A stretch of DNA of 64,000 nt from Heloderma charlesbogerti (Eukaryota; Chordata; Lepidosauria; Squamata; Helodermatidae), in contig JANEZZ010000805.1 in the NCBI GenBank assembly GCA_026122225.1, positions 496,001 to 560,000 of the forward strand. Reading direction: 5' to 3'. Position numbers and translations under genes: made by a program. Under the pieces are notes generated by a model that worked only from the letters and a program-made list of their open reading frames with translations, searched no databases and was not told the DNA's origin. This document shows, one piece after another, positions 1-64,000 of this stretch; the stretch's first letter is position 1, and each line of letters begins with the position of its first letter.

Positions 1-239
1 CAGGATACTTGCAACCCAGGATCATACCATTGTAAATCAACACACTGCATTACCTGCAGTTACCTCCAAGAAACTGCTTCTTTCAGGAGCAGTTAGTTAC
101 TAACAAAACTTATTGCATTAGGCAATCATTAACATGCACTTCTAATAATATGGCTTATTTAATGGAACATAAAAAAATGGATGTCATATGCCATATATAG
201 GGAAAACTACAATGGGCCTAAGAACAAGATTATGTTGTT
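1..239. other. No recognisable feature
   Basis: AT-rich sequence. I see no coding signature and no repeat family I recognise in it. Confidence 0.4.
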
Positions 240-600
240 GATTACCACAAATCTGTAATTCTTACCAAAAAGCTAGAGCAGCCTGTTGCAAGACATTTCA
301 ACTCACCTTCACGTAGTCTCTCATATTTACAGTTGCTTCCAATAGAAAAAATGAACTTGAGCACACTCTGGGAGAGAGCGGAGGACAGGAAGGCCTGGCG
401 TGCTATGGTCCATGGGGTCATGAAGAGTCGGACATGACTTAATGACTGAGCAGCAACAACAACCAAGAAAAAACAAAACACACTGACGCGTTTGACAAAA
501 AGGAAAATTTCTGGATCTATAGACTGAGAACACTCTGTCCAAATGGCCTTAATCTGGAGGACAATTTGTAAGCATTATACCACACAAACCTCTGCTTTTT
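240..600 (+). mobile_element. Penelope-like retroelement, C-terminal coding relic, split by a BovB 3' end
   Basis: Two in-frame coding pieces on the plus strand flank a BovB fragment. The left piece (about 270-350) reads LEQPVARHFNSPSRS and then LQLLPIEK. The right piece (about 490-570) reads DKKENFWIYRLRTLCPNGLN and then a stop. This order (H-F-N, then a bulky E-x-x-W-I, then L-x-T-L-x-P-x-G-L-N) is the C-terminal end of the GIY-YIG endonuclease part of Penelope-like elements. The same motif order recurs on the minus strand at 42570-43350. Reverse transcriptase is absent, so this is a short dead relic. The family assignment rests on motif order recalled from the family, not on a search. Confidence 0.65.
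349..470 (+). mobile_element. BovB (RTE) LINE, 3' terminal fragment
   Basis: This matches the last ~110 bp of the BovB copy at 47114-49965: the same run from the 'aacttgagca' motif through 'ccatggggtc' and 'agtcggacatgact', followed by the CAACAACAAC-type tail. It interrupts the Penelope-like coding relic, so it inserted later. The extreme 5' truncation is typical of RTE retrotransposition. Confidence 0.9.
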
Positions 601-610
601 CTCCTAAGGA

Positions 611-816
611 ACTTTCATGTCCAAGCATTCCAAACTGCCACTTCTGGTATCCATTTAACAGCAAAGCCACTGATGAAGGCAGAAGCCAAAATGTTCAGCT
701 TTTTTTTTTTTTTTAATACTCTGTTGTTAGACTTTCTAGCTTTCATATGTATATAATCTGCCCAATAACCCAACTTTCTCTGGATGGATTACAAACAGTT
801 AAAAGACTAAGGGGAG
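611..816. other. No recognisable feature
   Basis: Unique-looking sequence with a short T/A homopolymer near 700-715. Nothing further is supported. Confidence 0.35.
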
Positions 817-2042
817 TGTCTCCACGACAATGGAAAGATAAGCGAATTCTGGCTTACCCTGATTTCTCAAGGAGCCAGCTTTGGTCTCCACAGGCCTTCA
901 TGAGAGAGTGCACTGCACCAGTATAAATTGCTTCACAGAACATACTTTTGAGTGTGTGTGTGTGTGTGTGTGTGTGTTGAAGTGAACTTCAACTGAGTGG
1001 CAGGGGCTGCTCGATCTATAAGAGAGGCTTCCCGCCATCCATGCTCTCCCCCCCTTTCTCCTTTGATAAAATCACTCTCCTCTCTCTCCCCCATCCCACA
1101 TTACTTACTCCCTTAAAGTATCAGTCATATCAATCATTACAGGAAGGAACACAGTGTGCTCTCCACCTTGGACCTGCAGAAGCTGTGAACAATCTCCTTC
1201 TCTCCCCCTACGCCCGCATTACTTACTCCCATACATCCTTAAAGCAACAAAGAACATAGGAACACAGTCTTCTCCCTGCTGGGTTGTGATCAAAGTTTCA
1301 AAGCTTTGACATTAAGGCTCCTAAATGTGTTATTTGAGTTCATGGGATCTCAATAACTTCAGGAGTAGTAAGTACACATTTTGGGAACAAGCTTCATTGA
1401 CCACAGTGGGAGTTACTTCTGAGTAGACACACATACATTTGTGCTGGGAAAGACAGGGATGGGAAACAAAGGGATGGGAAACCAGCCCCCTTTCTAACCC
1501 AATGCTGTGCAGGATCAGATGACCAAAGGTGGAAGTGGTTACTTCTGAATGACAATAAACCAAGCAATTGAGAATCGCAGCATCAAGAGTGCTTTACAGC
1601 CTGCAGGGAAGTAGTGCTTTAAAATGTGCTATTTTGATTGAGGGGGACTTCTGTAAATTCTGAAGTGTGCATTCAGGGGACAAGCCTCATTGACCACAAT
1701 GGGAGTTACTTCTGAGTAGACACACATATGTTTGGGAAATGCAGGGACAGAAAACGCAGGGACAGGAAGCACCCCTTGACCGGGGTCACGGTGAAAAGCA
1801 CACCCCTGGTCAGGGCTAGCGTACCCAATGTAAATGTGGGGGTTGGGTAACAACCCCCACATAATAACAACAATTATACCATAGAGAACCTGACTTAAGC
1901 AAAAGAATCAGACTACAAGCAGTCTCAGGAAACCTGGTTTTTCCGCAATAAGCTCTGGGGTGACTGTGGGATGCCCACAACATCATGTATCCCAAACATC
2001 TTCCAAATGCAGCTAGCTTGGAGTAAATCACTTGTAGAGACA
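817..2042. repeat. LTR-like dispersed repeat, copy A
   Basis: This segment is collinear, in the same orientation, with 10830-12746. Shared blocks include the start TGTCTCCACGAC, 'ataagagagg', 'ctttctcctt', 'aagaatcagact', 'tcaagcagtctcagga' and 'aaatgcagc', ending at GAGACA. TGTCTC at one edge and GAGACA at the other resemble the TG...CA inverted ends of an LTR. I see no convincing 5-bp duplication, so the LTR class is inference. An ancient local duplication is the alternative. Copy A lacks the hAT insertion of copy B and serves as its empty-site reference. Confidence 0.55.
951..977. repeat. (TG)n microsatellite
   Basis: A run of about 12 TG/GT dinucleotides inside LTR-like copy A. Copy B has no comparable run at the matching place. 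Confidence 0.95.
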
Positions 2043-2442
2043 CCCCCTAAAATACCATGCAAAGAGTTAAAATATAAAATACAATACAAATATTTAAAAG
2101 AATACAATACAGTACAATGCTATACAATATAAGCAGCACAGGAATAGATAAAACAGCCATACAAATCTAGAACTAGGTAGGGATGGCGGAGAATTTCTCC
2201 CCGAAACTTCGGGGGGCCGAGCGCCAACGCGTTCGGCCCCCCGAACAAGTTTCGGAGAGAAATCCTCCGCACCCCCCCGCACCCTGCACCCCCCCCGGGA
2301 CGGGACTTACCTTTTGCGAATGTCCCTCCTGGTGGCTGGTCCGGCCGGCGGTTCGGCGGGTGTTCGAGCGAGGCGGGAGTGGCAGCCGGTCTTTCGACCG
2401 GCTGCCGCCGCCGCCATTGTAATGAAAGAAAAAAAAAAAAAA

Positions 2443-2923
2443 CGCCCCCTGATAGGCTACGTGACGATTCACATAGCCTATCACGGCTAGATTTGCAAAG
2501 TCAGCCGTGATAGGCTACATGAATCGTCACGTAGCCTATCACGGGTGACTTTAAAAAAAAAAAAAAAAGAGTGTACGGATAATGGCGGCCCCCATAGGGA
2601 GCCGCCATTCCCGTTCCTTATTTGGTGGCTGTAGTCTACGTAAATGTTTACGTAGACTACGGAGAAAATAACGGCAACGCTATTTGCGTTGCCCTTATTT
2701 TTGTCGTAGTCTACGTAAACATTTACGTAGACTACAGCCACCAAATAAGGAACGCGAATGGCGGCTCCCTATGGGGGCCGCCATTATCCGTACACTCTTT
2801 TTTTTTTTTTTTTAAAGTCACCCGTGATAGGCTTTGTGACAATTCACGTAGCCTATCACGGCTGACTTTGCAGATCTAGCCGTGATAGGCTACGTGAATC
2901 GTCACGTAGCCTATCAGGGGGCG
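2443..2923. repeat. 481-bp nested palindrome (core of hAT copy 1)
   Basis: The centre lies at about 2683, in CAACGC-TATTT-GCGTTG. Moving outward on both sides come, in mirror order: a hairpin with CTACGTAAATGTTTACGTAG, an imperfect hairpin around GGCGGCCCCCATAGGGAGCC, an A/T homopolymer, and two hairpins with GATAGGCTACGTGA arms and CGAT or ATCG loops (for example 2451-2482 and 2508-2543). Small hairpins are thus stacked inside one large foldback. The arms differ by only a few substitutions. Confidence 0.92.
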
Positions 2924-2939
2924 TTGTTTTTTTTTTTTA

Positions 2940-3115
2940 CTTTCGCGTTCGCGGCCGGGTGAGGCGAGGCGCCTCCTCCCCGGCCTGAATTTTGGCCGGG
3001 CGAGGCGGGAAGCCTCCCCCCCGGCCTGAATTTCGGCCGGGCGAGGCGGGAAGCCTCCCCCCTGGCCTGAACTTCGTGGGGGGAGCAGCGAAGCGCTCCC
3101 CCCCACCGCGAATGG
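2940..3115. repeat. ~40-bp GC-rich tandem repeats of the B-end
   Basis: Three tandem units, each containing GGCCTGAA, a GGCCGGGCGAGGCG core and GCCTCCCCCC. The same array occurs at about 11640-11780 and, with fewer units, at 15240-15340. It is CpG-rich and sits just inside the outward splice-donor motif. Confidence 0.85.
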
Positions 3116-3160
3116 CCTTCGAGGACAGGTAAGTGACTTTCGTCCACCCCTAGAACTAGG

Positions 3161-5294
3161 TCTCTAAATGCCTTGGAGAAAAAAAAAGTCCTTGCTTGGT
3201 GCTGAAAATATAGCAATATATGCACCAGGCAAACCTCTTTGCGGTGGGCACTGCATTCGGATGGGGGTGTTCTCTATGGTAGGAAAGTGAAACCATGCCG
3301 GTTTCGTGAAGCAAAATTGTATTGCTTTAAGGTCTTCTATATACATAAAACCACCTACTGAGGAAAGGAGTGGGGAGAATGGAGGAAGAGAAATGACAAC
3401 AGAGGAGCAGAGAATACAGAAGATAAACAAGCACACACTTATCTTTCTGTAAAATTACTCCAATAACAGTCCTTATAATTTCCCAAATAAGTACATTCTC
3501 ATGGGCAGAAGGCATCAAATTTAATATCATTTCTAGGCAAAATGTCCAGTTTTGTGGGCCACTTTACAGAAAGCTAAAAAAAAAGAATTTGATTTCAGAA
3601 ATCATGTATTACACATAATGCTACAGAATTTCTACTTCTTTATCATGCCGTTTTTGGGGGGTAAACTTTTGCTTTTGGGGGGGTAAACTTTCGCTTTTTG
3701 AACTTACATAAAGTTCAAAAAGCAAAAGATAGTGGGAAAAGTGTGGGAGGAAATCCCATTGTAGATAAGGTGTCTGATCTTCCTGCTTTGTAGTCACAAA
3801 CAGGCTTTGAACATTCTCTGCTTTTTCCTCACAATTCCACTGGAGTAGTGATTTTATTTTCAAACATATAGGATTGGAGGTTGTGTCACATTTTGCATTA
3901 GATCAAAAGGTTTTCAAAACCTCAATTTTTATTCCATCACCATTTTAATTATTAACACTTGCAGCCAAGCAAGCATTACAACGCTCACAGCCTTAGAAAG
4001 CCAAGCCCCAAAAATAACCATTAGCCATTCAATTTCATTCCCTTCCCACCCCCCTCTTCCCCCATTCAACACTATGTCTCACCACACAAATATTTTAAAT
4101 AATGACACTGATTCACCAACAGGTTTTGGTTTATTTCAAGCAGCATTAACAGCAATTACAGGGCTTACATTCCAACTTGATCCCTTTTTGACCGGCAATG
4201 AATTTGTTATGAAACAAAGCACTAGCTATGGCTTGTTGTTGCTCTGTGCTGAGAGTGCAGCACACTGAAATACTGTCATTTGAGTGGAACACATTTTGAA
4301 TTACAAAAATATAACTGTGCTTCATACCGAGCAGGAAGTAGATGTGCTTAAAATTAATGAGCCAAGGGCCATAGTCTAGATGGGGCACTATGAAAGGTAT
4401 TTAGTGTGATACCACAAGTTGTATCTGTAACAAATGAAAGTGAAATAGAACATTATTCACCAACAACTGAATGATACAATTTTTTCAACACACTACATTT
4501 ATCTTCTTTTCTTTTCTTTTTTTAAATCAGGAAGGAAGATACCTTGCCACGAATATGTGGATTCTGCCTCAAAGCTGGACACAGAGAAAAGAAAAGAGTT
4601 TTACTAAAGGATGGAGAGAGAGGTGATGGGCACCTTACTGAACAGAGCCATGTTGTAGTGACACAGCCTGTAAATGATTGTGTGTTTTTTTACAAAAAGT
4701 GATGCAAAGTCTGGAACAAGACAATCCACAGTCTGTGCAAAGCACACACAGTCGTCATTGAGAGACTACTTGTGTAACTTTGAACTGCAAATGTCACAGA
4801 ATATTTTTGTGGTGTCTGGAATGGCAGAGCAAATATTGGCAGACTTTGGCACTGAAGAGAAAAGGAGACAGCAGAGATGGTGTTAAAGATTTTGGAAAAG
4901 GTTGGTGAGCAATGTGTTGAGAAGGGAAAGTGCAGAGGATAACTGCATATTATTACAACTGCCACCAGAGGAGACAAGAAAACCCAGGGCTGAAATCAGT
5001 ACCTGGCATACTGGGTATGCCTCATCAGGGCTGACACTTTGCCCGGACCCCCAGTATCCACTGCCAGATTCCCCTTCCCCATGAGCAAGCAGGCGTACCC
5101 TGTGTGGTGTAATGGGCTGGGAGCTCAAACCCTGTTCAGCTCTGGGTGTGGGTGGCACCCACCTCTTCTCCTTGGCCTCTTTCACTTTCATGCTGGTGTT
5201 GGGGCTGCAAAAAAATTCCCTTCCTTCAAGGGTCACAGATGTGGCCAACATGTATGCCCTATCCTGGCACTATAGCTTCAACAGAACCATCTTG
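3161..5294. other. No gene; old unique sequence
   Basis: I see no coding signature. A short local inverted repeat built on CTTTTTGAACTT / AAGTTCAAAAAG occurs around 3665-3730. Nothing else is supported. Confidence 0.35.
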
Positions 5295-5302
5295 CTAGCC
5301 AT

Positions 5303-6465
5303 TAGGGATGGTGGAGAATTCCGCCACAGACTCTAGTGAGGCCAGATTCTAAAGAACTCCACCTGGAGTCTGTGGCAGAACGGACTGCTCCCCCTGCCAC
5401 CCTGTGAAGTCCCCGTGGACTGGATCCTACCTGCCTCCAGCGGGTCCGGATCCAGCTGCTGCAGTCTCCTGCTCCAGTGTGTGGCTGCGAATGGCATCTT
5501 GTGTAGAGGATGCCATTTGAGTCCCTCCTTTAGCCGTGATAGGCTACGTAAATATTTACGTAGCCTATTGTCAGGGTGGACACTGAGCCCATAGAATCCC
5601 AGAGTAGTTCTGATTTGGAAGAAGAGCAGTCGCTCCTGGGAGAGGAGCACGCCCCTTTTTCCCAGGGCCCGCAGCTGACAGAGATTCCTCCCACCAACAT
5701 TCCTAGATTAGAAAGCAGTCCAGGGAGTGACCCAGCACCGATAGCAGACTGGTTGGATGCGCGGCGCAGACGCAGAGAGCGGCACCAAATGGAGAGCGCG
5801 GAAAGGAGGCGTAGTGCCCGGTTGGCACTCAAAGAATGGTTGCGCCCAGAGGACCCAAGGGAAAAGGGGAGGGATTCTCCCTAGTCCTTATATTCAGGGT
5901 TCTGCCAGTAATTGCCTTTCAAACGGGGACCAACTGTTCCAACTTAGGGCATAGGGATGCTGCTGCTCAGATCTAGTTGCTACCTGTAGAGTTGTAAGTT
6001 ATAAAAGAAGAATAAAGCTTTGAAAAGAATCCCTTTGTCTGCATCTGGACTTAGCTACTGGATTAGACTGAGAGAGCCCTCCAAGGAGCCCTTGACACCT
6101 ATCACGGCAAAGAGCAGGGACGCAAATGGCATCCGCTATGCCATTTGCATCCCTGCTTTAGCCGTGATAGGCTACGTAAGTATTTACGTAGCCTATCATG
6201 GCTACAGGGGGGGCACAAATGGCATCCCCTACGCAGGATGCCATTTGCGGCCGCAGCAGCCCGGCAGTGGACGGAGGTCTGGCTGCAGATGGGCCCAGCC
6301 AGCAGCTCCGCGGAGTCACCATGGAGCGGCGCTGGCCGGGGAGGATTCCAGGGGGGAGGAACGGATCGCCTTCCCGCTGGCAAGGATTCCGGGGGGAGGA
6401 ACAGATTACTGCCCCCCCCGCGGACTCCCCGTGGATGCAGGTGCGTGGGGTTTCGTACACCTCTA
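5303..6465 (+). mobile_element. Palindromic hAT-type element, split by a solo LTR (subfamily III)
   Basis: The A-end starts TAGGGATGGTGGAGAATTCC. The B-end finishes TTTCGTACACCTCTA. Flanking octamers CTAGCCAT and GTTGCCAT agree at 6 of 8 positions, so the duplication has decayed. Donor-like motifs remain at both ends (CAGGTAGGA on the minus strand, CAGGTGCGT near 6440 on the plus strand). The core has two hairpins with TACGTAAATATTTACGTA or TACGTAAGTATTTACGTA centres and paired GGCATCC/GGATGCC blocks. An LTR at 5569-6097 cut the first hairpin. Confidence 0.82.
5569..6097 (+). mobile_element. Solo LTR of a retrotransposon (LTR family 1, copy 1)
   Basis: 529 bp, starting TGTCAGGG and ending CCTTGACA, flanked by 5-bp duplications CCTAT (5564-5568 and 6098-6102). 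TG...CA ends, a 5-bp duplication and an AATAAAG signal near 6010 define an LTR. No internal gag/pol or second LTR is adjacent, so it is a solo LTR from LTR-LTR recombination. An open frame of 102 codons (5576-5884), rich in R/E, spans much of it; I treat it as part of the LTR, not a gene. It sits inside a hAT hairpin. A second copy frames 50735-56072. Confidence 0.88.
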
Positions 6466-6473
6466 GTTGCCAT

Positions 6474-8329
6474 TGGATTGTGACATGTACTAGCTGGCAG
6501 TCTGATGTTGGAAGCCTGATCTGAGGTCCCCCAAATGTGCCCATCTGTTCAGCCTAGATCTGCAGAAGGCAGCCACTTTTGGTCTAGGGGTCAGATTACA
6601 CCCCCATCCCCACAACCAAGCTGGCGGTCTGGATTATGTCAAGGGGATGGGGCCCCATCCCAAAGTTCTGCCTCCCTCCCATGACATCATCCACCCCACT
6701 CACTTTATTTTATTTTTTTCTCCATACAAAGATAGACAATGATATGGGAAAGGACTGGTGTGGAGGAATCACCAGTTTATCTCCAGTCTCTGATCGGAGA
6801 TAACAAAGGAATTCCCTTTTGTGCTGCTCCTCTCTGATGGAGGATGAGTGGCACAAAGGGGAACCCCTTTGTTTTCTCCAATCAGAGATAGCCTGGGGAT
6901 TCTTCCCCCCACCCCCAGGAGTTGAGCTTGGGGAGGGGAAGTTGCTTAGGTGGGGATGGGGTGGGGCCCACAGGAGGTGCTCAACCCTCCACAGGCCAGA
7001 TTAGGCCTGCAGGCCAAAGGTTGTTCTCCCCCCTCCAACCTAGTTGCTTGATGGCAGGGATCAGCTGACTAAGAGGGCAGTACTGGAACCAAGTATTTTG
7101 GTGGCCTCCAGAAAGGGCTTCAGGGCCACCAGCAGCTGTGGTATGGAATCGCACTGATACTTGGACAATGGCCCTGCCACACCAAAGCTGCCCAGCACTG
7201 CCAACTCCTGCACCATTGCTCTCTCTTGCTTCACCATGCACCTACAGATTTCCTGTATGCAGAGTTAGAGCGGATGGCATCCATATCAGTCTGAGCTGAA
7301 CGAGGCCATTTCCCAACTTGCCAAAACAGGGTCCGGGTTGAATCTTGGGGTCAGTGCACACCCCTAATTATTACAACCTGTTTGTGGTACAGAAACCATG
7401 AAATCAGACTCAGGATGACTGAATGTGGATGGTATTGACCGTATGAAAATGCTCCTAATTGCATCCCATAATCTTGGACGAATGTGCCAGGTAGCTGACT
7501 TGCTGCTTTTCTTGATCTCTTTTTTATATATTTATTTCTGGCTGCATTGATGAAAGTAGCACAAAGTCCTCCTGGAATCTCATATCTAAATTCCTTTAAT
7601 GTTTTACAACCAACAATTCATTTTAGAAGAGTCAATACCAATAGACAATGCAATCCCAGCAGTCCCTTCAGGCTCGTATTGATTGATTTATTGATTCTTT
7701 AGTCCTAACAGTGCCACCTACTGGTAAGTTCTCAACAACAGTCATATCGGAGCCATGAGCCCTAGGAAAGGAAATGAACAAAAAAAACACCAAACTATAG
7801 GGCAGTACTGGGTTCTTCTAAGAACCCTTCAGCTTCTGCAGATAAGTCTTTTGAAATTACAAAGGTGTTCTTTCAACATTTGTGTGTTCTGTTACTTCTT
7901 CCTTGCCTCTTTCTTTTTTAGTTCTACTTTCTGACATGCAGTGCCACACTATAAGAAATAATTGGGATGTAATACCAGCAGGAAGCAACTGGAATGATGT
8001 GGATTGATTTTTAAGACCTGTTATTGGATTAGAAGGTTTTTGGCTTCTCATGTGCAAAAGTATTGGAGGAATTACAATCATCATTGCAATTTCAGCTCCT
8101 GACCTTCAGCAGAAGATTCTATGGAAAATCCCTCTATTAATTTACATTTTGCAGGCTTCGGGAGGGGGGGGGGAGTTGTGCATAAGATTGGAAGTCCCTT
8201 CCCACCATACTGGTCTACCGAACTACATTCTGCTCTCCATTTCATAAAAGATAAAAAGAATAAGGGATACAATACACACAACTGAGCATCATCTGTAGTT
8301 TGTCCTATGCTCTCAACATTCTTTACCTA
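6474..8329. other. No gene; degraded repeats
   Basis: I find no coding signature. At about 7335-7362 the sequence ends in CAGTGCACACCCCTA, which resembles a hAT-type right end. TAGGGGTCAGATTACACC near 6585 could be a matching left end, but the flanking octamers do not match, so no element is called. Confidence 0.3.
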
Positions 8330-8337
8330 TGTATTAG

Positions 8338-10117
8338 TAGGGATGTCAGAGAATCCCGCCACGGATCTCAGTGAAGCAGAATGCCAGTGCAGTCAGCCTC
8401 CTGAAATCTGTGGCAGAACAAAGCCCCCCGCCCCACCACCCTGCAAAAGGCACATGACACGTAGCACTTACCTGGTGCCGTTCGCGCTGCTTTGAGAATG
8501 GAGACCATGTCTGCAACTGCCATTCGCTTCCCTATTTAGGCCGTGATAAAACGTAAATACTTACGTAGCCTATCACAGCTAACTCAGGGATGACATTTGC
8601 GTCCCCGTGGAGGCCATGATAGGCTACATAAGTATTTACATAGCCTATCATGGCAAAAAAAGGGAATGCAAATGGCAGCTGCCATAGCTGCTGCCATTTG
8701 CGTTCCTGTTTTTTTGCTGTGATAGGCTACGTAAATATTTACGTAGCCTATCATGGCAAAAAAAGGGAATGCAAATGGCGGCCGTCGTAGCCGCCGCCAT
8801 TTGCATTCCTGTTTTTTTTTTTTTTTTGCTGTGATAGACTACATAAATATTTACGTAGCCTATCACAGTAAAAAAACAGGGGCACAAATGGCCTAGCAGC
8901 CGCCATTTACACCCCTGTCTTTCACCGTGATAGGCTTAGGGATGTCAGAGAATTCTGCCACGGATCTCGGTGAGGCCTAATGCCAGTGCATTCGCCCCCC
9001 TGAACTCCATGGCGGAACAGCCTGCCACCCCCCCCCCGTGGATCCCCCGCGGGACAAGACTTACCTGGGGCGGATGTTCCGGATGGTGGCAGCTCCAGCA
9101 GTGGCTTCGGCGGCGGCTGGTCTTCTGACCAGCCGCCGCCGCCGCTGCCATTTGCAGTCTGTTTCCCCCCCTCATTCATGATAGGCTACGTAAAGACTTA
9201 TGTAGCCTATCATGTCTAGGTTAAAAAAACAAATAAAATGCGTACGCAAATGGTGGTGGCTACGGCCGCCGCCATTTGCGTTCCTTATTTTTGGCCGTCT
9301 TAGTCTATGTAAATATTTACGTAGACTAAGATGGCAAAAATAAGGGGGAACGCAAATAGCGTAGCGGACACCATTTGTGTTCCCCCTTATTTTTGCTGTC
9401 TTAGTCTACGTAAATATTTACATAGAATAAGACGGTGAAAATAAAGGGGAATGCAAATAGCATCCGCTATGCTATTTGCGTTCCCCTTTCTTGTCTTCGT
9501 CTTAGTCTACGTAAATATTTACGTAGTCTAAGACGGCCAAAAATAAGGAACACAAATGGCGGCAGCCGTAGCCACCGCCATTTGTGTATGCATTTGTTTT
9601 TTTTACCCGGACATGATAGGCTTCGTAAGTCTTTATGTAGCCTATCACAGCTGAATTCAGGGATGTAAACGGCGGTGGCTACAGCCGCCGCCATTTGCAT
9701 CCCTGCTAGCCAGCGGCCGGATGTCCGGCTGCTGGCGGAGCCAGCCAGCAGCTCTGCGGAATCCCCACGGAGCGGAGTCAGCCAGCCAGGATTCCAGGGG
9801 GAGGGACGGAGTGCCTCCCCCCCCAGCAAAACCCGGCAGAGCCAGGTAAGCGGGGTTTCGTACACCCCTAGATAGGCTACGTGAATATTTTTGTAGCCTA
9901 TCACGGCCAAAAACATGAACACATATGATGGTCGCTGTAGCCGTCGCCATTTGCGTCCGCAGGCTCCAGACGCCTGCGAATGCACCTGGCCAGCAGCTCC
10001 ATGGAGTTGCCAAGGAGTGGAGCTGGCCGGGTTAGGATTTTGGGGGGAGGTGCAGAGCACCTCCCCCCCACTGTGAATCATCCCTACGAAAAGGTAAGTG
10101 ACTTTCGTACATCCCTA
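8338..10117 (+). mobile_element. Palindromic hAT-type element carrying a nested copy (subfamily III)
   Basis: The A-end starts TAGGGATGTCAGAGAATCCC. The B-end closes with AAGGTAAGTGACTTTCG and CATCCCTA at 10117. A minus-strand donor (CACTTACCTGG) lies near 8467. Between the ends lie at least five hairpins with TACGTAAATATTTACGTA-type centres, separated by GGCGGCNNNNGCCGCC inverted blocks. A second element (8937-9870) sits in one hairpin. The flanking octamers (8330-8337 and 10118-10125) do not match, so the duplication has decayed or the ends come from different insertions. Confidence 0.78.
8937..9870 (+). mobile_element. Palindromic hAT-type element nested in a sister copy (subfamily III)
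   Basis: A 934-bp element starting TAGGGATGTCAGAGAATTC and ending TTCGTACACCCCTA, with a perfect 8-bp duplication GATAGGCT (8929-8936 and 9871-9878). The target is the hairpin arm of another copy, which resumes as ACGTGAATATTTTTGTAGCC. Donors face out at both ends (GACTTACCTGG near 9060 on the minus strand; CCAGGTAAGC near 9842). The core alternates TACGTAAATATTTACGTA hairpins with CGCAAATAGC blocks. Confidence 0.93.
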
Positions 10118-10125
10118 ATATTCTT

Positions 10126-10829
10126 ATTAAGAAATGAACAATAAGAATAAAATGACTGCTACTGTGTCAAACATAGGGCATGATATAGCCAAAGTTCAGC
10201 ACTCCTAACTCTCACTTATATCAAATAGAGGAAAGTATATGCTTGACTCTCCCACTGAAATAAAAAGAACTTAAAACATGCTTAATTTTTGGCTGAATAA
10301 TTTGCCCTAATCGCTTTCTCTCTCTTGAGATATTTTCACCAAATCCAAGAATGTGTTGGTGCATGGTCAGAATAAGAATAAAGCTCACTGCTCATCATTA
10401 GGAATTCCTTAAATAGGAGAGGAGGCCTTCTCAGATGAGTACTTGCACAGCATGTAGTGACATTAAGTGATTAGTAATGACTGCCATAATGCCTCAGTTG
10501 TCTCACCATGCTGTTCAAAAACAAAATAACGAAGCAAAAATGTTGAAGCAGCTCAGTGTGCACAAGCTTCCTTTGACTAATTTCCCTTCTAAAGCACACC
10601 TTTGAAACATAAACACTTCATAATTTGTTTGATATATTGCTAGGAGCAGGCAGAAGAAGGAAAATGAAATTGTACAGTAACTGTCAGTTTCATTAGTTCA
10701 TGAAGTGCTACTTTGTACAAACTGACTGTTTGGTTACTAATTTTCTGTCTAAAATTTCAAACAAACGATTGCCCAGTTCTTATCATGACCAGGTTTGGTA
10801 TCCATCAGTTTCATTTGATAACTGGGCCC
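10126..10829. other. No recognisable feature
   Basis: AT-rich unique sequence without coding signature or identifiable repeat. Confidence 0.35.
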
Positions 10830-11574
10830 TGTCTCCACGACTACAGAAGGAAAAGGAAGGAATGACTTGCCCACATTTTTCAAGTTGCTGGCTTTGGTCC
10901 ATGCAGGGCTCCACGGGTGCGTGAATTGCACCATTCTAAGTCTCTATACAGAACATACTTCCAGATAGGGGTGGGTGGGTGGGGTGAATGTCATCTGACT
11001 GGTAGAGGTTGCTCAGTCAATAAGAGAGGTTTTCCCCCATCCAGGCTCTCCCCCCCCCTTTCTCCTTCGATAAAATCTCCCTCCTGTGTCTTGATAATCT
11101 CAGTAACTTGGAGCGCGCATTTCGGGAACAAGCCTCATTCAGCACAATAGGAGTTACTTCCGAGTAGACACACATATGCTTGTGCTGGGAAATGTGTGTG
11201 TGTGGGGGGGAAGAACACAGGGATTGGAAACCAGACCCCTTTTTAACCAGATGCTGCGCAGAATCTCTATATCGAGCGTGTGAAGTGGTTACTTCCTAAG
11301 GCGATAAGCCAAACAAAATGGAGAATCGGAGCCTTGAGATCGTGCTTTACAGCATTTAGGGAATTTGTGCTTTAAACGGCACCATTTCAATTGAGGGGGA
11401 TCTCTTTAAATTCTGATGTGGGCATTCAGGGTACAAGCCTCACTGAGCACAATGGGAGTTACTTCTGAGTAAACACTAATTGGTTTGTGCAGGGACAGGA
11501 GACACACAGGAAACACCCCTTGATGGAGGTCATGGTAAAAAACACACCCCTCGGCAGGTCTAGCATATCCGAGG

Positions 11575-12545
11575 TAGGGGTGGACGAAAGTCGCTTACCT
11601 GTCATCGAAGGCCGTTCGCGGTGGGGGGGAGCGCTTCGCTGGTCCCCCCGCGAAGTTCAGGCCGGGGGGGGAGGCTTCCCGCCTCGCCCAGCTGAAATTC
11701 AGGCCGGGTGGGAGGCTTCCCGCCTCGCCCGGCCGAAATTCAGGCCGGGGGGGAGGCTTCCCGCCTCGCCCGGCCGCGAACGCGGAAGTAAAAAAAAAAA
11801 AAGCCCCCTGATAGGCTACGTGACGATTCACGTAGCCTATCACAGCTAGATCTGCAAAGTCAGCCATGATAGGCTACGTGAATCGTCACGTAGCCTATCA
11901 CGGGTGACTTAAAAAAAAAAAAAAAAAAGCGCGTACGCGAATGGCGGCCCCCATAGGGAGCCGCCATTTGCGTTCCTTATTTAGTGGCTGTCGTCTACGT
12001 AAATGTTTACGTAGACTACGGCGAAAATAAGGGCAACGCAAATAGCGTTGCCCTTATTTTCGCCGTAGTCTACGTAAACATTTACGTAGACCACAGCCAC
12101 CAAATAAGGAACGGGAATGGCGGCTCCCTATGGGGGCCGCCATTATCCGTACACACTTTTTTTTTTTTTTTTAAGTCACCCGGGATAGGCTACGTGACGA
12201 TTCACGTAGCCTATCACAGCTGACTTGGCAAATCTAGCCGTGATAGGCTACGTGAATCGTCACGTAGCCTATCAGGGGACGTGTTTTGTTTTTTTTCTTT
12301 GATTGCAATGGCGGGGGCGGCAGCCGGTCGAAAGACCGGCTGCCGCTCCCGCCCCGCTCGAACACCGGACGAACCGCCAGCCGGACCCGCCGCCGGGAGG
12401 GACATTCAGGGAAGGTAAGTCCCGTCCCGGGGGGGGCGGAGGGCGGGGGGGTGCGGAGGATTTCTCACCGAAACTTGTTCGGGGGGCCGAACGCATTGGC
12501 GCTCGGCCCCCCGAAGTTTCGGGGAGAAATTCTCCGCCATCCCTA
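11575..12545 (-). mobile_element. Palindromic hAT-type transposon, copy 2 of subfamily I
   Basis: 971 bp in inverted orientation to 2178-3152. The left B-end is TAGGGGTGGACGAAAGTC with CTTACCTG at about 11594-11601 (donor on the minus strand). The right A-end has AAGGTAAGT at about 12412-12420 and finishes CCATCCCTA. A perfect 8-bp duplication ATCCGAGG flanks it (11567-11574 and 12546-12553). The core palindrome is 11805-12279. Similarity to copies 1 and 3 is high across the whole length, suggesting a recent burst. Confidence 0.93.
11805..12279. repeat. 475-bp nested palindrome (core of hAT 11575-12545)
   Basis: The centre, near 12042, is CAACGC-AAATA-GCGTTG. Its five-base spacer is the reverse complement of the TATTT spacer in the copy at 2178-3152. 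Outward lie TACGTAAATGTTTACGTA hairpins, the GGCGGCCCCCATAGGGAGCC block, A/T homopolymers and GATAGGCTACGTGA hairpins, in mirror order. Confidence 0.92.
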
Positions 12546-12746
12546 ATCCGAGGTCAATGCAGGGGTTGGGGCATGCAGCAACTATACTGAGAACCTGACT
12601 TAAGGAAAAGAATCAGACTTCAAGCAGTCTCAGGAATCCAGTTTTTCCCTGATAAGCTCCAGGGTGGCTGCTGGATGGCCACAATGTCATATATCCCTAA
12701 CGACCTCCAAATGCAGCCAGCTCAGAGTAAATCGCTCCTGGAGACC

Positions 12747-13316
12747 CCCCCACCCCTGAGTGATCAAATTAGTGGGCCCAGAAGATGAAAGCAATGATAG
12801 GCCAATTTGCCAACCTCCCCTTCCGGGGCAAGGTTCTCAAGTGAGCGGTCCCTAACAGGCCTGGTGCGAGCTCTCTTGTGGGTTGCGGCCTGAAATAGAA
12901 GCAGAACTCGCGCTGCTACTGCGGCCACTGCCAGCCCAACCTGGAGAGCCCACTGCTTTTACTCTGTTGCCATCTGGGGGCTCTCTCAAGATCTCAATGG
13001 CTCCAGGGCTCTTGCGAGATCTTGCCACATGGCTCTCGCGAGTTATCATGGGATACAGCTGAAATCTCACAAGATGGCAGCCATATCCCATGAGAGCCCC
13101 AGGGCCCTGTAGCAATAGTGGGCCGGTGGCTGCTCCAAACAGGGGAAAGTGGCTGGCGGGAATCTCAATCTCTAGAACACCCATTGGAGGTGGTGGCGGG
13201 CTCTCTGGACTGCAGGTCAGGCTAGGACTGGACTGGGGATAGGGGCAGGGGAGTGGTGCAATTTGCCACTCTTCCAGCTCTGCCACCTTATGTGGGCACC
13301 TCACCCTGCTTCATGG
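12747..13316. other. No gene; unassigned sequence
   Basis: A GC-moderate stretch with no coding signature and no repeat I can name. Confidence 0.3.
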
Positions 13317-13324
13317 GTGGACCA

Positions 13325-13782
13325 TAGGGGTTTACAAAACCCCACTTACCTGGCTCCGCCGGGTTCCACAGGTGGGGGGAGGTGATCCATTCCTCCCCCT
13401 GGAATCCTGCCCAGCTGGCTCCGCTCCACAGCCAGGCCATAGAGTCGCTGGCCGGGCCAACCCTCAGCGGGGCCTCCAGCCACTGCCAGGCTGGTGCGGA
13501 CGCAAATGGTGTCCTGTGTAGGGGATGCCATTTGCGTCCCTGTGTTAGCCGTGACAGGCTACGTAAGTATTTACGCAACCTATCATGGCCATTCGAAAGA
13601 CACGAATGGTGGCTGCAGACGTGGCTGCCATTCGAGGAGCACCGGAACGGCTGACCAAGGTAGGCTCCGTTCCAGGACCATTTCGTGGGGGTGGGTGGGG
13701 GGCTTCATTCCGCCACGGATTTCGGGGGGCCAAATGTGCTGGCATTCAGCTTCACCAGTGGCAGAATTCTCCGCCATGCCTA
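13325..13782 (-). mobile_element. Short palindromic hAT-type element (subfamily III)
   Basis: The left B-end is TAGGGGTTTACAAAACCCC followed by ACTTACCTGG (minus-strand donor). The right A-end contains AAGGTAGG near 13657, then GGCAGAATTCTCCGCC and CATGCCTA. Flanks are GTGGACCA (13317-13324) and CTGGACCA (13785-13792), 7 of 8 with a 2-bp offset. Only one large hairpin (TACGTAAGTATTTACG) and one GATGCCATTTGCG block remain, so this is an internally reduced form. It lies at the edge of an L2-like LINE. Confidence 0.78.
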
Positions 13783-14125
13783 GACTGGACCAGCCCTGGT
13801 CACTGATCAACCCTTGGATGAAACTGATTTTTCTGGATTAATTTCAATCCAGTTTGAGGCCTGGCTTGTGAACAGAGACTGCCTTGGTTACTCTGTGGGG
13901 TGACCTATGCCAAGGAGAGACAGAGGAGTGCTATCCTGTTGGTTCTCTTGGACATCTCAGCATAAGCGGAGAAAGGGTTAAGAAGTCTCTTCCTGTGGTA
14001 TTCTTCTGCATAGGCTGTCTGAATGTGAGGGATGCCATCTGTACTGGCTGCCAGTTAATTTGTCTATTCAAGTGCTGGTTTTAACCTTTAAAGCCCTAAT
14101 TGGCTTGGTGTTAGGTTACCTTGAA

Positions 14126-14360
14126 GGGGTAGTCTACGTAAAGATTTACGTAGACTACAGCGAAAATAAGGGCAACGCAAATAGCATTGCCCTTATTTTT
14201 GCCATAGTCTACGTAAATCTTTATGTAGACTACCCGGGCCCAAATAAGGAATGCAAATGGATGCCGCCATTTGCATACGTGCTTTTTTTTTTTTCAAAGT
14301 CACCCGTGATAGGCTATGTAACGATTTATATAGCCTATCACAGCTGACTTTGGAAATCTA
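14126..14360. mobile_element. Internal fragment of a palindromic hAT-type element
   Basis: Contains the TACGTAAAGATTTACGTA hairpin, the GGGCAACGCAAATAGC / GCCCTTATT central block, a second TACGTAAATCTTTATGTA hairpin, a GATGCCGCCATTTGC block, a T-run and one GATAGGCTATGTAACGATT hairpin. Neither terminus is present, so the copy is truncated on both sides. It most resembles the core of 16881-17820 (subfamily II). Confidence 0.8.
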
Positions 14361-14506
14361 GGATCTCCTCCCATGAGTACCAAGACCCTCATAATCTGAG
14401 GTCCTTCCCTATGTGTCTCCCAACCAAATGAGCCAAGGTGATTGGCTACAAGAGGGAGGGTATTTCACTAGTGGTGCCCCATCTTCTCCCTGAAGAAGCT
14501 CATCTG

Positions 14507-15402
14507 TAGGGATGGCAGAGAATTTCTCCCTGAAACTTCAGGGGGGCCGAGCGCCAACACGTTCGGCCCCCTGAACAAGTTTCGGTGAGAAATCCTCTGC
14601 ACCCCCCCGCCCCCCGCCCCCCCCGGGACGGGACTTACCTTCCCTGAATGTCCCTCCCGGCGGCGGGTCCGGCTGGCAGTTCGTCCGGTGTTCGACCGGC
14701 TGCCGCCCCCGGCATTGCAATCAAAAAAAAAAAAACGTCCCCTGATAGGCTACGTGACGATTCACGTAGCCTATCACGGCTAGATTTGCCAAGTCAGCTG
14801 TGATAGGCTACGTGAATCGTCACGTAGCCTATCCCGGGTGACTTAAAAAAAAAAAAAAAAAGTGTGTACGGATAATGGCGGCCCCCATAGGGAGCCGCCA
14901 TTCGCGTTTCTTATTTGGTGGCTGTAGTCTACGTAAATGTTTACGTAGACTACGGCGAAAATAAGGGCAACGCTATTTGCGTTGCCCTTATTTTCGCCGT
15001 AGTCTACGTAAACATTTACGTAGACTACAGCCACCAAATAAGGAACGCGAATGGCGGCTTCCTATGGGGGCCGCCATTCACGTACGCGCTTTTTTTTTTT
15101 TTTTTTTTAAAGTCACCCGTGATAGGCTACGTGACGATTCACGTAGCCTATCACAGCTGACTTTGCAGATCTAGCCGTGATAGGCTACGTGAATCGTCAC
15201 GTAGCCTATCAGGGGGCTTTTTTTTTTTTACTTCCGCGTTCGCGGCCGGGCGAGGCGGGAAGCCTCCTCCCCGGCCTGAATTTCGGCCGGGCGAGGTGGG
15301 AAGCCTCCCCCCCGGCCTGAACTTCGCAGGGGGACCAGCTAAGCGCTCCCCCCCACCGCGAACGGCCTTCGACGACAGGTAAGCGACTTTTGTCCACCCC
15401 TA
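14507..15402 (+). mobile_element. Palindromic hAT-type transposon, copy 3 of subfamily I
   Basis: 896 bp. The A-end starts TAGGGATGGCAGAGAATTTC. The B-end finishes TTTTGTCCACCCCTA. Flanking octamers CTCATCTG (14499-14506) and CTCACCTG (15403-15410) agree at 7 of 8. Donors face outward at both ends (GACTTACCTTCC near 14631; CAGGTAAGC near 15377). Two GC-rich B-end repeat units remain instead of three. It inserted into an L2-like LINE. Confidence 0.92.
14739..15213. repeat. 475-bp nested palindrome (core of hAT 14507-15402)
   Basis: Centred near 14976 on CAACGC-TATTT-GCGTTG. The arms mirror each other over about 235 bp apart from T/A run length and scattered substitutions. Hairpin order is the same as at 2443-2923. 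Confidence 0.92.
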
Positions 15403-15620
15403 CTCACCTGGCACCCACATTATGGTCTTTTCAGCTCTAGATGAAGACTTTTTATTCTCCCACATGTTTGGGGAGCTTTTTCGTGCATTTAGATATTTTC
15501 AATGTTTTATCCCTGCAGCTGGTTTTACTTCTGGTTTTTATGTGTTTAATTTGTGCATCATCCAGACAACTTCAGTTATTAGGAGATTTAAGAATGAAAT
15601 AAACAAATACCCCTCTGCTC

Positions 15621-16002
15621 AATTTAGAATTAAGTCTGTAATTTCAAGTCATGGTGAGCTGACAATTCTCTAGCAAGAAATTTAGGGGGAGGACAGAGTG
15701 AAACAAGGGTGATATCACCCCAAGATTTGTAGGTGGTTTCTTCATGGTTGGCTGGCTTTCTTTCTTTCTCAGTGACCACAATGGTCAATGGTCTAAGCAG
15801 CCCTAAACTTTGGGGTGAATTTCACCACTGGGAAATGCCTCCCCATCTGCTTTCCAGGCAGCAAATGGGTGGGTAGGGAAATTAATTCACTTCTATTCTA
15901 AGTATTATAAGAAGATACTTGGGGGCAGGGGAAGATCACCTATTTTCAAGATTTTTTTTATTGTCTCATAATTTGTTGTCTATTGTTTAATACCTAAACT
16001 GA
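15621..16002. other. No recognisable feature
   Basis: Unique-looking sequence between the LINE remnant and the SINE. Confidence 0.35.
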
Positions 16003-16230
16003 GAGCCAGTGTGGTGTAGTGGTTAGAGTGTTGGACTGGGAGTGAGGAGATCCAGGTTCTAGTCCCCATTTGGCCATGGAAGCTCACTGGGTGACTTTGG
16101 GCCAGTCACAGACTCTCAGCCCAACCCACCTCACAGGGTTGTTGTTGTGAGGATAAAATGGAGAGGAGGAGGATCATGTAAGCCGCCTTGGGTTCCTTAA
16201 GGAGGAAAAAAGGTGGGATATAAATAGAAT

Positions 16231-16277
<47 letters not shown>
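16003..16277 (+). mobile_element. tRNA-headed SINE with (AAT)n tail
   Basis: Starts GAGCCAGTGTGGTGTAGTGG, which carries an RNA polymerase III A-box-like TGGTGTAGTGG, followed by a B-box-like GGTTCTAGTCCC. A conserved body includes 'ggtgactttgggccagtcac', 'cctcacagggttgttg' and 'taagccgccttgg'. It ends in an (AAT)n array (16231-16277). A second copy in the opposite orientation is at 35738-35966. Squamate genomes carry many SINEs of this type. Confidence 0.85.
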
Positions 16278-16279
<2 letters not shown>

Positions 16280-16764
16280 AAAAACAAAAACCTCAAGCCA
16301 TGAGGCTTGCTTTTCCGCCCCCTGCCCCATCCACAGTGGCCACAAATAAAGCAAGCCAGCAAGCAATAATAAAACAAACAGAAATAAATCATTCTCCCAA
16401 TAGAGCAAGAGAGCTTTGAGCTCCATTCCTTTCCTTTCCAGTGGTGTAGTAGTAAGCTTTGAAGTACAGGTGCTCATCATGGCCGTCTGCATAGCCATGC
16501 CCCCAAGGAGAGTCCAAAATTGAAGGCAGCTTGATCCATAGCAACAAACCAATTCTAGGAGTTTTTATCTGGCAGGAGCAGGTCTTTTGTAAAGCTAATG
16601 GGTCTTCATTGTTCATTCAAGACCAAGCCACCCCCAAATACTTTACATGATAACAAGAATTGTCATAAAATTCATTCCCCTCCCACCAGCTATTGTGAGG
16701 ATTGCAGCTATGCTCAGAGAGAACAGAGATTTCTGAAGAGTGTTGGTGGCAGACAATGTCAGTG
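16278..16764. other. No recognisable feature
   Basis: No coding signature and no named repeat. Confidence 0.3.
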
Positions 16765-18172
16765 TTGTTGTTGTTCAGTTGTTAAGTCATGTCCAACTCT
16801 TCGTGACCTCATGGACCATAGCACGCCAGGCCTTCCTGTCCTCCACTCTCTCCCAGAGCATGCTGAAGTTCATATTCATCTAAGGATGGACAAAAGTCCC
16901 TTACCTGGTGCCGCAGCTTGCTTTGCGGTGGGGGGGAGGTGCTTCGGTTCTCCCCCCGAAGTTCAGGCCGGGAGGGGAGGCGCCCCGCCCAGCCAAAATT
17001 CAGGCTGAGGGGGAGGCGCCCCATCCCTCGCCGCCGAACTGCAGGCCGGGGAGGAGCGCCCCATCTCCCCGGATGCGAAATAAAAAAGTAAATTTAAACT
17101 CACACACACACGCGCGTGATAGGCTACGTAACGATTTACGTAGCCTATCACGGCTAGATTTCCAAAGTCAGCCGTGATAGGCTACGTAAATCGTTACGTA
17201 GCCTATCACGGGTGACTTTGGGGAAAAAAAAGCGCATACGCAAATGGCGGCGCCCATGGGCGCAGCCATTGGCATTCCTTGTTTGGGCAGGGGTAGTCTA
17301 CATAAAGATTTACGTAGACTACGGTGAAAATAAGGGCAACGCAAATAGTGTTGCCCTTATTTTTGCCATAGTCTACGTAAATCTTTATGTAGACTACCTG
17401 GGCCCAAATAAGGAACGCAAATGGCGGCGCCCATGGACGCCGCCATTTGCATACGCGCTTTTTTTTTTTCACAGTCACCCGTGATAGGCTATGTAATGAT
17501 TTATGTAGCCTATCACAGCTGACTTTGGAAATCTAGCCGTGATAGGCTACGTAAATCGTTACATAGCCTATCACGTGTTTGTTTGTTTTTTTAAATTTAC
17601 TTTGTAATGGCGGCGGCGGCAGGCAGTCGGAAGACCGGCCGCTGCCCCCGCCCCCGCCGAAACGCCGTCGGGACCCGCCGCCGAGAGGGACATTCGAAGG
17701 AGGTAAGTCCCATCCTGGGGGGGGGCGGGGGGTGGAGAATTTCACCACCAATTTCGGGGGGCCGAATGCGTTGGCATTCGGCCTCCCGGAGATTCGTGGA
17801 GAAATTCTCCGCCATCCCTATATTCATCACATCGGTGATGCTATCTAGCCATCTTATCCTCTGCCGTCCCCGTCTCCTTTTGCCTTCAATCTTTCCCAGC
17901 ATCAGGGTCTTTTTCAGGGAGTTTTCTCTTCGCATTAGGTGGCCAAAATATTTGAGCTTCAGCTTCAGTATCTGTCCTTCCAATAAGCAGTCAGGGTTGA
18001 TTTCCTTTAGGATGGACTGATTTGACCTCCTTGCAGTCCAGGGGACTCGTAAGAGTCTTCTCCAGCACCACAGTTCGAAAGCATCAATTCTTCTGTGCTC
18101 AGCCTTCGTTATAGTCCAGCTCTCACAGCCATGCATTGCTACTGGGAAAACCATAGCTTTGATACTAATAAA
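16765..18172 (-). mobile_element. BovB (RTE) LINE 3' end, split by a palindromic hAT
   Basis: The minus strand encodes the BovB ORF C-terminus in 17829-18172 (motifs KAMVFPVAMHGCESWTI, LLRVPWTARRSNQSIL, KYFGHLMRREN). The 3' tail with the GTTGTTGTTCAG complement of the BovB tail is at 16765-16880. The two parts join exactly once the element at 16881-17820 and one copy of TATTCATC are removed. The copy is 5'-truncated and non-functional. Confidence 0.92.
16881..17820 (-). mobile_element. Palindromic hAT-type transposon (subfamily II) inside BovB
   Basis: 940 bp. The B-end starts TAAGGATGGACAAAAGTCCC with CTTACCTGG near 16899. The A-end carries GAGGTAAGT near 17699, then the GGGGGGCCGAATGCG subterminal hairpin and GCCATCCCTA. 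A perfect 8-bp duplication TATTCATC flanks it (16873-16880 and 17821-17828). The core palindrome, about 17115-17575, uses GATAGGCTACGTAACGATT hairpins instead of the GTGACGATT form of subfamily I. Being inside BovB dates it after that insertion. Confidence 0.93.
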
Positions 18173-19397
18173 AAGTGCTGCCACTGCATCCCTGTGAATC
18201 CTGGCTCCATTACACCACTATTCCTTTCCTCACATTGGCACTTTATCCTGATCCTACCTGTTTGTGGGACTCTTGCTTAACTAGGACCAGATCCAATTGG
18301 ACACCCCACTTGACCAATCATTCTCCACTTGGCCAATCATTCTCCAGGGCTGCTTTGGGGTGATTTATGCCCTTGAGGTATACCACACTTTTTAAACTTA
18401 GAACTTCCTGGGCCAAGTGATTGCTCAGCACTGGAGCCAAGACGTTGTTCTGTAAACAGCTATCCCATTTCTTAAAAGTTGTAGTTAATAGACTACAGTT
18501 CCATTAGAAATAAGGGCTTAAAAGTAATGAACTCCTAAGGATGTACCAACAATGGTTGCCTTTGAGCACCTAGTATGATGGAAGCAGATTGCATAGGCAC
18601 AAAATTGTTACATATGTTCATAACAGTCTCAATTTAAATTATGAGCAGAGGAAGAATTTCAGGGCAATGGTGTATTCTTTCAAATATATGTGGGCATTAC
18701 AACCTGGAAAAATTATATTACAAGCACATTATTTCCAATCATCACTTGTATTTTTATGAGATGAGGCATAACCTCATCACATAAAAATACTGGTTGAACA
18801 TAAAGCTGGACTGAGTTTAGCACATTATGGCTGCATTCATATACGCAATTAACTGGGGTTAAGCCCCATTAAACGCAATAGGACTTACTTCTGAGTAGAC
18901 ATATATTGCACTGTAAAAGTGGCCATGAGTTAACAGATTTGGTCAGAACACCAACTGCAGGGGTCCTATGTTAGAATGTCCTTGAAACATGCTGCTCAGA
19001 GCCATTTAGGAAATCAAATGCCAGGTATGTACCCATGTTAGGTTGCAGTAGTGAAAAGATAAAAGGTGTCATGGCACTTTAGAGATGATCTGGTTTAATA
19101 TAACATGATGTTTGATAGGCAGGGAGTTGCATCATATAGCACTGATCTGCCAGCATTGCTGTTACCAATGAAAGTTCATGCCACAATAAACAGAAAAGCA
19201 TTAGTATGCAAGATGTCATAGCACCATCCGATCAGTACCAAGAAGCATCTGATAATGTAGGACATTTTCATGGAAACTCATACCACAGTAGGCAACCAAG
19301 GAGGCATTTTAGTAACGACGTGTGCCTCCCAAACCATTGCCCCATATCAGACTCCAGTCCAATAATGCATATATGTTAATAAGGAAGGGTATCTAAC
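18173..19397. other. No gene; includes a short squamate-type repeat near 18835-18918
   Basis: About 1.2 kb of AT-rich sequence. At 18835-18918 there is a motif of the type 'gcaataggacttacttctgagtagaca', which recurs at 1399-1440, 11149-11185, 26009-26095, 30318-30412 and 46646-46725. I cannot assign it to a class. Confidence 0.4.
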
Positions 19398-19400
19398 TTA

Positions 19401-19501
19401 GGGTGCAATCCTTTGCAAGTTTAGACAGCCAGTACATCTGACTGGGGAATACTGGGAGTTGTTGGAGTTTTATCTGTCTAAACATGCATAGGATTATGCC
19501 C
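19401..19501. mobile_element. PIF/Harbinger-like MITE (foldback, TTA duplication)
   Basis: Starts GGGTGCAATCCTTTGC and ends GCATAGGATTATGCCC, flanked by TTA (19398-19400 and 19502-19504). The internal part mirrors itself (TTTAGACAG near the left, CTGTCTAAA near the right). A three-base TTA/TAA duplication is the Harbinger signature. Related copies are at 27309-27407, 27411-27532, 35226-35364 and 56685-56741. Confidence 0.7.
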
Positions 19502-19624
19502 TTAATTAACCAATAGTCGTTTAGAGATAAGATTCCATTGAATTCAATGTCATTTAGGATAGATGCAAGTTACAGTGATTCCCGCACAGAACATTATTTA
19601 GACATGGGGAATGCTGACCAATTC

Positions 19625-19760
19625 TGTTGAACTCAAGTTATTTATTAACATTTATTTATTTGAAAAATGTGTATCTCATCTTTATACCACTGAGGTCTTC
19701 AGTATGCCTTACAAACATAGTTTTCCGTTTTACCAATAATAAAACAATTTAAACATAAAT
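19625..19760. repeat. LINE 3' UTR-like fragment
   Basis: Contains TTATTTATTAACATTTATTTATTTG and 'tttataccac...' spacing resembling the minus-strand 3' UTR of the CR1/L2-clade LINE at 32675-33235. Short and degraded. Confidence 0.35.
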
Positions 19761-20354
19761 GGTTTTCATAGACAATGCACAATGAAACCATGGAATATGC
19801 ATCACTGCAGAACATCCAGATGATTGTAGACATCAAGGATCACTGCTATAGTCATTCCTCTGCATTTTCTTGCATTGAAATAGGAATGTTTTCTTCATGG
19901 CCCCCTTTTCCTGCCATGATAGCCCCCTTCATGACCTCCTAACGATATGAAAGGGGGTTTGCTTGGAGAAAGGGAATCGAACTGCAGTCATCCAGTACTT
20001 TTAGAAGACTGGCACTGGCTTTCTATTTTAATGTGAGCTGCCTTTTGGACAGAAGTGAAACAATTGCTATAATCATGTAAGTATAGTCCACACTACATAC
20101 AACAGAAAACTCAGCAAAATAATATGGCAGTATTCCAGTTGCAGGTGCTAACTGGTGTTTCCACAAACTCATACAGATGACTAGGAATACAAAGTATCTT
20201 TCAAATGAGATAATTTCTGTTCATGTACTTGTTTTAGCATATTATTATCCATTTGCCATTAGGAAATAAGTGTTGCGGAAATATAAATGCCTATCTGTCC
20301 ACATTGTGTGATTCAAAGAATGCTGTTCAATTTTGAATGCTGTTCAATTTCGGT

Positions 20355-20886
20355 TAGGATCGGGATGTCATGGGCGCCCAAATGGGTCTGGGAAGTCGTC
20401 AGGCTCCTCCTGCCTGTGGCCCGTGACCCTTGGATTGCACCCGCTGAGACTCTGTCCTTGCTCGGCCCCTGCTCGCGCCCGCTCGCGCTCTCCAGGACTC
20501 ACCATGATCCCATTCCGTGAGCGCCCACCATTTTCATGCCTTTGATTGCTATGTAAAACAGGAAGTAAAAAATGTGCATATTTAAATATGTGCAGATGGG
20601 GCTGGGAAAGCTAAATAAGCTCAATATTAGAGGAATTATACCTCTAATATTGCACTTATTTAGCTTTCCCAGCTCCAAAGTGCACATATTTGAATATGCA
20701 CATTTTTTAACTTCCTGTTTTACATAGCAATCAAAGGTGCAAAAATAGCGGGTGCTCACTGAATGGGATTGCGGTGAGCCCGGGGAACACACCGAGCTCG
20801 TGGGTGGCCCAAGAGCAGGTCCGGGGGGGTGCAAGCTTTGGTGAGCACCTGGAGAAACCGAGCTAGTGTGAGTTTTTACATCCCTA
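20355..20886. mobile_element. Palindromic hAT-type element with an unrelated core (subfamily V)
   Basis: 532 bp between octamers ATTTCGGT (20347-20354) and ATTTCAGT (20887-20894), 7 of 8 identical. The left edge is TAGGATCGGGATGTC (imperfect TIR); the right edge is TTTTTACATCCCTA. The core palindrome 20495-20780 shares no hairpin sequence with subfamilies I-III: it uses TTTGATTGCTATGTAAAAC and AAGCTAAATAAG blocks. Donor-like GTGAGT motifs face outward again (CATGGTGAGTCC on the minus strand near 20498; GTGTGAGTTTT near 20867). Confidence 0.78.
20495..20780. repeat. 286-bp palindrome (core of 20355-20886)
   Basis: Centred near 20637 on AGAGGAATTATACCTCT. Arms of about 140 bp pair with a moderate number of mismatches, from GGACTCACC on the left to GGTGAGCC on the right. 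Confidence 0.9.
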
Positions 20887-21430
20887 ATTTCAGTAAATCC
20901 ATACCATATATGTATGTATGTATGTATGCCATGCTTTGCATAAATATTCACCCCCTTTGACTTTTCCACATTTTGTTGTATTAAAACCTGGAATTAAAAT
21001 GGATTTAATTAAGATTTCTTGTCACTGATCTACATAAAATAGTCCATAATGTCGAAGTGGGGAAAAATCTACACATTTTACAAAAATGATTTATAAATAA
21101 AAAATGGACAAGTCTGGATTGCCTAAGTATTCACCCCTTTGCTGTGACACCCCTAAATAAGCTCTGGTGCAAGCAACTGCCTTCAGAAAACACATAATTA
21201 GTTGAATGGAGTCCACCTGTGTGCAATTCAAGTGTCACATGATCTCAGATTAAAGACACCTGTTTCTGGAAGGCCTCAGAGTTTGTTGGAGAGCATATCT
21301 AAACTAACATCAACATGAAGACCAAGGAGCTATCAAAACAAGTCTGGGATAAACCTCTGAAGAAGCACCAATCAGGACTGGGTTATAAAAAAAAATCCCA
21401 GACTATGAGTATGAACATCCCCCAGAGCAC

Positions 21431-22121
21431 CTAAATGCTCTGGAAATTTAAATGTTTACATAGCCTATCAGGGCTGAGTTAAAACAAACAAACAAACTGC
21501 GCGTATTCAAATGGCGGCACCCATAGGCGCCGCCATTTGCGTTCCTTATTTTGGCACGTCTAGTCTACGTAAACATTTACGTAGACTACGGTGAAAATAA
21601 GGGGAATGCAAATAGAGTTGATGCTACGCTATTTGCATTCCCCTTATTTTCGCTGTAGTCTATGTAAATGTTTACGTAGACTAGACGTGCCAAAATAAGG
21701 AACACAAATGGCGGCGCCCATAGGCGCCGCCATTTGCATACATGCAGTGTTGTTGTTTTTTAACTCAGCCATGATAGGCTACGTAAACATTTACGTAGCC
21801 TATCACGGTATTTTTTAAAAATCTAGCCATGATAGGCTACGTAAATCTTTACGTAGCCTATCACATTTTTTTTTTTAAACTTGGAAATAGCGGCGGCGGC
21901 GGCAGCTGGTCGGAAGACCGGCCACCACAGCCGCCGCCGCCGAACCGCCGCCAAACTGCTGCCGAACCGCCGCCGAACCACCACCGGAGCTGCCGCCGCC
22001 AGGGAGATTCGCCCAAGCTAAGTCCCGTCCTGGCAGACTGTTTCACCACCGATTTCGGGGGGCCGAATGCGCTGGCATTCGGCCTCCCCGAGATCCATGG
22101 CGAAATTCTCTGACATCCCTA
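21431..22121 (-). mobile_element. Palindromic hAT-type element, left end deleted (subfamily II)
   Basis: The right A-end is intact: AAGCTAAGTCC (donor with a G-to-C change at the splice junction) near 22015, the GGGGGGCCGAATGCG hairpin, then TCTCTGACATCCCTA at 22121, followed by AGCTGAGA of the Tc1 host. The left side begins within a hairpin (TTTACATAGCCTATCAGGG) with no B-end and no AGCTGAGA, so its B-end, one duplication and part of Tc1 are gone. The palindrome is about 21447-21792. Confidence 0.85.
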
Positions 22122-22122
22122 A

Positions 22123-22860
22123 GCTGAGATGGGAGAAACCGTCTATGGGATAACTATCAACCGGACACTCCACAAAGCTGGGCTTTATGGAAGAGTGGCG
22201 AGAAGAAAGCCATTGCTGAAAAAAACCCATATCAAATCCCACTTGGATTTTGCCAAAAAGCATGTGGGAGAAACAGCAAACATGGGAAAAGGTTCTCTGG
22301 TCTGATGAGGCCAAAACTTTTGGTTCAATTCAATTCAACTTTTTGGCCTTACCACAAAAAAAAAGCAGTTCTCATTGCCCTGAGAACACCATCCCCACAG
22401 TGAAGCATGGCGGCGGCGGCAGCATCATGTTGTGGGGATGCTTTTCATCAATAGGGCCTGGGAAACTGGTCAGGGTTGTGGGCAAGTTGGATGGAGCCAA
22501 ATACAGGGAAATTCTGGAGGAAAAACTGTTTCAGTCTGCAAGGGATCTGGGACTGGGGCTAAGATTCACCTTCCAGCAGGACAATCACCCTAAACACACA
22601 GCAAAAGTTACACTGGAGCAGTTTAAAAACAAGAACCTGAATGTCTTAGAAGGACCCAGTCAAAGCCCAGTCCTCAATCCAATTGAGAACCTGTGACAAG
22701 ACTTGAAAATTGTTGTTCATCAATGGTCCGCATCCAACCTGACAGAACTTGAGCAATATATGCCAAGAAGAATGGCAAAAACTGCAGGATCCAGATGCAC
22801 AAGACTGATGAGACTTCGCCAAAAGTCTCACAACTGTAATTGCTCTACCAAGTATTGACT
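22123..22860 (+). pseudogene. Tc1-type transposase, C-terminal two-thirds, broken
   Basis: Encodes the DDE catalytic part of a Tc1/mariner transposase: LWSDEAKTFGS (first Asp), GGGGSIMLWGCFSSIGPG, LRFTFQQDNHPKHTAKV (second Asp) and SPVLNPIENL (acidic third residue). The tryptophan codon normally following IENL is TGA (about 22694-22696), which ends the frame early; coding similarity continues to about 22860. The N-terminal DNA-binding region is missing, lost with the hAT insertion and deletion upstream. It would have bound the Tc1 inverted repeats and cut at TA targets. It is inactive as it stands. Confidence 0.9.
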
Positions 22861-22863
22861 CGG

Positions 22864-22894
<31 letters not shown>
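22864..22894. repeat. (GT)n microsatellite
   Basis: About 14 GT units within the 3' part of the Tc1 element. Confidence 0.95.
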
Positions 22895-22897
<3 letters not shown>

Positions 22898-23096
22898 ACT
22901 TATGCAACCAGCAAATGCCAGTTTGTTTTCGTTTAATTAACTTTGGTGCCACAAGAAAAAAATATTTCGCACCTTCAAAGTGTTATGATGTGTAAATCAA
23001 ATGGCAAAAATGCCAGTTAAATCCATTTTAATTCCAGGTTGTAACACAACAATATGTGGAAAAGTCAAAGGGGGTGAGTAATTATTCAAGGCACTG

Positions 23097-23696
23097 TCTG
23101 CCTCTCTGTGTGTGTATACACACATACATGCACACGCACACACTGAAGTGAGGAGCATCTAATAGGTCTACAGACAGAAAGTATTACTTTTACACCAAAG
23201 TGTGAAAACCCTTTAAGTCCTCACTTTTCACACCTTTTAGACTAGATAATGTGATCTGTTTATATGTGATTAAAATAGAAGTTATATTTGTAGGCCACAA
23301 TAGTAGATGTAGTGTTTATTTCATTCTCATTTTTTTTATCATATTCTAATTTTTTTAACTGCCTGTCAGAATTAAGGTTGGCTTATGCTGGCTCAAACTC
23401 CAGAAAGCTAGAAAAGTGGAACACTGGAAGCTAAGGCTGATACCTTAACAGACATGTCCCATGATCAGCACTGGTGTTGTGCAATGTCAGAAATGGTGCT
23501 TGCTGACAACTTACCCTCCATGCACCCACACTTTTCCTTGGTTTTTGAAGCCCAAATCCCAGTAGGAAGAATGGAGTGCCTGGGACCAGCAAAGATGTCC
23601 CATGTTGTCCTGGTCCTGTCTTGTCGTATGAAGCTTCTGAGCCTTTCTGTATTGCCAGACGAATCTTCCTGTGAGTTGACACTTGGCTGTTTGTTC
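23097..23696. other. No recognisable feature
   Basis: Unique-looking sequence between Tc1 and the next hAT-type element. Confidence 0.3.
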
Positions 23697-23704
23697 CTTA
23701 CAGC

Positions 23705-24222
23705 TAGGGATGTCAGAGAATTCCACTGCGGATTGAAATGAAGCCAGATTCTTTGGAATCCAGCCTCAGGAATCCTCAGTGGATCAGGACCACTAACCTC
23801 CACTCCAGGAGGACTGGAGGCGGAACGGCACTCGGGTGCTTCTTGCCAGCCAGAGCCGTTCGCCTTCTCCCTGTCCCTGCCAATTGCCACGTCTTTTCTT
23901 TTCTTTCTTTTTTTTTAAAAGGCGATTGGCAGGATGTGCCTATAGACTTAGATGCAAATAGAGTCATGAATCTTGCGTATAAGTCTATGTGTCCATAGTC
24001 TTATATGCAAGATTCATTGCTCTATTTTGCGTCTAAGTCTATGGGCACATCCTGCCGATCGCCTTCTTTTTTTTTTTTAAGAAAACTTAAAAGACATGGC
24101 AATCAGCAGGGAGGGGGAGAATGTCTCTGGCTGGCCGGAGGGAAGGTAAGCAGCCCCCAAGCCGGTTCCCCTCCCCTGAATCCTCCTCACAGAACAGATG
24201 GTGGGGAATCTGTACACCCCTA
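23705..24222 (+). mobile_element. Palindromic hAT-type element with a third kind of core (subfamily IV)
   Basis: 518 bp with TAGGGATGTCAGAGAATTCC at the left, as in subfamily III, and CTGTACACCCCTA at the right. A perfect 8-bp duplication CTTACAGC flanks it (23697-23704 and 24223-24230). The core (about 23874-24104) is a palindrome built on GGCGATTGGCAGGATGTG and AGACTTAGATGCAAATAGAG, unrelated to the TACGTA hairpins. A donor AAGGTAAGC near 24144 faces right. The left donor is mutated (GAGGTTAGT on the minus strand). It shows that the same ends can carry different cores. Confidence 0.92.
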
Positions 24223-24230
24223 CTTACAGC

Positions 24231-25125
24231 AGCAGCTGGCAGGACAGGTTAACCAGTGTGAGAGGGGCTCTCTTCTACCCCCTTCAGTATCCTTATGCTG
24301 GCTCAAAACAGAGGAGGTTTTTGTTTAGCCCTATAGTAAGTAAGAGTTCAAGTTTCTTATTCTGGATTCAGAACTGCAACATGACGAACAAGAGAGAAAT
24401 ATTCATTCGCGATCATGTTGGGGTTTCTACCAGCAGGCATGCTGCATGACATCTGCTGCTGCTTTGGAACCTGAGGTGCTTGCTGGAGATAAAACAGGCC
24501 GATAGGTATGGTGTTGCAGTTGAAAAGAAGCAATAGGTTAAGCACAGTGTTAACCACTTCTTTTGCTTCAAATTGCATCCTCCCAGCTCCATTTTGCAAT
24601 AGAAAAGATCTGTGGGCTAAGATCTGTGAGCTCAGTTGTCTAACTTGATATTCTATGTAAACCCCTGTGACTTACATAGTCTCGTCTTTTAGGGGAGAAG
24701 AGGCACTGGCCTGCACATGCACTGAAATATAAATAATTAGCCATAGGATGAAGAAGATCTCTGCTTCCACCTGCGGAGAGGGAGGTACACAGGCGGAGAA
24801 GGAGATCCACCCTCTCACAGCTGTTCTTTGTTCGTACTGAAATCTCTGCTGTTCCTGCTACTTCAGTGTCGGTGATCTGATGGTGGTAACAGCAAAAAGG
24901 GGACGTTCTAGGGGAGGATCGGGGGAAGCTTTGGATGCAGCAGATCTAAAGCCTTCCCATTCCCTGACACACACCCCAAATTGGGTGAGTGAGTGAGTGT
25001 GTGTGTGTGGGGGGGGAGAGAGAGAGCTTATTTTATTTCCAGCTAGCTCTCTATCTTTTGCCCTGCCTGACAAGCCTTGCTTGTCACGTCACTGGCATTC
25101 GATTGTTCTGTAGTCTATAAACATG
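24231..25125. other. No recognisable feature
   Basis: No gene signature. A short GT/GAGAG-rich run is present near 24995-25025. Confidence 0.35.
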
Positions 25126-25334
25126 GGCCAGATCTACACCTTGTGTCATATCATTACGATCCCATCATGGTAACGCTATATTCCTCTCGCACATTTAAAC
25201 CTCGTAGGACACACAACATTTGTTGCGATGTATTGGATAATGCGGAATAACAAGCAGGAAATAACACTACAAAAGCACTATATCGAATGTGTAATGTGCC
25301 CCAACTGTAAAACAGTAGTGTAGACCTAGCCCTA
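25126..25334. mobile_element. Candidate MITE with GGGC-AG-TCTACAC ends
   Basis: GGGCCAGATCTACACC at the left and the inverted AGTGTAGACCTAGCCC at the right form imperfect 16-bp terminal inverted repeats about 209 bp apart. No coding content. I could not settle the target duplication. Confidence 0.45.
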
Positions 25335-27305
25335 AAACACAATATGCAATCAAAATTACCTCTGACCAGCTGAACATTTGCCATGAAAAGCAACCCTGGA
25401 TAAAAAAAAAAGCCTAATGGGATTATCTGGTATTGCTAGATCTTGTTAGAAAGGCAGTTAGCAGGGGGAAAAACAAAAGGCAGAATAGAATGAGTGTTTA
25501 CCAGTCCTACATGCACATGAAAGGCTAGGGGAAAAAAGGGGGAGATGACACCTTTCTTTAGTGAAGAAAGAAAAACAGTTTACTCACCAGTATTCTTGCA
25601 CATACAAATGCAGGCACAGCATATGGTTTTGAAAAGTGTTTGTTTACTCCATTTTGTGTTCCTTTACACAGGCAGGAGTGCGAGAGCAAGCCATGTGCTC
25701 CCAGCAATAGGGGAAGGTTGGAGAGAGAGAGAAGGACGGCGAGGAGCAGGAAGGAGGAACCATACTGTAGGCTATAGAGATCCTAACGCTAGCTATGCTC
25801 ATGCATTAAGAAACTGCCCCCTTCCTGTAACTTGCAACACTGCCCCCTTCCTGTAACTTGCATACAAGGTTGCAACATTCCAAAAAGAGCCATACAATGC
25901 TTCTAGAAAATTATCAGACTTATTCTTTGGTGAATCTTCAGAGGAAGAGAGATGCACATTTCTGGAACTATGACTGATAATGCTTCTCTGCACATCTTCG
26001 GCACACTTACAGTGCAATCCTATACATATCTACTCAGAAGGAAGTCCTATTGTCCAATGGTGCTGATTTCTAGGCAACTGTGTTTAGGATTGTATCCTTA
26101 TGGTGCAATCCTATGCTCCCTGGGAAGATGACCCAAGCACCATGGGATAGATTGGCTCTCCATCTCCAAAGGTGAAGAGAGAGGTCTGACCTTAGATTTG
26201 CTCTCCCAGTCCCTGCAGAAACCTCTACAGCCCTAACCTCTCCAATACTGGAAAGGGGGAAAGGGGGTAGATGGGTCCGTGGTCACTGGGCATGCCAGGA
26301 CAGGCTTTGGATCTGCAGGATCCAAAGCCTTTCCCATCCCAAGACATGGAATGGCCCCAGAACAGGGGGAGAAGTACATCACCCCTGGAGCTAGCATTCT
26401 GGACCTAGCTAGCATAGTTGATTTTCCTTCCATAAATGCCACTCCTTCCTCTCTTCTGCCCTGCTGGGCTCATTCCAGCCAGGGGTTGGATATACCAGAG
26501 GCTCCACCATCTGAACTCTCCAGAGGAGCAGGTAGGATAGGATCTCCTTGTTAGTGGCACTTAATACATGCCATCATTATGAGAGAATTCTCACATCTTC
26601 AAGAAGATACAACAAAAAATATTTCAGTCAGTAACGATTCAGCTACAAAACTGCAACAGTGGCTCTTATTACATCATTAGGACAAACTGGGATAAACACA
26701 TTTCCGGGGACACATTTTCATTTTCCTGTCATGAATATCAGGAGCAGTTTATTATTTTCTGTATAATCATACCAACATATACAGAAAGTAGCAACAAAGA
26801 ACGTTGTCCCACCAAAAGGAGTTTTGAAGGTTACTCCCCTTTCCATCCCAGAATGCTGAATGGCCTTCTCACCAGGTGCTTGTTGCTAAATTTATTACTA
26901 ATGCTATGAGAGAGTTCATGTGAGGATAGCAATTGTGGACAATAGAAATGTTGATCCCAGTGCTGCTGTACATTAAATCATCTCTCTTATTTTATTACCT
27001 TCTTATTTAGGAACAGTGATAAGTTAAGGACACAGTGGTGATATGTTCTCCAACACCAAAAAATTAGCTGCTAAGTTAGCTGATTATTAGATAAAAACAA
27101 AGGTCCTTTTCAATGACTTCTTACATTTTTGTTTGAGTTCTTGAAGTGAATAGCCTGTTCCACCTTGTTAACATCTAATAAATAGATAGCATAATATCTA
27201 ATAAATAGCTAACAAGGAATATGATTGCTCTTTCCAAGCTTCTGACCTCATTATGTGATGGAATATCTAAATCACGGTTTTAGTATGTGAAAGTCTAGTG
27301 GTGAC
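25335..27305. other. No gene; short repeat at 26009-26120
   Basis: About 2 kb with no coding signature. 26009-26095 is a copy of the short squamate-type repeat. A tandem 29-bp duplication (AACTGCCCCCTTCCTGTAAC type) occurs near 25811-25862. Confidence 0.4.
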
Positions 27306-27308
27306 TAA

Positions 27309-27407
27309 AGGCACAATCCCACGCATGTTTAGACAGAGAAAAGGCCTACAACTCCCAGCATTCCCCAGCTGGCTTTTCTCTGTCTAAACATGCATAGGAT
27401 TGCACCC
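27309..27407. mobile_element. Harbinger-like MITE, first of a tandem pair
   Basis: Left AGGCACAATCCC, right GCATAGGATTGCACCC, with an internal foldback (TTTAGACAGAGAAA / TTCTCTGTCTAAA). TAA at 27306-27308 and at 27408-27410. It abuts a second copy with a single TAA between them. Confidence 0.68.
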
Positions 27408-27410
27408 TAA

Positions 27411-27532
27411 GGCTGCAGTCCTATGCATGTTTAAACAGAAAAAGTCCTACAACTCCCAGCATTCTCCATCCAGGGAAGTTGCTGGGAGCTGTAGAACTTT
27501 TTTCTCTCTAAACATGCATAGGACTGCACCCT
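27411..27532. mobile_element. Harbinger-like MITE, second of a tandem pair
   Basis: Left GGCTGCAGTCCTATGCATG, right GCATAGGACTGCACCCT, same orientation and family as the neighbour at 27309-27407. TAA on both sides (27408-27410 shared; 27533-27535). Loop sequence and length differ from the first copy. Confidence 0.68.
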
Positions 27533-27699
27533 TAAACACATTAACATGTTAGATTAGAACTAAGCCTTATACTTAGTTTAAATTTGCAGTTAAATAAAGT
27601 GGGAATGAGGTGATAGAATCCTGCAATGGTAGACTAAAATGTATCACTACTAGTGTAGTCAGGATATTAATTTTGCACGGGCTCACATTTAACCTTCTC

Positions 27700-27867
27700 G
27701 CCAATGTAACTAGAACAGCAGAGGGAAAGGTTCTAGATGATCCCTTAAGATACATTAGCAAGGCTGGGAGAATAAAGCTTCTGGGCCTGGTGCAGGAGGA
27801 TACCAATGTTGGTGGCAGGTAGGACTCCTTGCAGAGGGAATTCCACAAATGGGGTGCCACCACTAAA
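27700..27867 (-). mobile_element. CR1/L2-clade LINE fragment (probable)
   Basis: GGGAATTCCACAAATGGGGTGCCACC aligns in spirit with CATTCCACAGTTGGGGTGCCACAG of the LINE at 32675-33235, in the same orientation. The rest is too worn to translate. Confidence 0.4.
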
Positions 27868-27873
27868 AAGACA

Positions 27874-27913
<40 letters not shown>
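27868..27913. repeat. (TC)n microsatellite
   Basis: CTCTCTCTC array with one TTTC interruption. It produces spurious arginine/glutamate-rich frames on the minus strand. Confidence 0.95.
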
Positions 27914-27915
<2 letters not shown>

Positions 27916-28663
27916 CTCTATGGCAAACATACCTCAGATGGAAGGGATACAATACAACAATATGCAACGCTGTAGGAAATCTAGCAGCAACTTGAAGATG
28001 CTTTTTACTTTAAAAAAAATGGTATCACAGGTGGAGGTCATCCTTTAATATTATGAATGTTGTGATATCTGAAAGTGCTTAAATGCATCAGAGGGATTAC
28101 CATAGCTAGTATACAGCAATTCCTTGCTCTTCTCATGGCATACTTAAGAGCCTCCTGGGAGCCATATATCAATTAAGGCACCTTTTCAATATATTAGCTG
28201 CCAACTTATGCATATGATAAGTTTCAATCTGCCACTGATCTAGGAATTTCTCACATACTGTGTTAATTATGCTGGGTTAATTAAGATAAGTGTTGACTGC
28301 AAATGAGTATTGACTCACTAGAAATAACCTGGATTTGGCAGATTTTCTAACAGGTGCAGGGCTCCTGCCTCATTATGAAAGAGCATAAGATGAAAATGTT
28401 TTAACGTTACACATTTGGAGTGCCAGTGAAAGCAAATAAGGATTAAGGTATTTGGGGAAACCCTCTGTAAACACCTGATCAGCAGTCATTTACACTAGTG
28501 TGGTCCCTAGTGCAAAGCAAGCAGTTTGTGCCTGTATAATGAACCTCTTCAGGACCTGATGTCTGGCTGTATCTCTCTATGCCACCCAAAGAGCTGGTCC
28601 CAATATTGAAAAGTGGCAGAGTGCTATGAAATGCTAAAGGCTAGTGAATTTTATGAGTCATAG
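27914..28663. other. No recognisable feature
   Basis: AT-rich unique sequence. Confidence 0.35.
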
Positions 28664-28671
28664 CCTATCAT

Positions 28672-29077
28672 TAGGGATGGGTGAGAAATCATTGGGTTTA
28701 CATTTTAATGTGAATGTGCCAAATTTGCACATCCCAAACCTGCACATGGACAAGAACTCAGTTATATGGTGACAATTACACTTTTCCATATTTTTCAAAA
28801 CAGTTTGCAAATTAAAAGAAAATCATATAATAGGGAAAAGTGCACACACAATGTTATATCAGGGAAAAGAGCACACAAAACACATTATATTAGGAGTACT
28901 TACATGGAAGTGTGTATATTTGGAAAACTGCATACATAGATGCATATATTAGGAGAAAAGCTCATGAAAATACATACAAATTTTCAAGTAGTATGCAAAG
29001 TGATGCAGAAATGTGATGGAATGAACATAATACTGGAAACTGAGTGAAATCGAAATTGACAGATTCTTTCATCCCTA
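28672..29077. mobile_element. AT-rich hAT-type MITE
   Basis: 406 bp, starting TAGGGATGGGTGAGAAATC and ending GATTCTTTCATCCCTA. Flanking octamers CCTATCAT and GCTGCCAT agree at 5 of 8. The interior has recurring ATATTAGGGAAAAG and GCACACA units about 30-35 bp apart. No palindromic core and no GGTAAGT motif. Confidence 0.65.
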
Positions 29078-30317
29078 GCTGCCATAGGTTGGAGAGCCCA
29101 CTTCATTAAATTCTCAAAATACAGGAGTATTCTCCAGCAAAATTCAAGAAGTTACAGGCAGGTAAAAAGAGGGAAACCCAAATGCGTGCATGGAAATGTG
29201 TGCACATAAAGCACCACTCCACATGGCTAAAGCACCACAAAAAGCCATTTGTGACAGAGTAGGTCAGGGAACTGAAAGGGAACACATTTTAGTTGTTGAG
29301 GATCTAGGCCTTCATTCCCTCATCCTGATCTCATCTTGCTTAGTTGGCTGGCTGGGATAAAATGGGGATGGAAATATATATCATAATGTGTACCCAGATG
29401 AACAACCCGTTGGAAGTAATGCCTTGTGGATATTGCCCAGCTTCAGGGTTCCTGAAATATAAAATGGAACCCTTCTAAAATGTTTTCTATGTGGCATTAC
29501 ATTGAAAATGGATTCAGGGATTGAGCCCTGGCCCAAATTTAGCCCTGTTCACACCTTTTCATGACAGTTATATAGCCCTGTATAGGAAATGCTGTGCATT
29601 TCCTACACAGTGCATCTCTCTCTCCTCTTCTTCGTATACTGTGCATCTCCCTCTCCTCTTCTCATATTCAGATTCTACTACAGAATAAAACCCTCACTTC
29701 AATGATAGACTCACTGTAAAAAAATAATAGTGGGTGTATATTAGAGAGATAGTTCATGATGGTGCAGAAAGAAAAGGGAGCAGCATGTAAATATGCCACC
29801 TGAGGAAGCACAATGTTTTGGGCCAGCTCTTAGGGACAAACTACACATTATGTTAATTGTGTAGATGAGCCCAATAATATCACTTTGACTTAAGCTGAGA
29901 CTTTTTCTTTTTTCTTTTACCCTCCCCGCCCCCGCCAGAGAATTTTTGGGAAAATGGATGGTGGAAGGTCTGATCATCTCTTCCCGGTGCACTCTGGTCT
30001 GAACCAAATCCAGAAAATGTGCAGTTACACTACAGTAAATAAAACTGGCTCAGCTACACACTACGCAATTAATGTAATGGTTATTTTTACCCTTAGGAAA
30101 GCTTCCACGAAGTATATAAACATATGTTACTGGAAACGAATACTCAGTGTGAAGGCCCAGCAGTTAAAACTGTTACTGAGCAAAATAAAATAATAAAAAA
30201 AATAATCCTCCTCTTAAGTGTCATGAACTTTTTGGAGAATGTATTCCTCTGAAACACAGGGAGTAATAAAAAGAAAAGTTGTCAGAGATTTCCCCCCCCC
30301 CCCTGTCAGACTGAACT
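29078..30317. other. No gene
   Basis: No coding signature. A short inverted pair near 29830-29875 (CAAACTACACATTATG / ATTGTGTAG) resembles the MITE at 25126-25334 but is not bounded. Confidence 0.3.
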
Positions 30318-30412
30318 TTGCACATGTGCAATTCTATGCATGGTTACTCAGAAGTGCATTGCACTGTGTTCAGTGTGTGTCAGGTAAGTATGCATAGGAT
30401 TTCAGCCTTAGA
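30318..30412. repeat. Short squamate-type interspersed repeat
   Basis: GTGCAATTCTATGCATGG...TATGCATAGGATTTCAGCC with an internal 'actcagaagtgcat'. The ends are roughly inverted, suggesting a MITE. Class unresolved. Confidence 0.4.
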
Positions 30413-30959
30413 GGCATATGAAAATGAGTTTTACTTTTTTCAGTGACATAATCACACTGAGCAAAATTGTCATATTTGGGCTGCTAGAAATAGTTATGGA
30501 AATCCCTTAGTGCCCATGAACTGAAATTATTCCCCTTTATTTCATCTGGGGGAGAAAATAAGCTTCTTTGTATTATCACTTGCATTCCAATATCACAAGC
30601 AAAAGTTTGACAAATCAGCCATACAATGTGTCTCTTCCTCCCCCCCCCCTCACATCCTTTTCTCTTTTGTCCATTGTTCACTGTCCTTGTACTATGGTTG
30701 CCACATCTTGACAGGGCTCATGTATATTTAAGAATTGCATAGATGGGAGAATTTCACTCGTTGCAGCTTTTTCCATTTCACTGATGCTCTGACAATAGTA
30801 TTAGGAGCCCCATCTGGTGAATTTCTCTTGCATACAGAAGCCCTCATAGTGAGTGAACCTGGCAACCCTATCTTCTCTTCCCAAGTAGAATTTTCATAGT
30901 TTTCTCTAAATACAAAATGGGTAGAAGTTGCATCAGTAATACTACAACTCATGGTTGTC
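30413..30959. other. No recognisable feature
   Basis: Unique-looking sequence with a C homopolymer near 30640. Confidence 0.3.
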
Positions 30960-31740
30960 CAATGAAATTAATTGAGAGTGGATTCAAGGGATATTTCTTC
31001 ACACAACAGATAACTAATGTAACTAATAACGTTGTTCACTATCATAAGATGTGGTGAGGACCCCAAACTTAGAAGGCTTTAAAGGGGGATTAAACAAATT
31101 CATAGTGGCAACATCTATTGATAGTTATTAGTCATGGTGGCTATATGGAATCTCGTGATTTGAAGGCAGTATGATTCTTCATAGAATCATAGAATAATAG
31201 GGTTGGAAGGGGCCTACAAGACCATCGAGTCCAGCCCCCTGCTGAATGCGTCATACTGGCTGTTGGGGATCAACAGCATAAGGGAGCTATTGCCTTCAAG
31301 CTTTGATTAGGTGCTTTCTGGAAACCGCTAAAGCAGTCATGGGGAACTGTTTCAGGCCTGGGGCTGTATGAGATCAGGGGTAGGGGGCAGGCCCTTCCCC
31401 CCTGAAGCCCCTCTTCTTCCTCTGAACCCCTCCCTTTCCCCCACCCCTTCCACCCCTGATGTCATAGAGGTCCCTTTCTCTGTGGAGAGAGGCATAGAAC
31501 AATTCCTCCTGGCTTTCTGCATGGAGAAAAATCAGTCCCTTTCAGCACTAGAGAAAGGCTGCCTTTTTCTAGTGCCTGGAGAGGAGACAGAGCCACAGAG
31601 AAGGGGCGGTGCCTGGGGCCAGGTGGAGGTTCCTTATCCCTGGATGCAGAATGACCACTAAAGGAAGCAGGATGCTAACTAGATGGACCTTTAGTCTGAC
31701 CCAGTAGGGCTCTTACATTTCGATGCTCCTAAATTCTCCT
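30960..31740 (+). repeat. Dispersed repeat (same family as 62180-62605), split by other sequence
   Basis: 30970-31165 ('atttcttcacacaaca', 'ggctttaaagggggattaaacaaattcat') and 31640-31735 ('actagatggacctttagtctgacccag', 'agggctcttac') match the two halves of 62180-62605. A CR1-like scrap (31180-31260: CATAGAATCATAGAATAATAG, then GAGTCCAGCCCCCTGCTGAA) and a GC-richer insert (31335-31640) lie between. Family name not known to me; probably a LINE tail. Confidence 0.55.
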
Positions 31741-32674
31741 AAGATTTTTGCCATCCTTTGTTAAAAGAAACCAGGTAATGATATTGCAGTACCTCCAGGA
31801 AATTAAGGAAAGTATGCTCCAGTATTTTCCCCTGAAAAACACACATTAAGAATGGTTATTTACAAACCTGTGGTTTGTAAATAAAAAAGTTCTTATCGTG
31901 GCTTAGAAACTGCCTGAATTGCTTGATCTGTACAACACTTGACAAGAGAAGACTGATAATTAAAAACTGTCGAAATGTGGAGAACAGTTTGCATTTTCCA
32001 TTCATGATATTGCCAGTTTGCACTGTGTTAGTAATTGTGCACTGCCAGAGCTTCTGCACTCTGATATCATTCTTTACTCATGTTATCAGGATGGCATTGA
32101 TTGTAGCTGACATCCAATTGATTATCAGCGTAGGAGCTATACGGTACCAGCTCTTTCCTGGTATAATAGCATCTATCTCATAATTCTGCCGTTTCTGTGT
32201 TAACATAGGTATGCAGTATAATACAACGCTGCTGGTACCTCACAGTAATGCTGTGCTGGAAAGATTCTGTTTCGAGCCACAAATGGAACTGAATAATGGA
32301 CAGAAAGGGGTTTTATTTTTTTCTTGTCTGAAGAAAATGAATGCATTTAATATAGATGAGCATTTCCATAATCTTCCATCCCACTTCTCTTTGAGCTTTT
32401 TTCTTTTCTTTTTTTCTAGTTTATTCAATGTTTAGAATATCAAAAAGAGATTAAAAAAAGAGAAGAGACAACTGAAGCTTCTGAAACACACAAAAAATGC
32501 AGTCCAATATATACCAGACTGGTCATTTCCCATCAATGTGCCAGGGCACAGTAGTGTGCTATACAAGGGACCTCAATATAGATGCATCCACCACTCTATG
32601 CCCCCTTGGGTGGGGAGCCCCTTATGTATCTTTGAACACCTTTATGTGCAAAAGAAGAAAGGATGCTCCATCAT
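31741..32674. other. No recognisable feature
   Basis: No coding signature or named repeat. Confidence 0.3.
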
Positions 32675-33235
32675 CATTAATTCATTCATTCCATTTCTAT
32701 ACCACCCAATAGGCGAAGCTCTCTGCGCAGTTCACAAAAATTAAAACCAAAGAGCACACAATAAAACAATACAAAATATATAAAACATTAAAACCACAGT
32801 AAACAATACAACTGGAATAAAACCAGAATAAAACCTAGCAGCAGTGCAGGGATTTAAAATACAGATTTAAAACAACAAAGCTAAAAGTCTAAAGAGCTAA
32901 AATGCCTAGGAAAATAAAAAGGTCTTCACCTGATGCCGGAAAGAATACAATGTAGGTGCCAGGCGAACCTCACTAGGGTGCTCATTCCACAGTTGGGGTG
33001 CCACAGCAGAAAAGGCCCTCCTCCTAGTAGCCAGCCGCCTCACTTCCTTTGGCAGGGGCTCACAGAGAAGGGCCTCTGAAGATGATCTTAAGGTCTGGGC
33101 AGGCACATATTGGAGGAGGCTATCCCTCAGATAGCCTGGCCCCAAGCCGTTAAGGGCTTTGAATGTTAATACCAGCACTTTGAATCAGGCCCAGAAATGG
33201 ACTGGCAGCTAGTGCAGCTGGAAAAGTACTGGCGT
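32675..33235 (-). mobile_element. CR1/L2-clade LINE, 3' end with ORF2 C-terminus
   Basis: On the minus strand 33178-32930 encodes the typical ORF2 tail: LVLTFKALNGLGPGYLRD, then RRAFSAVAPQLWNEHPSEVR and LAPTLYSFRHQVKTFL. The 3' UTR follows (32930-32675), with 'actgcgcagagagcttcgcc' and 'attgggtggtatagaaatgg', the usual end of such squamate LINEs. 5'-truncated; the reading frame is open over this short piece only. Confidence 0.82.
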
Positions 33236-33250
33236 AATATGAACCATAAT

Positions 33251-33272
33251 ATCATCATCATCATCATCATCA
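33251..33272. repeat. (ATC)n microsatellite
   Basis: About seven ATC units. Confidence 0.9.
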
Positions 33273-33511
33273 GTGTGGGAAGGAAGCATGATGAAGACCC
33301 ATCAAGGAGGGGAGGCATTATGAACTCTGAACTTTGTTGAGTGTTATCAGTCTATAGTTCCAGTATTTAGGAAGACTTTAACACCCAGTTAACTATTTAT
33401 AGCTGATTAATATACTTCAAACAAAGGGTACACCAAAAGTTGTTTTACTTTACATTCATTTTGGGGTTTTGTACTAACAAGAATTAGTAAGGGGGGGAAA
33501 TTGGATCCATC

Positions 33512-33516
<5 letters not shown>

Positions 33517-33571
<55 letters not shown>
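33517..33571. repeat. (AT)n microsatellite
   Basis: About 27 uninterrupted AT units; self-complementary and likely polymorphic. Confidence 0.97.
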
Positions 33572-33573
<2 letters not shown>

Positions 33574-33599
33574 CACATCAAAATATAACATACTGCCTA

Positions 33600-34280
33600 A
33601 GACAGGAGAGGGCATCCTTTGGTCCATGGGCCAAATCCAGCTTACAAGACTCCTTCAGGGGCTGGGGTGGAATCCCTGATGGAATCTCTGTGGTATAAAT
33701 TGGAGATTACAGCAGACAGATGGAGAATTTGCCCATTGGGAAAGTTGCTGCATGTGGGACTGACTGAGCAGGGAACTGGAGGAATGCTCCTCCAGCCACT
33801 GTCTCTGTCCTGGATGCTTTGACTGATTGAGTCACATGGTTTTGCCTTCCCCATGTCCTCTTCCCGATGGGAGAAGGCATGGGGCAGGAGAAGTGGCTTT
33901 CCTGTACATGGGTCTTCTCCAATGATAGAAGGCCAATACACAGCAAAGCTGGTTCCCAGTGGATATGTCAGGAGGATCATCTGCTTGCTGGGCACATGAG
34001 AAAGGACCTTCGCCTGCGTTGCTTCCAAACACTGGAACATACTCACTTGGAATTATAACTGGTCCTCACTGTCTTTGCACTCAGGAAGGGGTTCAAGACT
34101 TCTTTTTAAGTTGGCTTTTTTAAATTGTTATGGTTTTTAAGATTATTTTTAATGTTTTATTATGTGTGTTTTTGTTTATTATTGTTGTCTTTGAATTCTT
34201 GTGAACCACCTTGACTGGTTCAGAAAGGTGGGATATAAATGCAATAAATAAAATAATAATGATAAAGAAATCATAATAAA
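33600..34280 (+). mobile_element. LINE 3' end (CR1/L2-clade)
   Basis: 34020-34275 holds a worn ORF2 C-terminus (Leu-Cys-Thr near GTCTTTGCACTCAGGAAGG) and the 3' UTR 'gaaccaccttgactggttca', 'gaaaggtgggatataaatgc', ending in an AATAAATAAAATAATAAT tail. The 5' portion (33600-34020) is less certain. Confidence 0.6.
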
Positions 34281-35222
34281 TCCTCCCAACGTGCCTGCTG
34301 GCAACCACATGGCATCAGGGGCATGGTCAAGAGGTATGGCCACATTTCCTGATGTCATTGAGCCCATGGAGAGCTCAGTGGGGGGGCCATCTGCTCCCCC
34401 CACTTTTGGTTGCCCTCTCTTTGTCTCTGATTTAAAAAAAATGTTGCGGCAACAAAAAAAGAAAGAAGAAAACCAATTTTGTAAGAAGACTAGGTATGGG
34501 GGCAGTGCCTGCCTTGTTTGAAAGCAGAATCACATTCCTGGAAGCCTCCCAGAAGCACCATTCACATTCCCAGAAGCCTCCCAGGAACACCATTCACATT
34601 CCCGGAAGCCTCCCAGGAGCATGATTCTGCTTGTAAGCAAGTTAAGCACTCCCTATGTGCCTTGTTTTTCTTGCAAAATCATCTTTTCTTTTCTTTTTGC
34701 CACTGGCAGCAAAGTTGGCAATGACAGTGCCTTTAGCAGTGGGGTAAGGTTGCGGACCCTGGTGAGGACTGATAGATAATGTTATCTACCTGTTCTGTAA
34801 ATTAAGGCTGACAACGTTCGCTCTCATACAGTTAGAGGAAGAAGGCTTAAACATATACCTTTCAGGTTGATATATAATTAATTTTTAATTATATCTTAAC
34901 TCAAAATTTGCTAATTAAACCTAAGTATATAAATTCTTCTAGACATCTATATATCCAGCTTTTTATGTGTATACCTTGCACAGTTTTCTTGCTCATTAAT
35001 TGATAAGCACATTTTTAACTATACACTCTTGACCTTGAATAATACAGCCCCACACCTCTTCATTACTCAAATAACTCTTTGACTCAAGCGATAGGCTTTA
35101 CAATCCATCTAGGTCATCTTGCCAATTAGCTTTCATACGTTACCCAGAATTCATGGAGAACCTGCTGGTATCTTTCTGTGCCTTCCTTTTAATACAACCA
35201 CTTTCTTTTAGTACAACCACTA
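34281..35222. other. No gene; contains a 32-bp tandem repeat at 34529-34622
   Basis: Three imperfect copies of a ~32-bp unit (CATTCACATTCCCGGAAGCC followed by TCCCAGGAGCAC) lie at 34529-34622. The rest is AT-rich with no coding signature. Confidence 0.5.
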
Positions 35223-35225
35223 TTA

Positions 35226-35364
35226 GGGCGCAATCCTATGCATGTTAGACAGAGAAATGGCCTACAACTCCCCGCATTCCCCAACCAGCTTTGCTGGCTG
35301 GGGAATGTTGGGAATTGTAACCCTTTTCTTTTTTCTCTGTCTAAACATGCATAGGGTTGTGTCC
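35226..35364. mobile_element. PIF/Harbinger-like MITE
   Basis: 139-bp foldback starting GGGCGCAATCCTATGC and ending GCATAGGGTTGTGTCC. TTA on both sides (35223-35225 and 35365-35367). The arms include CTACAACTCCCCGCATTCCC / GGGGAATGTTGGGAATTG around a short CTTTGCTGG loop. Confidence 0.72.
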
Positions 35365-35367
35365 TTA

Positions 35368-35737
35368 GTTGGTCTTAACTTGGAGTTTTATAAGAAAATA
35401 CATCAATGATCATATATTGCTTTGAGGGAGGTAAGTTAGCAAATTCTCTGGAGCCTTCCTAGCAACTCTAATAAAGCTAAAACAACTGTTCTCTTAAAAT
35501 CCATGAATGAGGGGTTCCTTGTTCTTTTATTGGATGTTGTTTTATTGGAAGCATGGAGGTAGTGAATAGGCTCTCATAGAGTTCCAGCAACCAGCATAGC
35601 CAAAATGGTATCACTGGGCTATTCTGGTTGTGACAGATGTTGCAGATCAGTCTATCCACTTCCTCAACCCTTTGGGGATTCTGGTAAGTGATCAAGAGCT
35701 CCCCATCCATATCCATCAGTGACAGGGTCTGCCAGTT
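35368..35737. other. No recognisable feature
   Basis: Unique-looking sequence. Confidence 0.3.
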
Positions 35738-35966
35738 TATTTTATTTGTTACTTTTATAGCCTGCCTTTTCCTCCAAGGAGCCTAAGGCAGTGTACATGA
35801 TCCCCCCTCTCCATTTTATATGCACAACAACCCTGTGAGGTAGGTTAGGCTGAGGGTCAGTAACTGGCCCAAAGTCACCCAGTGAGCTTCATGGATGAAT
35901 GTGGCTTTAACCCAGGTCTCCTCAGTCCCAGTCTAACACTCTAACCACTACACCACACTGGTTCTC
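35738..35966 (-). mobile_element. tRNA-headed SINE (same family as 16003-16277)
   Basis: The complement of the head, CTAACCACTACACCACACTGG, is at the right. The body contains 'cctgtgaggtaggtt', 'ggcccaaagtcacccagtg' and the TAAGGCAGTG / CCTTTTCCTCC tail. More diverged than the copy at 16003-16277. Confidence 0.82.
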
Positions 35967-35968
35967 CC

Positions 35969-37498
35969 ATTCCTGGCAACTGTACACCCTGAAATTAACT
36001 GGAGAAGAGCTTGTGAGAAGGAACCTCCACTAATGCTCCATAACACCCCACTTGTGCATTATGTAAACTAAATAAAAATTATTACCATGGCATAGGACAA
36101 TTTCAGAACAATCTCAATAATTTTTTAAAGCATCTCATTATCCTGACACTGATTTAGAGTGCTAGTTTGCAAAGAATAGATGCAAAAAGAAAAAAAAAGT
36201 GCTAGTTTGCAGAGAGTAGATGCTTCTAACATCACAGGAGCTTACATAATCATGATTAATGGGAATATTATAAATAGCAATTCTGTAGTGAACTATTGCA
36301 TAATTTAAAGGTGAGGTTAACCTTGACATTTTACTAGCACATTCCATTAACTCTGTTAAGAAAGAAGCACACACTGATTTGTTCTAGAATGTATATTTTA
36401 AAACAAATCTTCATACAATATCTGTCTTGAATATCAAAAGCCTTCAAAAGTCCATTCATTAGCCTGAAGAACCTTGTTAAAATTTTGTTTATTTTATATT
36501 TCCTCTAGGTATTCCTATAACTCAGTGAGTCTTAAAAAGTGGTTTTGGTTCCAAGTAACAATTGAAAGACACATCTAATTAGTTCAGTGGGGTTTGGTGA
36601 TGACTGAAATAGGGATATTTGTGGGCACCAGCTGCACAAACGCCAACTTCCACATATGGGGTTGTATCTTTGTCCGACTTAGGGTGGACCCACTAAAATG
36701 AATGGGACACATTAGACTAACAATGAATAGAACCCATGCAGCTCTGTGGGGGTCCTTGCTGAATTGGGGGAAAAATATCTAGGCACTGCATATAAGACAA
36801 AAGTAGAGACAACTTATTTTATTTTTTATTGAGAATTACTTTTAGGCTACCTTTAAGGGTAGAACCACCCCACTCCTCTCAGACAAGCCCTGCTTTTTTG
36901 CTTACCATTTAAAATATATACTATCTAGGCAAAGGAGATTAGAAAGGAGTTGGAGGAATAAGAAAATGGAGAGTTAAGTGTCCCCAAATAATTGATAAGT
37001 TTTCTTTAGCCATTGCTTAAAAGTCACAAGAGAGGGAGAAGTCTGAACATCAGGGGGAAGCTTCCGCATCCCTCACCCAAAAAAGCAAAACTCCATTAGA
37101 ACTCTTGCTCATTTGACCTAAACTGTCCTGACTGAGAGCGGATTTGAACATTATATCACTAACATGCTGGCCCTCGTGATAGATTATTCTACATGGCACT
37201 ATGCTATATGGGCAGACATAGTGTTTGCATGGTATTTAAACCATAACATGGAAAATATCTTTATCACTGGCATGTATTCCTAGTGCCTGATGGAGGAAAG
37301 CTATATGGTAAGTGACTCACAGATCAAACACGGTTGACAGAGTTTTCAGATTGCCTCACACCACTTCAAATGTAATATGCATTAATGGACATGGTTCACG
37401 TGTTCACCTGTAAGTCATCAAATACCGAATATTCAAATGATGAGATAGGCACTGAGCTCCAGCAAAGATGTGCATATGGCAGTCCTGTGTATGTGTGG
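35969..37498. other. No recognisable feature
   Basis: About 1.5 kb AT-rich, without coding signature. A short tandem duplication (AAGTGCTAGTTTGCA) occurs near 36160-36215. Confidence 0.35.
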
Positions 37499-37506
37499 CT
37501 GACCTG

Positions 37507-37923
37507 AAGGGATGGACAAATCTCTCAGTTTGGTTTCTCTCGTTTCTCATGTGCCCAGTCTTAAGTTTGGTATATTGATCTTTAAAAAAAAGAAAGTGTG
37601 CATGAAAATGTATAAGTATTTTTGTGCATATTTCTCCCAGTACATGCATAGTTGTATGCATTTTTACTAATATACACTTTTTTGCAAGCAATGTTCTTAA
37701 TATAATGCATTTTAATGTTATTTTCCCTAATACACATTTTCTCTTATATAAATGCATTTTGAATGCATTTTTTTTTAAAAAAATGGAGAACTCCATTGCA
37801 CAATTTGAAGAAGTGTGAATTTCTAAGGATAGCAAGGTTTCAATTCACATAGTGGTTTGAAATTGCAAAATTAGATATGTTTGCAATAAAATGTGAGTTG
37901 AACAACTTTCTGCCCCATCCCTG
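37507..37923. mobile_element. AT-rich hAT-type MITE
   Basis: 417 bp flanked by a perfect 8-bp duplication CTGACCTG (37499-37506 and 37924-37931). The ends AAGGGATGGACAAATC and CTGCCCCATCCCTG are the TAGGGATG / CATCCCTA type with one change each. The interior carries spaced ATGCATTTTT-type units. No palindromic core. Confidence 0.85.
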
Positions 37924-37931
37924 CTGACCTG

Positions 37932-40540
37932 CATCATGATCTTAAACTGGTCCCCACTATATTGGATGGATGCATCTTTTTGATGCTGATTGAGATGTGC
38001 ATTTCCATCCAGGGCCACTAGGTGTTACACACAATTCGTTTCCTATATCTAGAACTGGATTGGGGTCATTGAGTGGCGCATTCATGCAGATCAATGCTTT
38101 TGTGAATCTCCACTAGCAAGGCTTTCTTGGATTTCAAAATGAATAACAATGATTATCTATAGCTTGTGTATATTTCGAAAACAGAGGTGTCCTCACACAA
38201 TCTATACGCAGATTGCAATAATGGTTATTATGTGTTAAAAAGCAACTGTCATTTTCTTTCTCCAGAAAATAGAATAGAGTGTCAACCTCTATAAAGGCAT
38301 ACCTCCATCACAGATACTCTGTCTGAGTTTGCTGGCAACCTTATGAAATATTAGAGGTTCAAACTCATTAATAGGTCACTTCATCAGTCACATTATTTTA
38401 CACTGCAGTGAGGAATGATATTTATCCATCCATCTTCAAGTTCCAGGTAGGACAAGGGAGAGTACAGGTGCTAGGATTGTGCAAAGGAGATGGTGTAAAT
38501 AATGGAAGAAAAATCCCATAAAATAAATGAGTACTTGATGAACTGTAAAATAAGAGCAGCCAAGGACAGATGTAGGATATAGTCACTTGCTATGCCCTTC
38601 TATATATCCTATGAGCCAGTGCAGTCTGGTGTTTTGTGTGCAATGGAACTGAGTGATTGGCCATCACAACAGAACTGCCCTGATGTTGGACAGATGAATA
38701 GAATCTTTTTTCCCCCCTTTTTTCTTTTTACAGTTCATGGCTAAATTAGGGATTTTTAAAAGAACAAATTCTGCCTCGTTTAAACTGTCAATAAAACAGG
38801 GAAGAGGTTGAGTCCCTGTGCCGCCAAGCTCTGCAATTTATATTGACTTTGCAATGCCTGTGTGCCCAATGACCTGCTGAATTTGCAGCCAGAACAGTGT
38901 GGTAGATGACAGAAAGCAAAGTATTAATTAGATCAGCGTATGAGCTTACTACAAAGGCATGACATGCATGTGTTGGGTCATTAGAGACTGCAATCGGGAC
39001 TGCATTTCATGCATTTCATTTGCTGGATTTTAAAACACTTGTCAACGATAATGCATTGGCCTTTCTTTTCAAATTCCCCCTTTCCTTTCACCCATTCTTT
39101 TGTTTCCTTTCTTTTTCTAAAAAATAAAAATAGAAATGCAGTTCCATAATACGCAAATTAGTAGACGTGAAAATGATAACTGCAAATGGTTAAATATGTC
39201 AGTGACCTGAAGGTAAGGGTGGGGTGAGGGAGCCATGAGAAATGGAGGCATCTTGTTATATGCTTTGTACCATAAGCAGTATAATTGGGAAGGAGTAAGG
39301 AGTGGTCTTCTATTGTTAAAAAAAAATCTCAAAAAACAGTAAAAGCCCAAACATCTGGGATGCTATTCAAAGAGATAAAACATTATGGGTGCAATCCTAT
39401 TGGATCCACCTTGGGTATACGTAAGCTTCCAAACTTGGAGGCTTACAAGTAATTGTCTGCATTTTTTAGCTAGACAGGTTTTTCACCTGACTAGTGGAGG
39501 CTTGGGGATGGGAAGAGGCTGGGGATAGCTCAGACCTCTGCATCCCCAGTCTCCACCCCTCCCTGCACACTGACACTCCCCCTTTCACCCCTCAACAAGC
39601 TTGCTTTTTCAAGCTTGTAGAAGCAGCTGGCATGGTTCTCTCCACACCAGCTGCAAGGGGACAGAGGAAGAGGTGGGGAGCTCATTTTCCTGTCTCCAAA
39701 GTCAGAGCACTGTCTGCAGACTTGGCTCCAGGAATCCGAAATATCCTATGTCCCCCAGATGCTGCCTAAGGGCCGTAGGATTGCTCTCTAAGCTAATATA
39801 ATAAAAGAAAATGTTATACTCCAGACTAGTAAAATGGGCTGGAATTTTGTGTCCCTTCCTATAATCTGCTGAACCCAGTTCTGCACATGGTGTTTCTCCA
39901 TGGAACTTAGTCCAAAAGAAACATAACGGCTTTGAATGGGGTCAATCCCCCAGATGTAGTGTCACAACAATGGCAACAAGACTTATACTATAAGGGCCCA
40001 CAAGTGTCACAATCCTATGGCGGCTAGACAGTATCTAGACGGCCATAGGATTTTACATTTTCTGGGAACCGACCTCAGAGCCAGTGCTCCGAGTTCAGTT
40101 CCCAGAAAACCAACTCCCCATCCCTCCCTCCCCACCTTGTAGGCAGCGCAGTCCATCCCTGGCTCCGCGCTTGCAAGAGCAGTGTGGAGTGGCCAAACAT
40201 GGGACATTCCTGGGGGCAGGAAGGGGAGGGGACAGCAAAGCACCATTATGACTCTCCCTATGTACCCACCCCAGGCGCTCTGGCTAGACAGCTGAAATGG
40301 GCCATCTAGCTGCAAAAGCAGGGCTGCCAGAGTGCAGAGAAGAAGATCCCCTCCACGCCCCGCCTGCCCTGCATTGGATAGTCAGTCGGCTCTGAGTTGG
40401 GAGGCGGCCAACTATCCCCATAGGATTGTGCCCTGAGTGTAATAAGTCTCCTTATGGAATTCTAAAGGGGGGCTAGATAGCAGCAGCTAATGGCTGAAAT
40501 GACTTCTACAGAACCATTAGTCTCCTTTGGGATACCCAGA
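37932..40540. other. No gene; two possible worn MITEs
   Basis: No coding signature. 39388-39790 and 39998-40435 each begin and end with inverted CAATCCTA / TAGGATTG motifs and may be worn copies of one MITE family. I could not find matching target duplications, so these are only candidates. Confidence 0.3.
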
Positions 40541-40548
40541 ACCAAATC

Positions 40549-41499
40549 TAGGGATGTACGAAAGGTACTTACCTTTCAGTGGGTTTTGCTGATGCTGGGG
40601 GGAGGCGTTCCATCCCTCCCCCCGGAATCCTGGCTGGGGGGGGGAGGCGCTCCGTTCCTCCCCCCCCGGAATCCTGGCAGGCTGGCTCCGCTCCGCAGGG
40701 ATTCTGCGGAGCCGCCGGCCGGCTCCGCCAGCAGCCGGACATCTGGCCGTTGGCTAGCAGGGACGCAAATGGCAGCGGCCGTAGCCGCCGCCGTTTGCGT
40801 CCCCACAGTCAGCCGTGATAGGCTATGTAAATGTTTACATAGCCTATCACGGCTGAGTAAAAAAACAAACAACACGCGTACACAAATGGTGGCGCCCATG
40901 GGCACCGCCATTTGCGTTCCTTATTTTGGCACGTCTTAGTCTACGTAGACATTTACGTAGATTAAGACGGCGAAAATAAGGGGAACGCAAATAGCGTAGC
41001 GTCTACGCTATTTGCGTTCCCCTTATTTTCGCCGTCTTAGTCTACGTAAATGTTTACGTAGACTAAGACGTGCCAAAATAAGGATCGCAAATGGCGGCGC
41101 CCATGGGTGCCGCCATTTGCATACACACTTTTTTTTTTACTCAGCCATGATAGGCTACGTAAACATTTACGTAGCCTATCATGGTGTTTTTTTAAAATCT
41201 AGCTGTGATAGGCTATGTAAATCTTTACGTAACCTATCACATTTTTTTGTTTTGTTTTGTTTTTTATCTGGAAATGGTGGCGGCGGCAGCCGGTCGGAAG
41301 ACCGGCCGCCGCAGCCGCCACCGCCAAACCGCCGCCGGAACCGCTACCGCCGCTGCCGCCGCCAGGAAGATCCGCCTAAGATAAGTCCCGTCCCGGGGGG
41401 GTGGGGGACGGGGGGCCATTCCGCCACCCATTTCAGGGGGCCAAATGTGCTGGCATTAGGCCTCCCTGAGATCCGTGGCAGAACTTTCGTACATCCCTA
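40549..41499 (-). mobile_element. Palindromic hAT-type transposon (subfamily II) with two B-type termini
   Basis: 951 bp. The left B-end is TAGGGATGTACGAAAGGTAC with ACTTACCTTTC near 40567. The right A-end has a mutated donor (AAGATAAGTCC near 41378), then the AATG...CATT subterminal hairpin, but ends CAGAACTTTCGTACATCCCTA, the B-type tip. Octamers ACCAAATC (40541-40548) and ATCAAATC (41500-41507) agree at 7 of 8. The palindrome, about 40811-41190, centres on CGCAAATAGCGTAG / CTACGCTATTTGCG near 41001. Confidence 0.9.
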
Positions 41500-41507
41500 A
41501 TCAAATC

Positions 41508-42427
41508 AGATCAGAACAGTTGGGAGAGAGTAGCAGAGCAGCTGGTGCAGGAGCCTGGGAATTGACTACATGTAGCATTCAACCATTCAGGAAACTGATT
41601 TGAAGTCTTTGCCAGATCTTTCATGAAAGGGGGCAGGGCTGGTACAATCCCTACCAGCATTTACACTGTGGTTGTATTTTCTCAGGTTTCTTACATTGAT
41701 TGCAGGAGTGCGATTAGCAGCATGTTTTTACTTGTCTTTAGATCTCTCCTTCCAATGTGCCACTTACTGCTTTAGCCTCCTACCAGCTGCATGTGTAAGT
41801 TATAAGAGTAGGTAAAAATCAAGGGATCACAGACAAAGCAACAGCAAAACATCAACAATCCCTGACCCAACCCATCCATATGATAAGCAAACCAGTAGCA
41901 ATCCATCTTGAGCCTCTATTGTGCTGTGTGAAAGGTAGCCAGGGCAGCTAAAACTCTGGATATTGTACAGTTTCCTAAAGATAAACAAGAGAGTGACTGG
42001 CATATGTTTGTGATTTTGTACTAAAAATACGCAGATTGCAGGACATAATCTGATCATTTGGACTGTTGCATATTAAAAAGGGGCATTTACAGTCAATGAA
42101 CTATATAGCACATGGTCTAATTCCAAATCATCAAAATATTGATCACCCAGATACGATTTACACAACCACCTCCCCATATATAGAGAAGCTTCTGAGTGCC
42201 TGTAGCAGCTAATAGTTCAACATCTGATATGTCATCCCTTTTGGCTTTCTACTTGCCTCATGCTGCAGGCAAGGAATTACACCATTCGCCTATTCACCTT
42301 TTGTCACTGCTTCACTTTTTGGATTAGAAAAGAAAGAGCAAGGCAGTTGCTCCTTGTTGTCTCTCATTCCCTCTGTGACACTGCTTTCCCTTACTATACA
42401 AATTTTAGGCATGCATGAAATATAGTG

Positions 42428-42462
<35 letters not shown>

Positions 42463-42569
42463 TCAAAGGCAGATAGACTAACAGCAGAGTAATTTCAAAA
42501 CATGTAGTGCTAAAAAGCTGTGATATTAAATCGATACTAGGGGTGGCAGTGGGAGATGAAAATCCCTAA
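41508..42569. other. No gene; (TA)n array at about 42430-42459
   Basis: AT-rich sequence containing about 15 TA units. No coding signature. Confidence 0.4.
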
Positions 42570-43350
42570 GAAGAAGAAGAAAAAACCCAGAGATGTGAGT
42601 GGTATAAAGCTTATGAATATTCCTCCAGCTTAAAGCCATACCAACTAAGAGTTCTGAGTCCATAGATCCACAAGTTTTCTTTTCTGTCAAGCATGTCAGT
42701 ATCCCTTATTTGTTCAATTGGAAGCAGTTGTAAGTCTGAGGGACTATGTGCAGATGAGTTAAAATGCTTTGCAACATGCTCCTCTAGGGTTTGGTGTTTT
42801 TTTTAAATTGCAGATTTATGGTTATGGAATTTTGTTTTTAGGTCCTTTGTAGTTTTTCCTACATATTGCATTCAACATTATTTTCCTTCTTTTCTTTTTT
42901 TTACATTCAGTTAAATAAATCACATTAGTGGAAGCGCATGTTACAGACTGTCTAATGAAATGTGTTTTGCTGGTAACGGTGGTCTGGGAAGAAGTGGTTT
43001 CTTGTGTGGTAGGTGATGACAGGTAATGCAATAGGTTGTTTTACTGAGTTGCAAATCTCTTGTTTAAGTGCTGTTTTAACTAGTAACTTAAATAAATTGG
43101 GTGGTTTTCTGAATGCAGTACATGGTGGTAGAGAATTAATGGCTTCCATTAAATGAACACAGTAGGGTAACTATCTTTCATAATCTGGTGGTAGTTAGGG
43201 GCAGCAGGATGGTAGTCGACAACAAATGGAATGTGATTTTCTTTCCAAGAGTTTGCCTTTGTTTCATAAAGGAGGGTATCCCTGGATATTACTGATGCTC
43301 GATTGATATTTGTGCCATCTCCAGGCCTATGTGCCCTGTGTATAGACACT
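42570..43350 (-). mobile_element. Penelope-like element, C-terminal relic
   Basis: The minus strand holds, in order, an IPFVVDYHPAAPNYHQI segment, AFRKPPNLFKLLV, then CASTNVIYLTECK, and further on EEHVAKHFNSSAHSPSDL and RKENLWIYGLRTLSWYGF. This sequence of motifs (post-RT linker, Cys-containing start of the GIY-YIG domain with VIYLTEC, then the H-F-N...E-x-x-W-I end) fits Penelope-like elements. At least three frameshifts or stops break it. The plus-strand relic at 240-600 is the same kind of element. Confidence 0.7.
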
Positions 43351-45675
43351 TTTCAGCCAGTTTAACTCAAGCCTCTCTTTAAATCCAACAAGCAATTCTT
43401 TATTGAACAGTCTTTTTCAGTGGAACAACAAAGAAATAATAACTCACAGTCCACAGGAAATAAGGAGGTTATAACCACAAATGAGGGTTGGGTCCAGTCT
43501 AGCTGAGCCAGTGGCCCGTCTCAGCATAAGGCAACGCCCCGTTTGTTGCAGACTTTTAGCAGAGAAGCCAGCCTTTTTTCACAATGGGGCATTTGTCTTC
43601 TAGAGGAAATGGGGAGGGGGAGAAGAGATTATTCTACTCCTAAGCAAATGAACTGAACTTTATTTATTTATGACCTTTCTATGCCGCCCCACAACACAAA
43701 GTTCTCTGGGTAGCTTACAACATTTAATTTAAAATTTAATAAAAATAAAATAACGTCATATCTACTTTTACTCAGCAGGTTCCCCTTAGTTTCCCGATGT
43801 AGAGCCAATTATAGTTAATATGTCAGAAAGAGAGAGAGCGCTCGCGAGAGAAGTATGGGTATATTAAGTTAGATAATATTTTAATTTTCAGGCCAATTTT
43901 CTGTAGGTATAAAAATGTTAATAGGACATTGGTTTCTATCCAGAGAGCTATATGTTACACTAATCCAGCTAATGCGTGCTGCCCATTTACAAAGCCTGGT
44001 TATGGATCCACCCTTGCAACCGGGGCTGCTCTGAAAAGCCATTTGTATGGCCATTTCCTAAGGGCAGCCAAAATGATAAATGGAATGCAAGGGTTTGTAG
44101 ATGAGGAAGGATGATAGTTAAGTGATGGCAACCTGAAAGTGTTTAAGCCAGCTATGGGTTATTATTATTACAAAATTAAACTGATAATCCTTTGGAGGTC
44201 ATTAGACAGCCCCGAACTGGAAGACATATCTTCACTCTTAGTTAGAGCTATTCGAGTTCAATTTGCAGAGATATACATCACAAAGCAGTGGCACAGACTC
44301 ATAATTTGGGCAATGTTAAATCTGCCATAGTAGTAGGGCAGCAGCTATGAATTCAACCATCAAATTATATCACTGCAGCTTAAATCAGATACAGAGAGCT
44401 GATGCGGTGCAGTCCCCTTCATTGGACATTGCTACCTTAGAGTTAGAGTGCACATAGCGTTGGGTGTTTCACTGCCCAGGGCTGGCCCTACTATTATGCC
44501 CTAGTACCAGCCATATAGGCCACTGATATTGGGGGTAATCCAAAGGCATTGAATTGTTGTCTGTTTATTATTAGAAGTGACTAATAAGTGAGGAGGATTG
44601 GTGCTTGAGGGATTTTCTGTCTCAGGTGCCAAAACAACTTTGCTGGCCTTGGGTATTATGCATCTTGACTTGCTTAGGGGGTGGCATTTGCTGTTCTGCA
44701 GACAGTAAAATGTCTTGGGCCAGCTCTGCCCCCATTTCAGAATCTCCTTGCATATGGAAAGCTAGCATGTCAGAAAGAAATCTAGGCTACATGCCTAGAG
44801 TTTTATCTAGGGGAGTTTTCAAAGCAGCATCTCGAATACAATTTCAGGGGGCACCGGGCTATAAGAGGGCTAAACCACACAGCTAAAGTGGCAGTAAGTT
44901 ACAAACTTCAGCACACTTCACCAGATACCAAATGCCACAGATGCTAACTGCCATACAAAACTTTTTCTAGCCCCTCCTAAGTGACCTGATGTCAGTAGAA
45001 CTGGGCTCTGAGTCCCTACAAAACATAATGAATGAAATCTCCCTACATGTTCATGTAGAGAGTATATGGAAAAAAGATTGATCAGACAATCTGTTGGTAT
45101 TCTATGATATAAAGGCAGATAGGATGAATTCACAATACACATGATTAAAAAAAAAAGACAATCATAAAGTGTAACAAGAGTCTCTGTGGTCCCCCTTAGC
45201 CTAATCTTCACCTAATACTTCAGCTCTTGCCTTGTTGCCATCCTGTCAGTCATATCCGTTTAACTCTCCTAGTGAGGTTCATCGCATACAGTACTGTCTC
45301 CTGATAGATGCTTCTTTAAACTATTCTCCATGTTGGCTGTCTGTGTGTAGCATGCTATTTGTGTGCACTTGCTTGACAAAGGTTTTGGCTGGTTCACTTC
45401 ACTCCAGACCACAGACCCTTTTTCTGAGGAGTTCTGCAATGATGCAGCGAAAATTGCTTGACCTGCATGGTGAGCTGGTACAAGGGAATGGCTCATTACA
45501 TGGGGACAGCCACCATTGAGATCAATTAAGATTGGCCTCCACCTGGCAGTCATATTGTGTGCATTGTTCTCACAATGGACTCCCTTTACATGTGTAACAC
45601 CTTAAACTGACCTGAAAAGTTGCATTCTGTAATCAATCTAGGATAGCAAAAATCCCCCAATAAAAAATATCTTTT
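43351..45675. other. No gene; LINE-tail scrap at 43655-43752
   Basis: 43655-43752 reads like a CR1/L2-type 3' UTR in reverse (TTTATTTATTTATGACC...GCCGCCCCACAAC). Several ORFs of 60-95 codons elsewhere here show no domain I recognise. I call no gene. Confidence 0.35.
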
Positions 45676-46123
45676 GGGTTGTGTGAATCAGCAAAACCCA
45701 AATTCATCGAGGTTGTCTGAATTCCTCTGTGAGTGAAGCCTGTTCCAACTCATGTCCTCATCAGATTGCAAGCTTTGTTTTTACTTTCTGAATGAAAATT
45801 TGTGTGTATTTTTTTGCATATTTTCCCCAAATGCTTGCTTGTGTGCATTTAAAAAAATGTATTCACTTTTCTCCCATCGATTATACGTTTTTGTGCGCAT
45901 TGTTCAAAAGTACACATTTTTTCATGCACTTTTTTTCAAAGGCATGCATTTTTTGAACACATTTTTGTTGGTTCCGCTAATCACATTGCAAACTCGGAAG
46001 AATAGGGACTTTGACTGCAGATTGCGTCCAGGTCCTCATTTAGTTCAGGGGGTTGGTGGAGGAAATGTGAACTGGGTAAATTCTGGTAATAATGAACTGA
46101 TATGAATTTATCTCATACCTCCC
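45676..46123. mobile_element. AT-rich hAT-type MITE, worn ends
   Basis: GTGTGAATCAGCAAAACCC near the left and GAATTTATCTCATACCTCCC at the right match the ends of 63071-63489 (GTGCAAATCAGCAAAAC; GAATTTCTCATACATCCC). The interior shares spaced 'tgcattttt' units. The terminal TAGGGA is not readable. Confidence 0.6.
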
Positions 46124-47113
46124 GAGACGGGCAAGCTTGAAGTGGATTGTTGGAATAAGATGAGTTATTCTCTTTTTTAAAAAAATCCGGAAATAGCTCA
46201 GCTTATATCTGAATCAATCCACTTTGATTTATGAGCCACCCACCCACCACCTAAGTCCTCAGTATGTAAATGGGGGCATTATTATTATTACTACTACTAC
46301 TACTACTGTTACTTGCAGTTTCTTCCTCCTCCAAACTTGATGAAACAGGATTAACTTCTTCACTGATTTTCACAATATTCAGCACTATGTCTTGGAGCAC
46401 AAGCTCTCAATTTAGAGAAACGATTGAGATGATTTACAGTTTTCAGTCACTGAATAAGGCAGATACTATTCATGTTGAATAGAACTCTCATCTATTAAAT
46501 ACAAATGCCCTTGAGAATCATCATTTGTGCTTAATTTAGATGTTCACATTTTGAACAAGTGTTTCTGCCTCCCCATAGCCACTTTGTCTTTAGAGTAAAA
46601 CCTGGTATTTTGATGATGTAGATGAATTTGCCTGTTTCCTATTTTATGCAATCCTATACATGTCTGCTCAGAAATATATCCCACTGAGTTCAATGGGACT
46701 TACTCCCAGGCAGCCATTGGGCAGTATCCAATGCTGCCTACACATCAGCAGGATCCAGCACTAGTGAAACAGAAAGCCAGCACTTCCTGGAGCAACAGGA
46801 AATGAGCCAAAATATTCATTTCCAGAATGGAACAGGTCAGCGGAACTAGCAGAAGGGAGCTCTCATTCATTGTCCCATTCAGGAAACATACATTTCGGCT
46901 CATTTCTAGGCTTGAGCTAGCTAAATACAGAAATCTCATATCATATCCCTAGGAAAGGACAAATCTGTCACACCATGGTCGACCTTGTCCATATTCACCC
47001 TCATTTTCAGCCACCATCAACCTACTTGCACAGCTCTCCCCCCCCCCCGTTACCAATTCATTCTGTCAACAAATCATAGCTTATTCTTTCTTTAGGCCCT
47101 ATCTAATTTGATG
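46124..47113. other. No gene; TAC/TTA repeat and a short repeat
   Basis: A TTA/CTA trinucleotide run at 46277-46311. At 46646-46725, 'gcaatcctatacatgtctgc' with 'gggacttactcccagg', a copy of the short squamate-type repeat. Nothing else is recognised. Confidence 0.45.
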
Positions 47114-47156
47114 CTGTAAAGAACAATATTGTTTAGGAACCTGGAATGTCAGATCA

Positions 47157-47540
47157 ATGAATCAAGGTAAGCTGGAGGTGGTCAAACATGAGATGGCAAG
47201 ATTGAACATCGACATCTTGGGAATCAGCGAACTAAAATGGACAGGCATGGGCGAATTTAATTCAGGTGACCATCATATCTACTATTGTGGGCAAGAATCC
47301 CTTAGAAGAAATGGAGTAGCACTCATAGTCAACAAAAGGGTGGGAAAAGCAGTACTGGGGTACAATGTCAAAAATGACAGAATGATCTCAGTACGAATCC
47401 AAGGCAAACCATTCAACATCACAGTAATTCAAGTCTATGCCCCAACCACTGAGGCCGAAGAAGCTGAGGTTGATCGGTTCTATGAAGACCTACAACACCT
47501 TCTAGAACTAACACCAAAAAAAATGTCCTCTTCATCATAG
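47157..47540 (+). pseudogene. BovB endonuclease, N-terminal part
   Basis: 127 codons from MNQGKLEVVKHEMARLN, with ISELKWTGMGEF and VIQVYAPTTEAEE. These are the first motifs of an apurinic-type (APE) endonuclease, whose job is to nick target DNA. The frame closes shortly after an A-run (aaaaaaa near 47515); the next piece is in another frame, so a frameshift lies there. The upstream GTWNVRS motif is present just before the ATG in the same frame, so the ATG used here is not the true start. Confidence 0.9.
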
Positions 47541-47559
47541 GGGCTTGGAATGCTAAAGT

Positions 47560-48245
47560 AGGAAGTCATGAAATCACCGGGATAACAGGCAGGCATGGCC
47601 TTGGTGTACAAAATGAAGCAGGACAAAAGCTAATAGAGTTTTGCCAAGAGAACATGCTGATCATAGCAAACACTCTTTTCCAACAGCACAAGAGGCGGCT
47701 CTACACATGGACGTCACCAGATGGTCAATATCAAAATCAGATTGATTATGTCCTTTGCAGCCAAATATGGAGAAGCTCCATACAGTCAGTAAAAACAAGA
47801 CCTGGAGCTGACTGTGGCTCAGATCATGAGCTGCTTCTTGCAAAATTTCGGCTTAAATTGAAGAACGTCGGGAAAACCACTAAACCGTTCAGGTATGACC
47901 TAAATCATATCCCTGATGAATATACAGTGGAGGTGAGGAATAGATTTCAGGGATTAAACCTGATAGACAGAGTGCCTGAGGAACTATGGACGGAGGTCCG
48001 TAACATTGTTCAGGAGGCAGCAACGAAATCCGTCCCAAAGAAAAAGAAATGCAAGAAAGCCAAGTGGCTGTCTGATGAGGCTTTACAAGTAGCTCACGAA
48101 AGAAGGGAAGCGAAAAGCAAGGGAGAAAGGGGAAGATATACCCAACTGAATGCAGAGTTCCAGAGAATAGCAAGGAGAGACAAGAAGGCCTTCTTAAATG
48201 AACAATGCAAAGAAATCGAGGAAAACAACAGAAGGGAAAGACTAG
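47560..48245 (+). pseudogene. BovB endonuclease C-terminal part and linker
   Basis: Contains IDYVLCSQIWRSSIQSVKT and GADCGSDHELLLAKF; the SDH triplet is the conserved catalytic end of APE endonucleases. The following lysine/arginine-rich linker (residues around KSVPKKKKCKKAKWL) leads to the RT. A frameshift near 48240 separates it from the reverse transcriptase. Confidence 0.9.
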
Positions 48246-49938
48246 AGATCTCTTCAAGAAAATCGGAGATCTCAAGGGAACGTTTTGTGCAAAGACGGGC
48301 ATGATAAAGGACAAAGAAGGCAGGGACCTAACAGAAGCAGATGAGATTAAGAAGAGGTGGCAAGAATACACAGAAGAACTATACAGGAAAGATCTGAATG
48401 TCCCTGATAGCCATGATAGTGCAGTCACTGAACTTGAGCCGGACATCCTAGAGAGTGAAGTCAAGTGGGCCTTAGGAAGCATTAGTAACAACAAAGCTAG
48501 CGGAGATGACAGTATTCCAGCCGAGCTATTTAAAATCCTAAAAGATGATGCTGTTAAAGTGCTGCATTCAATATGCCAACAAATCTGGAACACTCAACAG
48601 TGGCCACAAGACTGGAAAAGGTCAGTTTACATTCCAATTCCAAAGAAGGGCAACGCCAAAGAGTGTTCAAACTACCGCACAATTGCGCTCATTTCACATG
48701 CCAGCAAGGTGATGCTCAAAATCCTACAAGCTAGGCTTCAGCAGTATGCGAACCGAGAACTACCGGAAGTACAAGCAGGGTTTAGAAGAGGCAGAGGAAC
48801 TAGAGATCAAATCGCCAACATTCGCTGCATCATGGAGAAAGCAAGAGAATTCCAGAAAAACGTCTATTTCTGCTTCATTGACTACGCTAAAGCCTTTGAT
48901 TGTGTGGATCACAACAAACTGTGGCAAATTCTGAAAGTGATGGGAGTACCAGACCACCTTACCTGTCTCCTGAGAAACCTGTACGAGGGTCAAGAAGCAA
49001 CAGTAAGAACCAGACATGGAACAACCGATTGGTTCAAAATTGGGAAAGGAGTACGACAAGGCTGCATATTGTCACCCTGCTTATTTAACTGATATGCAGA
49101 GTACATCATGAGAAATGCCGGGTTGGATGAATCAGAGGTCAGAATTAAGATTGCCGGGAGAATTATCAACAACCTCCGATATGCAGACGATACCACCCTA
49201 ATGGCAGAAAGCGAAGAGGATCTAAAGAGCCTCTTGTTGAGGGTGAAAGTGGAGAGTGCAAAAGCTGGTTTGAAACTCAACATTAAAAAAAATAAGATCA
49301 TGGCATCTGGCCCTATCACTTCCTGGCATATAGAAGGGGAAGAAATGGAAGCAGTGACAGATTTTACTTTCTTGGGCTCCAAGATCACCGCAGACGGTGA
49401 CTGTAGCCATGAAATTAAAAGACGCTTGCTCCTTGGGAGGAAAGCTATGGCAAACCTAGACAGCATAGTAAGAAGCAGAGACATCACCTTGCCGACAAAG
49501 GTCCGTCTAATCAAAGCTATGGTTTTCCCAGTAGTAATGTATGGCTGTGAGAGCTGGACTATAAGGAAGGCTGAGCGCCGAAGAATTGATGCTTTCGAAC
49601 TGTGGTGCTGGAGAAGACTCTTACGAGTTCCCTGGACTGCAAGGAGGTCAAATCAGTCCATCCTAAAGGAAATCAACCCTGACTGCTCATTGGAAGGACA
49701 GATAATGAAGCTGAAGCTCCAATATTTTGGCCACCTAATGCGAAGAGAAAACTCCCTGGAAAAGACCCTGATGCTGGGAAAGACTGAAGGCAAAAGGAGA
49801 AGGGGACGGCAGAGGATGAGATGGCTAGATAGCATCACCGATGCAATGAATATGAACTTGAGCACGCTCCGGGAGAGAGCGCAGGACAGGAAGGCCTGGC
49901 GTGCTATGGTCCATGGGGTCACGAAGAGTCGGACATGA
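48205..49938 (+). pseudogene. BovB reverse transcriptase and C-terminal region, one in-frame stop
   Basis: Reverse transcriptase motifs in order: SVYIPIPKKGNAKECSNYRT, AGFRRGRGTRDQI, CFIDYAKAFDCVDHNKL (first catalytic Asp), GVRQGCILSPCLFN, then TGA at 49090-49092 in frame, then NNLRYADDTTLMAES (catalytic YADD). After this come the RTE C-terminal motifs MYGCESWTIRKAERRR, RRLLRVPWTARRSNQ and YFGHLMRREN, ending MVHGVTKSRT. All catalytic residues are visible, but the stop splits palm from YADD. Confidence 0.93.
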
Positions 49939-49965
49939 CTGAACGACTGAACAACAACAACAAAA

Positions 49966-50729
49966 AATTTTTGTTCTGTGCCCTTTCATTGTCATTTCTT
50001 TTCTTCTTGCCTCTTGAGAATGTGAGCAGGAGAAATGTTGTAATGAAGTGGTCGATAACTGGTTACTGTGACTAAACTGAAACCACGTCATACTTTCCAA
50101 CACAAGCAGCAGTGATTGGATTGCTATGCCAAGAACAGGATCATCATCAGGGGCAGGCACCATCGGGCACTTGTCTGTGGCCAAGCCCTCCAGAGGGTCC
50201 ACCAGCCCATATCCCTTACATTGAGGCCATTGGGTGCCAGTCCAACAGCAAGAAAAAAAGGGGGGTTTACTGGCTAGCACATTTGCTGCCTGTCACCCAC
50301 CATTTTAATTCCCTCATACTCCCTCTGGGGCCTCAAAGGAACATTGCTCATGAGATCATACTCTGACAGGTTCCAGCAGCAGCACTTGCCAGCAAGACTG
50401 GCTTTTCTCCTGCTGTTGACACCCATCTGCCTCCACTGGCAGAGGGGCTTCTCTTTGACTGCCAAAGGGGGCAGCTTTGCCATTGACTCCTTGCCTGCCC
50501 AGCTCTGCCTCCATTTCCTTTGCTCCATTTCCTTGGCTCCATCTTTTCCACACCTGCAGGGGCTGCCCCACCAGCTCCACCACCACCCAGGGGCTGATGG
50601 GTTGGGTGGGCTGCAAAGGGCTCACCAAACTTAGCGATGTCCCCAGGCAACAGATCTCATCTATGTATGCATTGGCAGTCCATTGCTGTCACAATATTGC
50701 TTTGAACACTTACACTTGTAATAAGAAGG
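49966..50729. other. No recognisable feature
   Basis: Moderately GC-rich. Several overlapping frames of 80-150 codons on both strands have no domain signature, so I call no gene. Confidence 0.35.
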
Positions 50730-51224
50730 CCTATTGTTAGGGTTGGATCTGAGCCCATAGAGATTCCCAAAGCAGTTCTGATTCTGAGGAAGAGATACAA
50801 TCCATGGGAGAGAAACGTGCTCATCTTTCAGAGGTGCAGCTGGAGGGAGAGCCTCCCCCCACTCACATTCCTGAGAGCAACAATGAACCTGGCAGGGAGA
50901 GGGAGGCACAACTTGAGCCTCTAGATGCAAGGCGCAGGCACAGAGACAAGCGGGAGGTTGCGGGCACCGAGAAGAGGCACTCAGCCCATTTGGCATGATG
51001 ACAACAGCTGCACCCCAATGCCCAATGGGAAAGGGGTGGACTCTCCCCTCCTACTTCTTAAGTTCAGAGGATTGCCATACTTTTCCTCCAAACGGAGACC
51101 AACTGCTTCCTTAAGGCTAGAATCCCCTGGTAGGCTGCTCCTTTGAGTTTTCCACTTAGGCTCTGGCAATTAGCATCTGTAAAGAAATGGCAACCCACTC
51201 CAGTATTCTTGCCAAGAAAACCCC

Positions 51225-51836
51225 ATGGAACGTATCACAAGGCTAAAAGATATGACGCCGGAAGATGAGCCCCTCAGGTTGGAAGGTGTCCAATATACTA
51301 CTGGGGAAGAGCAGAGGGTATTTCCAAGTAGCGTCAGAAAGAGTGAAGCGGCTGGGCCAAAGCCGAAAGGACACTCAGCTGTGGATGTCTCTGGTGGTGA
51401 AAAGAAAATCCGATCCTGTAAAGAACAATATTGTTTAGGAACCTGGAATGTAAGATCAATGAATCAAGGTAAGCTGGAGGTGGTCAAACATGAGATGGCA
51501 AGATTGAACTTCGACGTCTTGGGAATTAGCAAACTAAAATGGACAGGCATGGACGAATTTAATTCAGGTGACCATTGTATCTACTACTGTGGGCAAGAAC
51601 CCCTTAGAGGAAATGGATTAGCACTCACAGTCAAGAAAAGGGTGGGAAAAGCAGTACTGGGGTACAACCTCAAAAATGATAGAATGATTTCAGTACGAAT
51701 CCAAGGCAAACCATTCAACATCACAGTAATTCAAGTCTATGCCCCAACCACTGAGGCCAAAGAAGCTGAGGTTGATTGGTTCTATGAAGACCTACAACAC
51801 CTTCTAGAACTAAAACCAAAAAAAATGTCCTTTTGA
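51225..51836 (+). pseudogene. BovB ORF 5' part: leader and endonuclease start
   Basis: 203 codons open from MERITRLKDMTPEDE through a charged leader to GTWNVRSMNQGKLEVV and the APE endonuclease motifs ISKLKWTGMDEF and VIQVYAPTTEAKEAE. The frame stops right after the same A-rich run where the copy at 47157 breaks (KPKKMSF-stop). In this copy the endonuclease start GTWNVRS is in frame with the upstream leader, so the natural ORF likely begins upstream. Confidence 0.88.
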
Positions 51837-51853
51837 TCATATGGGATTGGAAT

Positions 51854-52395
51854 TATGGATCTCAGAGAATTCCACCATGGATCTCGGTGAGGCCGAATGC
51901 CAGTTAAAACTATTTTAGCCTATGTAAATATTTATGTAGGCTATTACGGCGGAAAAAAAGGGAACACAAATGGCGGCCCCTACGCCATTTGCGTTCCCTT
52001 TTTTTCTTTTTTTGCCGTAATAGCCTACGTAAATATTTACATAGGCTAAAATGGGGTGGGGGAGGGAATGCAAATGGCAGCCTCCATAGCCGCCAACATT
52101 TGCGTCAGCTGTTTTTTGTTTTTTGTTTGCCATGATAGGCTATGTAAATATTTAAGTAGCCTATCATGGCAAAATACAGGGACGCAAATGGCGGTGGCTA
52201 CAGCAGCCACCATTTGTGTCCCTGCAGGCTGCCCAGCGGCCGGATGTCCGGCTGCGAGCAGCCCCGGCCGGTGGCTCTGTGAAATCTCTGTGGAGCGGAG
52301 CCATCCGGAGACAATTTTGGGGGGAGGTACGGAGCGCCTCCCCCCCACTGCGAATGTCACCTTTCGAAAAGGTAAGTGTCTTTCGTACATCCCTA
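51854..52395 (+). mobile_element. Chimeric palindromic hAT-type element across a BovB deletion
   Basis: The A-end starts TATGGATCTCAGAGAATTCC. The B-end closes with AAGGTAAGTGTCTTTCG and TACATCCCTA. The left flank is ATTGGAAT, the right is CTCATTTC; these are BovB positions about 1.13 kb apart in the intact copy. The A-end is cut short after GAATGCCAGT, then hairpins TACGTAAATATTTAC follow. This fits two insertions that recombined and removed the DNA between them. Confidence 0.8.
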
Positions 52396-52413
52396 CTCAT
52401 TTCACATGCCAGC

Positions 52414-53183
52414 TAGGGATGGCGGAGAATTCTGCCATGGATTTCAGTGAGGCTGAATTAGGGATGTCAAACAATTCCGCCACGGATCTCGGTGAGGCCG
52501 AATGCCAGTGGATTTGGCCCCCCGAAATCTGTGGCAGAATGGCCTGCCACTCCCCTGCCCCGCCCCGTGGATCCCCCCTGGGATGAGGCTTACCTGGGGC
52601 GGATCTTCCAGTCGGTGGTGGCTCCGGCAGCGGCTGTGGCTGCGGCAGCTGGTCTTCTGGGCAGCTGCGGCAGCTGGTCTTCCGACCGGCTGCCGCCGCT
52701 GCCATTTGTCTTGTAAAAAACAAAAAACTACGTGATAGGCTACGTAAAGATTGTAGGGATGTAAGAAAGTCACTTACCTTTTGCAGATTATGTTGATGGT
52801 TGGGGGGGAGGCGTTCCGTCCCTCGCCCCGGAATTCTCACTGGGGGGGAAGATGCTCCGTTCTTCCCCCCTGGAATTCTCCGCAGCCAGCTGTGCTCGGC
52901 GGCAGCTCTGTGGAGCAGCTGGCCAGGCCCAGTCAGGCCAGAGCTGTCCGCAGCCAGATTTCCAGCCGTGGAGGGCTCTGGGGAAAAACAAAACAAAACG
53001 TGTATGCAAATGGCGGCAGCTATGGCCGCCATTTGCGTTCCTCATTTTTGCCATCTTAATCTACGTAAATATTTACGTAGACTATGACAGCGAAAATAAA
53101 GGGGAACGCAAATACCGTAGCGGGCGCTATTTGCGTCCCTTTTTGATTCACCGTTTTAGCCTACATAAATACGCTACGTAAAG
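52414..53183. mobile_element. Stack of three nested palindromic hAT ends, right sides lost
   Basis: Three starts are nested: A-end at 52414 (after ATGCCAGC of BovB), A-end at 52459 (after GGCTGAAT of the first), and B-end at 52754 (TAGGGATGTAAGAAAGTCAC, after AAAGATTG in the second's hairpin). Donors AGGCTTACCTGG (near 52587) and CACTTACCTTTTG (near 52771) are kept. The third element's core (CGCAAATACC...GGCGCTATTTGCG) runs into BovB at about 53184 with no right end. All three lost their right ends and duplications in one or more deletions. Confidence 0.78.
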
Positions 53184-53632
53184 GTTATGCTCAAAATCCT
53201 ACAAACTAAGGTTCAGCAGTATGTGAACCAAGAACTACTGGAAGTACAAGCTGGGTTTAGAAGAGGCAGAGGAACTAGAGATCAAATCGCCAACATTTGC
53301 TGGATCATGGAGAAAGCAAGAGAATTCCAGAAAAACGTATATTTCTGCTTCTTTGAGTATGCTAAAGCCTTTGGTTGTGTGGATCACAACAAACTCTGGC
53401 AAATTCTTAAAGAGATGGGAGTGCCAGACCACCTTACCTGTCACCTGAGAAACCTGTACGAGGGTCAAGAAGCAACAGTAAGAACCAGACATGGAACAAC
53501 TGATTGGTTCAAAATTGGGAAAGGAGTATGACAAGGCTGTATATTGTCACCCTGCTTATTTAACTTATATGCAGACCAGCAGAGTACATCATGAGAAACG
53601 CGGGGTTGCATGAATCACAGGTCGGAATTAAG
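53184..53632 (+). pseudogene. BovB reverse transcriptase fragment
   Basis: Encodes LEVQAGFRRGRGTRDQI, CFFEYAKAFGCVDH and GTTDWFKIGKG, then TGA (near 53529) in place of the arginine of GVRQG. The catalytic Asp of FIDYAKAFD is changed to E and G at two places (FFEYAKAFG), so even without the stop it would be inactive. Confidence 0.88.
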
Positions 53633-54272
53633 GAGGGATGTCAGAGAATTCCGCCACGGATCTCGGTGAGGCAGAATGCCAGTGCATTCAGCCCCCCGAA
53701 ATCCATGGCAGAATGGCCTTCCCCCCCGCCCCGTCCCGCGGATTCCCGCCGGGACGAGACTTACCTGGGGCAGATGTTCCGGATGGCGGCGGCTCCAGCG
53801 GCGGCTGCGGCTGGTCTTCCGACTGGCTGCTGCCGCCGCCATTTGCAGTCTCGTCTTTTCTTTTCTTTTTTTTACCATAGACATGACTAAGATGGCCAAA
53901 AATAGGAAACACAAATGGCGGCCGCCATAGCCGCCGCCATTTGCGTACGCATATTTTTTTAAAAAAACCAGACGTCATAGGCTACGTAAGTCTTTACGTA
54001 GCCTATTCCAGTTGAAAACAGGGACACAAACGGCGGCAGCTATGGCAGCCGCCATTTGCGTCCCTGCTACCCAGTGGCCAGATGTCCGGCTGCTGGCGGA
54101 GCCGGCCGGCGGCTCCGCGGAATGCCCGCAGAGCAGAGCTGGCCAGGCAGGACTCTGGGGGGAGGGATGGAGCACCTCCTCCCCATCGAGGATTCCGGGG
54201 GGAGGGATGGAGCGCCTCCCCCCCACTGCAAAGCAGATCTGTGAAATGGTAAGTAACTTTCGTATGTCCCTA
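53633..54272 (+). mobile_element. Palindromic hAT-type element, first of a tandem pair (subfamily III)
   Basis: 640 bp, GAGGGATGTCAGAGAATTCC to TTTCGTATGTCCCTA, with perfect GAATTAAG on both sides (53625-53632 and 54273-54280). Donors face outward (GACTTACCTGG near 53759; ATGGTAAGTAAC near 54247). The core is reduced to one complete TACGTAAGTCTTTACGTA hairpin and the GGCGGC blocks. The target is BovB 'gaattaag' just before the YADD motif. Confidence 0.92.
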
Positions 54273-54280
54273 GAATTAAG

Positions 54281-55156
54281 TAGGGATGGAGGAGAATTCC
54301 ACCCCGGATTCCAGTGAGGCTAGATTCTTTAGAATCCACCCCCCCGGAATCTGTGGCGGAACAGCCTCCTGCCCCCCTGCCCCCCACGATGAATCCCCCC
54401 GTGATGGCACTTACCTGGGGCGGATGCGGTGGATTCGGCGGCAGCAACAGCTCCGGCGGCTGGTCTCCTGGCCGGCCGCAGCAGGGCTGCTGCCTCCGCC
54501 ATTGTCGTCCTTGGACTGTGATATCCTATGTAAGAATTTACATAGCCTATCATGGCTAACCTTAAAAAAACAAACAAACGCAGTGTACGCAAATGGTGGC
54601 GGCTACGGCAGTCGCCATTTGCATTCCCTATTTTTCGCTGATTTATCTTACGTAAATATTTACGTAAGATGAAACGGTGAAAAAAAAAAGGGAACACAAA
54701 TAGCGTAGTGGACGCTATTTGAGTTCCTTTATTTTTTGCCGTTCTTACCTATGTAAATATTTACGTAGGCTAGAACAGCGAAAAATAAGGGAACGCAAAT
54801 AGCGTCCACTACGCTATTTGCGTTCCCCTTTTTTTTCCACCGTTTTAGCTTATGTAAATATTTACGTAAGATAAATCAGCGAAAAATAGGGAATGCAAAT
54901 GGCGACTGCCATAGCCGCCACCATTTGCGTACACTGCGTTTGTTTGTTTTTTTAAGGTTAGCCATGATAGGCTATGTAAATTCATCTTCGACTGGAAATC
55001 CATCTGCAGATGGTCCTGGCCGGCTGCTCCACGGCCTGGCCGCAGAGCGGAGCTGGCCATTGAGGATTCCGGGGGGAGGACCGGATTGCCTCCCCCCCTG
55101 TCGAGGATTCCAGGGGGAGGGACGGAGCAAAAGTAAGTGAATTTTGTACATCCCTA
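54281..55156 (+). mobile_element. Palindromic hAT-type element, second of a tandem pair (subfamily III)
   Basis: 876 bp, TAGGGATGGAGGAGAATTCC to TTTTGTACATCCCTA, with GAATTAAG at 54273-54280 (shared with its neighbour) and 55157-55164. Donors: GCACTTACCTGG near 54409 and AAAGTAAGTG near 55131. The core palindrome (about 54526-54988) centres near 54757 on TATGTAAATATTTACGTA and has TTACGTAAATATTTACGTAA hairpins on both sides. Same orientation as its neighbour. Confidence 0.93.
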
Positions 55157-55967
55157 GAATTAAGATTGCTGGGCGAATTATCAACAACCTCAGATATGCA
55201 GACGATCCCACCCTAATGGCAGGAAGCGAAGAGGATCTAAAGAGCCTCTTGTTGAGGGTGAAAGAGGAGAGTGCAAAAGCTGGTTTGAAACTCAACATTA
55301 ACAAAACTAAGATCATGGCATCTGGCCCCATCACTTCCTGGCATATAGAAGGAGAAGAAATGGAAGCAGTGACAGATTTTATTTTCTTGGGCTCCAAGAT
55401 CACCATAGATGGTGACTGTAGCCATGAAATTAAAAGATGCTTGCTCCTTGGGAGGAAAGCTATGGCAAACCTAGACAGCATAGTAAGAAGCAGAGACATC
55501 ACCTTGCCAACAAAGGTACGCATAATCAAAGCTATGGTTTTCCCATTAGCAACATATGGCTGTGAGAGCTGGACTATAAGGAAGGCTGAGCGCCAAATAA
55601 TCGATGCTTTCAAACTGTGGTGCTGGAGAAGACTCTTACGAGTCCCCTGGACTTCAAGGAGGTCAAATCAGTCAATCCTAAAGGAAATCAACCCTGACTG
55701 CTCTTTGGAAGGACAGATACTGAAGCTGAAGCTCAAATATTTTGGCCACCAAATGTGAAGAGAAAAGTCACTGGAAAAGTCACTGATGCTGGGAAAGATT
55801 GAAGGCAAAAGGAGAAGGGGATGCAGAGGATGAGATGGCTAGATAGCATCACTGATGCAACTTGAGCACCCTCCGGGAGAGAGCGGAGAACAGGAAGGCC
55901 TGGCGTGCTCTGGTCCATGGGGTCACGAAGAGTCGGACATGACTGAACGACTGAACAACAACAAAGC
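55157..55967 (+). pseudogene. BovB reverse transcriptase C-terminal part and 3' tail
   Basis: RIKIAGRIINNLRYADDPTL opens it, followed by MASGPITSWHIEGEEMEAV and the RTE C-terminal motifs TYGCESWTIRKAERQ and LLRVPWTSRRSNQ. It stops at KYFGHQM-TGA (near 55756) and carries a 3-bp-class rearrangement afterwards (a duplicated 'ggaaaagtcact'). The tail ends CGACTGAACAACAACAA. Confidence 0.9.
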
Positions 55968-56077
55968 GTCATTAGGTTGAATGGAAATAAAGCCTAGGAA
56001 AAGAGCCCTTTTGTCTGCCTGTTGATTCTAGCTACTTGAAGATTACAGAAGGCAGCAAGGGCGCTCCTGACACCTAT

Positions 56078-56684
56078 GTTTTCATGACTAAAAGCAGTGG
56101 GATGGGTGGACTCCAACTGCCATTAGTATAGAAGTTAACTCTTTTATTTTAAACAATATTAAATTACTTACTTTTCCCAAACTTTTGATGTTCCAGTATT
56201 CTCAACTAGAACCCAGCTTCTCATCCCCAGGAAGCCTAGCTTGCTTCATCTCTACCCCACCCCACCCCCACTGTTCTTTCTAATGCATTAAAGGCATTAA
56301 ATTATAGAATATTATAGTTTGCTGTGCACATAGATTCATTCCTTGTGTTACAAATAAATGAAAACTACTGGCAGTGCTTGCTGTCTAACATTCATCTGAT
56401 CAGGTAACAATCCAAAACAAAATAAGAAGATGCCAGAATTCCAAAAATGTTTCTCCACAATGTGCTGTCCCATGCCATAAGTACTTAAATAATTGTAGGC
56501 AATCAATTACTATTGTGATATTTTACCAACAAAATTCTGCCTGTAACCAATCCATTTCCCCCAAGGGCTCTAAGTTTCTTTATAACGTTCAATTTTACAC
56601 ATGCCGGCTGAAGCATGCTGGGAGTTTTAGGCCTTTTTCCTCTCTAAGTATGCATAGGATTGCACCTTGTCCAGAAGAATATTA
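56078..56684. other. No gene; worn half of a Harbinger-like MITE near 56606-56670
   Basis: CTGGGAGTTTTAGGCC, then CTCTAAGTATGCATAGGATTGCACC, matches only the right half of the MITE family at 27411-27532. Confidence 0.4.
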
Positions 56685-56741
56685 GGGTACAATCCTTTGC
56701 ATGTTTAGACAGAAAGAAAGACTATCCATAGGATTTTGCCC
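56685..56741. mobile_element. Harbinger-like MITE, internally deleted
   Basis: 57 bp: GGGTACAATCCTTTGCATG, then TTTAGACAGAAAG, ending ATAGGATTTTGCCC, flanked by TTA on both sides (56682-56684 and 56742-56744). Confidence 0.62.
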
Positions 56742-56744
56742 TTA

Positions 56745-57693
56745 ATGACCTTAATGCTACTTCATAAATAATCATCTCCTTATTTTTTTCAACAGTATTC
56801 CCCCACTCCCTCCAGTATGTCACTATATGTTTACAATTCGCCCATCATTCTAACAGGAAAATAAACCAGGTCCTTACCCATCCACCCGTAATACAGCCAG
56901 AGAGGGATTGATTGCATCTTGATTTTTTTGACATAAATAAGTACATAGGGGAAGATCAGCTATTCAGGTTGGAAAGTCCATATAATTAGGGGCGGGGGGA
57001 AGTGGCATTGATCTTGAAATTTGCCTGATTCCCTAATACTTTGGTGTCTTTTATAAGCAGGGCATGTATTTCAGAAAGTAATTTCTTGCTCTCTCAAGGC
57101 TCTGACATCCACAGTAGGCTTCCCAAGATTCACATCAAAAGGAAAACTAGGGAGCTGAGGCTAGGATGCAACAGAACACAGCTGAGTCTGAACAAAATCA
57201 TCAAGTGAAAGGAAATCTACTATAAAAAATAAGTTATTTAACATTTAATTTCAGAACAGGATTCAGTGAGTGTTTCATCCAAGATGCAAGCCAGATACTA
57301 TCTTTTGTATCAAATAAACAAGTTGAGTTAGATTTGTCTTTTTTTTTGGTCATCTTAGCAAACAGTATCTTCACTTTTTTCTAACTTTATGCAAATGTAT
57401 TTTCATAAAAGAAAAGCAGATGCAGCCAAACTCAAAAATCACATTTGCCTAGCAGATTACTTAGTTGGCTTGGTCTGGTTTGTTTTGAATGGGGACTCAT
57501 ATTTGGTGAAGGGAACGACTTCATTTTAAAAAACATACTATAACCATCTCACTTTTAAACAATGTTGCTGTTGCTTCAGAAATCCCATAGATATGTGAGC
57601 CAGATGGTTGGTTCATGCACGTGGACTGATAATATATTTTCTCCATGCAATTCTTTCTGTGCACAGGATCATCTGGAGAAATCTCAGTGTGAC
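56745..57693. other. No recognisable feature
   Basis: AT-rich unique sequence. Confidence 0.35.
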
Positions 57694-57826
57694 TAGGGAT
57701 GGGTGAAAATTTCTTCAGTTCATTTTTGATAAGAATTTGCCTATATTCACAAATTTCCCTCATATTTTGGAGATAAATAATTTGATTAAAAAAAAATCAA
57801 ATGTGGAGAAACCCAAACTGACAAGA
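57694..57826. mobile_element. AT-rich hAT-type MITE, short remnant
   Basis: Starts TAGGGATGGGTGAAAATTTC like 28672 and ends near ATCCATCCATCC. No matching octamers, so the copy is incomplete. Confidence 0.5.
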
Positions 57827-58224
57827 TCCATCCATCCATCCAGGCCCAGGGCCTTGAGTGCTTAGATCTTAAATTCTGAGTTTGAATCCCTATGTATTCA
57901 ACCATGTTAGTGGTGAATTAGGGTTGCTACCTATTTTTTCCTGAAAGGCTCTTCATCTTTAACGGCTAAATGGCAGGCAGCAGGGCCATGGTGCTGCTGA
58001 AGGCCCGGCCCGGCCTGGCCCCTCCTTCTCCCTGTTTTCACTGCCACTGCCCACTCCCTTGCACCCCTTCTGCCACTGCCCACCCCTCATGCCACCCCCT
58101 TCTTGCTGCCACCTACCTCCTCCACTCACCTCTTCCTGCCCACCTCTTCAACTCACCTCCCGCATGCCCCTCTCCTGCCTGCCTCTGCCCTGCCTCCTCC
58201 CCTTAAAGCTGCTCTGGTAGCTGC
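57827..58224. other. No gene; C-rich stretch
   Basis: CCTCCT/CACCTC-rich DNA around 57990-58200, which gives proline-rich spurious frames. Confidence 0.4.
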
Positions 58225-58785
58225 AGAATGCAGCAGTTCAGCTGTTGTTGGGAGCTGCCTCTTTTCAGCATGTAACTCCTTTGCTGAGGGAACTGCACTG
58301 GCTGCCTATCTGCTGCTGGGCCAGGTTTAAGGTTTTAGCACTAGTGTGCAAAGCCCAAAATAACTTGGGACCAGGATACCTGAGAAAGCACCTTCTCCCT
58401 TACCAACCTGTCCGGTCACTGAGGTCATCGGAGGGCTTGCTCCTGGTGGTTCCACATGGACCTATGGCCCCACTGGAGTCCACCAAGAGAAGAGCCTTCA
58501 GTATGGTGGCTGCCTTCTTTTGACCTCCCTGCCCCTGGCAACACTGTGTTGTTTTTTGGCGCCTACTGAAAACAGCACTGTTCCAGGAGGTATTCTTCAA
58601 CTGACCAGCCACAGTTTCTATTGGCATTCTTTTTTTAAAAAATGCATAATTTTAATATGACATTTTAATCATTTTATTCATTTACTATTTTACTTCTTAT
58701 GTTCACTACTCTAAGATCTGTTTTCGATATGGAGCGGTATACAAATATTGTAAATAAAATAAAATAAATAAATAAATTGTGGAGA
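58225..58785 (+). mobile_element. CR1/L2-clade LINE, 3' end with ORF2 C-terminus
   Basis: Encodes LHWLPICCWARFKVLALVCK, NNLGPGYLRKHLLPY and STKRRAFSMVAAFF, the ORF2 tail of CR1/L2-type LINEs, then a 3' UTR ending in AAATAAAATAAAATAAATAAATAAA (58755-58785). Open only briefly; inactive. Confidence 0.78.
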
Positions 58786-58985
58786 CTGAAGAAGTGACCA
58801 AGGCGATTGCCTGTGCTGCAGGTGATCTCCTGGGACACCTCTCCTCCAGGACAGCTGCCCGTCCTCTGTTAGGTCTGGCTAAACAGAAGATGAGCGGCTG
58901 TTCCAGAGAACTGGCAGCTGCTCCCAAGGAGAGGTGTCCTGGGAGATCACCCAGACAGCACAGATAATCTCAGCAGCTTTCTCCT
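58786..58985. repeat. Foldback with ~35-bp arms (58797-58972)
   Basis: GCTGCAGGTGATCTCCTGGG, then ACACCTCTCCT, on the left pairs with AGGAGAGGTGTCCTGGGAGA, then TCACCCAGACAGC, on the right; about 100 bp lie between. Not linked to the other palindromes in the window. Confidence 0.7.
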
Positions 58986-59821
58986 ATTCATTTTTCAATG
59001 ATCCCAACATGGTTGTTGTGTGAAGGAGTTTTCTATTCACATCTGAACTTTGGAGAAAGATCAAAGCTTACCTCACTGGAGATTTAGAGAGAAAGAGAGA
59101 ATCACATATTTGATTTATCTTATCCTGAAGAACAAGATGCATTTTTCATTAACTTTGTGGTTCTGTACAAAAGTTAAAGTCTTTAGCAGTGCAAATAATA
59201 TAAAGATAGCATGTAATGCAACTATAAGGCCAGTTAAGAAATTTAACAGCAAAATGGCTGCCCATCTTGTATGTTTGAAATTACCATGACTTTGTCAAAC
59301 ACCCTCATATATCATGGGTACTGTGATGTAATTTAAGGCTTGGAATCCAGTATTTATGTTCTCACAGATGCCCTGCTATCAACACAGCAACTGGAGCTAC
59401 AAATTTTCCTTTGAATTCACCCTATGAAGCAGAAATGACTGCACCCTACAGATTGATAAATAAGCTAGGATTGCTGCCATCTATGACAATACCTTAAAGT
59501 TACTATCTCAAGACCCACAACTTATCTCGTATCAAAAGAGTCAGACCCAACAGGAGAGAAATGCTGTGAGACTTTTATGGCCCAAGGGCAGCTAGTTGAT
59601 TAATGTGCCACACAGATCGTTAAAATGAAGATCAAACACAAGGTCTTTAACAGCTTCAGTCTTTAACATCTCAAGTTAAAAGGATCTCAGGAAGCAGGCT
59701 TAAGAAGGAATGATCACTTTCCTTAGAGATTCTTCCAGTCAGAGTAGAGTAGAGATTAGTGGGCTAGATGGAGCTTATAGTCTGACTGAACAGAATCCCA
59801 AGGGTCAGCCCAAAGAACATA
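58986..59821. other. No recognisable feature
   Basis: AT-rich unique sequence. Confidence 0.35.
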
Positions 59822-59829
59822 ATCAAATG

Positions 59830-60287
59830 TAGGGATGCCTGAATCTGTCAATACTGGTTTCTCTTGGTTTCTCATGTTTCCAGCCTTCAGTTTGTTTTGT
59901 CCCATTTCTAAATCACTTTGCGATTATTTTGAAAGTCCGTGTGGAAATTTGTAGGGATTTTTTACATATTTCTTGTAATATATGCACTTTAGCCTAATAG
60001 ATACATTTTTGAACACACTTTATATACATTTTACAAATGTTTTCCCCTTATATAATTTTTTTTAAATGTTACTTCCACGAATATATGCATTTTTGTGCAC
60101 ACTTTCCACAAATATACACATTTTTGTGTGTGGTTTCCCTAATATATGCATTTTTGTATGCATTTTGGGTGCCAAGAAGTCCATCAAAAAATTTGGAGAA
60201 CTGCAAACACTGAAGGATAACTGCATTGCAGTTAACTGGGTAAGTGCATATCAATATGCGAACTTAATTAAATTCTTCCCAACTCTA
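59830..60287. mobile_element. AT-rich hAT-type MITE
   Basis: Starts TAGGGATGCCTGAATCTGTC and ends near TTCTTCCCAACTCTA. Octamers ATCAAATG and ACTAAAAG agree at 5 of 8. The interior has at least four ~30-bp units carrying ATATATGCATTTTTGTG, then CACACTTTC. Same family as 37507-37923. Confidence 0.68.
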
Positions 60288-60344
60288 ACTAAAAGTGAAC
60301 TATGAGATACCTATCTATGAAGTAACAAGCTACTGTGAATCACT

Positions 60345-60440
60345 GATCTAATTTCATAGAGCTGGAAGAGACATCTTGGGTTATTAAGTCCAGCCCCCGA
60401 AGGAAACAGGAATCCTACCCCACGCCATCTCTATCAAAGG
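60345..60440. repeat. CR1-like LINE scrap
   Basis: TTCATAGAGCTGGAAGAGAC followed by AAGTCCAGCCCC, the signature 3' piece of amniote CR1 in reverse. The same type as 31180-31260. Confidence 0.5.
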
Positions 60441-60479
60441 ACTATAGGCTTATCTTATCCACTGTTGGTTATTCTAGGA

Positions 60480-60680
60480 TGAATTTATTTATTTATAACC
60501 TATGTAACCTATTTTTTCCAAGGAAGTCAGGATGCATGGGATACATCTTATCTTCACTATAATCTTTTTTTTAATCTTCAGAACAACCTTGTGAGGTAGG
60601 CTAATCTGAAAGGTAGACATCTAGAAAGTTTCAACTTAAGGAAGGAATTTGATGCCAGGTGTCCCCCCCAGTCAAAATCA
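60480..60680 (-). mobile_element. Worn tRNA-headed SINE
   Basis: 'acaaccttgtgaggtaggct' and the TTTATTTATAACC...CCAAGGAAG tail resemble the minus-strand copy at 35738-35966. The tRNA head is no longer clear. Confidence 0.5.
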
Positions 60681-60999
60681 CTGATGGATAAAGATGTCAC
60701 CGTGGTTCCCAATTAAGGGGTTTGAAATGTTAATTTTTTCAGCTTGTAATGTTTGGCTATATTGTAATACTTTACTATACTGACCATCATTCTCCCCAGA
60801 AATAATGATTCCGCCTGACATTTAAAACAAGATTTTTGACATCCGTGGCCAATGTTGAGACTGATCAAATTGCTTTATAGTCACATGCATAGAAGCTATT
60901 TAATGCTATCCAGTTACTCTTGGTTAGACTTTCATCAGTTGGTGTGAACGACATGGCCAGGGCACCTAACCAAGCCACCTTCTGCTTGGCGAAAAGCAC
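60681..60999. other. No recognisable feature
   Basis: No coding signature. Confidence 0.3.
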
Positions 61000-61248
61000 C
61001 AATATGCCTAATATACTCATGTTTTTGCAAGCAACTTCCCTATTACGATGCATTTTTGTATGTTACTTTCACAAATATACACAGTCTTTGTGCACTTCCC
61101 CCTAATAAATGCATTTTTAAAATTGGAGAAGCATCAGAAAATTTGGAGAGGAATTTGAAAGGATATCTGAATGTTGGTTTGTGAAGTGCAGAATTAGGTA
61201 AGTTGGCATTAAAATACAAACAAAATAAATATCTCCCCTACCCTGACT
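61000..61248. mobile_element. AT-rich hAT-type MITE fragment
   Basis: Spaced 'atgcatttttgtatg' and 'ATAAATGCATTTTT' units, then AAATTTGGAGAGGAATTTG as in 59830-60287. Termini are not found. Confidence 0.5.
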
Positions 61249-62179
61249 TGAGGCAACTAGACTTTTTTTTTCTCATTTAAGTCTAGACTTGCCATTTCCC
61301 CTGTTAGTAAAAGTGAAGAAATACCAGCTCTGTTTTATTTTTATCTTATTTTTTCTATTTCCACAAATTCTATGTGTACCATCATGTTCAAATAAGCCTG
61401 GTTATTAACATTCTTTAAATAGAGTTACACACACACATACACACCAATATCATGCTGCAGACTGGAGTTTGCCTTATGAAAAGCATAAATATTAAGTGAA
61501 AAGCATTCCAGTAAAATTTGCATTGTGTTCTCTTGTACTAAAAAGGAATAGCAAATTTTCACTAGTTGCTAAGTAACCCACAGGAACTCATTTCTCTTCA
61601 AAGAAAAGCAATTAGGCCTTTTAACCTATTTTAATGGGAGACCAAAAAAAAAATCTATACAATTCCAGCTTCCTAGCAGTCTTTCTGTCTTTCTATCTCC
61701 ATGGTAGGTTTCATTGTAGGGATTCCTAAAATTAATTTCAGATGCCTTGGACAAATGAAATATTTCCATGTTCTTCATTTTGTGACCTAAGAGCCTACTT
61801 CTGTCTTATAACTTCAGGTCTTTATTGATAAAGAGATATCATTTCATATGGGCTAAAGCTGTTGAGATATCAAAAAAATATTTAGCATCTGCCTACTCTT
61901 CTAAATAAACTGCAATATTTATTCTGATGTTTACGACTTGATACAATTGGTTCACAAATATAGTAAATAACTCCCTTGAGGTGTTGAACTGTTGATTCTG
62001 GATATTTTATTTAAGAATTTGATTACCAATCAAGGATTTCTAGTTAAAGTACGTTTATACAATTCAGGGTGCACACTTATAAGCAGGGCTGGTCCACAAT
62101 ATTTTGGCCTGGGGCCAAAAACAAGATGGTGCCTCCCCTTTTCATGCCCAGCAAGTGATTGGACTGGCAGCTGAAACTT
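61249..62179. other. No recognisable feature
   Basis: AT-rich unique sequence. Confidence 0.35.
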
Positions 62180-62605
62180 ATTTTGACAGTAGAAATACAA
62201 CATTTTTCTCCCTCTCAAAATACTAGAAGCTGGGGTGATCCTATGAAGCTTATTGGTGGGAGAGTCGGGACAGATAAAAGGAAGGACTTCTTCACACAGT
62301 GCATAGTTAAATTTGCTACCACAGGATGCAGTAATGGCCATCAATTTGGATGGCTTTAAAAGGGGGTTGGACAAACTCCTGAAGGAAAAGGCTATCACTG
62401 GCTACAAGTCCTGATGGCTATATGCTACCTCCAGTACCAGAGGCAGTACACCAGTTGGTGGGGAATATGGGCGGGAGGGTGCTGTAGCGCTCATGTCCTG
62501 CTTGTGAGTTCCTGGTTGACAGTTGGTTGGCCACTGTGTGAAAAGAATGCTGGACCAGATGGACCCTTGGTCTGATCCAGCATGGCTCTTTTTATGTTCT
62601 TAATG
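62180..62605 (+). repeat. Dispersed squamate-type repeat, probable LINE tail
   Basis: Long recognisable text: 'acttcttcacacagtgcata', 'ggctttaaaagggggttgga', 'gggcgggagggtgctgtagc', 'tggaccagatggacccttgg', 'tctgatccagcatggctctt'. A worn second copy is at 30960-31740. I recognise the text as common in squamate genomes but do not know its formal name. Confidence 0.6.
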
Positions 62606-63062
62606 TCCTCCTGAGGTAAGCAGACTGGCTTAGAGGGCACATGGCAGGCTACATGGTCTATACAACTCTGTCCTCTAACAGCTCTACACCACTTTCCCTA
62701 GCATCTGCCAAGTGGTGGTAGGACAACTGTAAATTTAGGTTGGGATCTGAGTACTAATTTACTGTGTATTCTCATAATTAATTTCAAATTCATAATACTC
62801 CTACCCAGGCTTGCTACAAAGGTGAGCATCACAAATGGATGAGTTTCAATCAATGAGCCAACTAATTACAATATCCATCAGGATCATTATTTTGAATCAG
62901 GAGTATACAATGTGCAGGGAGCCAACATACGTAAAGCAGACTCCCTGCTTCAGAGGTTCAGCCCCGATGCGTGGAGGGCAGGGTGGGGGCCAGATTTTGG
63001 GGAATGAAACAGAGGAGGTAGACCTAGTATGTTCATCCCCCTTCTCCCCACTCATGCAATGG
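62606..63062. other. No recognisable feature
   Basis: No coding signature. Confidence 0.3.
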
Positions 63063-63070
63063 GGAATGTA

Positions 63071-63489
63071 TAGGGATGTGCAAATCAGCAAAACATGAGC
63101 TTGCTGAAGTTCTCTGAATTCCATCTTGAAGCTTCTTCTAATATGAGTGTGTATCAGATTGTGAACTTTTCTTTTCTTTTCCTATGAAAATACATGTATA
63201 TTTTCATGCATATTTTCCAAATGTATGCATCAATTGTGCTTATCTTTGAAATGTATGCATTCTTCTCCCATTGACTGAAGCTCATTTGTGCACATTTTTC
63301 AAAAGTATGCATTTTTCCGTGCACATATTTCAGTTATATGCATGCTGTCGAACACATTGTTTTTGGAATCACTTTGCAAATTTAGAAATGTATGGACTTC
63401 AACCACAGATTGCATCTGAGTCTGTGTTCAGTCTGGAAGGCAAATCCTGAATCAAAAACAAACTCAAACGAATTTCTCATACATCCCTA
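63071..63489. mobile_element. AT-rich hAT-type MITE
   Basis: 419 bp, TAGGGATGTGCAAATCAGC to TTTCTCATACATCCCTA. Octamers GGAATGTA (63063-63070) and GGAATGCA (63490-63497) agree at 7 of 8. The interior has 'aaatgtatgcat' and 'gtgcacatttttcaaaagtatgcat'-type units. Related to 45676-46123. No GGTAAGT near the ends. Confidence 0.82.
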
Positions 63490-63497
63490 GGAATGCA

Positions 63498-64000
63498 TGA
63501 GGGAGAAAGCCTAAACAGGGCTACTGTGAGACTCGTAACTATGTATGTGTACTTTCCAGTATGGTTATTGTTATTGTTATTGTTATTGTTTGAATAAGAT
63601 GAATGGGAAAGAAATGGAATATAGTAAATAAGAATAAAAGTATAGTGCCAAATGGAAAATTCCACCATAACCCTGGCTGGAAAACATGAATCTATATGAA
63701 TGTATAATTTTAAAACCATACATTCAGTAACAGGCAAATAAAGATCAATAAAAAATACAGAGGCAAACAAAACACAAAATACAGAGGTAGACACCATTGA
63801 TAAAAAATAACCTTTCAACAAAACTTAGGAAGCAAAAGACATCCACATAGGGACCAATCACGCTTCACAGGGCAAGGTGTTCTGCAAATTGGTGCAGCCA
63901 CTAAGCAGGCCCTATCTTTCAGCACTATCAACCATGCCTCCACCCTAGCGATCAGATCCTAGACATTTCCCCCTTGGCATCATGCCTTATGGATTCAGTT
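63498..64000. other. No gene; (TTATTG)n and a possible LINE scrap
   Basis: (TTATTG)n at about 63563-63590. 63840-63920 has 'gcaaggtgttctgcaaattggtgcagccactaagcaggccc', similar in layout to the LINE ORF2 tail on the minus strand at 32930-33060. Not certain. Confidence 0.4.

Follow-up and report, generated by a model that had tools for sequence, protein, structure and literature searches.

Outward-facing 5' splice-site motifs at both ends of hAT-type MITEs in the Heloderma charlesbogerti genome

The window analysed here, a 64-kb stretch of the 2.30-Gb genome assembly of Heloderma charlesbogerti, is rich in MITEs whose ends carry sequences resembling splice donors. What is the role of such donors at the two borders of a non-coding DNA transposon? 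The elements bear the marks of hAT transposons, namely short terminal inverted repeats of the TAGGGATG type and 8-bp target-site duplications (17 perfect pairs, compared to 0.25 false pairs expected), and MITE insertions found within copies of the autonomous hAT element are missing from sister copies. They are approximately 0.4–1.2 kb long and possess two ends, A and B, which are unlike each other. End A starts with TAGGGATGNCNGAGAATT and contains ACTTACCT, in the inward reading, mostly 112–129 nt from the terminus; end B starts with TAGGGRTGNACGAAA and contains ACTTACCT 16–19 nt from the terminus. When read outward, ACTTACCT is AGGTAAGT at both ends. The core between the ends is CpG-rich and palindromic. 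This hAT-like family of short transposons is very abundant in this vertebrate genome: a B-end 26-mer with at most two mismatches has 83,696 genomic copies, and its reversed control has none.

The donor motifs are located where the first-pass annotation had placed them, and the rule that they point out of the element is real. The annotation had further listed the same pair for eight elements, which is exact for two of them. Element 2178–3152 (975 bp, plus strand, A end left and B end right, target duplication GAACTAGG) carries AGGTAAGT at both ends, as AAG/GTAAGT at the A end (2305–2313, minus strand, offset 127) and as CAG/GTAAGT at the B end (3126–3134, plus strand, offset 18); between both ends lies a long imperfect palindrome (2429–2937), whose arms are 95% complementary. 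In element 8338–10117, the exact donors are found at 8466–8474 (minus) near the A terminus 8338 and at 10091–10099 (plus) near the B terminus 10117; its flanks, TGTATTAG and ATATTCTT, do not match as a target duplication. The other six elements have one substituted end. The B end contains CAGGTAAGC in 8937–9870 (9843–9851, plus; A-end donor 9059–9067, minus), in 11575–12545 (11593–11601, minus; A-end donor 12412–12420, plus) and in 14507–15402 (15376–15384, plus; A-end donor 14633–14641, minus). It contains CAGGTAAGG in 16881–17820 (16899–16907, minus; A-end donor GAGGTAAGT, 17700–17708, plus), ATGGTAAGT in 53633–54272 (54246–54254, plus; A-end donor 53759–53767, minus) and the weakened donor AAAGTAAGT in 54281–55156 (55130–55138, plus; A-end donor 54409–54417, minus). 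Element 8937–9870 is a separate insertion nested inside 8338–10117, with the target duplication GATAGGCT.

Single or mutated pairs had been proposed for further elements. Element 5303–6465 has the variants CAGGTAGGA at its A end (5425–5433, minus) and CAGGTGCGT at its B end (6438–6446, plus), and element 13325–13782 has an outward B-end donor (13344–13352, minus) and the A-end variant AAGGTAGGC (13657–13665, plus). In 40549–41499, the B-end donor is present (40567–40575, minus) and the right, A-end donor is lost (ACTTATCT). The pair in 23705–24222 exists, but not at the usual offsets of 112–129 and 16–19: its A end has the weak donor GAGGTTAGT at offset 87 (23792–23800, minus) and its B end has AAGGTAAGC at offset 71 (24143–24151, plus). 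We assign this element to an intermediate class. Outward donors also accompany the B terminus 52395 (52369–52377, plus), the A terminus 52459 (variant CAGGTAAGC, 52588–52596, minus) and the B terminus 52754 (52772–52780, minus). An AT-rich, MITE-like element at 63071–63489, with TAGGGATG termini and a target duplication with one mismatch, has no outward donor.

Several other features of the window were recorded. The MITE cores are composed of short near-perfect palindromes (GTGATAGGCTACGTAAATATTTACGTAGCCTATCAC; GCAAATGGCGGC..GCCGCCATTTGC), for example at 2449–2557. One 51-nt core unit has 49 copies, and TACGTA occurs 102 times in 16 elements, compared to 2.9 times in shuffles (both strands counted). 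The target duplication GATAGGCT of the nested element (8929–9878) is itself contained in the palindromic unit that recurs in these MITEs. The adjacent elements 53633–54272 and 54281–55156 have the 8-mer GAATTAAG before, between and after them (53625–55164). An Rfam search at gathering thresholds gave no match. Long open frames of an RTE-type LINE, which we take to be BovB-like, occur at 47486–49938 and 55141–55758.

The abundance and the orientation of the donors exceed chance. In the window, AGGTAAGT occurs 17 times, compared to a mean of 1.98 and a maximum of 6 in 100 shuffles; 14 of these copies are located within ends of hAT MITEs and all 14 point outward, and the other three (30382, 35429, 61196) lie outside the detected ends. 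Donor strength was expressed in bits, by means of weights for human 5' splice sites. Of the ends collected from the window and from further loci, 28 of 37 at A and 32 of 35 at B carry a donor that faces outward and scores 10 bits or more. This set omits 8 A and 5 B ends picked by the query, the autonomous end L031, and two B ends of less than 200 nt, L015:173 with a broken and L026:172 with an intact donor. Inward donors of this strength are found in none of the A or B ends (shuffle means 0.4 and 0.6, respectively). At 8 bits, the same ends yield 33 A and 34 B outward donors versus 1 A and 3 B inward donors. Masking the donor in the sequences used for model building (12 per end type, 11 of each masked at the usual site) gave outward donors in 38 of 48 A ends and 38 of 42 B ends and no inward donor, in counts that include a duplicate of a window element (L001) and copies picked by a donor-containing query. 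The elements can also be defined without any model: among 17 whose limits were set solely by their terminal repeats and by perfect target duplications of 8 bp (two of them, in L007 and L008, query-picked), 15 carry at each end an outward donor that reaches 8 bits, whereas inward donors of this strength occur at both ends of none and at one end of three. The two elements that fail are 23705–24222 and the AT-rich L014:7468–7919.

For a comparison with genuine 5' splice sites, each end type was divided into 24 clusters, which served to weight the 46 A ends and 40 of the 41 B ends; the B end at window position 24222, which is without a site, was left out. At both ends the conserved block matches the consensus MAG/GTRAGT including its pattern of tolerance; genome-wide, however, position +3 is no looser than +2. 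In A ends, the information content is 1.1–2.0 bits at positions −2 to +6 and below 0.8 bits outside, except for 0.96 at +11. In B ends the terminal repeat keeps it high towards the terminus (1.1–1.7 bits at +10 to +13), and conservation of the adjoining B-end motif is therefore not independent of transposition. Position −3, which does not belong to the word used for placing the site, is A or C in a fraction of 0.83 of the A ends and 1.00 of the B ends. Position +5 is always G, and the two loosest of the nine positions are −3 and +6 at both ends. When 300 permuted words were placed in the same way, the mean number of mismatches of the best control was 2.22 at A ends and 1.00 at B ends, compared to 0.81 and 0.59 for the motif. 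Conservation correlates with the information content of human 5' splice sites at B ends (rho 0.77, p 0.014), and not significantly at A ends (rho 0.56, p 0.12). Furthermore, in 38 of 40 A ends at least two G-runs lie within the first 50 nt of the putative intron. The reading of the motif as a splice donor, already favoured by the first-pass annotation, thus gains support from the shape of the conserved block, from its exclusively outward orientation and from an apparent gain at new positions, which is described below.

As hAT transposases use subterminal motifs, ACTTACCT might instead be a transposase-binding site, read inward from each end, whose likeness to a donor is coincidental. At both ends the motif is oriented alike with respect to the terminus, and at the B end it continues the conserved terminal repeat, as such a site might. 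We nevertheless consider this explanation rather unlikely. The distance from the terminus varies widely (16–19, 71, 86–87 and 112–129 nt), and the alternation of A and C at −3 together with the loose position +6 matches a 5' splice site. Moreover, a subterminal transposase repeat should be present in all mobile relatives. AT-rich, CpG-poor MITEs share the terminal-repeat type of the main class (B end: TAGGGATGTACAGATTTTGTTAAATCTG), but outward donors of 8 bits or more are absent from all eight of their B ends, one of which, in L008, is a short fragment.

The same holds for a possible autonomous partner. Transposase loci were located via the hAT dimerisation domain, and two open reading frames of 879 and 908 amino acids match PF05699, the first containing a BED domain in addition. 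Upstream of the 908-residue frame lies a terminus (L031:14) that is identical to the A-end majority sequence over the first 23 nt and scores 22.6 bits across 83 positions. At this locus the 3' end was not reached within 8.9 kb and a target duplication was not found. AGGTRRGY is absent from both strands of the first 6.6 kb following this one autonomous A terminus. The lack of the donor in the AT-rich MITEs and at the autonomous terminus weakens the interpretation of ACTTACCT as a transposase site. The idea that the donor is a remnant of the autonomous element was discarded, as the A terminus of the latter (one copy) is without a donor.

MITEs of the family have inserted into autonomous hAT copies (L032, L034, L039, L035+L041); in L032, the MITE is located just upstream of the transposase frame and its A end faces this frame. 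A Myb/SANT-like frame (L045:228–647, minus strand; PF13837, E 1.8e-6) lies antisense to the transposase frame of L031, about 2.8 kb downstream, and sequence homologous to this region follows the transposase in two other copies. The best named relatives of the transposase stem from a lizard and from geckos and share only 36–42% identity. Three lizard and gecko proteins (P0001–P0003) combine PF02023 with BED and hAT domains, and two of them additionally contain PF01352; we take these domains to be SCAN and KRAB, respectively. The three proteins are likely fusions of host and transposase sequences.

The intermediate class, from which a small sample of three A ends and two B ends was compared, has its donors at other positions. 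The A-end donor is found at 86–87 nt, with 11.6 bits in L014 and L016 and a weak 7.6 bits in 23705–24222. At the B end, the donor lies at 71 nt in 23705–24222 (10.9 bits), and a weak one (7.1 bits) lies at 142 nt in L014. The site of the main-class donor is occupied by non-donor sequence in the intermediate class and vice versa, according to an alignment of the A ends, which a C-rich stretch makes uncertain, and to a comparison of the B ends by eye. As the donor positions of the two classes do not correspond, outward donors seem to have been gained anew at both ends. Two more divergent B ends contain ACTCACC, i.e. GGTGAGT. The AT-rich MITEs are presumably older than the donor-bearing ones, in an undated order that was judged from GC content, CpG loss and divergence. 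Apparently older relatives that have no donor, or have it elsewhere, hint at selection for the donor.

Alternatively, the motif may be functionless and owe its frequency to descent from a few successful source copies that were amplified. The decay of single copies fits this explanation, and many copies are young. The first-pass annotation had named donor bases that mutate as fast as their neighbours as evidence against a function, and for single copies this is in part what was observed. In a genome-wide survey with a fixed B anchor, which yields counts and not rates, copies substituted at +6 number 11,768, compared to 705 at +2 and 623 at +3. The variability of +6 fits the tolerance predicted for a 5' splice site. 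Changes at +2, which destroy the donor, are however about as frequent as changes at +3, which are compatible with it, and give no sign of constraint. Single insertions therefore appear to decay neutrally, GTGAGT is not specially propagated, and selection, if any, acted on source copies or lineages. Among the matches listed, +3 has changed to G (outward reading) in 68 of 100, which is no clear enrichment of GTGAGT, and transitions account for 15 of 24 changes at +2. Within one young family, the motif is less divergent than the non-CpG flanks, with 0.009 versus 0.028 at A ends (14 copies) and 0.021 versus 0.029 at B ends (6 copies), numbers too small to lean on. Descent alone is nonetheless quite unlikely to account for the motif: it is kept across 24 clusters per end while its neighbours in A ends diverge, and descent leaves unexplained why the donors point outward at both ends and were seemingly gained at new positions.

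The setting of the donors is indeed rich in GC and CpG, as had been annotated. The CpG observed/expected ratio in 16 elements is 0.75 and 0.79 for the two ends and 1.34 for the middle, compared to 0.42 for the flanks and 0.31 for random loci. In the same elements, ATGGCGGC occurs 49 times versus 1.2 times in shuffles. Among 40 A ends, ATGGCRGC faces outward in 26 and inward in 6, and 23 of the 26 outward copies precede the donor by 82–112 nt; these counts are unweighted, and a single young family contributes many of the ends. Such a bias is absent from B ends (10 outward versus 13 inward, of 41). The A-end arrangement resembles a start of the YY1/TISU type. In element 2178–3152, for example, a putative first exon of 107 nt with an open frame extends from the ATGGCGGC start to the donor (2311–2417, minus strand). 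Open frames from ATG to donor exist in many ends and differ in phase. A coding first exon was rejected: the reading phase at the donor varies (0, 1, 2) between subfamilies, which means that no coding exon is conserved.

The resemblance of the A-end exon to a real first exon, with its ATGGCGGC start, open frame and donor, would also be expected if the ends were pieces of host promoters and first exons, captured together with their donors as in a Pack-MITE. This origin is improbable, as the donors of the intermediate and the main class do not align and the frame is not kept between subfamilies. That the donors allow MITE transcripts to escape a HUSH-like silencing of intronless RNA is highly improbable and not supported: in the HUSH study (PMC8770142), introns shield transgenes, but this protection persists without a 5' splice site and is not conferred by a spliced stuffer sequence, so that a lone donor is not predicted to work. 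Splicing of the element out of host exons was rejected in view of the orientation of the donors.

The best reading is that each MITE end constitutes an outward-directed cassette of promoter, first exon and U1-recruiting site. The presence, strength and orientation of the donors, their splice-site-like block, and its absence or shifted position in related MITE classes can be read directly from the elements; the donor as such is well supported, and promoter activity and splicing are predicted from it. We rate it at slightly below an even chance that a hAT MITE lineage has evolved the motif at both ends as a real, outward-facing 5' splice site, and that this site operates according to the following promoter/U1 model; the narrower proposal that selection has acted on the motif as a 5' splice site deserves somewhat greater confidence. 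RNA polymerase II would start in the CpG-rich interior that bears ATGGCGGC, most clearly at A ends, and would transcribe outward. U1 snRNP would bind the donor, and the transcript would leave the element about 100–130 nt (A end) or 20–26 nt (B end) later. According to a review (PMC10228655), initiation can be raised by U1 together with a 5' splice site close to the promoter. U1 at the donor would keep the short promoter active and shield the nascent RNA from early polyadenylation. As a by-product, the first exon of the element could be spliced onto neighbouring acceptors; a script that searched sampled loci with three exon-end patterns revealed no clear retrocopies of chimeric RNAs, in which an exon end is joined to non-GT sequence. 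Selection in source copies would have favoured open chromatin at the two transposon ends in cells in which transposase is active, and would involve no gain for host genes. It is a more tentative suggestion, and on balance a doubtful one, that a cut-and-paste lineage repeatedly evolved this two-sided cassette of outward promoter, first exon and 5' splice site as a selfish trait, and that its more than 80,000 copies have seeded first exons in both directions.

If this is true, a non-coding DNA transposon profits from U1 snRNP that is recruited at its own borders, a strategy that to our knowledge is known only in part, from L1. Each copy would then be a natural gene trap in both directions, and the family would supply new promoters, chimeric transcripts and fusions of host and transposon sequences in large number. 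A testable question is whether transposon ends stay accessible to transposase by means of a promoter-proximal 5' splice site alone.

The elements resemble hAT MITEs in their 8-bp target duplications, their short terminal repeats and an A terminus that appears to be shared with a hAT-bearing locus; we know of no hAT MITE with outward 5' splice sites at both ends. Among the listed titles and beginnings of abstracts in a literature search of weak scope, none described a DNA transposon that carries outward donors at both of its ends. The maize element Ds, also a hAT element, contains splice signals in its ends, which help to splice the element out or to exonize it. Splice signals in the ends are thus shared with Ds; the orientation found here, however, does not allow the element to be spliced out. 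Introner elements are DNA transposons that likewise co-opt splice sites, as outlined in PMC10228655, but they become introns themselves, whereas the present donors point away from the element. Splice signals of transposons also affect host transcripts in the Tigger and L1 gene traps that are restrained by SAFB; that work (PMC10901741) deals with intronic A-rich sense copies and not with outward donors at element ends. The nearest known system appears to be the antisense promoter of L1 with its antisense donors. In human and mouse, donors within L1 serve to join first exons derived from the transposon to neighbouring exons in the outward direction (PMC2176070). L1, however, is a retrotransposon and its arrangement is one-sided, whereas the element described here is a cut-and-paste MITE with donors at both ends.
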